47,428 nt of DNA from Bacteroidota bacterium (GCA_018266765.1 JAFDZU010000049.1:40404-87831), one strand, 5' to 3'; numbered from the stretch's first letter, positions 1 through 47,428 are shown. Translations and numbers: made by a program. Notes: generated by a model from the sequence alone, not told the origin.

Positions 1-300
1 CGACATTTCCAAGAAGTATTTTCATGGAAGAAATATTATGGTAGTTACGCTAAGTATTCATCAAATATTTTTATGCACAGAGGAACATTTAAAGTCCACT
101 TTGTGCTGGTCTTCAAGCACATCACTACGACGGAAAAATAGTATTCCTGTCAGGTTGGTTATTACAACCAAACTTGTTCATATCTTTAACTTTGGTAAGT
201 AATTGAAAGTCAGTTTTAAAAACTTACTTGACAGAGAATTTGTAGTGAGGTATAAGCAGTATTTCAAGCCAAATCAACTCAATTTTGAAATTGTAGAAAA
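1..300. other. Left edge, no confident gene
   Basis: I see no recognisable gene here. A plus-strand frame is open from the window edge to a TAG near position 141 (about 46 codons, no recognised motif), which could be the tail of a gene starting outside the window or chance. A minus-strand ATG at 25 opens a frame running off the left edge with no Shine-Dalgarno. Neither is long enough to call. Confidence 0.4.
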
Positions 301-301
301 C

Positions 302-365
302 AAAAAAAAAAGCCGCTTGTGAATTGTTTTGAAGTTACGGTTCAAAACATAATCACAAGCGGCTT
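302..365 (-). terminator. Intrinsic terminator of the flagellar operon
   Basis: A perfect 13-bp outer stem (310-322 with 353-365) encloses a second perfect 8-bp stem (326-333 with 341-348) and a 7-nt loop. On the minus strand it is followed at once by a run of about ten T (311-302). It lies about 60 nt past the flgE stop codon and is the strongest terminator in the window. It ends the operon after flgE, so fliL/fliM/fliN-type genes, which follow flgE in many genomes, are not co-transcribed here. Confidence 0.92.
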
Positions 366-424
366 AGGGAGAACATTTTCTATGTTTCTCATCCCTTTCA
401 ATTTAGGAAAAGGTTAGAAAACTA

Positions 425-1753
425 TTATCGTTTCAATTGATTAATTTCTTGGAGGAATTGATCGCTCACGGTAATTGTTCGAGAAGCGGCTTCAAAAGCC
501 CGTTGTGTCGTTATCATATCCGTAAACTGTTCTGTCAAGTCCACATTCGACTCTTCTAAAGCACCGGAAGCTATCCGAGTTGAAGGGAAGATTTCAACTG
601 CTGTTCCGACGTTCGGCAATCCACTATTCGGCGAAACGGAGAAGAAATTACCGCCTTCTTTCACCAATCCACCCGGATTTGTGAATTTAGACATTACTAC
701 CTGACCTAATAATTCAGATTGTCCGTTCGTAAATGCACCCATGATTTTTCCTGTTTGGTCAACCGATATTCTCGAAATTTCACCGGCAGGATAACCATCT
801 TGCTGACGAGCAGTTACTGTGTTTTGCCCTGCAAATTGAGTGAGTCCGGCAAGCAGTCCGCTCGATTGTGCAAGTGTTACCGTTAAGTCTTTCGGAGTGG
901 TTGCATCGAATGATGGAGTTCCGAGAGTTGTATTCAGATTTGCGGCAGTAATATTAAAATTAAGCGGTGTGCTAAGTGTACCGTCAGGATTAAATGTTAC
1001 GGTGGTTGGAATTCCCGTTATCGGAGTTGTAACCGAATCAAGAGTTCCTTGCAAATCGAATGTATTTGGTGTAGCATTTTTAGTAAATTTGAGATTAAGA
1101 ACATGCGGCGCTCCTTGATTATCAAACACTGAAATACTTGTACTGAAAGCATCACCTGTTGCAGTTGTTGCATTCAAATTACCTGATATTTCAACTGCTT
1201 GTGTTTGACGTGGAGCTGATTTGAAGGTCGGAGATATTTGTACATTTGAAACTTTTCTGAGTAAACTGTTCGTTCCAATTGCATCTTTTACAACACGACC
1301 TGTTGTGTCTGTTTCGAGATTATACCCTTGCACATATGCACCGGAAGCAGAATCTACTAAATTACCCTGATTATCAAACGAAAACGCACCTGCACGAGAG
1401 AATAATTCCTGACCATTTAAACGAAGATTAAAGAATCCGTCACCTTGTAACGCAAGGTCAAGAGGACGATTTGTGTTTTGTATAGAACCTTGAGAAAAAT
1501 CAATTTTTACCGAGCCAAGTTTTACGCCCAATCCGATTTGAAGCGGGTCAATTCCACCGATACCGCCACTGGAAATATTATTAGGCGCGCTTCCCAAACT
1601 ATATGTTTGGCTGAATTGGTCGGCAAATGTTGTCCGACTTGATTTGTAACCGATTGTATTTGTATTTGCAATGTTATTCGAGATAACGTCAAGACGCTGT
1701 TGATGTGCTTTGAGCGAACTTGTACCTGATGTTAAAGAACGTATAAGAGACAT
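425..1753 (-). CDS. flgE: Flagellar hook protein FlgE
   Basis: Structural subunit of the flagellar hook, exported by the flagellar type III system and polymerised outside the cell. The N-terminus has the rod/hook signature (LISNNIANTNT-like, here DVISNNIANTNT near residue 24), the middle has LALQGDGFF and GNLVDSASGAYVQGY, typical of the FlgE/F/G fold, and the C-terminus has the bbr_C helix (ESNVDLTEQFTDMI, RAFEAASR). The frame is open up to 1804, but I place the start at the ATG at 1753 (MSLIRSLTSG), which has GGAG seven bases upstream and matches where the family begins; this gives 442 aa. Last gene of the operon, followed by the terminator at 302-365. Confidence 0.95.
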   Translation of the reverse strand: MSLIRSLTSGTSSLKAHQQRLDVISNNIANTNTIGYKSSRTTFADQFSQTYSLGSAPNNISSGGIGGIDPLQIGLGVKLGSVKIDFSQGSIQNTNRPLDLALQGDGFFNLRLNGQELFSRAGAFSFDNQGNLVDSASGAYVQGYNLETDTTGRVVKDAIGTNSLLRKVSNVQISPTFKSAPRQTQAVEISGNLNATTATGDAFSTSISVFDNQGAPHVLNLKFTKNATPNTFDLQGTLDSVTTPITGIPTTVTFNPDGTLSTPLNFNITAANLNTTLGTPSFDATTPKDLTVTLAQSSGLLAGLTQFAGQNTVTARQQDGYPAGEISRISVDQTGKIMGAFTNGQSELLGQVVMSKFTNPGGLVKEGGNFFSVSPNSGLPNVGTAVEIFPSTRIASGALEESNVDLTEQFTDMITTQRAFEAASRTITVSDQFLQEINQLKR

Positions 1754-1791
1754 GATAAACTCCGATATAAAAAATAAATAAAAATTTGTTG

Positions 1792-1826
1792 TGCGCATAT
1801 TCATCTGTCAATCAGAATATGTGCGT
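1792..1826 (-). other. Imperfect inverted repeat in the flgE leader
   Basis: GCGCATATTC and GAATATGTGC (9 of 10 paired) flank a 12-nt spacer in the 185-nt gap between the TIGR02530-like gene and the flgE start. It has no T-run, so it is not an intrinsic terminator. It could be a leader hairpin or processing site for flgE, or chance in AT-rich DNA. I see no convincing promoter in the rest of this gap. Confidence 0.3.
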
Positions 1827-1938
1827 TTGTCGGAGAGATTTCATGCCGAAAAAGATAGAATAAATTGTATTTCCGGCAATGTCCAACCTCTCGAAATTGA
1901 GAATTTTCGTTATCCTTATGGATATAATATTAATAAAC

Positions 1939-2325
1939 TTACGCCATTACAGCGGAATCAATATTTGTAAATATTTGTTGTTCCGCACCGTCATTCTGCA
2001 TTGCAGTAATTACGGTTTTATTACCAACACTGACGATAAACGCCATGTCGCGCAATAGTACCAACGACTCGTTTGAGCCCTTCGCTTCTGCCTTTGCCAC
2101 CGCTGTTTCAATCCGTCCGATATCCTCTTCCGAAAGAGCAATATCACGGCTATTTAGGCGGCTTTGGGCGTGTGCCGAAAACTTCAGCTTGCCAATTTCT
2201 TGCTCAAATACATCCTGAAATCGTGTTTTAGGTGCAAATTGTTCAATAATTGAGGGCTGACGTTTTAGTTCACTAACTCCTCCTGCGGGCAGAAAGGGTA
2301 GCGATACGCCGTTGATTTCAGCCAT
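1939..2325 (-). CDS. Flagellar operon protein, TIGR02530-like
   Basis: Small protein of the family found between flgD and flgE in many flagellar operons; the family's exact role is not settled, but it is linked to hook assembly by gene position. The diagnostic block is present: KFSAHAQSRL, DIGRIETAVAKAEAKGS, LVLLRDMAFIVSV and NKTVITAM (about residues 50-110). The frame can start at a GTG at 2334, but that codon overlaps the Shine-Dalgarno AAGGAGG. The ATG at 2325 (MAEINGVSLP) sits eight bases past it, so I use that start, 128 aa. Probably cytoplasmic; no signal peptide or membrane segment. Confidence 0.88.
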   Translation of the reverse strand: MAEINGVSLPFLPAGGVSELKRQPSIIEQFAPKTRFQDVFEQEIGKLKFSAHAQSRLNSRDIALSEEDIGRIETAVAKAEAKGSNESLVLLRDMAFIVSVGNKTVITAMQNDGAEQQIFTNIDSAVMA

Positions 2326-2417
2326 CGTTCTCACCTCCTTCCTGATAATTTGGAAACGCTTTTTCTAATTGTCAAAGTACAACCAAGCACTTGCTTTACT
2401 GCTTGATATTCAATTAA

Positions 2418-3107
2418 TTACATTGAAATATCTTCAATATCTCCGAGTGGAATTTCAATTCCGTTGACTACCGCAACCGTACCTTCTTGTTTGAACCTTA
2501 CTGCAGTTATTGCCCCGAAACTGAATGGAGTTGCATTAATCAAACTACCCGAAACATCTTTTGCGACCACATTTATAGAATATTGACCGGATGGAACATT
2601 TGAACCATTAGAATCTTTACCATCCCATGTTAGTCGGTGTTCGCCATTCCGTAAATCTGAAGATGAGGCATCTATCGTGCGAACTACAGTTCCTGCCGCA
2701 TTTTTAATTTCAATCTGAACTGATGCCGCATTCGATGCTAAATTATAGCCGAATTGGGGCGGTTTTGTTCCGTCAAAATTGATTTTATCTGATGCCGCTT
2801 TCACGCTTTTACCGATATAATTCGGTGCATTAGCATTAGCCATAGCTTGTGAAAGCAGACCAAAATTCTTGGATTGTGCCTCCAATGCTTTATTAATATT
2901 TGTCAATTGCTCAAGCGAGCTAAACTGCGCAAGTTGCGAGGCAAACTCTTGTCCATCTTGTGGCTTGAGCGGATTTTGCGCCTTGAGCTGATAGGTCAGT
3001 AATTTGAGAAATTCATCTTTTCCCAAACTCTTCGTCGGCTGTTTGACTGACTTCTGCAAGTCATCAAATACAGCATTGGATGTGCTGTCAATTGCTGTCG
3101 TTGCCAT
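2418..3107 (-). CDS. flgD: Flagellar hook capping protein FlgD
   Basis: Scaffold that caps the growing hook and promotes FlgE addition. The N-terminal FlgD motif is clear at about residues 25-75 (LGKDEFLKLLTYQLKAQNPL, EFASQLAQFSSLEQL). The middle and C-terminal part (about 105-195) has the FlgD Ig-like/FLG-D beta pattern with GEHRLTWDGKDSNG and PSGQYSINV. At 229 aa it has the usual family length. The start ATG has a strong GGAGGAGG upstream. It lies between fliK and the TIGR02530-like gene, as in Bacillus-type operons. Confidence 0.95.
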   Translation of the reverse strand: MATTAIDSTSNAVFDDLQKSVKQPTKSLGKDEFLKLLTYQLKAQNPLKPQDGQEFASQLAQFSSLEQLTNINKALEAQSKNFGLLSQAMANANAPNYIGKSVKAASDKINFDGTKPPQFGYNLASNAASVQIEIKNAAGTVVRTIDASSSDLRNGEHRLTWDGKDSNGSNVPSGQYSINVVAKDVSGSLINATPFSFGAITAVRFKQEGTVAVVNGIEIPLGDIEDISM

Positions 3108-3181
3108 TGTATCCTCCTCCGAAAAAAAATTAAATAAACTAATGTGATACTATTTCTACACTTCCGATTTACTATTCATCC

Positions 3182-6100
3182 TCACGCATAGAATTCTACG
3201 CGATTTTTAACAACTGCTTTTTTCTCTTTTACTTTTGGCAAAATATCTTGAGCAACTGTTTCTTGTCTGTCATCACGTCCTTCGGCAAAAGAGCGCAGAT
3301 ACGTTTGCCGTGCTTGCTGTTCTTCCTGCCGAGCCGAACTGTTTTGCTGATTAAATCCCGAAAACATGCTAAAATCTTCACGAGGACGAACCTGAATTTC
3401 AATGCGATCGGATGTAATTCCTTGCTGTGAAAGGTGTTCTCGAAGCAGTGGAATTTGCGCTTCCAATGCTTGCTTTGCGGCAGTTGTTTCCACATCAATC
3501 CGGAGCATAGCATTTTTATCACGCACATTTACTTGTACAGTCACCGGCCCCAATGCGTCTGGAGTAAGTTGCATCCTGACAGAACCTCCTGTTTGCTGTG
3601 GGAGCGAACGAACAAGTTGAGCAGTTGCCGGAGCAAAACTATCTATATCCACTCGTGGCAAAGATTTTTTTGGAGAATCTAAGCTATTGTAATTTTTACT
3701 TGTTGGCGTTGTTATCGTCTGAAATAGATTAGCTGTTGTTTGAGTATTTCCATTTGATTCTACCGTAGCTTTAGAGCGAATTGTATCAGCATTCGAGATG
3801 CTCTCTTTTGATGGCACAGTTTCATTTTCCTGAACTTCATTTGATAATGAAGCCGCAAATTTTGCTGTATCTACTATAGGTTTTTGTTTCTCATTTTTCT
3901 TTTGACTGTCGTTTTGTGGTGATGGATTTTGTTCTTTTGCTTTAATCTGTGTTTGGTCGGCAGATTGAGAAATTGATATTTCACCGAGAGAATCTGTTTT
4001 GGCTACTTTCTTCTCAATTTTGGGTTCAGTTTTAGAAGCAACAATTGGCTTTTGAGTAGAGGCAACTGCTGAAATATCTCGAGCTTTAATTGTAGGCGAT
4101 GCCATTTCAGGTGCAATGTTTGGAGTAGCTTTCTGATTGGTTTCTCTCAATGGGGAATCTATTACTATTGTATTAGCTTTAGTAGTTTCTATCTTTGGAC
4201 TTATAATTTTTGCTTCGGTTTTGCCGGTCTCTTCTTTCGAAACATTTAATTCCTTTGAAACGGATATTTTATTTTCCACATTAGGAAATTCATTTTTCAC
4301 AGCTTTACCGATTGTTTCTACTTTAGAAATATCTGACATTACTCCTTTAGATGTAGTATTACTCACTTGAGAAGAATCAATTTTCACTGTATTATCTTTT
4401 GTTTCAACTGTTTGAATTTCAGAATTAATTGTTTGTTGATGAATTGATTCTGCAACCGGAACTCCCATTTCTACTGCTTTACTTGACTCTTCAACATTGG
4501 GGTTTTCTGTGTTTATTCTTTGATTCATATCCCGATTCATTTTCGGAGATTCTATTTCTACTACTTTTCCCAATGGTTTAACCTTCGGAACTTTTGTGTT
4601 GATTGATTGTAATGGAATCGGCTCGATGCCTGACGATTCTAATTCCACTACTTTTCCCAATGGTTTAAGCGTCGGAACTTTTGTGTTCATAGATTGTAAT
4701 GGAATCGGCTCAACATCTGTAGATTTTATTTCTATTGTTTTTCTTGATGCTTCAACCGTCGGAACTTTTGTATTTATTGATTGTAATGGAATCGGCTCGA
4801 TGTCTGACGATTCTAATTCCACTACTTTTCCCAATGCTTCAACCGTCGGAACTTTTGTGTTTATTGATTGTAATGGAATCGGCTCGATGTCTGACGATTC
4901 TAATTCTACGGCTTTGCTCAATACTTCCACTTTTTCTAAAGTAGGACGAATAATCTCTACTTTAGGAACATCAATTTCTATTGCTTTTGATTGTTCATTT
5001 TTTACTTTAGAAACATCAAGAATTGTAGAGTTTGTTTGTAGTTCATCCACTTTCAATTTACTTGGTTTCTCTAACGATTCACTTTTTAAAGCTAGTATTT
5101 GTGGAGCATTTTCTTTTTCTGCATCTTTAATTTTTGGAGAATTTAACTCCTCTATTGTTAGCAATTCAGCGTTCTCAACATTATTGTTGAATTGATCCGT
5201 AATCTGATTTGATTGTAGAATAGTATTTGGCTTTTTTGCTGTTATATCTTGTTGATTAACAATGACATCCTTTTTATTGACAGTAGAAGTATCTATAATG
5301 CTAACATTCTCTTTTGGAATCTCAACATTCGGAGTTTCAACTCGAATTACAAGAGAATTAATAGTAATTCCGTTTTTAGATGAGGCATCTAAAAGTTCTC
5401 GTACAGAATTAAAACTTTGTTTTTGAAGCTCTTCTATTATTCTATTTTTTTCAGGAATTATAGTAGTTGAATCACCCTTATCAGGTTGTAAATTTGATAC
5501 GATAATCGGCTGAGAGACAATATCTTTTAAACTATTTTTGGAAGATTGAGTAGCAATATTTGGCTGTGTAGTTTTTTTAAATGTATCAGTTTTCGAGTCA
5601 TTCTCTTTGTTACCATCCGGCATAGGAACTACGGTCGAATTATGTAATTGTGGAGTTATGCCGTTTGGAATTGCAGTTGCATCCGTCTTGGGAGTTGCGG
5701 ACAAACCATCATTTATTATACCGTTAGAAAAGCTACCGGCATTTTCCGGTGAAGACTCTTGAGTCAATGAAGCAATTACAACGGGTTCTTCCTCGGCATT
5801 CTCTAAAGGAATAGCCGGTAAAACTTCATTTGTTAAATTTGTGAGTTTCGTTGAAGTATTTTTTAAAATATTTGTTGAAGTTGCATTGGATGTAGCTTCT
5901 GGTGACAGTACATTATGCTGTAATTCATCAACCAAGTTTTCGGAAGATTGAATTGTTTCATGAATTGTTTTATCAGCTTCTAATTCAATAGGAACAGCAT
6001 TTATTTGTTTACCATTACGTTGTTGTTTTTCTGTAGTAACAACCGCTTTTTCAGTCGGAATATTCGGAGTATTGACTGCACCTGATTCATTCAATTCCAC

Positions 6101-7354
6101 ATTATATTGCTCAATTGGAAAATTTACTGCAGTAGTAGTTAAAACAGAAGCAATTCGCGCAAGTGTATCTTGACCGATGCCATCCTCTACCATTACATCC
6201 TCTTTATCAAGTGCTTTATCAATAGTATTCTTAGATGAATCACTCTTTTCTGAATCTTGTGTTTCACTTATAATAACGTCTTGGTTTTGGTGTTTATCGC
6301 TCGTTAGTTTAGAAATTAGATTATTTGTAAGTTCCGTTGTATCTAAAGTATACTCATTTTGCTCCACTTTTAAATCAGTTTTGGGAGCTTCATTTTTTAC
6401 AGATGAACCATCGTTCACTTTATCATTATTTAGTGGTAATTCGGAATCAATTTCATTTGGCAAGGCAATTCCAAATTTCACGGTTACAGAATTTCCCAGA
6501 GCTTTTTGAATTGCATCAATGTGGTAAGACAGTGTTTCTAATAATTGGTGTGTGTCTGTTGTTTGAATTGAAGAAACATCTTTACTTTCAACTGCATTTT
6601 TTGGCAAATTCAATGTAATTTCAGCAGAATTTTTTCCTGAAGATTGAAATGTAATGTCAATATTTTCAGACGGAATATTAGTCTGAATTGCTGAATAGAC
6701 AGATGCAACCACATCATTTAATTGAATAGGCGAATCAGAAGTAATACTTGGTTGAATATGGTTACTTTCAGAATGTTCTTCATCAGAGATACTATTATTG
6801 TCATGTTTAGTAGCTTGATGTGTAAATTGATTTATTTTTTTAGTGTCGGATAATATTACTACATCTATTGCATTATTCTTATCTTGAAACAAGTTACTCT
6901 TATTTATTGTTTTAATTTCTGAGAACTTGCCATCAATTTGATTGGTCGTAGATTCAACTGTATTATCTGGTTTTAAGGGTAAAATGACAGCACTATTCAA
7001 AGGTGAATTAATTTTAGTTAAATTTGACTGGGTTGTGGTAATACCCCCTTCTTTTTGAGGAATATTCTCTCCATTTATTTTTAGAGCATCCGGAGAATCT
7101 TGACCTATACTTATTTCCGCATCAAGTATAAAAATCGGTTGATGTTCACCTGTAGGCAACAAAGAATTGTCAGAAGTTGTTGCATCTGAATTTGAATCAA
7201 TAATTGGAGCTTTTGGCGAAAGCCATCCAAGAGCTTTTTGAAACAATCCGGCGAATCCGAAAGTAGTGTCCGGGCTAGAAATAATTGTCGTTTGCGGCAT
7301 AGTATCCGCCGACGGGATTGGGCTTTGCGCCCTATTTAGAAGCGAAGTTTTCAT
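3182..7354 (-). CDS. fliK: Giant FliK-type hook-length control protein
   Basis: FliK measures hook length and switches export from hook to filament substrates. Identity rests on position and on the C-terminal Flg_hook domain (about residues 1248-1330), with VRMQLTPDALGPVTVQV, LRIDVETTAAKQAL and LREHLSQQGI. The rest, over 1200 residues, is low-complexity Ser/Thr/Lys/Glu/Asn-rich sequence without a recognised fold, including six 29-residue repeats at residues 809-982. Typical FliK proteins are about 400-600 aa, so this one is two to three times longer. Because FliK acts as an extended ruler, a longer hook is possible, but that is inference. Start MKTSLLNRAQ with AGGA twelve bases upstream; the tail is charged and Gln/Arg-rich. 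Confidence 0.88.
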   Translation of the reverse strand: MKTSLLNRAQSPIPSADTMPQTTIISSPDTTFGFAGLFQKALGWLSPKAPIIDSNSDATTSDNSLLPTGEHQPIFILDAEISIGQDSPDALKINGENIPQKEGGITTTQSNLTKINSPLNSAVILPLKPDNTVESTTNQIDGKFSEIKTINKSNLFQDKNNAIDVVILSDTKKINQFTHQATKHDNNSISDEEHSESNHIQPSITSDSPIQLNDVVASVYSAIQTNIPSENIDITFQSSGKNSAEITLNLPKNAVESKDVSSIQTTDTHQLLETLSYHIDAIQKALGNSVTVKFGIALPNEIDSELPLNNDKVNDGSSVKNEAPKTDLKVEQNEYTLDTTELTNNLISKLTSDKHQNQDVIISETQDSEKSDSSKNTIDKALDKEDVMVEDGIGQDTLARIASVLTTTAVNFPIEQYNVELNESGAVNTPNIPTEKAVVTTEKQQRNGKQINAVPIELEADKTIHETIQSSENLVDELQHNVLSPEATSNATSTNILKNTSTKLTNLTNEVLPAIPLENAEEEPVVIASLTQESSPENAGSFSNGIINDGLSATPKTDATAIPNGITPQLHNSTVVPMPDGNKENDSKTDTFKKTTQPNIATQSSKNSLKDIVSQPIIVSNLQPDKGDSTTIIPEKNRIIEELQKQSFNSVRELLDASSKNGITINSLVIRVETPNVEIPKENVSIIDTSTVNKKDVIVNQQDITAKKPNTILQSNQITDQFNNNVENAELLTIEELNSPKIKDAEKENAPQILALKSESLEKPSKLKVDELQTNSTILDVSKVKNEQSKAIEIDVPKVEIIRPTLEKVEVLSKAVELESSDIEPIPLQSINTKVPTVEALGKVVELESSDIEPIPLQSINTKVPTVEASRKTIEIKSTDVEPIPLQSMNTKVPTLKPLGKVVELESSGIEPIPLQSINTKVPKVKPLGKVVEIESPKMNRDMNQRINTENPNVEESSKAVEMGVPVAESIHQQTINSEIQTVETKDNTVKIDSSQVSNTTSKGVMSDISKVETIGKAVKNEFPNVENKISVSKELNVSKEETGKTEAKIISPKIETTKANTIVIDSPLRETNQKATPNIAPEMASPTIKARDISAVASTQKPIVASKTEPKIEKKVAKTDSLGEISISQSADQTQIKAKEQNPSPQNDSQKKNEKQKPIVDTAKFAASLSNEVQENETVPSKESISNADTIRSKATVESNGNTQTTANLFQTITTPTSKNYNSLDSPKKSLPRVDIDSFAPATAQLVRSLPQQTGGSVRMQLTPDALGPVTVQVNVRDKNAMLRIDVETTAAKQALEAQIPLLREHLSQQGITSDRIEIQVRPREDFSMFSGFNQQNSSARQEEQQARQTYLRSFAEGRDDRQETVAQDILPKVKEKKAVVKNRVEFYA
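4409..4930 (-). repeat. Six tandem 87-bp repeats inside fliK
   Basis: Four nearly identical 87-bp units (4583-4930) and two degenerate ones (4409-4582) encode 29-residue repeats with the core ELESSDIEPIPLQS and INTKVPTVE. The first four differ at few bases, so they expanded recently; the last two keep the period but little sequence. The unit length is a multiple of three, so copy number can change without breaking the frame. Confidence 0.92.
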
Positions 7355-7457
7355 AACGTTTGTGCATCCTGCAATTTGTCTAATGTGTGGGCATCCTGCC
7401 CAAAACGTGCTGTCTGTTTTTACTGAAATCTTTCGTTTAAGTTTCTTTATTTTAAAA

Positions 7458-8021
7458 TCATTTAAGCGGTTGAGTCGCGCTTAATGTCATGATTGAAGCT
7501 GCTTGCACGGGATTCATTTCTTCCAGAACTTTTGCTGCATTTTTAGGTTTCATTGTCTTGAGAATAAATGCTGCATCGCGTTCATCGAGTTCTGCGAGAA
7601 TTTTTGCAACTTCCTTTGCGCCTGCCTTGTCGTACATTTGAGCAAACAACGTAAAATTCGCCTTGACCAATGAATCTAAATGTTGCGTTATTTCTTTATC
7701 CTGCAAAGCATATTTAAGTTTTAGATTCTCAACCTCTTTCATCGCACTTGTATTCATTGTTTTCAATTTAGAGAGAGAATCTGTCGCTTGCGTTAGTTGT
7801 TTAGAAAGCGAATCACGCTGATGAATAAGCATCTTTGTTTCGCGTTCCACCGGAGATAAATTTTCGTCTTTTCCCACAGGGTGAACAATTCGTATCGAAT
7901 CACTAACAGGAGCAATTCCAAGTAATTCCGGTTTATAGACATACACGCTGTACACTCCGGCAAACAGTACCAGAATAACCACGCATGTCACTATTAAAGC
8001 CGAGAGAATACTGTTGTTCAT
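7458..8021 (-). CDS. MotE-like membrane coiled-coil protein
   Basis: 187 aa with an N-terminal membrane helix (about residues 7-27, ALIVTCVVILVLFAGVYSVY), a coiled-coil stretch (about 70-120), and a C-terminal MgtE-N/MotE-like helical domain (about 128-180: KEVAKILAELDERDA, KTMKPKNAAKVLEEM). Proteins of this layout sit between fliJ and fliK in many operons (YlxF of Bacillus, FlbB of spirochetes, MotE) and act as stator-associated periplasmic chaperones or motor-collar parts. The N-in single-pass arrangement would put the domain outside the cytoplasm. A 103-nt gap with only a short GC hairpin separates it from fliK. The exact subfamily is inferred. Confidence 0.8.
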   Translation of the reverse strand: MNNSILSALIVTCVVILVLFAGVYSVYVYKPELLGIAPVSDSIRIVHPVGKDENLSPVERETKMLIHQRDSLSKQLTQATDSLSKLKTMNTSAMKEVENLKLKYALQDKEITQHLDSLVKANFTLFAQMYDKAGAKEVAKILAELDERDAAFILKTMKPKNAAKVLEEMNPVQAASIMTLSATQPLK

Positions 8022-8043
8022 AACTTATTTCATTTTCAAATTC

Positions 8044-8490
8044 TTATTGTTGACGTGAACGTTTGCCAAACGATCTGCCTGCTATTTCATCCAGAAAAAT
8101 TTGTTCTTCTTTTGCTATACTTTCTCGATATTCAGTTTTTTTTCGTTCTTTTAATTTGTCAACTGTTTTTTCTTGTTTCATTGTTTCTGCAAGTTCGTCA
8201 CGTTTCTTGTTTTCTATATCTGATAATTTATCTTTTTCACGTTCTAATGTTCGTAATTCGAATTGCACTTCCTGACGATGATGCCAATTTGCTTGCATGT
8301 CAATTACTGTTTGTTTTTGATTTTGTTCGGAAATAAGTAGTTGATTAAAATACTGTTCCCGTTCAATTAGCTCGTCTTCTTTTTTAAGTCTGTGTTGCAT
8401 TGCAGTTGCAAGTGCATTTTTTGCCTGTTCTACTGCATTTGCACGAAGTTTGAGCAAAGGTTCGAGTCGAAATTGAAATCGTTTAGACAT
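8044..8490 (-). CDS. fliJ: Flagellar export protein FliJ
   Basis: 148 aa, almost entirely charged coiled coil, with the FliJ start KRFQFRLEPLLKLR. FliJ is the soluble stalk-like component that fits into the FliI hexamer and helps couple export to the proton motive force. The length is normal for the family. The gene is 24 nt downstream of fliI and 22 nt upstream of the MotE-like gene. FliJ sequences diverge strongly, so the call depends on the N-terminal pattern plus position. Confidence 0.85.
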   Translation of the reverse strand: MSKRFQFRLEPLLKLRANAVEQAKNALATAMQHRLKKEDELIEREQYFNQLLISEQNQKQTVIDMQANWHHRQEVQFELRTLEREKDKLSDIENKKRDELAETMKQEKTVDKLKERKKTEYRESIAKEEQIFLDEIAGRSFGKRSRQQ

Positions 8491-8514
8491 ACATTAATTA
8501 ATCATAATTAGCTA

Positions 8515-9831
8515 CTAACTAAACTCTGCTAACTGTTCCACTATTTCTCGAAAATCTGTTGGATCTTCTACTTCTTGCCTAAGAAATTTCCGTGTTTGAC
8601 TTCGTAGTTCCATAGCTTTATCAACCATGAGATTTGCACCTTTTTGATAAGCTCCCACACTAATCATATCTTCGGCTTCGCGATATGCAGCAAGCATTTC
8701 TTTCATATCTTGAGCATTAATTTTGTGCTGAGGACTAATGACATCTTTCATTACACGACTCACGCTTTCGAGTACATCAATTGCCGGATAATGCCCCATT
8801 GCCGCTAAGCGGCGTGAGAGAACAATGTGACCATCTAAAATTCCACGAGCGGCATCTGCTATCGGTTCATTCATATCATCACCTTCAACTAAAACAGTGT
8901 AAAGTGCTGTAATTGTTCCTATATCCGACGTTCCTGCTCGTTCCATCAGTTTAGGCAACAGGGCAAATACTGAGGGAGTATATCCCTTTGTCGTCGGCGG
9001 TTCGCCAATTGTCAAACCAATCTCACGCTGTGCCATTGCCAGCCGTGTAACCGAATCCATCATCAACATTACATCTAATCCTTGGTCACGAAAGTATTCT
9101 GCAATTGCAGTAGCAATAAGTGGTGCTTTTACTCTCACCAAAGCCGGCATATCACTCGTAGCTACAATTACCACCGAACGTTTTAGTCCCTCTTCACCTA
9201 AATCTTCTTCGATAAAATCCCTAACTTCGCGTCCCCGCTCGCCAATTAGTGCAATCACATTAACATCGGCAGTAGCATTACGAGCAATCATTCCAAGCAG
9301 TGTTGATTTTCCTACACCCGAACCAGCAAATATTCCTACTCGTTGTCCTTTTCCAAGAGTAAGCAATCCGTCAATTGCACGAACTCCTGTTGCCATCGGC
9401 TCGTTAATTCGCTTGCGTAAAAGCGGGTTCGGAGGTTGTGCATAAATTGACCTCGAATTCGTATTTTTCAAAGAACCTTTGCTGTCCATCGGCTTGCCTA
9501 ACCCATCCAACACTCGCCCCAAAAGATTATTTCCAACCTCGACCGTAAGTGTAGTACCAGAAGCCGCTATTTCCATTCCCGGTTCAATACTTTCTAATTC
9601 GCCGAGCACCATCGAGAGAATTTTATTATCTTTAAAACCAACTATTTCCGATCGACAAACCTCTTCTCCCAAACGATTTCTAAGCACACATACTTCTCCG
9701 ATTGGTGCTTGCGGCCCTTGACTTTCTAGTACCAATCCCGTAACTTGGGTTATTCGTCCTATCGTTTCTACCGTAGTCGCCGAACGAATAACGGACGAAT
9801 ATTTTTGAAGTATTGACTCTACATGCGGCAT
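8515..9831 (-). CDS. fliI: Flagellum-specific ATPase FliI
   Basis: ATPase of the flagellar type III export apparatus, related to F1-beta. Visible motifs in the 438-aa product are Walker A GSGVGKST (170-177), GERGREV (197-203), Walker B ending at D259 (VMLMMDSVTR) and the signature region EPPTTKGYTPSVF (277-289). The C-terminal helical part (AYREAEDMISVGAYQKG) is complete. Length and motif spacing match the family, and the gene follows fliH, its regulatory partner, by 31 nt. Confidence 0.97.
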   Translation of the reverse strand: MPHVESILQKYSSVIRSATTVETIGRITQVTGLVLESQGPQAPIGEVCVLRNRLGEEVCRSEIVGFKDNKILSMVLGELESIEPGMEIAASGTTLTVEVGNNLLGRVLDGLGKPMDSKGSLKNTNSRSIYAQPPNPLLRKRINEPMATGVRAIDGLLTLGKGQRVGIFAGSGVGKSTLLGMIARNATADVNVIALIGERGREVRDFIEEDLGEEGLKRSVVIVATSDMPALVRVKAPLIATAIAEYFRDQGLDVMLMMDSVTRLAMAQREIGLTIGEPPTTKGYTPSVFALLPKLMERAGTSDIGTITALYTVLVEGDDMNEPIADAARGILDGHIVLSRRLAAMGHYPAIDVLESVSRVMKDVISPQHKINAQDMKEMLAAYREAEDMISVGAYQKGANLMVDKAMELRSQTRKFLRQEVEDPTDFREIVEQLAEFS

Positions 9832-9862
9832 ATCATTTCGGATAAATAGAATTTTAATATAA

Positions 9863-10543
9863 TCATCGATGCCGACGTAATTTTTCTGCTAATTTTTCAA
9901 ATTGCGTTTTGATTTGTGCATCAATCGTTCCGAGCTGACTTTCCATAATGCATCCGCCTTCTTCAACTGTATAATCTGATTCTAACTTGACTTTTGGCAT
10001 CTGCATCGGGTCGGCAAGTAATGTACTTTGAGCTAGTTCGAGCGCATCTAAATCTGCCGGATTAATTCTGATAACAACTGTATCTGCCCCACGCAATGCT
10101 TGAAGTGCTTTTCGTGCCTGCGTAATAACTACTGATTTATTTTCTTTTAAAGATTCTTGGACAATATTTTTAGCTAAATCAAGAGCCAATGCAACAATTG
10201 AATCTTCAGCTTGAAGCATTAATTCTGCAAACTGCAACTGTAAATTTGTAACGTTTGAATCAAAATTTTTGAGTGTTTCTTGTTGCTTTTGAATTTCCAC
10301 CATCATCGTTCCGGTGGCTACTTGTTTGCCGTCATTAAATCCTCTATCATAAGCAGTTTGAATCTGTTGCTGGGCTTCTTGTACTAAAATACTATCGGGG
10401 ACATGCTCTGCTTCTTCAAATTCATCAAACATTTCCGGCACAAATTCCTCAAAAATCGGCTCTTGAATATCATGTTTTGAATCTGCGTGAATAATCTCCA
10501 CGCGGCGAACTTTTCGAGGTATTTGAACTATAAATTGTTGCAT
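9863..10543 (-). CDS. fliH: Flagellar assembly protein FliH
   Basis: 226 aa. FliH binds FliI and docks it at the export gate. The N-terminal part is variable and acidic, the middle is helical, and the C-terminal part (about 110-225) has the V-ATPase subunit E/FliH-like pattern (ALALDLAKNIVQESL, VVIRINPADLDAL, GGCIMESQLGTIDAQIKTQF). It lies between fliG and fliI as usual. No clear Shine-Dalgarno; the 17-nt gap after fliG suggests coupled translation. Confidence 0.9.
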   Translation of the reverse strand: MQQFIVQIPRKVRRVEIIHADSKHDIQEPIFEEFVPEMFDEFEEAEHVPDSILVQEAQQQIQTAYDRGFNDGKQVATGTMMVEIQKQQETLKNFDSNVTNLQLQFAELMLQAEDSIVALALDLAKNIVQESLKENKSVVITQARKALQALRGADTVVIRINPADLDALELAQSTLLADPMQMPKVKLESDYTVEEGGCIMESQLGTIDAQIKTQFEKLAEKLRRHR

Positions 10544-10560
10544 GAATTTTAATGAAACAT

Positions 10561-11583
10561 TTATACGAAAACGTCTTCTTTGCCACGTCCACTGATTGCA
10601 ACATCACCTGTTTCTACAAGGCGTTTAACCACATCAATAATTCGCATTTGCGCAAGTTCAACTTCTTTGAGTTTGACCGGTCCCATAAATTCAAGTTCTT
10701 CTTTGATAACAGCCGATGCACGCTCTGACATATTTTTGAAAATCTTTGTACGAATTTTTTCATCGGTTGCTTTGAGTGCGAGCACGAGGTCTCGTTTATC
10801 CACATCACGCAATATTCGCTGAATTCCTTTGTCATCTATCATCACAATATCATCAAATAAGAACATCAATCGCTTGATTTGTTCGGCAAGTCCGGGGTCT
10901 TTATCTTCAATATTTTCAAGTAAACTCTTGGCTGTTGCATTATTGCTTTTATTAAGAATAGAAGCAACTAAATGCGCTCCACCAGTTGTGCTAAGATTTT
11001 GAGAAAGAACGGCTTCACCTATTTGGTCAACCACAGTTTCTACTTCTTGAATAATCGTTGGTGATACTTTACCGAGCGTTGCAATCCTCATTAAAACTTC
11101 TGCACGTAAATCTTCAGCAAATTCGTTCAACACCTCAGCCGATTGATCTGGCGGAAGGTGAGATAATATTAATGACACAGTTTGCGGATGCTCTTTCGAA
11201 AGGAAACTTGCAAGTTGCTGAGGATCAGCTTTTTTAAGAATATCAAACCCGCGTATTGCAGTAAGCATTTTGATTTTTTCTGTGATATCTCGTGCTTTTT
11301 CCATTCCGAATGTTTTTTGAAGTAGGTTTTGAGCAAAATCCATTCCACCATCAATAACAAAACCGTGTGCTCCCATCAGTTGAAAATATTCAGCAGTTGC
11401 TTGCTCAATTATTTCATTTGGAATACTCTGAAAATTACCAATTTCCATTGCAATCTGCTCTACTTCCTTCGGTTCTAAACCTTGGAAAATTCGAGCTGCA
11501 TCATCGGTTTCGAGTGTCATAAGCAAAACAGCAACCTTTTGCCGACCGGTCATGTTTGCATATTTAAGTTCTTTTTTTTTCAT
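10561..11583 (-). CDS. fliG: Flagellar motor switch protein FliG
   Basis: C-ring protein that interacts with the stator and generates torque. 340 aa with the three expected parts: FliG_N (TGRQKVAVLLMTLETDDAARIF at about 12-33), the middle domain with the EHPQ motif (SKEHPQTVSLILSHLPP) and the C-terminal torque helix region, which keeps charged residues in LVLALKATDEKIRTKIFKNM. It ends with the usual IIDVVKRLVETGDV. The annotated first ATG has no strong ribosome site; an ATG ten codons later (MTGRQK) is an alternative start. Confidence 0.96.
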   Translation of the reverse strand: MKKKELKYANMTGRQKVAVLLMTLETDDAARIFQGLEPKEVEQIAMEIGNFQSIPNEIIEQATAEYFQLMGAHGFVIDGGMDFAQNLLQKTFGMEKARDITEKIKMLTAIRGFDILKKADPQQLASFLSKEHPQTVSLILSHLPPDQSAEVLNEFAEDLRAEVLMRIATLGKVSPTIIQEVETVVDQIGEAVLSQNLSTTGGAHLVASILNKSNNATAKSLLENIEDKDPGLAEQIKRLMFLFDDIVMIDDKGIQRILRDVDKRDLVLALKATDEKIRTKIFKNMSERASAVIKEELEFMGPVKLKEVELAQMRIIDVVKRLVETGDVAISGRGKEDVFV

Positions 11584-11611
11584 CGTATATATCTACTTTC
11601 CAAAGTCAAGT

Positions 11612-13309
11612 TTACAGTTGTTTTGCCTGTGCTGCCGCAGCTTTTTTGCGTGGCTCATCATCATCTTGTCGAAGTATAAGTTTTATTAATCGAATTGCTT
11701 CATCCGGATGCTCGACCATGTGCTCCATTGCCCTAGCTTGCATTTCAATTTTCATTATAGTTTCTTCGTCTAATTCTTGCGTTTGGCTTAGACGTGCTTT
11801 AGCGCGTTGCATCATTAATTCTCTGCTTGTAAGTGGTGCTGAAAGTTCAGGTACTTTCTCACTTCCGTCTTCCAATAGTAATTGATCACCACTTGCAGAT
11901 TGTAATAATGCTATTGGCTCGAATACAGGTGGCGGGCCTAGCACTTGCTCGATACGACGACGTACCTGAGGCGAAGAAATTAACTTCCTAATCATCCAAA
12001 CTGCCAAAAGCATAGCTATTAATATCAGTACTTTTTCGGCAATTTCATTTGGAGTAAGTGGGAGTTTCAATCCGCGTTGTTGTTTCAAATCTTCTTCCTG
12101 TTGCGACGGGTCGAACTGCACATTCACTACCGACACTTGGTCGTTTCGTGTTGGGTCATAGCCGACTGCATTTTTAACAACTTGCGTTATTTTTTGCATT
12201 TCCTCATCAGCTCGAGGTTTGTATTCCAAAGTGGGTTTATCACCTTCCGTTACTTTTGTAGTACCATTGATAAGAGTTGCAACCGAAAGTCGTTTTATTC
12301 CACCGCCACGATTTACAATTTTTTCAATTGTTTTTGATATTTCATAGTTTGTAACAGTATTCCCTCGTTGGCTTGCTGAATTTACTGCCGGAACATTAAG
12401 CGAATCAACAGATTTACTCTGTTCGTCTATTTTTTGTTCACTTCGAACTACTTGTTTGTCGGGGTCGTAATCTTCGATAGTTTTTTCAATTTGGGTAAAG
12501 TCTAACTCGGCATTTGCACGAACAACTGCATTTCCTGCGCCCAATACTCCATCGAGAAGTGTTTGTACTTTTGATGTGAGGTATTGGTCAATTTTTTGTT
12601 GAAGTTCGTATTGAGTGGACGACAAGCCGGCTATCGAATTTTTATCGCGAGGCGGCTCGGAAATTATTTGCCCTTTTTGGTCAACGACAGTAACCGAACC
12701 TGCATCCATTCCTTCAACACTGCTTGCTATCAAGTTTTGGATACCTTCGGTATTGAGGCGGCTGATACTTCTTCCTGATTTTAACTGTAATACTACCGAA
12801 GCAGTTGCTTTATTCTGATCTTTATCAAACAGTGCTTTTTCGGGAACAACTATGTGAACACGAACTTTTTGCACTTCGTCAATCGCACCTATAGTCCGAG
12901 CTAATTCACCTTCTAAAGCACGGCGGTAATTGAGTTTTTGTACAAAATCCGACATGCCGAGATTTGTTTTATCAAATATTTCATAACCAACGGTACTCGA
13001 CTGCGGCAAGCCCTCGCTTGCAAGCTGAATACGTGTTTCATGAAGAACATTCGCAGGAACTAAGAGTACACTTCCACCGGATGAAATTTCATACGGTATT
13101 TTACGCTCTTTCAGTTTTTCGACAATAATACCGGCATCTTTTTGGTCAAGCTCGCTAAACAGAACACTCATCGAGGGCTGAGATGCTGTATTAACCATCA
13201 TCACAATTCCCACAATCGCCGCCACTACTACACCTGCAATGGTTAGTTGCTGTGCTCGCGTCAGTTTATTTGCGAATGCTGTCATTTGTTTTGTTATCGG
13301 CTCTGCCAT
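11612..13309 (-). CDS. fliF: Flagellar MS-ring protein FliF
   Basis: Forms the MS ring in the inner membrane, the base for the rod, the C-ring and the export gate. The 565-aa product has a first membrane helix at about residues 22-42 (LTIAGVVVAAIVGIVMMV), the YscJ/FliF ring-building motif (SELDQKDAGIIVEKL, then LPQSSTVGYEIFDK), a second ring domain with TVVDQKGQI, and a second membrane helix at about 430-450 (VLILIAMLLAVWMI). The C-terminal tail (AIRLIKLILRQDDDEP) is the FliG-binding end. Length is normal. First large ring gene of the operon, 28 nt before fliG. Confidence 0.96.
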   Translation of the reverse strand: MAEPITKQMTAFANKLTRAQQLTIAGVVVAAIVGIVMMVNTASQPSMSVLFSELDQKDAGIIVEKLKERKIPYEISSGGSVLLVPANVLHETRIQLASEGLPQSSTVGYEIFDKTNLGMSDFVQKLNYRRALEGELARTIGAIDEVQKVRVHIVVPEKALFDKDQNKATASVVLQLKSGRSISRLNTEGIQNLIASSVEGMDAGSVTVVDQKGQIISEPPRDKNSIAGLSSTQYELQQKIDQYLTSKVQTLLDGVLGAGNAVVRANAELDFTQIEKTIEDYDPDKQVVRSEQKIDEQSKSVDSLNVPAVNSASQRGNTVTNYEISKTIEKIVNRGGGIKRLSVATLINGTTKVTEGDKPTLEYKPRADEEMQKITQVVKNAVGYDPTRNDQVSVVNVQFDPSQQEEDLKQQRGLKLPLTPNEIAEKVLILIAMLLAVWMIRKLISSPQVRRRIEQVLGPPPVFEPIALLQSASGDQLLLEDGSEKVPELSAPLTSRELMMQRAKARLSQTQELDEETIMKIEMQARAMEHMVEHPDEAIRLIKLILRQDDDEPRKKAAAAQAKQL

Positions 13310-13348
13310 ACGTATTTTTGTTTATTATTTACAATTTATGTTCAGATA

Positions 13349-13657
13349 TTATACTTGTATTCTGCTGACTTCGCGGTACATATCTAATGCTTTGTTTCGT
13401 AATTCGAGAAGAAGCTGAAATGATGTTTTTGCTTTCTCGGCTGAAATCATCACGTCATGGAGATCCACTGCTTCACCTTTTAAGAGTCGGTCTGTCATTT
13501 CCGAAGAGTCTTTCTGCAATGAATTTGTATCACCGATAAATTCTTTGAGAGTATTAACAAATGATGCTTGCGTTTGTGGCTCGGCGGCTCCTGATTGGAT
13601 TCGCTGTTGCTCTAATGGAGCATAACTCTTTCCGACAAGTAAATCTCCTACTACCAT
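13349..13657 (-). CDS. fliE: Flagellar MS-ring/rod adaptor FliE
   Basis: 102 aa. FliE joins the MS ring to the proximal rod and is an early export substrate. The C-terminal half is diagnostic: LKGEAVDLHDVMISAEKA followed by FQLLLELRNKALDMYREVSRI. The start has AGGAG eight bases upstream. It is normally adjacent to flgC; here a 99-aa unknown gene sits between them. Confidence 0.94.
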   Translation of the reverse strand: MVVGDLLVGKSYAPLEQQRIQSGAAEPQTQASFVNTLKEFIGDTNSLQKDSSEMTDRLLKGEAVDLHDVMISAEKAKTSFQLLLELRNKALDMYREVSRIQV

Positions 13658-13724
13658 AATATTCTCCTAAAAAAAAGATGGACATCCTTGTCCCCGAATT
13701 GGTAATACATTCACATTTAAGTTG

Positions 13725-14024
13725 TTATCCGCGACCATCGAAAATACTTCCTTTTTCTACTCCGCCGACGGCAAGATTTCCTGTTCGATTGAATACGACA
13801 TGTCGTTGAATTTGTGCGGCACTTTCGGGAAATAATCCAATAAAGAAATCTCGTTCTGCCGGAGAAATCACGGATTGAGCCGAAAGTGTGGCTCTTGCAG
13901 GTTCGGATGTTGCTGTTTTTTTAACTTCACCGTCAAATTTATTCGCTACGGCTGTTTCACGTTTTGCCGGAAGATTTGGGCGTAAGCCCGCCGCTTTTGA
14001 ATATGCTTGTATCGCAGGTATCAT
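13725..14024 (-). CDS. Unknown protein between flgC and fliE
   Basis: 99 aa, not recognised. The N-terminal half is Lys/Ala/Thr-rich and probably disordered. The second half looks more structured (SPAERDFFIGLFPESAAQI, RHVVFNRTGNL) and it ends KGSIFDGRG. No signal peptide or membrane segment. The ATG is preceded by GAGG at seven bases, and the gene is evenly spaced from its neighbours (39 nt after flgC, 67 nt before fliE), so it is very likely translated and part of the flagellar operon. Being encoded with proximal-rod genes, it may be a small rod or adaptor component; that is inference only. Confidence 0.7.
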   Translation of the reverse strand: MIPAIQAYSKAAGLRPNLPAKRETAVANKFDGEVKKTATSEPARATLSAQSVISPAERDFFIGLFPESAAQIQRHVVFNRTGNLAVGGVEKGSIFDGRG

Positions 14025-14063
14025 TCTGCCTCACTGAAAAAGTACGTTAGTTTTCTATAAATA

Positions 14064-14546
14064 TTATATATCTAATGAATCTTTTGCTATATTTTTTACA
14101 GAAGAAATTACTCCTGTGTTTGCTTCAAAGGCACGTTGCGCACCTATCATTTCTACCATTTCTGTTACGATATTTACATTCGGCATACTGACATAACCAT
14201 CTACATCTGCATCAGGATGAGCAGGATCGTATATTTTCCGTGCCGGAGAATTATCGTGTGCCGTAACTGATGTTACGACCTTTGCATCGGGATTATAATA
14301 GTTCATTCTTGTATTTGGCGCATGGAGAGGCGAAGTACCGCCAAGAGAAATTTGCTCTTGAAGTGCATGGTCAAACGCAGATTGAGGATTTGCACGAGCA
14401 ATCACAACTTCACGTTGATACGGTTTGCCGTCGGCACCTTTGGTTGTATTGACATTAGCGATGTTGTTTGCTACCGCGCTTAAACGCTGACGCTGAACAC
14501 TTAATCCCTGACCGCTGATTGCAAAAGACGAAAATATATTTTCCAT
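14064..14546 (-). CDS. flgC: Flagellar proximal rod protein FlgC
   Basis: 160 aa rod protein exported by the flagellar apparatus. N-terminal signature SVQRQRLSAVANNIANVNTT; middle KVVTSVTAHDNSPARKIYDP and HPDADVDGYVSMPNVN, diagnostic for FlgC; C-terminal EMVEMIGAQRAFEANTGVI (bbr_C). Normal length. Follows flgB by 33 nt, with an AAGGAT ribosome site. Confidence 0.96.
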   Translation of the reverse strand: MENIFSSFAISGQGLSVQRQRLSAVANNIANVNTTKGADGKPYQREVVIARANPQSAFDHALQEQISLGGTSPLHAPNTRMNYYNPDAKVVTSVTAHDNSPARKIYDPAHPDADVDGYVSMPNVNIVTEMVEMIGAQRAFEANTGVISSVKNIAKDSLDI

Positions 14547-14579
14547 GCTTATATCCTTTATTACAATTAATTTACGAGA

Positions 14580-14999
14580 TTATAAATTTCCCTTTATGGC
14601 TGTTTGCATGCCCTGAAAATACCGTGCTGTCATTCGAGAAGCAAATCGAAATTTGATTTGATTCTGTGCGAGATTCGACATTTCTTTATCTATATTAACA
14701 TGTGATTCGCCCGAAAACAGAATTTCAGGACGAGGCACAGAAGCGTTTTCTACACTACCTGCTATTTCACCATCGGTTCGTGCGCCGATTGGAAGATGAT
14801 GTTCGTCGGTACTTGCACCACGCTGAACGAGCTGTGCTTCGTTAAATTCTTCTTCAAAACGAACTTTTTCGGGACGATAGACTGGCGAAGTGGCATTGGC
14901 AATATTCCGCGCAATTGTTTGCTGGCGGAGTGCGTAGGTATCCAATGACCGATTGAGCAATGGAAGCTTTGTATTAAAAAGGTGGTCTCGAAGTATCAT
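14580..14999 (-). CDS. flgB: Flagellar proximal rod protein FlgB
   Basis: 139 aa, first gene of the operon. The N-terminal motif LRQQTIARNIANATSPVYR and C-terminal EMSNLAQNQIKFRFASRMTA are typical for FlgB, a proximal rod protein next to FliE. Length is normal. The Shine-Dalgarno is weak (GAGTGA). A sigma-54-like element lies 68-84 nt upstream of the start codon (15067-15083). Confidence 0.94.
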   Translation of the reverse strand: MILRDHLFNTKLPLLNRSLDTYALRQQTIARNIANATSPVYRPEKVRFEEEFNEAQLVQRGASTDEHHLPIGARTDGEIAGSVENASVPRPEILFSGESHVNIDKEMSNLAQNQIKFRFASRMTARYFQGMQTAIKGNL

Positions 15000-15337
15000 A
15001 AATCACTCACTGTAATGTTTTTATTTGTTCACTTCTCGGGCTTTTTGCCGTTACGGAATTCCTTTTTACAATTTGAGTGCCAAGTTAGTACGCCTTGGTT
15101 TTTAGCGAAAGTGACAGAGTGAAATGTAATTTTTCATGGCTATTATTGGACGATGGTGAATAATCGCCTGTTGATTTATAGCCATAATAACATTTCCTGA
15201 GCAGAATCTCCATACTTTGCTGTTGGATTGGTGCAGGTTTATCCGTAATTTCGCCTAAACCTTACGAAAGTAATTCATAAAGAAACGAACATCAAACACA
15301 TTGTTTTTTCCTAAAACCATACATTTCAAATAGTTTT
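15000..15337. other. Divergent intergenic region
   Basis: 338 nt between flgB (minus) and the restriction-modification gene (plus). Besides the sigma-54-like site it contains an 8-bp inverted repeat (15136-15143 with 15178-15185, ATGGCTAT/ATAGCCAT) with no T-run. For the plus-strand gene I see only weak matches to the Bacteroidota -7 box (TAATTTCG at 15246, TACATTTC at 15320), neither with a well-spaced TTTG. No small ORF or RNA gene is recognised. Confidence 0.5.
15067..15083 (-). promoter_or_regulatory. Sigma-54-like promoter for flgB operon
   Basis: On the minus strand TTGGCAC is followed, after exactly five bases, by TTGTA. This matches the RpoN consensus TTGGCAC-N5-TTGCA at every position of the -24 box and with correct spacing, but the -12 box has GT instead of the near-invariant GC. 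It would start transcription about 55-60 nt before flgB. RpoN control of rod/hook genes is known in many flagellated bacteria. No activator gene is in the window to support it. Confidence 0.42.
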
Positions 15338-18300
15338 ATGACCATCGCACAATACATTGACAATATAAATGCTCGCTATAAACTCGGTAATGCTACAGAA
15401 CACACATTTCGTGGAGATTTACAACAGCTCATCGAAAGTTTAGTGCCTGATATTCGGGCAACCAATGAGCCGAAACGGCAATCGTGCGGTGCACCCGATT
15501 ATATTCTCACAAAAAAAGATATTCCTCTTGGATTTATCGAAGCTAAAGATATTGGCGATAAAGACCTTGAAGGCGCAAAGAAAACAGGCAACAAAGAACA
15601 ATTCGACCGCTATAAAGCATCATTAAACAACTTGATTTTTACCGATTATCTCGACTTCCATCTATACCGCGACGGACAGTTTATTACCAAAGTTGCTATT
15701 GCTGAACTTACCGAACAAGGCATCAAACCACTCAATGAAAATTTTGCAACATTTACCAATCTGCTCAAAGACTTTTGTTTACATATCGGTCAGACTATCA
15801 AAAGTAGTCAGAAATTAGCCGAAATGATGGCGGCAAAAGCTCGGTTGCTCTCGGAAATCATCGAAAAAGCATTGATTTCTGATGAAGAAACTGAACAAAA
15901 CTCGACTCTCAAAGACCAAATGAATGCATTTAAGCAAATACTTATTCACGACATTACACCGAAAGGATTTGCTGATGTGTATGCTCAAACCATTGCTTAC
16001 GGAATGTTTGCCGCGCGACTTCATGATAAAGATTTAGATACGTTCTCCCGACAAGAAGCCGCCGAAAAAATTCCAAAATCAAATCCGTTTTTACGAAAAC
16101 TGTTTGGCTACATTGCCGGACCCGATATTGACGACCGTATTAAATGGATTGTAGATAGTTTGGTGGAAATATTTTTGGCGTGTAATGTTGAGGAAATTCT
16201 AAAAAACTACGGAAAATCAACAAAAATGGAAGACCCAATTATCCATTTTTACGAAACATTTTTGAGTGAATACGACCCAAAATTACGAAAGGCACGTGGC
16301 GTTTGGTACACACCTGCACCGGTTGTAAATTTTATTGTTCGAGCAGTTGATGATATTCTGAAAACCGAATTTGATTTACCCAACGGACTTGCCGACAATA
16401 GCAAAACAAAAATAAAAGTTGATGTACAAGGTAAAAAAACAGAACAGGAAGTTCACAAAGTTCAAATACTTGACCCGGCAACAGGCACAGGAACTTTTTT
16501 AGCCGAAGTAGTAAAACATATTCATAAAAAGTTTGAAGGGCAAAAAGGAATTTGGAGCAATTATGTAGAAACGCATTTATTGCCTCGCCTCAATGGATTT
16601 GAATTGCTGATGGCAAGTTATGCTATGGCACATTTAAAATTAGATTTGCTTTTAACCGAAACAGGCTACAAACCAACAACAAACCAAAGGTTCAGAGTTT
16701 ATCTTACCAACAGTTTAGAAGAACACCACCAAGACACAGGAACACTCTTTGCAAATTGGCTCAGTACAGAAGCCAACGAAGCCAATCATATCAAAAGAGA
16801 TACGCCGGTAATGTGTGTTATTGGAAATCCACCGTATAGTGGAGAAAGTGCTAACAAAGGCGAATGGATAATGAACCTAATGGAAGATTACAAAAAAGAA
16901 CCGGGAGGAAAAGAAAAACTGAAAGAAAGAAATCCAAAATGGATAAACGATGACTATGTTAAGTTTTTGCGATACGGACAACACTTTATAGAAAAAAACG
17001 GAAGCGGTATTTTAGCTTTTATCAATCCACATGGCTTTTTAGACAATCCTACGTTTCGTGGCATGCGTTGGAACTTGCTAAAAACCTACGACAAGATTTA
17101 TACGATAGATTTACATGGAAATAGTACAAAAAAGGAAACTTGCCCTGATGGAAGTGCTGATGTTAATGTATTTGATATTATGCAAGGTGTTTCAATTAAC
17201 ATCTTTGTAAAAACAGGAAAGAAAAAGGCAAATGAATTAGGTAAAGTGTTTCATTTTGATTTGTATGGTAAACGAGAAATGAAATATGATTTTCTTGTTA
17301 GTAATTCTGTTAAAACTGTTGATTATAAAGAATTACCCAATATTGCGCCGAATTACTTTTTTATGAGTAAAGATTTTAATGTACAAAAAGTATATGACAA
17401 GGGATTTTCATTGTCAGAATTATTGTTGAAAAATTCATTAGGAATTGCTACAGCCAGAGATGCTTTTACAATTCAATTCTCAGAAAGAAAAGTAAAAGAA
17501 ACTATTGAAAAATTTTTAAATTTAGATAATGAAACAGCAAGAATTAAATTCAACCTAGGAAAAGATGTAAGAGATTGGACTATTGATTTTGCAAAGAAAG
17601 ATTTAATCAGTTCGGGAGTTGATTTAAGTAATTTAGTTAGAATATCTTATCGTCCATTTGATTTCAGATTTACATATTATACTGGGAAGTCAAAAGGTTT
17701 CCATTGCATGCCTCGTGGAGAAATCATGCAACATTTATTTCATAAAGACAATATTGCACTTAATTTAATAAAAGTTGGAAGAGATTTAGACTCAAATAAT
17801 TTCTTTGTAAGTAACCACATTACTGACAAAAGTTTAGTATCTTCGTTAGACAATAGCAGTTGTTTCCCTCTCTACCTCTATCCAGAAACCAACACCCAAC
17901 AAAGCATCGGGCAAACAGCAGAACGCACACCCAACCTAAACACAGAAATAGTAAAGCAAATAGCGGATAAGTTAGGTTTAACATTTGTCCCAGAAAAAGC
18001 TCCCCTCCTTTCGAAGGAGGGGCTGGGGGTGGTCGAAAGACACCAAATCAATAATCTTCCTTATTTAAAAACATTCAGGAAAGCCCTCAGAAATAATCTC
18101 ACACCTGCTGAAGCAAAATTTTGGACACTTGTTCAAAACTCACAATTAGAAGGTCGGAAGTTTAGAAGGCAACACAGCGTAGGTAATTACATTTTAGATT
18201 TTTATTGCCCGAGCGAAAAGCTGGCAATCGAGCTGGATGGAGAAGTTCACTTTAATGAAACAGCCCAAGAAAGAGACGAAGAAAGAACTTTGTTTTTGAA

Positions 18301-18961
18301 TTGTTTCGGCATCAAAGTACTGCGGTTTGAAAATAAATTGGTTTTTGAACAAACGGAAGCTGTATTGGAAGAAATAAAAACAAATTTTGGATGGAGTAAG
18401 AATACAACCACCCCTGCCCCTCCTTCGAAAGGAGGGGAGCTTTTTTATAATAGTACCAGTACTACGTTTGCACCAATTGATATTTTAGATTACATCTATG
18501 CTGTGTTGCATTCGCCAACGTACCGAGAAAAATACAAGGAGTTTTTGAAAATAGATTTTCCGAGAGTTCCTTATCCTAAAGACAAAGAAACGTTTTGGCA
18601 ATTGGTAAAACTTGGCGGAGAAATCAGACAACTACATTTATTGGAAAGCCCAACCGTTGAAAAGTATATTACGCAATATCCCGAAGATGGCGATAATATT
18701 GTTGTAAAGCCACGCTTCGACTCCGCTCAGAGTGACGGTTTAGGTAAAGTTTACATCAACGATACACAGTATTTTGATAATGTACCGCAAACTGCTTGGG
18801 AGTTTTACATTGGTGGTTATCAACCAGCACAAAAGTGGCTCAAAGACCGCAAGGACAGGAAATTAGAATTTGACGATATTTTACACTATCAAAAAATCAT
18901 TGTTGCTCTTTCTGAAACAGACAGGTTGATGAAAGAGATTGATAGTATTGAAATTGAGTAG
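15338..18961 (+). CDS. Single-chain restriction-modification enzyme (Type IIG/ISP-like)
   Basis: 1207 aa. N-terminal PD-(D/E)XK-like nuclease: GAPDYIL with D54, then FIEAK with E68 and K70. A helical connector leads to an adenine-N6 methyltransferase: KARGVWYTPAPVV (318-330), SAM motif DPATGTGTF (379-387) and catalytic NPPY (497-500). The specificity part has SYRPFDFRFTYYT (770-782), typical of Type ISP-like enzymes, and continues at FAPIDILDYIYAVLHSP (1044-1060). There is no helicase domain, so it is closer to Type IIG than true Type ISP. About residues 888-1035 are a foreign in-frame DUF559 cassette; residues 1125-1136 come from another genomic repeat. Without the cassette the protein is about 1056 aa. 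It stands alone, as self-contained enzymes do, with weak translation signals. Whether it still cuts or methylates cannot be told. Confidence 0.88.
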   Translation: MTIAQYIDNINARYKLGNATEHTFRGDLQQLIESLVPDIRATNEPKRQSCGAPDYILTKKDIPLGFIEAKDIGDKDLEGAKKTGNKEQFDRYKASLNNLIFTDYLDFHLYRDGQFITKVAIAELTEQGIKPLNENFATFTNLLKDFCLHIGQTIKSSQKLAEMMAAKARLLSEIIEKALISDEETEQNSTLKDQMNAFKQILIHDITPKGFADVYAQTIAYGMFAARLHDKDLDTFSRQEAAEKIPKSNPFLRKLFGYIAGPDIDDRIKWIVDSLVEIFLACNVEEILKNYGKSTKMEDPIIHFYETFLSEYDPKLRKARGVWYTPAPVVNFIVRAVDDILKTEFDLPNGLADNSKTKIKVDVQGKKTEQEVHKVQILDPATGTGTFLAEVVKHIHKKFEGQKGIWSNYVETHLLPRLNGFELLMASYAMAHLKLDLLLTETGYKPTTNQRFRVYLTNSLEEHHQDTGTLFANWLSTEANEANHIKRDTPVMCVIGNPPYSGESANKGEWIMNLMEDYKKEPGGKEKLKERNPKWINDDYVKFLRYGQHFIEKNGSGILAFINPHGFLDNPTFRGMRWNLLKTYDKIYTIDLHGNSTKKETCPDGSADVNVFDIMQGVSINIFVKTGKKKANELGKVFHFDLYGKREMKYDFLVSNSVKTVDYKELPNIAPNYFFMSKDFNVQKVYDKGFSLSELLLKNSLGIATARDAFTIQFSERKVKETIEKFLNLDNETARIKFNLGKDVRDWTIDFAKKDLISSGVDLSNLVRISYRPFDFRFTYYTGKSKGFHCMPRGEIMQHLFHKDNIALNLIKVGRDLDSNNFFVSNHITDKSLVSSLDNSSCFPLYLYPETNTQQSIGQTAERTPNLNTEIVKQIADKLGLTFVPEKAPLLSKEGLGVVERHQINNLPYLKTFRKALRNNLTPAEAKFWTLVQNSQLEGRKFRRQHSVGNYILDFYCPSEKLAIELDGEVHFNETAQERDEERTLFLNCFGIKVLRFENKLVFEQTEAVLEEIKTNFGWSKNTTTPAPPSKGGELFYNSTSTTFAPIDILDYIYAVLHSPTYREKYKEFLKIDFPRVPYPKDKETFWQLVKLGGEIRQLHLLESPTVEKYITQYPEDGDNIVVKPRFDSAQSDGLGKVYINDTQYFDNVPQTAWEFYIGGYQPAQKWLKDRKDRKLEFDDILHYQKIIVALSETDRLMKEIDSIEIE
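17994..18446 (+). mobile_element. In-frame DUF559 cassette with terminal inverted repeats
   Basis: 453 bp (151 codons) inserted within the specificity region of the restriction-modification gene. The ends are near-identical inverted repeats of about 38-40 nt (17994-18033 and 18407-18446), of which the outer 30 nt are perfect. Each arm is itself a hairpin with a 9-bp stem (CCCCTCCTT/AAGGAGGGG) and 3-nt loop. Between them lies a full DUF559 domain, a Vsr-like small endonuclease fold: LTPAEAKFWTLVQ, FRRQHSVGNYILDFYCP (D954), AIELDG (E965), GIKVLRFEN. No target-site duplication is obvious. The reading frame continues through both inverted repeats, so the cassette adds residues and does not truncate the host protein. 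Confidence 0.85.
18712..18737 (+). repeat. Genomic repeat fragment coding FDSAQSDGLG
   Basis: Contains TTCGACTCCGCTCAG, a close relative of the TTCGACTTCGCTCAG element embedded in the cyclase genes of this window (opposite orientation). Here it encodes part of PRFDSAQSDGLG between VVK and KVYIN of the restriction-modification protein, a hydrophilic loop. It looks like an in-frame insertion of an interspersed palindromic-type repeat. Confidence 0.6.
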
Positions 18962-18976
18962 AGTACAATTCTACTC
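18956..18976. terminator. Hairpin over two convergent stop codons
   Basis: GAGTAGA and TCTACTC form a perfect 7-bp stem with a 7-nt loop. The stem contains the TAG stop of the plus-strand gene (18959-18961) and the TAG stop of the minus-strand hydrolase (18971-18973). It could act as a weak bidirectional terminator, but there is no good T-run on either side. Confidence 0.35.
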
Positions 18977-20080
18977 TTGAAAATGCTTTGTAATCCATTC
19001 AGCAACTTTTTTGGTAGCTTCCTCGGTAAGCCAATGTCCGCATTTGTAGTTTAAAAACGAATGCTCTATTTTTTCATTTTCAAGAGCATTTTTATAAAGC
19101 ATTGCTGTTTGATACGGCACGATTGGGTCGTCGGTAGAATGAAGCAGGAAAACATCAATTCCATATCTTCTCAGTTCGGAATACCGTTCTAATACATTTG
19201 CCTCAGGATACATACTTGCACAAATTGTAATAACCGATTTATAGCTGTCGGGATGGCGAGTTGCCACAACATTGGCATAAAACCCACCCTGAGAAAATCC
19301 CATAATAATCGGCAACCCCGGTTTAATCGGCAGTACCTGTTCTGCTTCTTTTGTAACACTGTGATACCAATCGGCAGACGAAAAGATAACATCATCTTTG
19401 AGTGAATCGGGATACCCCAAGTCTTCACCCATTGCTGAAAGTCGCGGAGCAAATATCGAAGCAGATTCTTTGAATTTAATATACGGAGCTTCGGGACACA
19501 CTATGATAACATTAGATAAATTAAGCTGTTTAGCCCAGCGGAGAATAATGGTTGGCTCTTGACTGTTTCCGTGGAGCAGCAATACTAAATGGTATTTCTT
19601 TCGTTCGTCGTAATTAGGAGGATAGAGAACTCGGTACCGTCCGAACCGCTGTTGTGGTGCAAATTTAATCGGGAATTCAGCGGCTTGGTCACCATTTTTT
19701 TTCATCATCATTAGCATTTCATCGAACCCTTTTCGAAAGCGAATCGGAGTGAATGTAGTATCTGATTGAATTGCTTTGTTATACTGGTATCCATATTCTG
19801 CCGCATTTTGAAGTGTAGTGAATGCTTTTTCGTTTTGCTGAATTGTCATATAGCACCGCGCGAGAATCACCATACTTTCTACGTCTTTTGGATTAACTTT
19901 TACCCACTCTTCAAGAAAAGGAATTGCTTGTTTGAAATTTTTACTTTTGAGGTGTTCTTCGGCTCGTTCGCGGTAACTTCGCATGTCCGGCACAGCTTGC
20001 CCATACACTCTAACTGAGGATATTAGAGTTATAATAATTCCAACGATTACGGTAATTGTGAGGATAAGAGAAGTTTTCAT
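18971..20080 (-). CDS. Exported TPR plus alpha/beta hydrolase (putative esterase)
   Basis: 369 aa from the ATG at 20080 (MKTSLILTITV); the frame extends 12 codons further to a TTG, but the ATG start gives a normal signal peptide or anchor (about residues 4-27, ending near VYGQA). A short TPR-like pair follows (about 34-100: AEEHLKSKNFKQAIPFLEEW). The C-terminal two thirds is an alpha/beta hydrolase of the phospholipase/carboxylesterase type: LVLLLHGNSQEP (oxyanion region), nucleophile elbow GFSQGG with Ser263, acid Asp317/318 in HSTDDPIVP, and His349 in CGHW. All three catalytic residues are present. Likely periplasmic or membrane-anchored esterase of unknown substrate. It converges on the restriction-modification gene with only 9 nt between stop codons. 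Confidence 0.82.
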   Translation of the reverse strand: MKTSLILTITVIVGIIITLISSVRVYGQAVPDMRSYRERAEEHLKSKNFKQAIPFLEEWVKVNPKDVESMVILARCYMTIQQNEKAFTTLQNAAEYGYQYNKAIQSDTTFTPIRFRKGFDEMLMMMKKNGDQAAEFPIKFAPQQRFGRYRVLYPPNYDERKKYHLVLLLHGNSQEPTIILRWAKQLNLSNVIIVCPEAPYIKFKESASIFAPRLSAMGEDLGYPDSLKDDVIFSSADWYHSVTKEAEQVLPIKPGLPIIMGFSQGGFYANVVATRHPDSYKSVITICASMYPEANVLERYSELRRYGIDVFLLHSTDDPIVPYQTAMLYKNALENEKIEHSFLNYKCGHWLTEEATKKVAEWITKHFQE

Positions 20081-20223
20081 GGCAATTAAGACTAAAAGAG
20101 AAACCAACAAAAACAAAAGCTAATCTACTCATAAATAAATAAATTAGCTTACATTACAGTACGTACGAAATAGAAATCGAACCCGCACTTTCTTACAAAT
20201 ACTACTGCTTCCGGCTGTTATTT

Positions 20224-20313
20224 TGGAGGAGAGGGAGGGATTCGAACCCTCGATAGAATTGCTCCCATAACGGTTTTCGAGACCGCCCGATTCAACCACT
20301 CTCGCACCTCTCC
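20224..20313 (-). tRNA. tRNA-Ser (anticodon CGA)
   Basis: Complete cloverleaf on the minus strand: 7-bp acceptor GGAGAGG/CCTCTCC, T arm GAGGG-TTCGAAT-CCCTC, anticodon arm GCGGT-CTCGAAA-ACCGT with CGA in the loop, and a long variable arm with a weak GGGA/TTCT stem, as expected for a class II tRNA. It reads UCG serine codons. CCA follows a T at the discriminator position, so CCA appears encoded (90 nt with CCA); a T there is unusual for tRNA-Ser, where G is common. Confidence 0.95.
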
Positions 20314-20342
20314 GTACAAGTAATCTCATGCTGTCGGGGGTG

Positions 20343-20373
20343 CAAAAATACGAAGCACCACCTTGCCAACAAA
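20343..20373 (-). promoter_or_regulatory. Bacteroidota-type promoter of tRNA-Ser
   Basis: On the minus strand TTTG (20373-20370), exactly 19 bases, then TATTTTTG (20350-20343). This is a full match to the Bacteroides-type housekeeping consensus TTTG-N19-21-TANNTTTG. Transcription would begin near 20336, about 23 nt before the tRNA. It is the clearest promoter in the window and the best single clue to the phylum-level group. Confidence 0.75.
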
Positions 20374-20591
20374 GTTTTTTTTAAAATTAATGATTCAGGA
20401 AAATACGACGTGAGTGAATTTTAAAGTAATATGTACCAAAATAAAAAACACATCCAATTTGTTGTAATTCTGAATACATTGAAGAATGACTACCCGAGCA
20501 GATATGTCATATCATTTTAAATCTAATGCACAAATGAATACTTATAACCTTATTTTATTTATAATACATACAACAGATTTTAAGTATTATT
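20374..20591. other. Gap after the cyclase array
   Basis: AT-rich sequence between the stop codon of the last array gene and the tRNA promoter. I see no GC-rich hairpin with a T-run; the small GATAT/ATATC repeat near 20501-20513 is too weak to be a convincing terminator. How the array transcript ends is therefore unclear, and it may read into the tRNA. Confidence 0.4.
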
Positions 20592-22265
20592 CTATTTTTT
20601 AACTTTTTCCAAAAAGTATGTTTTCATTATTCCTTTGCCTTTGATGTCCATTTCACCACGAGGGATAAATTGTATTGGTAGTTCACTGAGCGAAGTCGAA
20701 ATGAGCGCGTTTCTAAATGCTTCGCTCACATGAATTTTATTTGGCTTGCCATGTGATTCCATTCGTGCGGCTGTATTAACGCTATCAGAATAAATATCAT
20801 AGACAAATCGCTCATCACCAATCACGCCGCCGACAACCGAACCTGTATGAAGTCCAATTCTTATTCCGAACTTGGTTCCGTGAGGTAAGTATTCACGAAA
20901 TTCTTCGGGCAATTGAATAGCTTGTTGCATTTCAAATGCGGCGGCGGTGATTCGTTCTGCATGGTCTATGCATTCAATTGGAGCTCCGGCAACAGCCATA
21001 TACCCGTCGCCAATTGTTTTAATTTTCTCACACTTGTGATGTTTAATTATACGGTCGAATTCCCCAAAAACATGATTCAAAAACCGAACAACCATGTAGG
21101 CGGGCATAGCGGCTGAAATCGGCGTAAATCCCGAAATATCTGCAAAAAGTATAGAAACCTGCGGGAAGTAATCAGCAATTTCTTCTTCTCCGTTAATCAT
21201 GCGCGTAGCAATACTTTCCGGCAATACTTTATGCAAAAGCGATGTGGTTGCATTGAGTTTTGCATCGGCAGTAGCACGAGCTACAGCAATTTCTTTTTCT
21301 CGTTCAGCCGCTTGCTTTTGATGTTCTATCTGTGCGGCTTTTTTAAATGCTTCTTCGCTTTGCACTTCTTCTTTGATATCGTGAAATTTTTTAAAGTGCT
21401 CATGTGCCTCTTCCCACCGTTTTTCATGTTCATACAAGTTTGCAAGGTAACGATATATATCATATAAGTTTAGTTTTGCTCCAATTTCTTCTGCAATTGC
21501 CAGTGCTTTCAGCAAAAATTCTTCCGCTTGTTTTGCATTATATCCCTTAAATTTTTTATTAGCATACAGCACTCCGATATTTCCCGTAACAGTAACAATT
21601 TGTAATTTTTCTCCAAGTTCAATCCTGCTTTCGAGTGCTTTGGTATAATATTCCAATGCCGTGTCATAAGAACCGATTTCATTATAGACAGTCCCTATAT
21701 TTCCCATAATTCTGGCTATGCCGGATTTCTCTCCGAGTTCTTCGTATGCTGAAAGTGATTTCATATAATAATCCAACGCTTTGTCATATAATCTAAGAGA
21801 CTTATACACATTCCCAATATTTCCTGTAATACCTGCTACTGCTACTTTTTCTCCAAGCTCTTTATATGCAGACAGAGATTTTTCATAATAATCCAATGCT
21901 TCGTCAAACGAGTTAAGATTTTGATACACATTCCCAATTACATTCCATGCTTTTGGTTTGATATCTATAAGGTTATACTGTTCTATAATAGCGAGTGCCT
22001 CGTCAGCCGAGACAAGAGCAGAGTCAAAATTTCCTCGCCTGTTTGCAGTATTTGACAAAGTAATCATCACTTTTGCACGAAAATATTCATCTTCTAAGAT
22101 TTCAGGTGAATCAATCTTATCCTCAAACGCACTATTTCTTGTTATTCTTCGAGTGTTAAGCGATGTGATAATTTCATGAGCCATTTTTTCGGCTTTATCG
22201 TAATCACCATTATTTACCGCAATGTTTGCATCTTTTAATATTGCTTCAATATTTTTATTAATCAT
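20592..22265 (-). CDS. TPR-adenylate cyclase, array gene 15 (last)
   Basis: 557 aa, cytoplasmic, no membrane segment. About 7 TPR units (residues 15-300; e.g. DEALDYYEKSL, DKALDYYMKSL), a charged coiled linker (about 300-340), the cyclase-transducer-like stretch LLHKVLPESIATRM (343-356) and a class III cyclase domain (370-557). Catalytic set: metal Asp376 and Asp420, adenine-selecting Lys416 and Asp490, Asn497 and Arg501; it should make cAMP from ATP. Subtype 2 (FPQVSILFADISGFTPISA, YDIYSD), shared with the gene at 31979-33586. The tail ALISTSLSELPIQF is encoded by a genomic repeat. Starts 7 nt after the previous gene with only a weak ribosome site. Confidence 0.92.
   Translation of the reverse strand: MINKNIEAILKDANIAVNNGDYDKAEKMAHEIITSLNTRRITRNSAFEDKIDSPEILEDEYFRAKVMITLSNTANRRGNFDSALVSADEALAIIEQYNLIDIKPKAWNVIGNVYQNLNSFDEALDYYEKSLSAYKELGEKVAVAGITGNIGNVYKSLRLYDKALDYYMKSLSAYEELGEKSGIARIMGNIGTVYNEIGSYDTALEYYTKALESRIELGEKLQIVTVTGNIGVLYANKKFKGYNAKQAEEFLLKALAIAEEIGAKLNLYDIYRYLANLYEHEKRWEEAHEHFKKFHDIKEEVQSEEAFKKAAQIEHQKQAAEREKEIAVARATADAKLNATTSLLHKVLPESIATRMINGEEEIADYFPQVSILFADISGFTPISAAMPAYMVVRFLNHVFGEFDRIIKHHKCEKIKTIGDGYMAVAGAPIECIDHAERITAAAFEMQQAIQLPEEFREYLPHGTKFGIRIGLHTGSVVGGVIGDERFVYDIYSDSVNTAARMESHGKPNKIHVSEAFRNALISTSLSELPIQFIPRGEMDIKGKGIMKTYFLEKVKK
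20681..20706 (-). repeat. Interspersed repeat in cyclase tail, copy 1
   Basis: The core CTGAGCGAAGTCGA (plus strand) belongs to a genomic interspersed repeat family of Bacteroidota-like genomes and is also seen, reversed, at 18712. In the cyclase genes it encodes the loop ISTSLSELP between HVSEAF and RGEMDIKGKG. Cyclases in this array without it have a shorter loop here (e.g. NAVGESSFNFIN). Nine array genes carry a copy. Confidence 0.7.
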
Positions 22266-22272
22266 GTTACTT

Positions 22273-24093
22273 CTAAAGATTTTCTAAAAAATACGTTCTC
22301 ATCATGCCTTTGCCTTTGATGTCCATTTCGCCACGAGGAATAAATTGTATTGGTAGTTCACTGAGCGAAGTCGAAATGAGCGCGTTTCTAAATGCTTCGC
22401 TCACATGAATTTTCCCTGCTTCGCCATGGCTTTCCATTCTGCTTGCCGTATTGACTGCATCGCCCCACATATCATACGCAAATTTGTTTTCACCAATAAT
22501 ACCAGCGACCACACTTCCGAAATGTAATCCAATGCGCACCGATATTTTTCCCACTGAATCAGTATGATACTCTTTCATCATTTTAGCTACTTCGAGAGCG
22601 AATAATGCCGTTCGCTCTGCATGGTTGGCATACGGAGATGGTGCGCCGCAGACGGCCATGTAGGCGTCGCCAATGGTCTTGATTTTCTCTAACCCGTGCT
22701 TGCGGGCAAGTTGGTCGAATTGAGTGAATAATCCGTTGAGCAGCCCAACTAATTCCACGGCTGAAATTTGTTGTGATAATGTAGTAAAGTCAACAATATC
22801 AGAGAAGAACACCGATACATTTTCATGAGTATCAGCAATCGTTTTCTCACCGGAGACCATACGGTCAGCTATTTGTGAAGGCAGGATATTATGGAGGATC
22901 TTCTCTTGTTCTTGGAAACGGGCGAGCTTTACCTGGCGGTCACGCTCGGCTTCTTCTATTTTTCTATTATTTTCAAGCTGGTATGCTTTCCGGTGAGACT
23001 CTTCGCTTTGAACTTCAGCAAAAAGTTCATGAAACTTCTCGTACTGTTCCAAACTGTCTTTCCATCGTTCTACTCTTTTATAGAATAAAGCAATATATCT
23101 GCAATAAATGGCCTGTTCATGCTTTGAACCGAGATCCGAGAATAGATGTATAGCTTTAAGTAAATACTCTTCAGCTTTTTGAGGATTAAACAATTCGAAA
23201 TCAGGTACTGCATAAATATCGCCAATGTTACCTATACATCGTGCAATACCAAGTTTATCCCCGAGTTTCTCTTCGATTGCAAGACTTCTATGAAAGTATT
23301 CCAATGAAGGGAGGTAATCTTCCATCTGTGAATACATCGTTCCGAGACTATTAAGAATTGCAGCCATACCATGCTCGTTATTAATTTCATGATGAAGATC
23401 ATAAGCTTTTAGCAGGTATTCCTGAGATAGATTGTTCTCACTTAAAGAATAATAGGCATTGCCCATATTACCCAAGTTGTTGGCAGCCCAAAGTTTATTA
23501 CCAAGGTCTTCATTGATCGCCAGTGCTTGTTGGAAGTATTCCAACGCAAGAGGATAATTTGCAAGATTGAAGTAGATTACTCCTATGTTACTTATCGTCC
23601 CGGCCATAGTGCGTTTGTTACCAAGTCTCCCGTCTATTGAAAGTGCTTTTTGGTAATACTCCAAAGCATGTGGGAAGTTGCCGAGCATAGAGTACACATT
23701 CCCTAGATTATTGGATACGGCTGACACACCGCTATCCTCCCTACAACTATCAAAGAGTCCTAAAGATTCAAAAAGATTATCGATAGCTTTCACAGAATCG
23801 CCAAGAAGGGCATTCGCGACTCCACTAAATCGAAATGAATGCGCTAATTGAATCTTTGAATTATCTTTTAGTGCGAGCTGTTGAGCTACTTCTGCATACT
23901 TCAATAATTCGTTCGCATCCTTATTACCAAGATGTTTACACAATGCGAGGGCAATGCGACAATATAAATCTGAATTCTGTGTACTGTCGCCTTCGCTGAG
24001 TATTCTTTTTGCTTCTTCAAATTTATGATTATCATCGGATTGAATATCTGCTTCGATATCCTCCACTGCAATGACTAGTTCTTCGTAGCTCAT
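22273..24093 (-). CDS. TPR-adenylate cyclase, array gene 14
   Basis: 606 aa. About 9 TPR units (residues 25-360; HALEYYQKALSID, LALEYFQQALAIN), linker with RDRQVKLARFQEQEK and transducer stretch ILHNILPSQIADRM, then the cyclase domain from about 425. Catalytic residues Asp432, Lys472, Asp476, Asp541, Asn548, Arg552 are all present. The first metal motif reads FFSDIVDFT, a variant of the common FADIVGFT. The linker is shared with the gene at 30069-31982 (subtype 5), but the 3' tail is nearly identical in DNA to gene 15, a different subtype. ATGA overlap with the gene upstream; its GGAG ribosome site lies within that gene's last codons. Confidence 0.92.
   Translation of the reverse strand: MSYEELVIAVEDIEADIQSDDNHKFEEAKRILSEGDSTQNSDLYCRIALALCKHLGNKDANELLKYAEVAQQLALKDNSKIQLAHSFRFSGVANALLGDSVKAIDNLFESLGLFDSCREDSGVSAVSNNLGNVYSMLGNFPHALEYYQKALSIDGRLGNKRTMAGTISNIGVIYFNLANYPLALEYFQQALAINEDLGNKLWAANNLGNMGNAYYSLSENNLSQEYLLKAYDLHHEINNEHGMAAILNSLGTMYSQMEDYLPSLEYFHRSLAIEEKLGDKLGIARCIGNIGDIYAVPDFELFNPQKAEEYLLKAIHLFSDLGSKHEQAIYCRYIALFYKRVERWKDSLEQYEKFHELFAEVQSEESHRKAYQLENNRKIEEAERDRQVKLARFQEQEKILHNILPSQIADRMVSGEKTIADTHENVSVFFSDIVDFTTLSQQISAVELVGLLNGLFTQFDQLARKHGLEKIKTIGDAYMAVCGAPSPYANHAERTALFALEVAKMMKEYHTDSVGKISVRIGLHFGSVVAGIIGENKFAYDMWGDAVNTASRMESHGEAGKIHVSEAFRNALISTSLSELPIQFIPRGEMDIKGKGMMRTYFLENL
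22356..22381 (-). repeat. Interspersed repeat in cyclase tail, copy 2
   Basis: Identical in its 26-bp core to the copy at 20681; the flanks are also almost the same for about 60 bp, pointing to gene conversion between the two genes. Confidence 0.7.
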
Positions 24094-26168
24094 ACTTTCT
24101 CCAAAAAATAAGTTTTCATTATCCCTTTCCCTTTGATGTCCATTTCACCACGATTTATAAAAGTGAATGATGATTCACTCACTGTGTTTTTAAACACTTC
24201 GCTCACATGTATTTTCCCCGCCTCGCCGTAGCTCTCCATTCTGCTTGCAGTATTCACCGCGTCGCCCCATAAATCATAGGCAAATTTACTCTCGCCGATG
24301 ACTCCCGACACCGCGCTTCCCGTGTGGATTCCGATGCGGAAATCGAGTTCCAAGCCCTTCAGGTTGTCGTGCAGTAAATCGGGCGGAATGGCAAAATCTT
24401 CGAGCATGTCCAATGCGGCGTTTGCACAGCGCAGGGCGTGGTCGTCGCAGGGGTCGGGCGCGCCGGCAACCGCCATGTAGGCGTCGCCGATGGTCTTGAT
24501 TTTTTCGAGTCCGTGCTTCCGGCAGATTTCATCGAAATGATTGAAAATAAAGGCGAGTAATTTCACCAGATCTTCTGCGGAAAGGCGGGCGGCAAGCGGC
24601 GTAAAACCAACGACATCGGCAAAAATCACGGAAACAGCCGGAATGGTGTCGGCAATGAGTTTCTGTCCCTTTTTCAGGCGTTTGGTAATCGAAAGCGGCA
24701 GCACATTATTCAGAATCCGGTCGGTGGCTTCCTGCTCTTTCCGCAGGATTTCCTGCTTGTGCAGATACTCAATGCTTGTGGCTTTTTTGGCGCTGTCCTG
24801 ATTTTGAACCTCGTCGCGGACGGCAATAAATTTCTGCAAATGGTCGTATGCCTTCGTGAAATCTCCAAGCGAGGAATACGCATCGGCAAGCGCCTTGTGA
24901 GTTGCGTGAATAACCGCTTTTCCGGTAATTTTTTCGGATAAATCCAGTGCTTCATTTAGTATTGTCAGTGCCTCGTCCGTACTGCCGAAACGGAGCAGTA
25001 ACTTACCAATTTCGCATTGGGTTTCAGCAATTTCTAACACCGTATTGATTGATTTTCTGGTCTCCAAACTTTTGTTGAATGTTTCGTACGCCTCTTCGTA
25101 GCGTTCCAATGCCGCCAATGCCTCCCCGCAACGAAAATACGCATAGCCCAAGCCGTGTTTATCGCCGACTTTTTCGATAAAGGAAACGGCACGTGAGCCG
25201 TGTTCCAATGCGCCCGCCGCATCTCCGAGCCGCAGAAGCGCCATGCCAATTCCCATTTCCGCCCAGCCGGTTCCGTTCGTATTTCCCGATTCAATAATTA
25301 TCGCTTTCGCCCGCTCATTGAGTTCCTTTACTTTGTGATAATCCTCTAAGTGCATATAGGAATACGCCGCATTTGTCAGACGATTCACTAAATTATTCGC
25401 ATCGCCGGCTTCTTCGGCAACAGCAATTCCTTGTAGGGCATATTCAACCGACCGTCCTGCATCGCCGAGATACCAGTACGCGCCGCCGAGAAAATCGAGA
25501 GCTTCACTCTCGCCTTTTTTATTGCCTGTTAACTGAAAAATTACTAATGCCTTGTTTAAATACTCGATTGCGCCATAATAATCTGAGAGGTGTATCATCG
25601 AAACGTCGGCAATTTGGACATACATATAAGCCGTCAAAGCATGATTTTCACGCTGTTTGCATATAGTAAGCTGCTCTTTCAGAAATGTACGATACCCTTC
25701 ATAGTTGCCCGATTCATGGTATATATTTCTGATATTGCCAATCACCCTTGCAATGCCGGCTTCATTTTCAAGCTCGATTTCCATGTCAAGCGCTTTCTCA
25801 AACAACTCAATTGCCGGCTCGAACTCCTTGCTAAACATAAACACCCGCCCAATGTTCATCGTAGTCCGTGCAACGCCGGCTTTGTCGCCGAGTTGCTCGA
25901 ATACCGGCAGAGTAATGGCGAATTTTTCTGAGGCGCTGTAGTAGTCATCCGTCATGGTGTGCGCCATTCCTTTGAAGAGCAGTGCCCATGCCTCTGAATT
26001 TCTATCCCCTTGTTTTTGAGCAAGTTCCAGAAATTCTTCCGAAACAGAGAACAGTTCGCCGGTGTTTCGGTTGGCAGTAAGCGCGTTGCACAATGCCATC
26101 ATAGCGACTTTTTTTTGTGAATAATTTTGCGAGGATTCTACAGCTATTTTGAGTTCGTTTATGTTCAT
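24090..26168 (-). CDS. TPR-adenylate cyclase, array gene 13 (divergent)
   Basis: 692 aa, the longest cyclase of the array. About 10 TPR units (residues 30-450), but it lacks the GYD..KAEEYLLKAL module found before the linker in most others. Transducer stretch ILNNVLPLSITKRL, cyclase from about 510 with Asp518, Lys558, Asp562, Asp632, Asn639, Arg643. Its catalytic subtype (VIFADVVGFTPLAARLS) has no close partner in the window. The loop near the C-terminus is the short form (NTVSESSFTFIN) with no repeat insertion. The stretch around 24300-25300 is visibly richer in GC than neighbouring genes, so this copy may have a different history. ATGA overlap with the upstream gene, GGAG ribosome site inside that gene's end. 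Confidence 0.92.
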   Translation of the reverse strand: MNINELKIAVESSQNYSQKKVAMMALCNALTANRNTGELFSVSEEFLELAQKQGDRNSEAWALLFKGMAHTMTDDYYSASEKFAITLPVFEQLGDKAGVARTTMNIGRVFMFSKEFEPAIELFEKALDMEIELENEAGIARVIGNIRNIYHESGNYEGYRTFLKEQLTICKQRENHALTAYMYVQIADVSMIHLSDYYGAIEYLNKALVIFQLTGNKKGESEALDFLGGAYWYLGDAGRSVEYALQGIAVAEEAGDANNLVNRLTNAAYSYMHLEDYHKVKELNERAKAIIIESGNTNGTGWAEMGIGMALLRLGDAAGALEHGSRAVSFIEKVGDKHGLGYAYFRCGEALAALERYEEAYETFNKSLETRKSINTVLEIAETQCEIGKLLLRFGSTDEALTILNEALDLSEKITGKAVIHATHKALADAYSSLGDFTKAYDHLQKFIAVRDEVQNQDSAKKATSIEYLHKQEILRKEQEATDRILNNVLPLSITKRLKKGQKLIADTIPAVSVIFADVVGFTPLAARLSAEDLVKLLAFIFNHFDEICRKHGLEKIKTIGDAYMAVAGAPDPCDDHALRCANAALDMLEDFAIPPDLLHDNLKGLELDFRIGIHTGSAVSGVIGESKFAYDLWGDAVNTASRMESYGEAGKIHVSEVFKNTVSESSFTFINRGEMDIKGKGIMKTYFLEKV

Positions 26169-28063
26169 ATTTTTTTCTCCAAAAAAAATGTTTTCATTAT
26201 CCCTTTTCCTTTGATGTCCATCTCACCACGATTTATAAAATTGAACGATGATTCACCAACTGCATTTTTAAATTCTTCGCTCACATGGATCCTCCCTGCC
26301 TCGCCGTGCGATTCCATTCTTGAGGCAGTATTTACCGCATCGCCCCATAAATCATACGTGAATTTCTTCTTACCGATTACCCCTGCAACGACATCGCCAC
26401 TGTGAATGCCTATCCGTAATTGTATTTCTTCGCCAGTGGAAATTGACTTGAACTGTTTTATTGCTTCGAGCATTTCCACAGCCATCAATGCCATTGCTTC
26501 GGCATGGTCTGCGCGAGGTTCCGGTGCGCCGGAGACTACCATGTACGCATCTCCGATGGTCTTAATTTTCTCTAAGCCATGTTTTTCGGCAAGGGTGTCA
26601 AACACACTGAATATTCTATCCAATCCTTCGACAAGTTCTTCCGGCGAAATACGTTGTGAGAGCTTGGTAAATTCCACAATATCTGCAAAAAGAACCGAAA
26701 CATTACTTAGCTTTTCTGCGATACGTTTTGTGCAGGCAAGCATTTTATCGGCAATACTCGGCGGTAGTACATTATGGAGTAATTTGTTTGTTGCTTCAAT
26801 TGTAGCGGTTGCTTTTGCCTGCACAAGCTCAAATTGTTTGTCCCTTTCCCTCATTATTCGCTGTTGTTCGGCATTCTGTGCATGGCGTTTTGCTTCTTCA
26901 CTCAATACTTCCTTTTCTAATTTATAAAACTGCTTAAAGTTCAGAATACTTTCTTGGAGTCGCCCCTGCCTTTCATATATATCAGCTAATTCTTTATGAC
27001 ATAATAAAACATGGTGTTTATTTTCAATTTCTTGGCTAAGAGCTAATCCTTCAAGTAAATATTTTTCTGCAACAATAATATCCTCTTCTGATTCGATGCG
27101 ACGGGCGATAATAGTTCCTATAGATGCCAATCGAATGGCACAACCTCTTGTATTTTGAAGTTCTTTATCCAACGCAAGTGCCTTAATTTGGTACTCAAGT
27201 GCAATATTATATTCACCTCTGGATGCAAATTCATCGGCTAAGTTGCTCAGGCGAATTGCTTTGCCGCGGTTATTGACAAGTTCTTCATCAATAGCAAGTG
27301 CTTTCGTAAAACACTCAATCGCTAAGTCAGAATTATTGAGATGAGAATATGCCATCCCCATATTACTAAGTCGTTGGGCGATACCTTTTCTATTTCCTAA
27401 TTCCTCGTCTATTCCTATTGAACGCTGAAAATAATCGAGTGCTTTTTCATAATCGCCTAAATGCTCATACACAATTCCTATATTATTATATCGGGTGGCT
27501 CGACTGACCGTATTGTCTGTTTGCTCATCAAGATTTACAGCAATCATAAAATGATTAAGAGCTTTACTGTAATCTCCGAGTCTGCCATAGGCAATTCCAA
27601 GATTATTCTGCCACATAGCCATGCCACGCTTGTTATCAATTGATGTGTCAAGTTCGAGTGCCTTTGTTGTTAGCTCAATATCTTCAATATAATTTTCTTT
27701 GAGCCCTTTTGTCACCCCGAGATTTCCGAATGCTCTGGCAATTAGCTTCATATCACCAACAGATTCACTCTCTATTAAACTTTTTTCGTACCATTCTACA
27801 GCTGAATCATAATCACTTTGATAACGGGCAGTTGTGCCCAGTATATGATAGGCGTAGGCAAGAAGATTATGACATTCCCTATATTCAGAACTGATCTCTT
27901 CTTCAATATTTTTCAGAGAATTTATGTTGCAAGAATAATTGGTATTTACTAACTCTACTACTTGTAAAGCAGTTGCACGGGCTTGCTCATAATTACCGCG
28001 AAGTCCATCTGTATCGGCATTTTGAAGCCGCTCAAGTAAAGAATTCAAATAAATGTTGCTCAT
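26165..28063 (-). CDS. TPR-adenylate cyclase, array gene 12
   Basis: 632 aa. About 9 TPR units (residues 20-390; KALNHFMIAVNLD, KALDYFQRSIGID), linker ending LLHNVLPPSIADKM, cyclase domain from about 455. Catalytic set Asp461, Lys501, Asp505, Asp571, Asn578, Arg582. Subtype 4 (FTKLSQRISPEELVEGLD), closest to the gene at 33583-35610. It has the short, uninterrupted C-terminal loop (NAVGESSFNFIN), probably the ancestral form. ATGA overlaps at its start with the gene upstream and at its end with the gene downstream; strong GGAG ribosome site. Confidence 0.92.
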   Translation of the reverse strand: MSNIYLNSLLERLQNADTDGLRGNYEQARATALQVVELVNTNYSCNINSLKNIEEEISSEYRECHNLLAYAYHILGTTARYQSDYDSAVEWYEKSLIESESVGDMKLIARAFGNLGVTKGLKENYIEDIELTTKALELDTSIDNKRGMAMWQNNLGIAYGRLGDYSKALNHFMIAVNLDEQTDNTVSRATRYNNIGIVYEHLGDYEKALDYFQRSIGIDEELGNRKGIAQRLSNMGMAYSHLNNSDLAIECFTKALAIDEELVNNRGKAIRLSNLADEFASRGEYNIALEYQIKALALDKELQNTRGCAIRLASIGTIIARRIESEEDIIVAEKYLLEGLALSQEIENKHHVLLCHKELADIYERQGRLQESILNFKQFYKLEKEVLSEEAKRHAQNAEQQRIMRERDKQFELVQAKATATIEATNKLLHNVLPPSIADKMLACTKRIAEKLSNVSVLFADIVEFTKLSQRISPEELVEGLDRIFSVFDTLAEKHGLEKIKTIGDAYMVVSGAPEPRADHAEAMALMAVEMLEAIKQFKSISTGEEIQLRIGIHSGDVVAGVIGKKKFTYDLWGDAVNTASRMESHGEAGRIHVSEEFKNAVGESSFNFINRGEMDIKGKGIMKTFFLEKKI

Positions 28064-30072
28064 ATTTTCTCCAAAAAATATGTTTTCATCATCCCCTTGC
28101 CTTTGATGTCTATCTCGCCACGCTCTACAAGAACCACATCCCTACCTTCTTCCCCCAACGAGAAGGAGAAAGAGGAAGCAAAGCCCTCCCTCCTGAGGAG
28201 GTTTTGGGTAGGGGCTCGATGATTGAGATGTCGTACAAATTCTTCAGAAACATGAATCTTACCCGCTTCGCCGTGAGATTCCATTCTACTCGCCGTATTC
28301 ACCGCATCGCCCCATAAATCATACGAGTATTTATTCTCACCGATGATTCCTGCAACTACGTTTCCCGAATGCAAACCAATTCTAAAACCCAAGTCTATCA
28401 GAACAGAAAACCTTTGCTCCATCGAAAAATCTTCCAGCATTTCTAGTGCCGCAAGTGCTGTTCGCTCTGCGTGATTTTCAACTGCTATGGGTGCACCGCA
28501 CACTGCCATATATGCATCGCCGATGGTCTTGATTTTTTCAAGTCCGTACTTCTTACAAATCATATCAAAACGGGTGAAAACAATGTCGAGAATATCTATT
28601 AATTCTCCGGCAGGAAGTTTTGAAGACAATTGTGTAAAGCCCACAATATCAGTAAATAATACGCTCACGTTTTGGAAAGTATCGGCTATTTTCTTTTCGC
28701 CTTTGAGCAGACGCTCCGTGATATTAGGTGGGAGAATATTGGCAAGAATTTCATTCGTTGCTGTTGCAAGAGCGCGTTCAATGGCATGAGATTTTTCTGT
28801 TTCGGCAAGTTGACGTTCATACGCAGATATATTTGCCTGTTTAATTGCCTCATCAGACTGAATTTCCATCTCCAGAATATAATATTTTTTGATATAGATA
28901 ATTGCTTCCGGCAGACGGTTTTGATGCTCATACAATTCACCTAAAGATTTATAAACAAACTTATTTTGTGGCTTTGTACCAAGTTCTATATTGAGAGTTT
29001 CAGCAAGGAACAAGTATTCTTCGGCAAGGTGTGGATTATATCCATCAAACTCTTTATACCCGTAAATCGAAGCGCACCTTGCATAACATAGCGCAATTCC
29101 ATTTTTACGACCAAGCTCCTGACACAGAGTCAATGCCCTCAAATAAAATTCGAGCGCAAGATTGAATTTATTCAAATATTTATAGGTATTTCCAATATTC
29201 CCCAAACAGATAGAAATACTATGAATATCGCCTAATTCTTCATATATTTCCAACGAGGCGAGCTGATATTCCAATGCACGTGAATTATTAGAGATATTGT
29301 TGTACAGATTTCCTAGATTCGACAAATTGCCTGCAATACTATGTTTATTTTGTAACAGTTCGGCAAGAGCAAGAGCTTTGTTTATATATTCAAGTGCGCG
29401 AGTATAATCCCCCATATTATTATATAAATTACTAAGATTTCCGTATTGTTTTTCAATGCTTGATTTATCATCTATTTGCTCTGCATAGAAGAGTGCTAAA
29501 TTCCCATATTCTAAAGACTGCTTGAAATCTCCTAAACTTTTGTAGACATTTCCAATATTTGCAGATGTCCGAATAATAAATGGCTTGTAGTCAATTTCAC
29601 GAAGAATGATGAGTGCTTTTTGATAATATTCTAATGCCCTTGGCAGGTCAGCAAGTCGATCGTAACAAAGCCCAATATTACATAATTGCCCCCCTATTCT
29701 TTTTTTATTGCCCAGTTCCTCAGCAATTTTTAAGGATTGCAAACTTGTTTCGATTGCTGCAGAATAGTCTGCAATATCAATGTACATATTTCCGATACTA
29801 CTGAGAGCCGTTTCTTGAAGCTCTTTGAACTTATGAAACTTGCATAATTCCAACGCTTCATTGATACAGGGAAAAGCATTTTTTACCTGCCCTCGTATTC
29901 TCATAGATACTGAAATCTTAATAAGTGCACGAGCTCTCAGCATCGGATAATCACCTGATTCGGTTGCTTCCAGAACTTCTTTGCAGAGCGACTCGGCTTT
30001 AGCATAGTTATCATCTATAAGTGCTTCCTCAGCGAGGGTTATTGTTTTGAGTAGAGTTTCTTCGCTCTTCAT
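28060..30072 (-). CDS. TPR-adenylate cyclase, array gene 11, with repeat insertion
   Basis: 670 aa. About 10 TPR units (residues 15-395; RALEYYQKALIIL, RALEYINKALALA), transducer stretch ILANILPPNITERL, cyclase from about 468. Catalytic set Asp475, Lys515, Asp519, Asp585, Asn592, Arg596. Subtype 3 (FTQLSSKLPAGELIDILD), with the genes at 39114 and 42807. About 30 extra residues (616-646; NLLRREGFASSFSFSLGEEG) in the loop before RGEIDIKGKG come from a palindromic genomic repeat (28139-28214). The frame is intact and the conserved tail follows, so the protein is probably still active. ATGA overlap at its 5' end, weak ribosome site. Confidence 0.92.
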   Translation of the reverse strand: MKSEETLLKTITLAEEALIDDNYAKAESLCKEVLEATESGDYPMLRARALIKISVSMRIRGQVKNAFPCINEALELCKFHKFKELQETALSSIGNMYIDIADYSAAIETSLQSLKIAEELGNKKRIGGQLCNIGLCYDRLADLPRALEYYQKALIILREIDYKPFIIRTSANIGNVYKSLGDFKQSLEYGNLALFYAEQIDDKSSIEKQYGNLSNLYNNMGDYTRALEYINKALALAELLQNKHSIAGNLSNLGNLYNNISNNSRALEYQLASLEIYEELGDIHSISICLGNIGNTYKYLNKFNLALEFYLRALTLCQELGRKNGIALCYARCASIYGYKEFDGYNPHLAEEYLFLAETLNIELGTKPQNKFVYKSLGELYEHQNRLPEAIIYIKKYYILEMEIQSDEAIKQANISAYERQLAETEKSHAIERALATATNEILANILPPNITERLLKGEKKIADTFQNVSVLFTDIVGFTQLSSKLPAGELIDILDIVFTRFDMICKKYGLEKIKTIGDAYMAVCGAPIAVENHAERTALAALEMLEDFSMEQRFSVLIDLGFRIGLHSGNVVAGIIGENKYSYDLWGDAVNTASRMESHGEAGKIHVSEEFVRHLNHRAPTQNLLRREGFASSFSFSLGEEGRDVVLVERGEIDIKGKGMMKTYFLEKI
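28139..28214 (-). repeat. Palindromic repeat inserted in cyclase gene (family B)
   Basis: About 76 bp bounded by CCCTACC and GGTAGGG, with internal palindromes CCTCCTGAGGAGG and a CTTCT..AGAAG pair. It resembles the interspersed CCCTACC...GGTAGGG elements common in Bacteroidota-like genomes. It sits in frame at the same loop of the cyclase domain where other array genes carry a different repeat. Confidence 0.7.
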
Positions 30073-31982
30073 AATTGTATGTTAGATTGTTCCAAAAAAT
30101 ACGTTTTCATCATGCCTTTGCCTTTGATGTCCATTTCACCACGGGGGATAAATTGTATCGGCAAGTCATTGAGTATAGTCGAAATGAGCGCGTTTCTAAA
30201 TTCTTCGCTCACATGAATCTTCCCCGCTTCGCCATGGCTTTCCATTCTACTTGCCGTGTTCACCGCATCGCCCCATAAATCATAAGCATATTTGTTCTTC
30301 CCGATGATTCCCGCTACCACACTACCCGAATGAATACCTATTCGCATATTTATCGAAACATCTTCGACTACTGCCGGAAATTCCTCGATAGCTTTCAGCA
30401 TCTCTATTGCCATCGCGCCCAGACGCTCGGCGTGGTCATCACATCGCTCGGGTAAACCTGCAACTACCATATAACAATCACCAATAGTCTTAATTTTTTC
30501 GCAACCATACTTATCAGCCAATAAGTCGAACGTATTGAAGATTCCGTCAAGCCCTGCTACGAGCTGTTCAGGAGTAACTCGTTGGGAAAGTTTAGTAAAG
30601 CCGACTATATCGGCAAATAGAACCGACACGCTTTCATAACTATCCACGATAGTTTTTTCGCCTTCTATCATGCGGTCGGCTATTTGAGAAGGCAGGATAT
30701 TATGCAGAATTTTTTCTTGCTCTTGGAAACGGGCGAGTTTTACTTGGCGGTCACGCTCTGATTCTTCCAGCTTTCGGCGATGTTCCATAAGCAGAGTTTG
30801 CTTTTTTACTTCTTCGTTTTGGACTTCCTCTTTAATATAATGGTACTTTTCAAAATGTGCCTGACATTCCTTCCACCGCATTTCATTTTTATATAAGTCA
30901 GCAAGAGATTTATGACATCCATACATGTATATTTTAGCACCAATTTCCACATTAATTCCGAGTGATTTGAGCAAGAACTCCTCTGCTTTAACAGCGTCGT
31001 AACCGGCAAACGTTGGTGTCGCATAAATTTCACCAATTGCAGCTATGTCGATTGCAATGATTAATTTATCACCGATAACTTCTTTGATAGCCAGTGACTT
31101 TTGGTAATACTCCAAAGCCGTTTCGTAATCCGAAATTTTTTGATAAACATTCCCTATACCTTGAAGAACTTGTGCAAAATGATGTTTTAAACCCAATTCT
31201 TCATTAATTGCCAGTGATTTTTGTAAATATTCTAATGCTTTGGTGTAGTCGGTAAGCTCTTTATATGCAGAACCGATATTGCTAAGATTAAGAGCAATGC
31301 CATTTTTATTGCCGAGTTCTTCATGAATCGCCAGAGACTTTTGAAGATACTCTAACATCTGAACGTGATCTGAAAGATGCCCATATAAATTTCCGATATT
31401 GCCCAAACTTCCTGCAATGCCTTCCTTATTACCTATTTCTTCGTTGATTGCCAATGCCTTTTGAAAATACTCTAAGGCAGAAGCATAATCGGAAAGCATC
31501 GCATAGACAATCCCGATATTTGAGAGATTTTTTACTATCCATGCTTTATTGTCCATCTTTTCGTTGGAAATCAGCGCGCTCTGAAAATACTCTAACGCTT
31601 GGGAATAATCAGAAATTCCCATATATATTGTTCCAATATTATGAAGTAAACCCACTTTTCGAATCTGGTCACCAATCTGCTCACTAAACATAAGCGATGT
31701 TTTTGCCTGGCTCAACGCAAGAGCATAATCAGCCCGTATTTCAGAAATAGAATTGAGTCGATTGTATGCATGAGCAAGGCAATATATTATTGCGTATTTC
31801 TGTGAACTTTTTTCATGTATCTCTCCCAAATCATTCCGTTCTATATATGGTTCAAGTAATAACAAAACTTCATTAGCACAGTTTTCTGATTGAACGTAAT
31901 CCGAATGTTCATATAATGTTCGGGCATTTTTAAGTAATTCAGTTGATTCGTCAATTTTCGCTTGAATCGCTTGGTCTTTCAT
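30069..31982 (-). CDS. TPR-adenylate cyclase, array gene 10 (hybrid)
   Basis: 637 aa. About 9 TPR units (residues 20-385; QALEYFQSALISN, KALEYLQKSLAIN), linker RDRQVKLARFQEQEK-ILHNILPSQIADRM, cyclase from about 451 with Asp458, Lys498, Asp502, Asp568, Asn575, Arg579. It is a clear mosaic: the N-terminus (LLEPYIERNDLGE, ADYALALSQAK) matches the gene at 37450, the linker matches the gene at 22273, and the start of the catalytic core (FTKLSQRVTPEQLVAGLD) matches the genes at 26165 and 33583. GDCYMVVAGLP replaces the usual GDAYMAVAGAP. ATGA overlaps both neighbours; GGAG ribosome site. Confidence 0.92.
   Translation of the reverse strand: MKDQAIQAKIDESTELLKNARTLYEHSDYVQSENCANEVLLLLEPYIERNDLGEIHEKSSQKYAIIYCLAHAYNRLNSISEIRADYALALSQAKTSLMFSEQIGDQIRKVGLLHNIGTIYMGISDYSQALEYFQSALISNEKMDNKAWIVKNLSNIGIVYAMLSDYASALEYFQKALAINEEIGNKEGIAGSLGNIGNLYGHLSDHVQMLEYLQKSLAIHEELGNKNGIALNLSNIGSAYKELTDYTKALEYLQKSLAINEELGLKHHFAQVLQGIGNVYQKISDYETALEYYQKSLAIKEVIGDKLIIAIDIAAIGEIYATPTFAGYDAVKAEEFLLKSLGINVEIGAKIYMYGCHKSLADLYKNEMRWKECQAHFEKYHYIKEEVQNEEVKKQTLLMEHRRKLEESERDRQVKLARFQEQEKILHNILPSQIADRMIEGEKTIVDSYESVSVLFADIVGFTKLSQRVTPEQLVAGLDGIFNTFDLLADKYGCEKIKTIGDCYMVVAGLPERCDDHAERLGAMAIEMLKAIEEFPAVVEDVSINMRIGIHSGSVVAGIIGKNKYAYDLWGDAVNTASRMESHGEAGKIHVSEEFRNALISTILNDLPIQFIPRGEMDIKGKGMMKTYFLEQSNIQL
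30165..30189 (-). repeat. Interspersed repeat in cyclase tail, copy 3 (diverged)
   Basis: Core reads ATTGAGTATAGTCGA, with three changes from the common CTGAGCGAAGTCGA form, giving ISTILNDLP in the protein. It is the most diverged of the nine copies, so the insertion is old relative to the near-identical copies. Confidence 0.6.
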
Positions 31983-33586
31983 TGTAATTTCTCCAAAAAA
32001 TAGGAGGTCATTATCCCTTTGCCTTTGATGTCCATTTCACCACGAGGGATAAATTGTATAGGTAGGTCATTGAGCGTAGTCGAAATGAGCGCGTTTCTAA
32101 AGTCTTCACTCACATGAATCTTCCCTGCTTCGCCATGCGATTCCATACGACTAGCGGTGTTCACCGCATCGGAGTAGATATCATACACAAATCGCTCCTC
32201 GCCAATGACTCCTGCAACTACCGAGCCTGTATGAAGACCAATGCGCACGCTGTGTATTGCTCCTTCCGGCATGTGTTGGCGGATATCGGAAGGAAGGGAG
32301 ATTGTTTCTTGCATCTCAAGTGCAGCCCTTGCCAGACGCTCGGCGTGGTCGGTACATTCAACAGGCGCACCTGCCACCGCCATATAGCCGTCGCCGATGG
32401 TTTTGATTTTCTCGCAACCATGTTTTTTAATGATGCGGTCGAACTCGCCAAAGACGAAGTTGAGAAATCGCACTACCACAAACGCCGGCATATCGGCAGA
32501 GATGGGTGTGAAACCCGCAATGTCGGCAAAGAGAATGGATACTTGCGGAAAGTAGTCCGCTATTTCTGTCTCGCCACCAATAATCCTCGTGGCTATACTT
32601 TCCGGCAACACTTTGTGCAGTAAAGAAGTGGTAGCACTCATCTTCGCATCAGCGCTAGCTTTGGCTATGGCTATCTCCTTCTCACGCTCTCGCTGTTCGC
32701 TTTGCTTTTTGACTTCTTCCGCATTTATCTTTTTTTCCAGGTCGATATATTTCTTGTAGTGAACAAATGCCTCTGCCGTACGCTCTTCGTTTTCATAGAG
32801 CATGGAAAGAATTCTGTGGCAGTCAAGCAATGCTTCTTTACGACCGGTCTCAGTGCTGAGAGACAAAGCTTTGAGCAGGTACTCCTCTGCCTTAGCGGCA
32901 TCGTAGCCCTCATACTTTTTCTCGGTAAAGAGAGAGCCGATGTTCGCTGTATTGGCCGCTACTCCTGAAATATTCGCAAGCTCTTCGTGAGCGGCGAGAG
33001 CTTTCTGGAAGTATTCGAGTGCCATGTCGTGTGTACCAATATCTCCATACAAACTCCCGATGTTCCCTATAACATTTGCCCTGAAATATTTTTCTCCGAT
33101 TTCTTCGAATATGGCGAGGGCTTTGGTATAGTATTCCAATGCTTTTTCGTAGGAGTCAATATCTCTGTACACGTTACCGATGTTTACCGTTGTTCCCCCA
33201 ATCAATCTCTTATCTCCGATTTCTTCTAAAGATTCGAGGGCATAGTGGTAGTATTCGAGCGCTTGCTTGGATGAACCAAGTCTCCAATGGACATTCCCGA
33301 TCGAATTCTGTGCTCGTGCTTTACTATGGGGGAAGAGATGCTCTGTAGCGAGGTCGAGAGACGTATGAGCGCTGGCGAGCGCTAGATCGTAATCTCCTTT
33401 ACGCCGAGCGGAGTCAGAAAACGTCAGGAGGGCAGAACAGTACACCCCCTGTCGGTCGGCGGCATCTTCCTTCAGAAGGACTTCGGAGAGAACCTGTTGT
33501 GCAAGTTTCTCTGCTTCGTCGTAGTTGCCGGATATATTGAGTTCATCTGCCTGGGTTAAAAGGGCTTTGAGTTCTTCGTAATTCAT
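31979..33586 (-). CDS. TPR-adenylate cyclase, array gene 9
   Basis: 535 aa, the shortest complete cyclase of the array. About 7 TPR units (residues 15-280; QALEYYHYALESL, KALEYYTKALAIF), transducer stretch LLHKVLPESIATRI, cyclase from about 348. Catalytic set Asp355, Lys395, Asp399, Asp469, Asn476, Arg480. Subtype 2 with gene 15 (FPQVSILFADIAGFTPISA, YDIYSD), but its 3' tail is nearly identical to the adjacent gene at 33583, which belongs to subtype 4. This codon-level sharing across subtypes indicates local gene conversion. ATGA overlap upstream. Confidence 0.92.
   Translation of the reverse strand: MNYEELKALLTQADELNISGNYDEAEKLAQQVLSEVLLKEDAADRQGVYCSALLTFSDSARRKGDYDLALASAHTSLDLATEHLFPHSKARAQNSIGNVHWRLGSSKQALEYYHYALESLEEIGDKRLIGGTTVNIGNVYRDIDSYEKALEYYTKALAIFEEIGEKYFRANVIGNIGSLYGDIGTHDMALEYFQKALAAHEELANISGVAANTANIGSLFTEKKYEGYDAAKAEEYLLKALSLSTETGRKEALLDCHRILSMLYENEERTAEAFVHYKKYIDLEKKINAEEVKKQSEQREREKEIAIAKASADAKMSATTSLLHKVLPESIATRIIGGETEIADYFPQVSILFADIAGFTPISADMPAFVVVRFLNFVFGEFDRIIKKHGCEKIKTIGDGYMAVAGAPVECTDHAERLARAALEMQETISLPSDIRQHMPEGAIHSVRIGLHTGSVVAGVIGEERFVYDIYSDAVNTASRMESHGEAGKIHVSEDFRNALISTTLNDLPIQFIPRGEMDIKGKGIMTSYFLEKLQ
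32066..32090 (-). repeat. Interspersed repeat in cyclase tail, copy 4
   Basis: Core ATTGAGCGTAGTCGA, one base different in the central part from the common form and shared with the copy at 42890; encodes ISTTLNDLP. Confidence 0.65.
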
Positions 33587-35610
33587 GTTTTCCCCATAAA
33601 ATATGTTTTCATTATCCCTTTGCCTTTGATGTCCATTTCGCCACGAGGAATAAATTGTATTGGTAGTTCACTGAGCGAAGTCGAAATGAGCGCGTTTCTA
33701 AAGTCTTCACTCACATGAATCTTCCCTGCTTCGCCATGCGATTCCATCCGCGCCGCCGTGTTCACCGCATCACCCCACATATCATACGCGAATTTCTTCT
33801 TGCCAATCACACCCGCTACTACTTCGCCGCTGTGAATTCCTATCCGTAATTGTATTTCCTCACCGGTGGAAATTGAATGGAATTGCTTCATTGATTCCAC
33901 CATTTCAAGCGCAAAATGTGCCATCGCTTCGGCGTGATAGTTATGCTGAACCGGCGCGCCGGAAACGACCATGTACGCGTCGCCGATCGTCTTGATTTTC
34001 TCTAAGCCATGCTTCTCGGCAAGCCGGTCGAATTCGCTGAATATTCTATCTAATCCTTCCACAAGTTCTTCAGGAGTAATACGTTGCGAGAGTTTGGTAA
34101 AATTAACGATATCGGCAAAAAGCACCGATACGCTTGGCAGTTTTTCGGCGATGAGTTTCGTGCCGTCGAGCATTTTATCGGCAATGCTGGGCGGTAATAC
34201 GTTATGGAGCAGTTGCTCGGTGGCTAAGTGTCGGGCGTTTGCGGCGGCATTGGCTATGGCAATTTCTTTTTCATATTGGGCGGTCTGCCGTTGCTGTTCC
34301 ATCTGATTTGCCATCTTTTTTGCATCCTCGCTTTGGACTTTCTTTTCCGTTTGATGATACTTTTTGTAATGAAATGCGAAGTCCTCCCAGCGTTTCTCGT
34401 TTTCGTATAAAACTGCCAGATATTCATGCCAATAAACAATTTGCGCATTTGCGTCAATTTCCTCGCTATACGCCAGTGCCTTCAGCAAATACTCCTCTGC
34501 CTTCACCGCATCGTAGCCGTGGTAATCCTTTACGGCATAGACACAACCGATATTTCCAATACTAACTGCTACACCCAGTTTAGCGTCAATTTCACTGGCG
34601 GCAGCAAGGTTTTTTTCGTAGTATTCCAAAGCATTGTCGTAGTCACCGAGAGACCAATAAACATTGCCGATGTTTCCCGTGGCGGATGCAACACCATATT
34701 TAGCGTCGAGTTCTTCATAAATGGCGAGAGCTTTCAGGAAGTATTCCAATGCAGAATCGTAGGAGCCCAGACTCTGATATGCGCTTCCGATGCTTCCGGT
34801 AACATTAGCCATGTCTAATTTTGCACCGATTTCCTCCAGTACCGCGAGTGCTGTGCCAAAATTTTCCAAGGACTTGTCGTAGAGGCCGAGAGAAGTATAC
34901 ACATTTCCGATGCACACCTTAACATTTGCCAGCCAGGATTTTGCACCGGTTTCGATGAAAATGGCAAGCGCATTAGCGTAGTGTTCCAATGCCTTGTCGT
35001 ATAAGCCAAGTTCAGTATACACATTTCCGATATTTAACAGCACAGCCCCGACCATTCTTGTGTCTCCAAGTTCCTCGTGAGCGGCAAGGGCTTTTTCGCA
35101 ACATTCCAACGCTTTATTGAATAAGCCAAGATACCAATACACATTTCCGAGGTTCATGGTAACGCGGGCAATACCGGATTTATCTCCGAGTTCCTCGTAG
35201 GCAGCAAGTGCGCGTCGGTCATATTCCAATGCCTTGTCGTAGTCGCCAAGATTCATGAACACAAGCCCGAAGCCCTTTAGTACAAAAGCAATTGCCGATT
35301 TGTCTCCGGCGGCTTCGGCAGTGAACTGCATTGATGTGAAGTGTTCGAGCGCGGCGGGGTAATTGCCGCGTAAATTAGCAGCGCTGCCGAGAATGCCGAG
35401 AGCGCGGATGCGGAAGTCCCCCTCACCCTGCCCTCTCCCACCGTGAGATAGTTCCCTTTTAGCTCCTTCCCCTGTTGGGAGAAGATTGGGATGAGGGTCT
35501 TCAAGCGTTGCTAGCGCTTCATTCACCAGCCGCTCCGCTTCGTCGTAGTTTCCTATGGTGTTGTGTTCTTCTGCCTTATCGAGCAGTGCTTTGAGTTCTT
35601 CGTTGTTCAT
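33583..35610 (-). CDS. TPR-adenylate cyclase, array gene 8, with two repeat insertions
   Basis: 675 aa. About 10 TPR units (residues 15-425; KALEYDRRALAAY, KALEHYANALAIF), linker, LLHNVLPPSIADKM, cyclase from about 494 with Asp500, Lys540, Asp544, Asp610, Asn617, Arg621. Subtype 4. Near the N-terminus (about residues 38-65) it carries PHPNLLPTGEGAK and GGRGQGEG, a peptide characteristic of a translated genomic palindromic repeat, between the first two TPR helices, where paralogs have only a few residues. The C-terminus ends YFMGKT, unlike the common YFLEK, and accordingly the ribosome site for the next gene is GGGG, not GGAG. ATGA overlaps on both sides. Confidence 0.92.
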   Translation of the reverse strand: MNNEELKALLDKAEEHNTIGNYDEAERLVNEALATLEDPHPNLLPTGEGAKRELSHGGRGQGEGDFRIRALGILGSAANLRGNYPAALEHFTSMQFTAEAAGDKSAIAFVLKGFGLVFMNLGDYDKALEYDRRALAAYEELGDKSGIARVTMNLGNVYWYLGLFNKALECCEKALAAHEELGDTRMVGAVLLNIGNVYTELGLYDKALEHYANALAIFIETGAKSWLANVKVCIGNVYTSLGLYDKSLENFGTALAVLEEIGAKLDMANVTGSIGSAYQSLGSYDSALEYFLKALAIYEELDAKYGVASATGNIGNVYWSLGDYDNALEYYEKNLAAASEIDAKLGVAVSIGNIGCVYAVKDYHGYDAVKAEEYLLKALAYSEEIDANAQIVYWHEYLAVLYENEKRWEDFAFHYKKYHQTEKKVQSEDAKKMANQMEQQRQTAQYEKEIAIANAAANARHLATEQLLHNVLPPSIADKMLDGTKLIAEKLPSVSVLFADIVNFTKLSQRITPEELVEGLDRIFSEFDRLAEKHGLEKIKTIGDAYMVVSGAPVQHNYHAEAMAHFALEMVESMKQFHSISTGEEIQLRIGIHSGEVVAGVIGKKKFAYDMWGDAVNTAARMESHGEAGKIHVSEDFRNALISTSLSELPIQFIPRGEMDIKGKGIMKTYFMGKT
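33666..33691 (-). repeat. Interspersed repeat in cyclase tail, copy 5
   Basis: Identical 26-bp core to the copies at 20681 and 22356, including CACTGAGCGAAG; encodes ISTSLSELP. Confidence 0.7.
35418..35498 (-). repeat. Palindromic repeat inserted in TPR region (family C)
   Basis: About 81 bp (27 codons) with complementary ends CCCTCACCCT and ATGAGGG, and inner CTCTCCCACC / GGGAGAAG pairing. On the coding strand it gives the PHPNLLPTGEG-type peptide well known from translated interspersed repeats in many genomes. The length is a multiple of three and the frame is kept. Confidence 0.72.
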
Positions 35611-37442
35611 GCCTTCTCCAAAAAATAAGTTTTCATTATTCCTTTGCCTTTAATCTCCATTTCACCTCGTGATATAAATTCTATAGGTAGTTCATTGAGC
35701 GAAGTCGAAATGAGCACGTTTCTAAATTCTTCACTCACATGTATCCTCCCCGCCTCGCCGTGCGATTCCATCCGTGCCGCCGTGTTCACGGCATCGCCAT
35801 AAATGTCATACGCAAGTTTACCAGTACCGATGAGTCCCGCAGTAATTTCTCCGCAATGCAAACCTATCCGTAAGTGAAAAAGTGTTCCCGCAGGCAGATG
35901 TTCGCGGATTTCTTCGGGTAATTTTATGTCCTCCATCATCTCCAATGCCATGAGCGCAAGTCGTTCACTGTGATTGGGATAGCGCACCGGCGCACCGCAG
36001 ACCGCCATGTAGCCGTCGCCGATGGTTTTTATACGCTCGCAACCGTGCTTGGCAGCGAGCGAGTCGAAATGCTCGAAAATAAAATTCATAAATGCAAGCA
36101 CAGCGGCGGGCAGCATTTTCGAGGAGATTTCCGTAAAACCGACTACATCGGCAAAGAGAATTGACGCGTTTTCGAAGTGGTCTGCAATGCGGGTTTCGCC
36201 CAGCATTACGCGGTCAGCGATGGATTTCGGGAGAGTTTTGTGGAGCAGACGTTTCGTGGCTTCTGCGTCCGCACGTTCTACGGCAAGGGATTTTTCCCGG
36301 TCCACCGCTTGCTTTTGTTGCTCCAATTGTTCGGCTTTTTGCAGTGCGGCATTGCTTTGAACTTCTTTCTCTAAGTTATGATATTGTTCAAAATGATAGC
36401 CAAACTCTTTCCAGCGTTCCAGTTGTTTATACAAGTCGGCAATATCCTTGTGCGCATCAAATAACTCACTTTTCATTTCTAATTCTTCAAAGACATCAAT
36501 CGCCTTTAGCAAGTATTCTTCGGCTTGTTCGGGGTTGTAATCACTAAATTCAGCGACTGCATAAACAGCACTCAGCCGAGCGTAGCTGCCAGCAATTTTC
36601 CCTTTATTGTTGAGCTTCAGGTTAAGGGCGAGGTCTTTAAGAAAATACTCCAATGCATTGGAATATTCCGAAAGGAAATAATGGACAACTCCGATATTTC
36701 CGGTAATAGTCGCCCTGAAGGCAAGTTCATCATCGTCCAGAGCACTAAGCGCTTCGTGAAAATATGCCAGTGCGGTTTCGTAGTTGCCAAGATTCAGATA
36801 CCCGCCGCCGATATTGGAAATCGTACCCGCCACCATCCTTCTGTTGCCGTCTGCCCTGAATGCGGCAAGTGTCCTTGTATAATACTCTATGGCTTTTTCA
36901 TGCAGCCCAAGAGCCATATATACCTGAGCAATTTCGTTGATAATCGAGTTCAGAGCAGTAGTGTCTTCGAGTGTTTCGTAGTACGTATGTGCTTTAAAAT
37001 AACACTCTAACGACCGTGCATGGTCGCCTATAAATTTATAGGTTAACCCCATATAATATATGGTCTCAGCAATACCGGGTACATGAGCGGATTCCTCAAA
37101 CATTGCAAGTGCCTTGGTATAGTACTCCAAGGCAAGCGGAAATTTGAAAAGGTGATGATAGCTGGCTCCTATCATCGTCATAGCATCGGCAATATCAATT
37201 TGATTACCGATTTCCCGTGTTAGAGAAAGGGCTTCCTCCGCCGCTTCCAGCGATTCTTGCTCCAACCCTTTTCCCGACCGTCGCAAAGAAAAAGCAAGTT
37301 GACGCAAAAATCGGGAGCGGAACAAAGGGTCATTTGTGTCCGCTATTGCTTCCCTGCAAATCCTCTCGGCTTCGGCAAAATGTCCTTTTTCGTTATTCGC
37401 TTTCGCCTCTGCCAAAATATATTCTATTTCTTCGTGTGTCAT
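35607..37442 (-). CDS. TPR-adenylate cyclase, array gene 7
   Basis: 611 aa. About 9 TPR units (residues 15-360; LALEYYTKALAMF, NALEYFLKDLALN), linker, LLHKTLPKSIADRV, cyclase from about 425. Catalytic set Asp432, Lys472, Asp476, Asp546, Asn553, Arg557. Subtype 1 (ASILFADVVGFT, YDIYGDAVNTAARM), with the genes at 37450, 40945 and 46755. DNA 35979-36227 differs at only two positions from 41323-41571 in the gene at 40945, while the TPR parts are far apart in sequence. One oddity: SSKMLPAAVL where the relatives have MPPAAVL. Seven-nt gap after the gene upstream. Confidence 0.92.
   Translation of the reverse strand: MTHEEIEYILAEAKANNEKGHFAEAERICREAIADTNDPLFRSRFLRQLAFSLRRSGKGLEQESLEAAEEALSLTREIGNQIDIADAMTMIGASYHHLFKFPLALEYYTKALAMFEESAHVPGIAETIYYMGLTYKFIGDHARSLECYFKAHTYYETLEDTTALNSIINEIAQVYMALGLHEKAIEYYTRTLAAFRADGNRRMVAGTISNIGGGYLNLGNYETALAYFHEALSALDDDELAFRATITGNIGVVHYFLSEYSNALEYFLKDLALNLKLNNKGKIAGSYARLSAVYAVAEFSDYNPEQAEEYLLKAIDVFEELEMKSELFDAHKDIADLYKQLERWKEFGYHFEQYHNLEKEVQSNAALQKAEQLEQQKQAVDREKSLAVERADAEATKRLLHKTLPKSIADRVMLGETRIADHFENASILFADVVGFTEISSKMLPAAVLAFMNFIFEHFDSLAAKHGCERIKTIGDGYMAVCGAPVRYPNHSERLALMALEMMEDIKLPEEIREHLPAGTLFHLRIGLHCGEITAGLIGTGKLAYDIYGDAVNTAARMESHGEAGRIHVSEEFRNVLISTSLNELPIEFISRGEMEIKGKGIMKTYFLEKA
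35690..35715 (-). repeat. Interspersed repeat in cyclase tail, copy 6
   Basis: Core ATTGAGCGAAGTCGA; encodes ISTSLNELP. One base (T for C) separates it from copies 1, 2 and 5 in the core. Confidence 0.68.
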
Positions 37443-37449
37443 GGTGGTT

Positions 37450-39117
37450 TTATCCCAATTTTTCTAAAAAATACGTCCGCATTGTTCCTTTGCCCTTTAT
37501 TTCGATTTCTCCACGTTCAATGATTTGAAAGTGATTTACTCCTGCTTTCGACATAAACTCTTCTGAGCAATGTATCCTCCCCGCCTCGCCGTGCGATTCC
37601 ATCCGTGCCGCGGTGTTCACTGCATCGCCGTAAATGTCGTAGGCGAGCTTTCCCGTTCCGATTAATCCCGCCGTGATTTCCCCGCAATGAAGACCAATCC
37701 GCAGATGAAACACCGTTCCGGCAGGCAGGTGTTCGCGGATTTCTTCGGGTAGTTGAATATCCTCCATCATGTCCAATGCCATAAGCGCAAGCCTCTGGGC
37801 GTGATTGGGATAGCGCACCGGCGCACCGCACACGGCCATGTAGCCGTCGCCAATGGTTTTGATGCGCTCGCACCCGTGTTTAGCGGCAATGCCATCGAAA
37901 TACTCAAAAATAAAATTCATAAATGCGAGGACAGCAGCAGGAGGCATTTGAGCGGAAATTTTCGTAAAACCGACCACATCTGCAAAGAGGATGGACGCGC
38001 TTTCGAAGTGGTCTGCGATGCGATATTCGCCTTTAATCACGCGGTCGGCGATGGATTTGGGGAGGGTTTTGTGAAGGAGTTCTTCGGTGGCTTGTGCGCG
38101 TTCGCGTTCGACAGCAAGGGCTTTCTCACGCTCGGCGTCTTGTTTGCGCTGCTCCATAAGTCCTGCTTGTTTCTTGGCTTCCTCGCTTTGGACTTCCTTC
38201 TCTGTTTCGTGGTATTTCTTGAAATGACGAGCAAAATCTTCCCACCGCTTTTCGCGCTCGTATATTTCCGCAAGGTTTTTATGGAACTGATACACCTGCC
38301 TTTTCATGCCATGTTCCTCGACAATCGCAATCGCTTGCAGTAAATACTCTTCTGCCTTGGCAAGGTCATATCCCTCGAAACCCCGCATTGCATAGGTCTG
38401 CCCGATACTGTCAAGATTGCTGGCAATGCCGTATTTCAGACCGAGTTCCTGAAAAAGCGCCAGTGATTTGTGCATATACTCCAACGCGTTGGGGTAGTCC
38501 GCAATGTTACTGTACAACCATCCGATATTACCGTAGCTGGTTGCAATGCCCTCTTTATTATCATTGCCGGATTCTTCATACATTGCGATTGCCTTCAGAG
38601 CATATTCCAACGCTTTACCGTAGTCCAAACGTTCCTGATGCACAAGCCCAAAACTATCGAGAATACCTGCAATGCCGTTTTGATCGCCAAGTTCCTCATA
38701 GATTGTCATCGCCAACTGATAATACTCTAATGCTTTGTCGTAGTCCGTAAGATTCTGATACACAAGCCCGATATTGCCGAGCAATGCCGCCTTTCGGATA
38801 CGATTTCCAATCCGCTCGCTGAACGACAGTGCGATTTCTGCCTGACTCAGCCCGAGTGCATAATCACCTCGTAAATCTGAAAATGTCATCAGCCGGTTGT
38901 ACGCCCAGGCCAGCATCGCAAGTACCTCGTGTTTCTGCGAAATTGCATCAAGTTCCTCACCAAGATCTTCACGCTCCGCGAATGGTTCGAGAAGTGCCAG
39001 TGCTTCCTTGGCGCACCGCTCAGACTCGTCGTAATTTGTTTGTTCAAATAAACTTAGCGCTTCGTAGAGAAGCGACCTTGCGGTGTCAATCTTTGCCTGA
39101 ATGTCGTAGTTTGTCAT
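37450..39117 (-). CDS. TPR-adenylate cyclase, array gene 6
   Basis: 555 aa. About 7 TPR units (residues 25-305; KALEYYQLAMTIY, NALEYMHKSLALF), linker, LLHKTLPKSIADRV, cyclase from about 373 with Asp380, Lys420, Asp424, Asp494, Asn501, Arg505. Subtype 1. The N-terminal 130 residues align well with the gene at 30069 (DIQAKID, LLEPFAEREDLGE, DYALGLSQAE), although the cyclase is of a different subtype. The C-terminal loop (MSKAGVNHFQII) is the uninterrupted form, without repeat. ATGA overlap with the upstream gene; weak ribosome site. Confidence 0.92.
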   Translation of the reverse strand: MTNYDIQAKIDTARSLLYEALSLFEQTNYDESERCAKEALALLEPFAEREDLGEELDAISQKHEVLAMLAWAYNRLMTFSDLRGDYALGLSQAEIALSFSERIGNRIRKAALLGNIGLVYQNLTDYDKALEYYQLAMTIYEELGDQNGIAGILDSFGLVHQERLDYGKALEYALKAIAMYEESGNDNKEGIATSYGNIGWLYSNIADYPNALEYMHKSLALFQELGLKYGIASNLDSIGQTYAMRGFEGYDLAKAEEYLLQAIAIVEEHGMKRQVYQFHKNLAEIYEREKRWEDFARHFKKYHETEKEVQSEEAKKQAGLMEQRKQDAEREKALAVERERAQATEELLHKTLPKSIADRVIKGEYRIADHFESASILFADVVGFTKISAQMPPAAVLAFMNFIFEYFDGIAAKHGCERIKTIGDGYMAVCGAPVRYPNHAQRLALMALDMMEDIQLPEEIREHLPAGTVFHLRIGLHCGEITAGLIGTGKLAYDIYGDAVNTAARMESHGEAGRIHCSEEFMSKAGVNHFQIIERGEIEIKGKGTMRTYFLEKLG

Positions 39118-40940
39118 GGTTTTGTCTCTATAAAATATGTTTTCATAATTCCTTTGCCTTTGATGGACACTTCACCGCGAGGAATAAAATATATAGGTAG
39201 TTCATTGAGCGAAGTCGAAATAAGTGCATTTCTAAATTCCTCACTCACATGGATTTTATCTTCCTCACCATGCGATTCCATTCTTGATGCTGTGTTCACC
39301 GCGTCTCCCCATAAATCATACGAATATTTATTCTCACCAATTATTCCTGCAACAACCGAACCCGAATGTAAGCCAATTCTAAACCCCAAATTTATCGGAA
39401 CAGAAAACTTCTGTTCCATCGAGAAATTTTCCAGCATTTCGAGTGCCGCAAAAGCCGCGTGCTCCGCATGATTTTCAACGGCAACTGGTGCGCCGCAGAC
39501 TGCCATGTATGCATCGCCGATGGTCTTGATTTTTTCAAGTCCGTGTTTCTTACAAATCGTATCAAAACGGGTAAACACGATGTCGAGAATATCTATTAAT
39601 TCTCCGGCAGGAAGTTGTGATGACAATTGTGTAAAGCCAACAATATCAGCAAATAACACGCTCACATTTTCGTGTGTATCAGCTATTCTCTTTTCACCTT
39701 TCAGTAAGCGTTCGGTGATATTAGGGGGAAGGATATTCGAAAGGATTTCATTCGTAGCACTTGCGTGGGCACGTTCACCTGCTAATGTTCTGTCCATTTC
39801 GTGTTTTTGCGTTTGCTTCCTGATTTCTTCACTTTGAATTTCATCTTTGAGGTCGCGATATTTTTTATAATAGTACGCATATTCTTTCCATCGTTCTTCC
39901 TGCTCGTAGAGGTCTGCAATAGATTTGTATCTCTCTATAATCCACACTTTCCAAGTGTTTTTATTGAGAATTGCAATGGATTTAAGAAGGTATTCTTCGG
40001 CTTTGTCTGCATCATAACCGCTGAAATTTCTTTCGCGGTACAGATCACCAATACAACCTGTAATGTACCCAAGGTTAAGTATATCACCAGTTTCTTTGTG
40101 ACTGGCAAGTGCTCTACCATAATACTCCAATGCCAATTCATGCGAGCCGGTTTCTTTATATACCTGTCCTATATTACCTAAAGTTTCTGCTATCGCAGGA
40201 ATATTTTTCAAATCTGTATATCCTATAAGCACTTTGCCGTAAATTTCCATGGCATTATCATAGTCGCCAAGATAGTAGTAGGCAAATCCGATTTCATAAA
40301 TTACATTGAGGATGCGTACATTCGGCACGCCAATCTCTTCTAATATCCGAAGAACTTCCTTGTAGTATTCCAATGTTTTTTCGTATGTACCCATAGTGAA
40401 ATAGACTCGGGCTATTTTCTCCATGGTAACGGCAATGCTTTCTTTATCACCAACTTCTTCCAAGATGGGAAGTGCACGACTAAAAAACTCAATCCCTTTC
40501 GCATAATCTGCAATCACGTTGCAATAGAGACTACCAAGATTGCTGAGTGTTCTGCCCATTCCTCCTTTATCGCCGAGTTCCTCGTAAAGGGCAAGAGCAT
40601 TATTCAAACATTCCAATCCCAAAAGAGGATTTTTCGATTGTATCGTCCCTAACATACCATACGCTTTCGCTTTTATTGCTTTACTGTCGGATAGTTTTGC
40701 CTCAGTCAGTGCAGATTCTGCATACGGCAAGGCTTCATCTGTACGATCCTGCCTCCAGAGTGTAATTGACATCAAAACAAGCGCACGGGCACGAAGTGTT
40801 TCAAAGCCGCTCTTGTATTGGGATTCTTCAAGAACGGCGAGTACTTCCAAACAAATTCTTTCAGATTCTTGGTAGTTGAAGGCAACAAGCATCTCTGCTT
40901 CTACGCTGTCGAGTAGTTCGTCAAGTTGTAGGTAAGTCAT
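39114..40940 (-). CDS. TPR-adenylate cyclase, array gene 5
   Basis: 608 aa. About 9 TPR units (residues 20-360; KTLEYYKEVLRIL, LALEYYGRALASH), linker, ILSNILPPNITERL, cyclase from about 425. Catalytic set Asp432, Lys472, Asp476, Asp542, Asn549, Arg553. Subtype 3. The N-terminus resembles that of the neighbouring gene at 40945, which carries a subtype 1 cyclase, again showing TPR and cyclase parts with different relatives. HGEEDKIHV replaces the usual HGEAGKIHV, and the tail is YFIETKP in place of YFLEK. Starts 4 nt after the upstream gene. Confidence 0.92.
   Translation of the reverse strand: MTYLQLDELLDSVEAEMLVAFNYQESERICLEVLAVLEESQYKSGFETLRARALVLMSITLWRQDRTDEALPYAESALTEAKLSDSKAIKAKAYGMLGTIQSKNPLLGLECLNNALALYEELGDKGGMGRTLSNLGSLYCNVIADYAKGIEFFSRALPILEEVGDKESIAVTMEKIARVYFTMGTYEKTLEYYKEVLRILEEIGVPNVRILNVIYEIGFAYYYLGDYDNAMEIYGKVLIGYTDLKNIPAIAETLGNIGQVYKETGSHELALEYYGRALASHKETGDILNLGYITGCIGDLYRERNFSGYDADKAEEYLLKSIAILNKNTWKVWIIERYKSIADLYEQEERWKEYAYYYKKYRDLKDEIQSEEIRKQTQKHEMDRTLAGERAHASATNEILSNILPPNITERLLKGEKRIADTHENVSVLFADIVGFTQLSSQLPAGELIDILDIVFTRFDTICKKHGLEKIKTIGDAYMAVCGAPVAVENHAEHAAFAALEMLENFSMEQKFSVPINLGFRIGLHSGSVVAGIIGENKYSYDLWGDAVNTASRMESHGEEDKIHVSEEFRNALISTSLNELPIYFIPRGEVSIKGKGIMKTYFIETKP
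39200..39225 (-). repeat. Interspersed repeat in cyclase tail, copy 7
   Basis: Core ATTGAGCGAAGTCGA followed by AATAAGTGC (others ATGAGCGC); encodes ISTSLNELP. Confidence 0.66.
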
Positions 40941-40944
40941 AATG

Positions 40945-42810
40945 TTATTTTGTTTGTTCCAGAAAATATGTTTTCATCATGCCTTTGCTTTTGATATCAA
41001 TTTCACCACGTTCTATAAAGTGGATTCCTGCCTGAGCAGGAATGACAGAGTGGGAAAGTTCTTCAATAAAATCAGACGAGCAGTGTATTTTTCCGGTTTC
41101 GCCATGTGATTCCATGCGGCTTGCGGTGTTGACTGTGTCTCCGTAAATATCATACGCAAGTTTACCGGTGCCAATAAGCCCCGCGGTGATTTCCCCGCTA
41201 TGCAGACCAATCCGCAGGTGAAACACCGTTCCCGTCGGCAGATGCTCTCGGATTTCCTCGGGTAACTTTACATTCTCCATCATATCCAATGCCATCAGCG
41301 CAAGTCGCTCGGCGTGGTTGTGATAGCGCACCGGCGCACCGCAGACCGCCATGTAGCCGTCGCCGATGGTTTTTATACGCTCGCAACCGTGCTTGGCAGC
41401 GAGCGAGTCGAAATGCTCGAAAATAAAATTCATAAATGCAAGCACAGCGGCGGGCGGCATTTTCGAGGAGATTTCCGTAAAACCGACTACATCGGCAAAG
41501 AGGATTGACGCGTTTTCGAAGTGGTCTGCAATGCGGGTTTCGCCCAGCATTACGCGGTCAGCGATGGATTTGGGGAGGGTTTTGTGGAGGAGTTCTTCGG
41601 TGGCTTGTGCGCGGGTGCGTTCAACGGCAATTTGTTTTTCGTGTTCAGCAGCTTGGCGGCGTTGCTCCGTCAATTCCGCCGCTTTTTGGGTTTCTTCGCT
41701 CAGAACTTCTTTTTCAAGGTCGTGGTACCGCTCAAAATACAACCCAAATTCCTCCCAACGTTTTTCCGATTTGTAAAAGTCGGCTACCATTTTCAGGTTA
41801 CCACAAAGAGAGTGTTTCGCACCTGATTCTTCAATTACGGAAAGTCCCTTCAGTAAAAATTCTTCGGCTTTGACGGGATTATAGCCGTCGAAATCCCGTC
41901 TGCCATAGAGTTCCCCGATATTCGCTATCTGATCTGCAACGCCAAGTTTGTCTCCTATTTTTTCTCTTATGGCAAGCACACGTTGGTATTGTTCTAACAA
42001 GGTTTCAAATTCTGACATGCGAAAATGAACCGTGGCTATATTACCCAAAACATTTGCGATGAACCCCTGATGGTCAATTTCCTCCATAATCGTAAGCGCT
42101 CGACCGTAATAATCCAAAGCTTGAGCGTAATCCAGCATGGTGACATGAATGCTCCCTATATTACACAGTGACCCCGCAATTCCGGCACGATTGCCGAGTT
42201 TTTGGTAACCCTCAAGCGCTCTGCTGCAATATTCCAATGCCCGATTGTTGTCCTCGAGATGACTATAAACCTGGCCGATACTTCCGGTTGCATGGGTAAT
42301 TCCTGTTATGTCGTTAAGTGCTTCGTAAATAGTAAGTGCTTTTGTTATGTACTCCAGTGCAATGTTGTAAGTGCCAAGCGAAATATATGTTGATCCTGTC
42401 GTGTTCAGAACCCGTGCTTCGAATATTGCGTTGCCCTGCTGCCGGAACATGGTCAACGCAGTATCACAGTATTCCAGCGCACGGGCATACTCAGCCATTG
42501 AATTATAGATAAAGCCCAGATTAGCAATTGACTTTGCTGTTTCCGCTTCACTTTTGGCTTCTTTAGCCGTTGCAAGCGCTTCTTCTCCCAGAGGCAACGC
42601 CTCGGTGTTTTTCCGCCTGCGTGCAAAGGACTCGGACAGCAGGCGTAAGGCCCGGGCTTTGAAAACAAGCAGCACGTTGTCAGCGCTACCTTTCATTTCC
42701 GGCAGCGCCGCAAAGACCTCATTGCACAGTTCTTCGACTCTTAAGTAGTCGCTGATGCTGACTCCTGCTTCTGCCCAGTCGAGGAGTTCGTTTATTTCTT
42801 CGCAACTCAT
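40945..42810 (-). CDS. TPR-adenylate cyclase, array gene 4, with VIPAQAGI repeat
   Basis: 621 aa. About 9 TPR units (residues 20-370; RALEYCDTALTMF, QALDYYGRALTIM), linker, LLHKTLPKSIADRV, cyclase from about 433. Catalytic set Asp440, Lys480, Asp484, Asp554, Asn561, Arg565. Subtype 1. Its catalytic DNA is almost that of the gene at 35607, but just upstream of position 41571 (toward the linker) it switches to match the gene at 37450, a likely conversion breakpoint. The C-terminal loop has HSVIPAQAGIHFIE, a peptide encoded by a palindromic genomic repeat. KSKG replaces the conserved KGKG before MMKTYFLE. ATGA overlap with the upstream gene and a GGAG ribosome site. Confidence 0.92.
   Translation of the reverse strand: MSCEEINELLDWAEAGVSISDYLRVEELCNEVFAALPEMKGSADNVLLVFKARALRLLSESFARRRKNTEALPLGEEALATAKEAKSEAETAKSIANLGFIYNSMAEYARALEYCDTALTMFRQQGNAIFEARVLNTTGSTYISLGTYNIALEYITKALTIYEALNDITGITHATGSIGQVYSHLEDNNRALEYCSRALEGYQKLGNRAGIAGSLCNIGSIHVTMLDYAQALDYYGRALTIMEEIDHQGFIANVLGNIATVHFRMSEFETLLEQYQRVLAIREKIGDKLGVADQIANIGELYGRRDFDGYNPVKAEEFLLKGLSVIEESGAKHSLCGNLKMVADFYKSEKRWEEFGLYFERYHDLEKEVLSEETQKAAELTEQRRQAAEHEKQIAVERTRAQATEELLHKTLPKSIADRVMLGETRIADHFENASILFADVVGFTEISSKMPPAAVLAFMNFIFEHFDSLAAKHGCERIKTIGDGYMAVCGAPVRYHNHAERLALMALDMMENVKLPEEIREHLPTGTVFHLRIGLHSGEITAGLIGTGKLAYDIYGDTVNTASRMESHGETGKIHCSSDFIEELSHSVIPAQAGIHFIERGEIDIKSKGMMKTYFLEQTK
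41022..41050 (-). repeat. Palindromic repeat in cyclase tail (family D)
   Basis: ATTCCTGC-CTGA-GCAGGAAT, a perfect 8-bp stem with a 4-nt loop. On the coding strand it reads VIPAQAGI, the peptide typical of a widespread class of translated palindromic repeats best known from proteobacteria. It lies in the same loop as families A and B in other array genes. Confidence 0.78.
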
Positions 42811-44630
42811 GCTTTCTCCAAAAAAAATGTTTTCATAATTCCTTTGCCTTTGATTTCCATCTCACCGCGGGGGATAAACTGTATTGGAAGTTCATTGAGC
42901 GTAGTCGAAATGAGCGTATTCCTAAACTCCTCGCTCACATGGATCTTCCCCGCCTCGCCGTGCGATTCCATCCTGCTTGCAGTATTGACCGCATCTCCCC
43001 ATAAATCATATGAGTATTTATTTTGTCCAATAATTCCAGCAACGACACTTCCAGAATGAAGCCCTACTCTAAATCCCAATATAATTGGTTCGGAAAATTT
43101 TTGTCCAATCTCAAAATCTTCGAGCATTTCAAGTGCCGCATACGCTGTTTGTTGTGCATGATTTTCACACGCATCGGGTGCACCACAGACAGCCATATAT
43201 GCATCGCCAATAGTCTTGATTTTCTCCAAACCGTATTTTTTGCAAATTGTATCAAAACGCGTAAAAATGATGTCGAGAAGGTCTATTAATTCATCTGCAG
43301 AAACTTTTGTAGATAGCTTCGTAAAGCCAACTATATCTACGAATAGAACACTAACTTTTTCATGTGTATCAGCTATTTTTTTTTCTCCTTTTATCAGACG
43401 TTCGGTGATAGTCGGCGGGAGAATATTTGCAAGAATTTCATCGGTTACCTGCGCGCGGGCACGTTCAACTGCAAGTTGTTTTTCACTCTCGGCATTCTTC
43501 CGTTCAGAATCAAACCTCTTAGCTGATTCCTTTGCTTCTTCTGATTGAACTTCTTTTTCCACATTATGATATTTTTCAAAATACAACGCAAATTCTTCCC
43601 ATTCTTTTTCCCTTTTATACAGTTCCGCAAGTGCTTTATAAACTCTATATAGCGTTAATTTTGCATCAATTTCTATCGAAACAGCAATTGCTTGATGGAA
43701 ATATTCTTTTGCCTTGGCTCCATCAAAGAGATTGAAATTAGGTTCGGAATATAATCTTCCAATATCACCTAAACTATTAGCAAAAAGAAATTTATCTGAT
43801 AATTCATTTTGAATTGACAACGATGCTAAATACAACTCTAAAGCAATTTCATAATCACCAAGTTTCTTGTGTGTACTGCCAAGAGTCATCATTACAAAAG
43901 CAATATCATAGTTATTATTCAGTTTTTTGTGAAATACAAGTGCTTTATTGAGGTATTCTATAGACTCATTTAATAACTCCATACATCCATAAACTCCACC
44001 TATATTCCCATAAATAATTGCGATTCCTGAAAATTCTCCCAATTTCTCACGAATAGAAAGTGCTTTTTTGTAATATTCTAATGCTTGCTCATACGATGCA
44101 AGATTCATATATACACCTGCAATATTACCCAATAGCCGTGCTTCACCGGATAAGTCTTTACTCTCTTCATACCCGGACAAAGATTTTTGATAATATTCTA
44201 ATGCTTTATCGAATAAACCAAGTACAACAAAGATATTTCCAATATTTCCCGTGATTGCATTTATACCGGATTTATCTCCCACTTCATTATACTTTAAGAG
44301 CGCCTGTTGAAAATATTCTAATGCTTTTGTATTAGAAGCAAGTCCGAAATATGCATTTCCTAAAATATGGAGTGCTTGTATCTCAATATGTGTGCGCGCA
44401 TGTTGTACAGCAAGCTCGAGAGCAGATTCGGCATACGATATCGCTTCTGTATATTTGCTTCTGCGCCCCGTCGAACTTGCTAATACTAGTAGAGCATCAG
44501 CATAGTTTTCATCATTTATCTTTGTTTCTGATAATACAATCGTAGCAATTCTTTCAGCTTCTGAATAATTACCGGTAGTATTTGCTTCTCTTGCTTGATT
44601 AAGAAGTATGCGTATTTCTTCGAAATTCAT
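42807..44630 (-). CDS. TPR-adenylate cyclase, array gene 3
   Basis: 607 aa. About 9 TPR units (residues 15-360; KALEYYQKSLSGY, QALEYYKKALSIR), linker, ILANILPPTITERL, cyclase from about 425. Catalytic set Asp432, Lys472, Asp476, Asp542, Asn549, Arg553. Subtype 3; LFVDIVGFT replaces LFADIVGFT at the first metal motif. AT-rich compared with the neighbouring gene at 40945. The ribosome site GGAG is supplied by the cyclase-gene stub that lies after the histidine kinase gene upstream. ATGA overlap with the gene downstream. Confidence 0.92.
   Translation of the reverse strand: MNFEEIRILLNQAREANTTGNYSEAERIATIVLSETKINDENYADALLVLASSTGRRSKYTEAISYAESALELAVQHARTHIEIQALHILGNAYFGLASNTKALEYFQQALLKYNEVGDKSGINAITGNIGNIFVVLGLFDKALEYYQKSLSGYEESKDLSGEARLLGNIAGVYMNLASYEQALEYYKKALSIREKLGEFSGIAIIYGNIGGVYGCMELLNESIEYLNKALVFHKKLNNNYDIAFVMMTLGSTHKKLGDYEIALELYLASLSIQNELSDKFLFANSLGDIGRLYSEPNFNLFDGAKAKEYFHQAIAVSIEIDAKLTLYRVYKALAELYKREKEWEEFALYFEKYHNVEKEVQSEEAKESAKRFDSERKNAESEKQLAVERARAQVTDEILANILPPTITERLIKGEKKIADTHEKVSVLFVDIVGFTKLSTKVSADELIDLLDIIFTRFDTICKKYGLEKIKTIGDAYMAVCGAPDACENHAQQTAYAALEMLEDFEIGQKFSEPIILGFRVGLHSGSVVAGIIGQNKYSYDLWGDAVNTASRMESHGEAGKIHVSEEFRNTLISTTLNELPIQFIPRGEMEIKGKGIMKTFFLEKA
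42890..42915 (-). repeat. Interspersed repeat in cyclase tail, copy 8
   Basis: Core ATTGAGCGTAGTCGA, same central variant as the copy at 32066; encodes ISTTLNELP. Confidence 0.66.
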
Positions 44631-44676
44631 GCTTTCTCCAAAAAATATGTTTTCATTGATCCCTTTTGCGTTTGGT
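44627..44676 (-). pseudogene. Orphan 3' stub of a cyclase gene
   Basis: After the stop of the histidine kinase gene (44690) comes DNA that reads, on the minus strand, ACCAAACGCAAAAGGGATCA then ATG AAA ACA TAT TTT TTG GAG AAA GCA TGA. This corresponds to the last 15 or so codons of the cyclases (KGKGIMKTYFLEKA plus stop), with two single-base insertions. The final TGA overlaps the ATG of the next gene exactly as at true cyclase junctions. It is best explained as the remnant of a cyclase gene whose catalytic part was replaced by the kinase, kept perhaps because it carries the next gene's ribosome site. Confidence 0.8.
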
Positions 44677-44689
44677 ATTTAAATACAAA

Positions 44690-46747
44690 TTAAATATGTA
44701 GTTGTGGAAGTTCTACATAGAAAGTTGCTCCTTTTCCTGCTTCGCTTTCGCACCAAATTTTACCGTTCATCATTTCAATCAGATGCTGAACAATTGATAG
44801 CCCAAGACCCGTTGAATGTTCTCCACCGGTTGGCTTTGCCGATAGTCGTGTAAATTGTCCGAAGAGTTTTTTCTTGTCTTCTTCGGTCAGTCCGGGGCCT
44901 TCATCTTGAACAGAGATTCTAACCGTTTGCTTTGTTTCTTCAACATGAACGTACACATTGGTGTCAAAAGGAGAATATTTCACTGCATTTGAAATCAAGT
45001 TGTCCAATACTTCATGGAGAGCAGTCTGCTCCGAAAGCACAACAAGCGATTTCTCCGGAATTATAGTATGTAGGGTGATATTTTTCTTTAGAGCCGGTTC
45101 TTTATAATCACTAATAATTACATTGAGAATTGATGAAACAACTACCGGCTGTAAAACTAATGTGAATTTCCCTGCTTTAAGTTTTTGAATATCAAGAAGG
45201 TTTCGAATGATGAGGTTCATTCGTGCTGCAGTTGAATTAATTTTGCTCAGTTTATCGAGAATTTCATCTTTGTTGAGATGAGAGAAGTAACGGTTGAGAG
45301 TTTCGGATGTCAATAAAATTGCGGAAAGCGGATTTTTTAGATCGTGAGCAACAATACCAATAACTTCATTTTTCTGGCGATTCGCTTCGTGCAAAGAAAC
45401 ATTGAGTGTGGTAAGTTCTTCGATAACTTTTTCGCGTTCTTCTTTGCGGGCATTCTCGGTAGCAAGTTGTTTTTCACGTTCAGCTTCTTTACGCTCATAC
45501 TCAAGTTTATCAGCATGTTTTTTTGCTTCCTCGCTTTGCACTTCTCCTTTGAAAAGATGGTATAACGTTATGTGTTTATATGCTTCTTCCCATCGTCCTT
45601 GTGAACTATACAGACCGGCGAGGGTTTTGTGCTGTTCATATAGATTCTGTTTTGTACCCAGCTCTTCGTTCAATATAATTGCTTGGAGAAGATATTCTTC
45701 CGACTTCACTATATCATGACCTTCAAAATCAATATTTGCATATAATGAACCCATATTTCCCTTCATACTTGCAACTTCAGCTTTCATGCCGAGCTCTTGG
45801 TGAGCGACAAGTGCTTTTGAGTAATATTCTAGTGCACGCGGGTAGTCTGAAAGTAAATAATAGACACGCCCAATGTGCCCTATTTCTGTTGCAACCAATG
45901 CTTTATTATCGAGTTCTTTTTGAACATCCAGAGCTTTCATGAAGTATTCCAATGCATGAGAATAATCCGAAAGTTCGGCATAAACACTACCGATATGCCC
46001 CGTAACTCTTGCAACTGCCGCTTTCATGCCGAGTTCTTCGTGGATAGTAAGTGCATTCCCAAATGATTCCAATGCACGCCGATAGTCGGCGAGTGCGTAG
46101 TAGACAAGACCGATATTACCTATCACTTCAGAAGTTTCTGCCTTCATCCCCAGATCAATGAATATTGCAAGAGCTTTGCTATAATAATCCAATGCACGTG
46201 GGTAGTCGGCGAGAGCTCTATACACACTTCCTATATGCCCTGTCATTCTTCCTACATTTTCTTCTATTCCAAGTTCTTTATGAGCATTTAGAGATTGTAT
46301 TGAGAATTCCAATGCACACGGATAATCAGCAAGCAAACGATAAATTATCGCAATATTTCCGGTAACTCTTGCAATTTCATCTTTCATGCCGAATTCTTCT
46401 GCTATTGTAAGAGCTTTTGTACAGTTTTCTAATGCGCGTGGGTAGTCCGAAAGTATTTGATATACATTTCCAAAATTACGAAGAGTCTTTGCATACAATC
46501 TTTTGTTGCCTTGACTCTCGGATAGAGCAAGAGCATTTTCCAAGTATGGTAATGTTTCCTTTGCCATACCACGTCTCCATAATGATTCTGCCAGAACCAA
46601 TAATGCTTTGCAATTTGATTCTTGAAATTTTTCGTTCTCAGTTTCAGAAAGTATAGATTGTGCTATGGCTTCTGCATTTGAGTAATTTCCTAAAGTATTC
46701 TCATCTTCAGCATGTTGAACAAGTTCGTCTAATTCTTCGTGTGTCAT
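44690..46747 (-). CDS. TPR-histidine kinase, array gene 2
   Basis: 685 aa, cytoplasmic. About 9 TPR units (residues 15-390), very regular (DYPRALEYYSKAL, MKAEVARVTGHIGSVY), then the array-type linker (EVQSEEAKKHA, EREKQLATENARKEE) and, in place of a cyclase, a complete histidine kinase: H box AHDLKNPLS with His468, N box DNLISNAVKYS with Asn587, G1 DEGPGL with Asp615, and GLGLS at about 647-651. No receiver domain, PAS or membrane segment, and no response regulator gene in the window, so its partner is unknown. It shares the N-terminal and linker design with its cyclase neighbours. A cyclase 3' stub lies between it and the next gene (59-nt gap). Confidence 0.93.
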   Translation of the reverse strand: MTHEELDELVQHAEDENTLGNYSNAEAIAQSILSETENEKFQESNCKALLVLAESLWRRGMAKETLPYLENALALSESQGNKRLYAKTLRNFGNVYQILSDYPRALENCTKALTIAEEFGMKDEIARVTGNIAIIYRLLADYPCALEFSIQSLNAHKELGIEENVGRMTGHIGSVYRALADYPRALDYYSKALAIFIDLGMKAETSEVIGNIGLVYYALADYRRALESFGNALTIHEELGMKAAVARVTGHIGSVYAELSDYSHALEYFMKALDVQKELDNKALVATEIGHIGRVYYLLSDYPRALEYYSKALVAHQELGMKAEVASMKGNMGSLYANIDFEGHDIVKSEEYLLQAIILNEELGTKQNLYEQHKTLAGLYSSQGRWEEAYKHITLYHLFKGEVQSEEAKKHADKLEYERKEAEREKQLATENARKEEREKVIEELTTLNVSLHEANRQKNEVIGIVAHDLKNPLSAILLTSETLNRYFSHLNKDEILDKLSKINSTAARMNLIIRNLLDIQKLKAGKFTLVLQPVVVSSILNVIISDYKEPALKKNITLHTIIPEKSLVVLSEQTALHEVLDNLISNAVKYSPFDTNVYVHVEETKQTVRISVQDEGPGLTEEDKKKLFGQFTRLSAKPTGGEHSTGLGLSIVQHLIEMMNGKIWCESEAGKGATFYVELPQLHI

Positions 46748-46754
46748 AATTTTA

Positions 46755-47428
46755 TCATATTTGTTCCAAAAAATATGTTTTCATCCTTCCTTTTCCTTTA
46801 ATTACCATCTCACCGCGAGGGATAAATTGTATCGGTAGCTCATTGAGCGAAGTCGAAATGAGCGCAGTTCTAAATTCTTCGCTCACTTGTATCCGCCCCG
46901 CCTCGCCGTACGATTCCATTCGCGCCGCCGTATTTACAGCATCGCCGTAAATGTCGTAAGCAAGTTTTCCCGTGCCGATTAAGCCCGCCGTGATTTCCCC
47001 GCAATGCAAGCCAATCCGCAAATGAAAAAGAGTTCCTTTTGGAAGATGATTGCGGATTTCTTCCGGCAGTTGAATGTCCTCCATCATATCAAGTGCCATG
47101 AGCGCAAGTCGTTCCGTATGATTAATATAGCGAATCGGCGCACCGCAGACTGCCATGTAGCCGTCGCCGATAGTTTTGATGCGCTCACAGCCGTGTTTGA
47201 GGGCAAATGAGTCGAAATGTTCGAAGATGAAATTCATAAATCCGAGCACTATGGCTGGAGGCAATTTTGCCGATAGTTGCGTAAAGCCAACAACATCTGC
47301 AAAAAGAACTGACGCGCTTTCAAAATGGTCTGCGATTCGCAGTTCACCCTGAATCACGCGGTCGGCGATGGATTTCGGCAGGGTTTTGTGGAGGAGTTCT
47401 TCGGTGGCTTGGGAGCGGGCGCGCTCGA
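46755..47428 (-). CDS. TPR-adenylate cyclase, array gene 1 in window (5' part missing)
   Basis: Only the last 224 or so residues are inside the window; the frame is open to the right edge and begins within the linker (ATEELLHKTLPKSIADRV), so an internal GTG at 47357 is not the start. The cyclase domain is complete: LFADVVGFT, ERIKTIGDGYM, LAYDIYGDAVNTAARM all keep the metal, adenine-selecting and Asn/Arg residues. Subtype 1. VIKGKG with RMKTYFLEQI at the end. TPR repeats are expected upstream, and the array probably continues beyond the window. Seven-nt gap to the kinase gene. Confidence 0.92.
   Translation of the reverse strand, partial: ERARSQATEELLHKTLPKSIADRVIQGELRIADHFESASVLFADVVGFTQLSAKLPPAIVLGFMNFIFEHFDSFALKHGCERIKTIGDGYMAVCGAPIRYINHTERLALMALDMMEDIQLPEEIRNHLPKGTLFHLRIGLHCGEITAGLIGTGKLAYDIYGDAVNTAARMESYGEAGRIQVSEEFRTALISTSLNELPIQFIPRGEMVIKGKGRMKTYFLEQI
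46838..46863 (-). repeat. Interspersed repeat in cyclase tail, copy 9
   Basis: Core ATTGAGCGAAGTCGA, preceded by GCTC where other copies have GTTC; encodes ISTSLNELP. Confidence 0.67.

What the first reader, a model, noticed from the sequence alone, without database searches (positions are those of the whole stretch)
17994..18446. DUF559 endonuclease cassette hitchhiking in frame inside a restriction-modification gene
A complete DUF559 domain flanked by 38-40 nt inverted repeats, themselves hairpins, interrupts the specificity region at residues 888-1035 without breaking the frame. DUF559 genes next to such repeats are common in this group, but a unit expressed as an internal domain of another protein is unusual. 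It has no self-splicing motifs. It may be a small mobile element whose repeats are adapted to be translated, and it places a second nuclease in the enzyme.
Basis: partly seen in the sequence, partly recalled or inferred. Interest (0 to 1): 0.78.

Follow-up and report, generated by a model that had tools for sequence, protein, structure and literature searches.

The report
In-frame hairpin-ended nuclease cassette
A 450-base DNA unit with hairpin ends, coding for a small homing-type DNA-cutting enzyme, sits unspliced and in frame inside a restriction-modification gene; the same kind of unit turned up inside many unrelated bacterial proteins, including the only leucyl-tRNA synthetase of some genomes, which points to a widespread, apparently undescribed class of mobile element that bacteria translate as part of their own proteins.

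Summary
Confirmed and extended. ORF 15338-18961 (1207 aa, type ISP restriction-modification enzyme) carries an in-frame DUF559 nuclease between 35-nt, 97% complementary arms, each arm itself a hairpin. Homologues 71% and 63% identical are uninterrupted at exactly this point. A homologue whose host part is 70-88% identical has a DUF559 only 37% identical there; an 82% identical one has its cassette at another site. On a DUF559 tree the cassettes at this site come from at least four lineages. The unit behaves as a separate, repeatedly acquired element, not as a conserved domain.

It is not rare. Similar in-frame cassettes occur in HsdM, HsdS, HsdR, type IIG enzymes, LeuRS (sole copy in three genomes), MetH, RecG and a mutase. 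Most DUF559 genes in several phyla are flanked by comparable hairpin ends, and end similarity tracks nuclease similarity across genomes (rho 0.60; 0.03 for DNA 700 bp away). The nuclease keeps its catalytic residues, is under purifying selection, and its model matches homing endonuclease I-Bth0305I.

Best explanation: a REP-like, hairpin-ended element moved by its own Vsr/homing-type nuclease and translated in frame. Mobility and cutting of the ends are inferred, not observed. No description was found in the literature searched.

The parts
15338..18961 (+). Host ORF, 1207 aa, single-chain type ISP restriction-modification enzyme (PD-(D/E)XK-like N-terminus, N6 methyltransferase, type ISP specificity domain)
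17999..18451 (+). Proposed cassette, residues A888-N1038, absent from homologues L178 and L180
17994..18028 (+). 5' terminal inverted-repeat arm; the first codons (GAA AAA) are shared with the host
   Evidence: outer part AAAAAGCT pairs with AGCTTTTT of the 3' arm
18002..18022 (+). 5' hairpin CCCCTCCTT-TCG-AAGGAGGGG
18022..18034 (+). Inner core GCTGGGGGTGGTC next to the hairpin, conserved as GGGG(G)TGGT in related elements
18059..18385 (+). DUF559 (PF04480) Vsr/EDxHD-like PD-(D/E)XK nuclease domain with all catalytic-type residues
18411..18445 (+). 3' terminal inverted-repeat arm
18417..18437 (+). 3' hairpin CCCCTCCTT-CGA-AAGGAGGGG
15338..17998 (+). Host part before the insertion (residues 1-887)
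18452..18961 (+). Host part after the insertion (residues 1039-1207, second half of the ISP C-terminal domain)

Best explanation
The unit is one copy of a hairpin-ended, nuclease-encoding element. Elements of this kind usually sit between genes as [hairpin + GGGGTGGT core]-DUF559-[core + hairpin in inverse orientation]. Some copies, like this one, sit in an interdomain linker of a large protein and are read through: the arms become low-complexity linkers and the nuclease becomes an extra, independently folded domain. Shown here: in-frame insertion relative to uninterrupted homologues; repeated independent occupation of the same site; ends that keep hairpin pairing through compensatory changes while being translated; ends that are inherited with the nuclease; an intact and selected nuclease. 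Inferred: the nuclease recognises and cuts its own palindromic ends or an empty target, and repair or strand exchange then copies the element (homing-like or REP/RAYT-like); linkers of multidomain enzymes are simply where in-frame insertions are tolerated; the cassette is neither spliced nor bypassed.
For: Empty sites: L178 (71% identical) and L180 (63%) join ..FTNEK|ETTANTFAPID and ..FTNEK|ESTKNTFAPID where the window has the cassette. Same site, other occupants: L179 host 70.2% (N) and 87.8% (C) identical but DUF559 37% identical; a DUF559-less hairpin pair in L190 and a single arm in L189. ISP-borne DUF559s need 6 label changes on the tree, at least 4 forced by well-supported branches. Cassette at another site (residue 368/369) in L159, host 82-83% identical. 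Adjacent inverted repeats exceed the 99th percentile of same-geometry controls in 80 of 107 DUF559 loci, and score above 20 in 9 of 14 proteobacterial, cyanobacterial and deinococcal replicons. Nuclease identity correlates with adjacent-flank similarity (rho 0.60, 0/500 permutations) but not with DNA 700-930 bp out (rho 0.03, 80/500). Translated arms keep matched halves: CCCCTCC/GGAGGGG 24, CTCCTCC/GGAGGAG 11, CCTCCCC/GGGGAGG 3, GCTCCCC/GGGGAGC 4, mismatched class 1. dN/dS 0.04-0.13 for most measurable pairs. Fold: 3hrl and homing endonuclease I-Bth0305I 3r3p, prob 1.00. Tolerated in essential genes: the only LeuRS of a complete genome carries it.
Against: No movement was observed. No strain-level pair with and without the element and with clean nucleotide boundaries was found, and no target-site duplication was seen. 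LeuRS, MetH and mutase cassettes look like single old insertions passed on vertically, with decayed repeats. The window genome has one strong copy only and no DUF559-less hairpins, so nothing shows activity there. About a quarter of DUF559 loci show no clear flanking repeat. The DUF559 tree rests on 107 columns and many forks are unresolved.
Confidence: 0.72

Rival explanations
1. Ordinary domain fusion: DUF559 was added once to these restriction enzymes as a useful second nuclease and is kept for defence; the flanking repeats are incidental.
For: Purifying selection on the nuclease. Many hosts are restriction-modification proteins, where a nuclease could be useful. In LeuRS, MetH and the mutase the fusion looks old and inherited.
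Against: Empty homologues; at least four DUF559 lineages at one site; host 88% but cassette 37% identical at the same site; different site in an 82% homologue; hairpin pairing maintained; the same cassettes in LeuRS, RecG and MetH, where a restriction role makes no sense.
Confidence: 0.12
2. Passive REP-like element moved by another enzyme (for example a RAYT) or by recombination between repeats; DUF559 is cargo or a repair enzyme that tolerates or processes hairpins.
For: DUF559-less hairpin pairs 113-114 bp long exist in G395 and a hairpin pair in L190. A Vsr-like DUF559 protein of Caulobacter is linked to DNA repair and damage (PMC12907096).
Against: Ends and nuclease are inherited together across genomes. 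The nuclease is the only gene inside nearly all units. The nearest functional fold is a homing endonuclease. RAYT genes were not searched for here.
Confidence: 0.12
3. Intein-like or intron-like removal: the cassette is spliced out at protein or RNA level, or bypassed by ribosomes.
For: Tolerated in a sole-copy essential gene; strong hairpins at both ends; a chance ..N|S.. at the C-terminal border.
Against: No Hint or other intein domain in Pfam and no room for one in about 150 aa; no Rfam intron; frame fully open through the unit, which bypassing would not require; the nuclease models as an independent domain between low-confidence linkers.
Confidence: 0.04

Closest known systems
Rickettsia palindromic elements (RPE)
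   Same: Palindromic units inserted in frame in many unrelated genes, unspliced, translated (PMC10969869)
   Different: RPEs are about 150 bp with a conserved peptide and no known nuclease; here the unit carries a catalytic-type nuclease, occurs in many phyla and has matched hairpin ends
REP/RAYT REPtrons and REPINs, and CGTC-tagged REPs
   Same: GC-rich hairpin repeats in inverse orientation flanking one mobility-type gene; short gene-less pairs; occasional intragenic copies. Several inner hairpins show the CGTC tag and CCA tail described for CGTC REPs, which are said to lack a dedicated transposase (PMC3733652)
   Different: The enzyme is a PD-(D/E)XK Vsr-like nuclease, not an HUH tyrosine transposase; many copies are inside coding frames
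EDxHD/Vsr-like homing endonucleases (I-Bth0305I)
   Same: Fold: I-Bth0305I catalytic domain is the second-best solved structure
   Different: I-Bth0305I is, from memory, an intron-encoded homing enzyme; here there is no intron or intein and the host protein is not restored by splicing
E. coli YcjD and BoxC repeats
   Same: YcjD is a DUF559 protein; GC-rich palindromes lie 3' of its gene, one found at a median of 14 places per genome; BoxC is a 56-bp E. coli repeat (PMC2267715)
   Different: YcjD is intergenic and repeats were seen on its 3' side only; identity of this repeat with BoxC is from memory and not verified

Membership tests
DUF559 (PF04480) nuclease | Pfam score above curated cut-off | tested here: met
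   108.3 bits against 20.6
DUF559 (PF04480) nuclease | PD-(D/E)XK fold with conserved acidic residues and His | tested here: met
   E26, D55, E66, H72 invariant in 52 sequences; model pLDDT 90.5, matches 3hrl and 3r3p
Type ISP restriction-modification enzyme | ISP C-terminal specificity domain plus N6 methyltransferase | tested here: met
   PF18135 305 bits in two stretches, PF02384 40.5 bits
Transposable element with terminal inverted repeats | Terminal inverted repeats enclosing the enzyme gene | tested here: met
Transposable element with terminal inverted repeats | Occupied and empty sites in homologues | tested here: met
   (protein level; DNA too diverged for exact ends)
Transposable element with terminal inverted repeats | Target-site duplication | tested here: inconclusive
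   None visible at this insertion; homologues are too diverged at DNA level
Transposable element with terminal inverted repeats | Demonstrated movement | not testable with these tools
   Needs an experiment
Rickettsia palindromic element | In-frame palindromic insert in a protein gene | tested here: met
Rickettsia palindromic element | Sequence relation to an RPE family | not tested
   No RPE sequences were fetched
REP/RAYT REPtron | HUH tyrosine transposase between REPs | tested here: not met
   The enzyme is DUF559 PD-(D/E)XK
Intein | Hint splicing domain | tested here: not met
   None found by Pfam; cassette holds only the nuclease and linkers
Homing endonuclease in intron | Group I or II intron around the ORF | tested here: not met
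   No Rfam match at E up to 1 in 17500-19000

The most novel reading that the evidence does not exclude
DUF559 nucleases with REP-like hairpin ends form an undescribed, cross-phylum class of mobile element that moves by its own Vsr/homing-type nuclease, routinely settles unspliced and in frame inside enzymes (including sole-copy essential ones), thereby building multidomain proteins, and supplies the missing mobility enzyme for REP-like palindromes that lack a transposase (CGTC REPs, possibly E. coli BoxC).
Probability: 0.4. Interest if true: 0.93.

Novelty: new variant of a known kind. Interest (0 to 1): 0.85.

Why it matters
In-frame palindromic inserts have been described mainly from Rickettsia and have no known mover; CGTC REPs are likewise said to lack a dedicated transposase. 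A family that pairs such palindromes with its own homing-type nuclease makes both questions testable, even in E. coli K-12, whose YcjD belongs to the same nuclease family. It also shows a route by which bacteria gain whole extra domains, including inside the only copy of an essential enzyme, and it means that many 'fusion' proteins annotated with DUF559 may be hosts of an element rather than functional fusions.

Tried and rejected
Intron or intein: rejected. Simple conserved domain: rejected by empty homologues and the tree. ATTCCCGC-type CGTC REPs around proteobacterial DUF559 genes: not found in 14 loci, though other hairpins were. N. gonorrhoeae DUF559 (L191): no flanking repeat. Clean empty site in E. 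coli strains lacking ycjD: the whole neighbourhood to the left differs, so no insertion boundary could be read. Six-frame openness as a general property of the ends: rejected, intergenic arms are no more open than shuffles. Structure model of the host C-terminal half with the insert: weak (mean pLDDT 57.6), though the DUF559 part stands out between low-confidence linkers. Host C-terminal tree alone (14 rows) is too small to count gains.

Full report
Observation. The window holds one 1207-aa frame (15338-18961). Pfam reads it as a type ISP restriction-modification enzyme with the C-terminal specificity domain split in two stretches and DUF559 at residues 911-1015. The insert is bounded by 35-nt arms, 97% complementary. 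Each arm contains a perfect hairpin (CCCCTCCTT..AAGGAGGGG) found nowhere else in the 3.7 Mb genome and not in shuffled sequence.

Insertion. Homologues L178 (71% identical) and L180 (63%) have no insert: their residues run straight from ..FTNEK to ETTANT/ESTKNT FAPID, exactly where the window has residues 888-1038. L181, from the same genus, also lacks a DUF559 there. In L179 the host part is 70% (N-terminal) and 88% (C-terminal) identical to the window protein, yet the DUF559 at the same site is only 37% identical. L190 has a DUF559-less pair of inverse hairpins at this site and L189 a single arm. L159, 82-83% identical in its host part, has a DUF559 cassette at a different place, between residues 368 and 369 in window numbering. 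On a tree of 168 DUF559 domains the ISP-borne ones show no clustering, and well-supported branches force at least four changes. The tree rests on 107 columns, so individual placements are soft, but the 88%/37% contrast does not depend on it.

Generality: restriction proteins. A scan of public genomes for near relatives of the window nuclease returned 79 loci. About 23 of them lie in frame in large ORFs: type ISP at the same site (L069, L072, L075), HsdM (L070, L071, L085), HsdS (L084, L087, L092) and two kinds of Eco57I-type IIG enzymes, each at a recurrent position. Nearly all of these carry recognisable translated arm text such as SPPFKGGVPEGGGG before and PPRPADTPPLKGGEL after the nuclease.

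Generality: housekeeping proteins. In 395 genomes of the window's phylum, 220 have DUF559 above the Pfam cut-off, and by my count 37 of about 150 listed best hits sit in frames of 800 aa or more. Examined cases include LeuRS, MetH, RecG, a methylmalonyl-CoA mutase fusion, HsdR and an N6/N4 methyltransferase, plus an AddA-like helicase and C-terminal additions to PurL/PurQ and HemD, identified by reading the sequence. In three genomes, one of them a single complete contig, the only LeuRS above the family cut-off carries the cassette between model positions 233 and 239. Against solved structures the insert falls between residues 236 and 243 of T. thermophilus LeuRS and 515 and 519 of T. maritima RecG (the species names are from memory). 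These cassettes look like single old insertions (one origin each for LeuRS, MetH and mutase, with moderate support for the first two), and their repeats are partly decayed.

Ends. Most DUF559 genes are intergenic and flanked by convergent hairpins with an inner GGGGTGGT-like core. In 80 of 107 loci the flanking inverted repeat exceeds the 99th percentile of same-geometry control positions in the same loci. The same holds for DUF559 genes on alphaproteobacterial, cyanobacterial and deinococcal replicons in 9 of 14 cases, some of them sitting inside operons (sufB-sufC, paaD-paaZ). Hairpin sequence differs between DUF559 clades. Across 77 intergenic elements, nuclease identity correlates with the similarity of adjacent flanks (rho 0.60, 0 of 500 permutations) but not with DNA 700-930 bp away (rho 0.03). 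The ends thus belong to the element. In translated arms the two stem halves change together (24, 11, 3 and 4 matched pairs in four stem classes against 1 mismatched); shared ancestry inflates these counts, but four stem classes each keep their own partner. In-frame arms are open in more reading frames than intergenic ones (19/20 against 28/53 open in at least four; Fisher p 0.0007), and both window arms are open in all six. This may be selection, or simply the filter that only open copies survive in a gene.

Gene-less copies. G395 has four pairs of hairpins in inverse orientation spanning 113-114 bp, too short for a gene. These resemble REPINs. All 11 genomes with the exact hairpin-plus-core pattern have DUF559 against 56% overall; relatedness makes this only suggestive.

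Nuclease. Residues E26, D55, E66, G69 and H72 of the model segment are invariant in 52 diverse sequences. The domain is under purifying selection (dN/dS 0.04-0.13 for most measurable pairs, 0.28 for one very close pair; several pairs are saturated). The AlphaFold model (pLDDT 90.5) matches the DUF559 structure 3hrl and then the homing endonuclease I-Bth0305I; E. coli Vsr is further off. A model of the host C-terminal half with the insert is weak overall but places DUF559 as a separate domain between low-confidence linkers.

How it probably works. Shown: a separable, hairpin-ended, nuclease-bearing unit that has entered this gene position several times and lies in the open host frame. Inferred: it is translated as part of the host protein; the nuclease acts on its own ends or on empty targets; and copying follows by repair or strand exchange, as for homing enzymes or REP-associated transposases. 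Insertions in linkers are tolerated because the arms lack stops in the needed frame and the nuclease folds on its own. I put the element reading at about 0.7 and each specific step of movement lower.

Known relatives. RPEs share the in-frame habit but have no known nuclease. REP/RAYT systems share the architecture but use a different enzyme. CGTC REPs are reported to lack a dedicated transposase, and some inner hairpins here (L189, L201) show a CGTC tag, A-T first stem pairs and a CCA tail; this is a lead, not a test. E. coli YcjD is a DUF559 protein with GC-rich palindromes on its 3' side, one of them found at a median of 14 places per genome, probably BoxC (56 bp; identity from memory). DUF559 appears in 14 papers of the library, none of whose titles or abstract openings concern mobility; I opened only one of them. 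Subscription papers and preprints were not searched.

Limits. Movement, cutting and host-enzyme activity were not tested. Most related genomes are MAGs or drafts, although key cases lie in complete contigs. In-frame cases are over-represented in the samples because relatives of an in-frame copy were sought.

Noticed in passing
L232, L233, L234 (LeuRS), L235-L237 (MetH), L250 (RecG): In-frame DUF559 inside housekeeping enzymes, sole LeuRS copy in three genomes; nucleases of LeuRS, MetH, RecG and mutase hosts form one clade with a shared N-terminal text like Y.TADP..Y.LLK.
   Followed up: partly
L069 about 480-620; also L087, L088, L091: Tandem direct repeats of the translated end plus neighbouring residues (for example SLKGGELDVFATN repeated), recurrent next to in-frame cassettes; possibly slippage or repeated end events.
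   Followed up: no
G395 (L026, L033, L036, L038): Pairs of the same hairpins in inverse orientation, 113-114 bp across, without a gene: REPIN-like copies.
   Followed up: partly
L257:1890-2455 (E. coli K-12 ycjD region): YcjD is a DUF559 protein; DNA matching it occurs in 3365 of 5426 E. coli genomes; a GC-rich palindrome 3' of it occurs at a median of 14 places per genome (probably BoxC).
   Followed up: partly
L202, L203, L195: Hairpin-flanked DUF559 genes sit inside or beside conserved gene runs (sufB-sufC, paaD-paaZ, gatB-dnaG), as if inserted.
   Followed up: no
L185, L187: Short in-frame inserts in PurL (HPPAPSPGGEGEPG) and HemF (GGGGGRTRVIEKGGVIEKGG) that look like translated palindromes without a nuclease.
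   Followed up: no
18012-18032: The 5' hairpin holds AAGGAGG eight bases before an in-frame GTG, a possible internal ribosome-binding site for the nuclease; free-standing copies do not keep this frame in general.
   Followed up: partly
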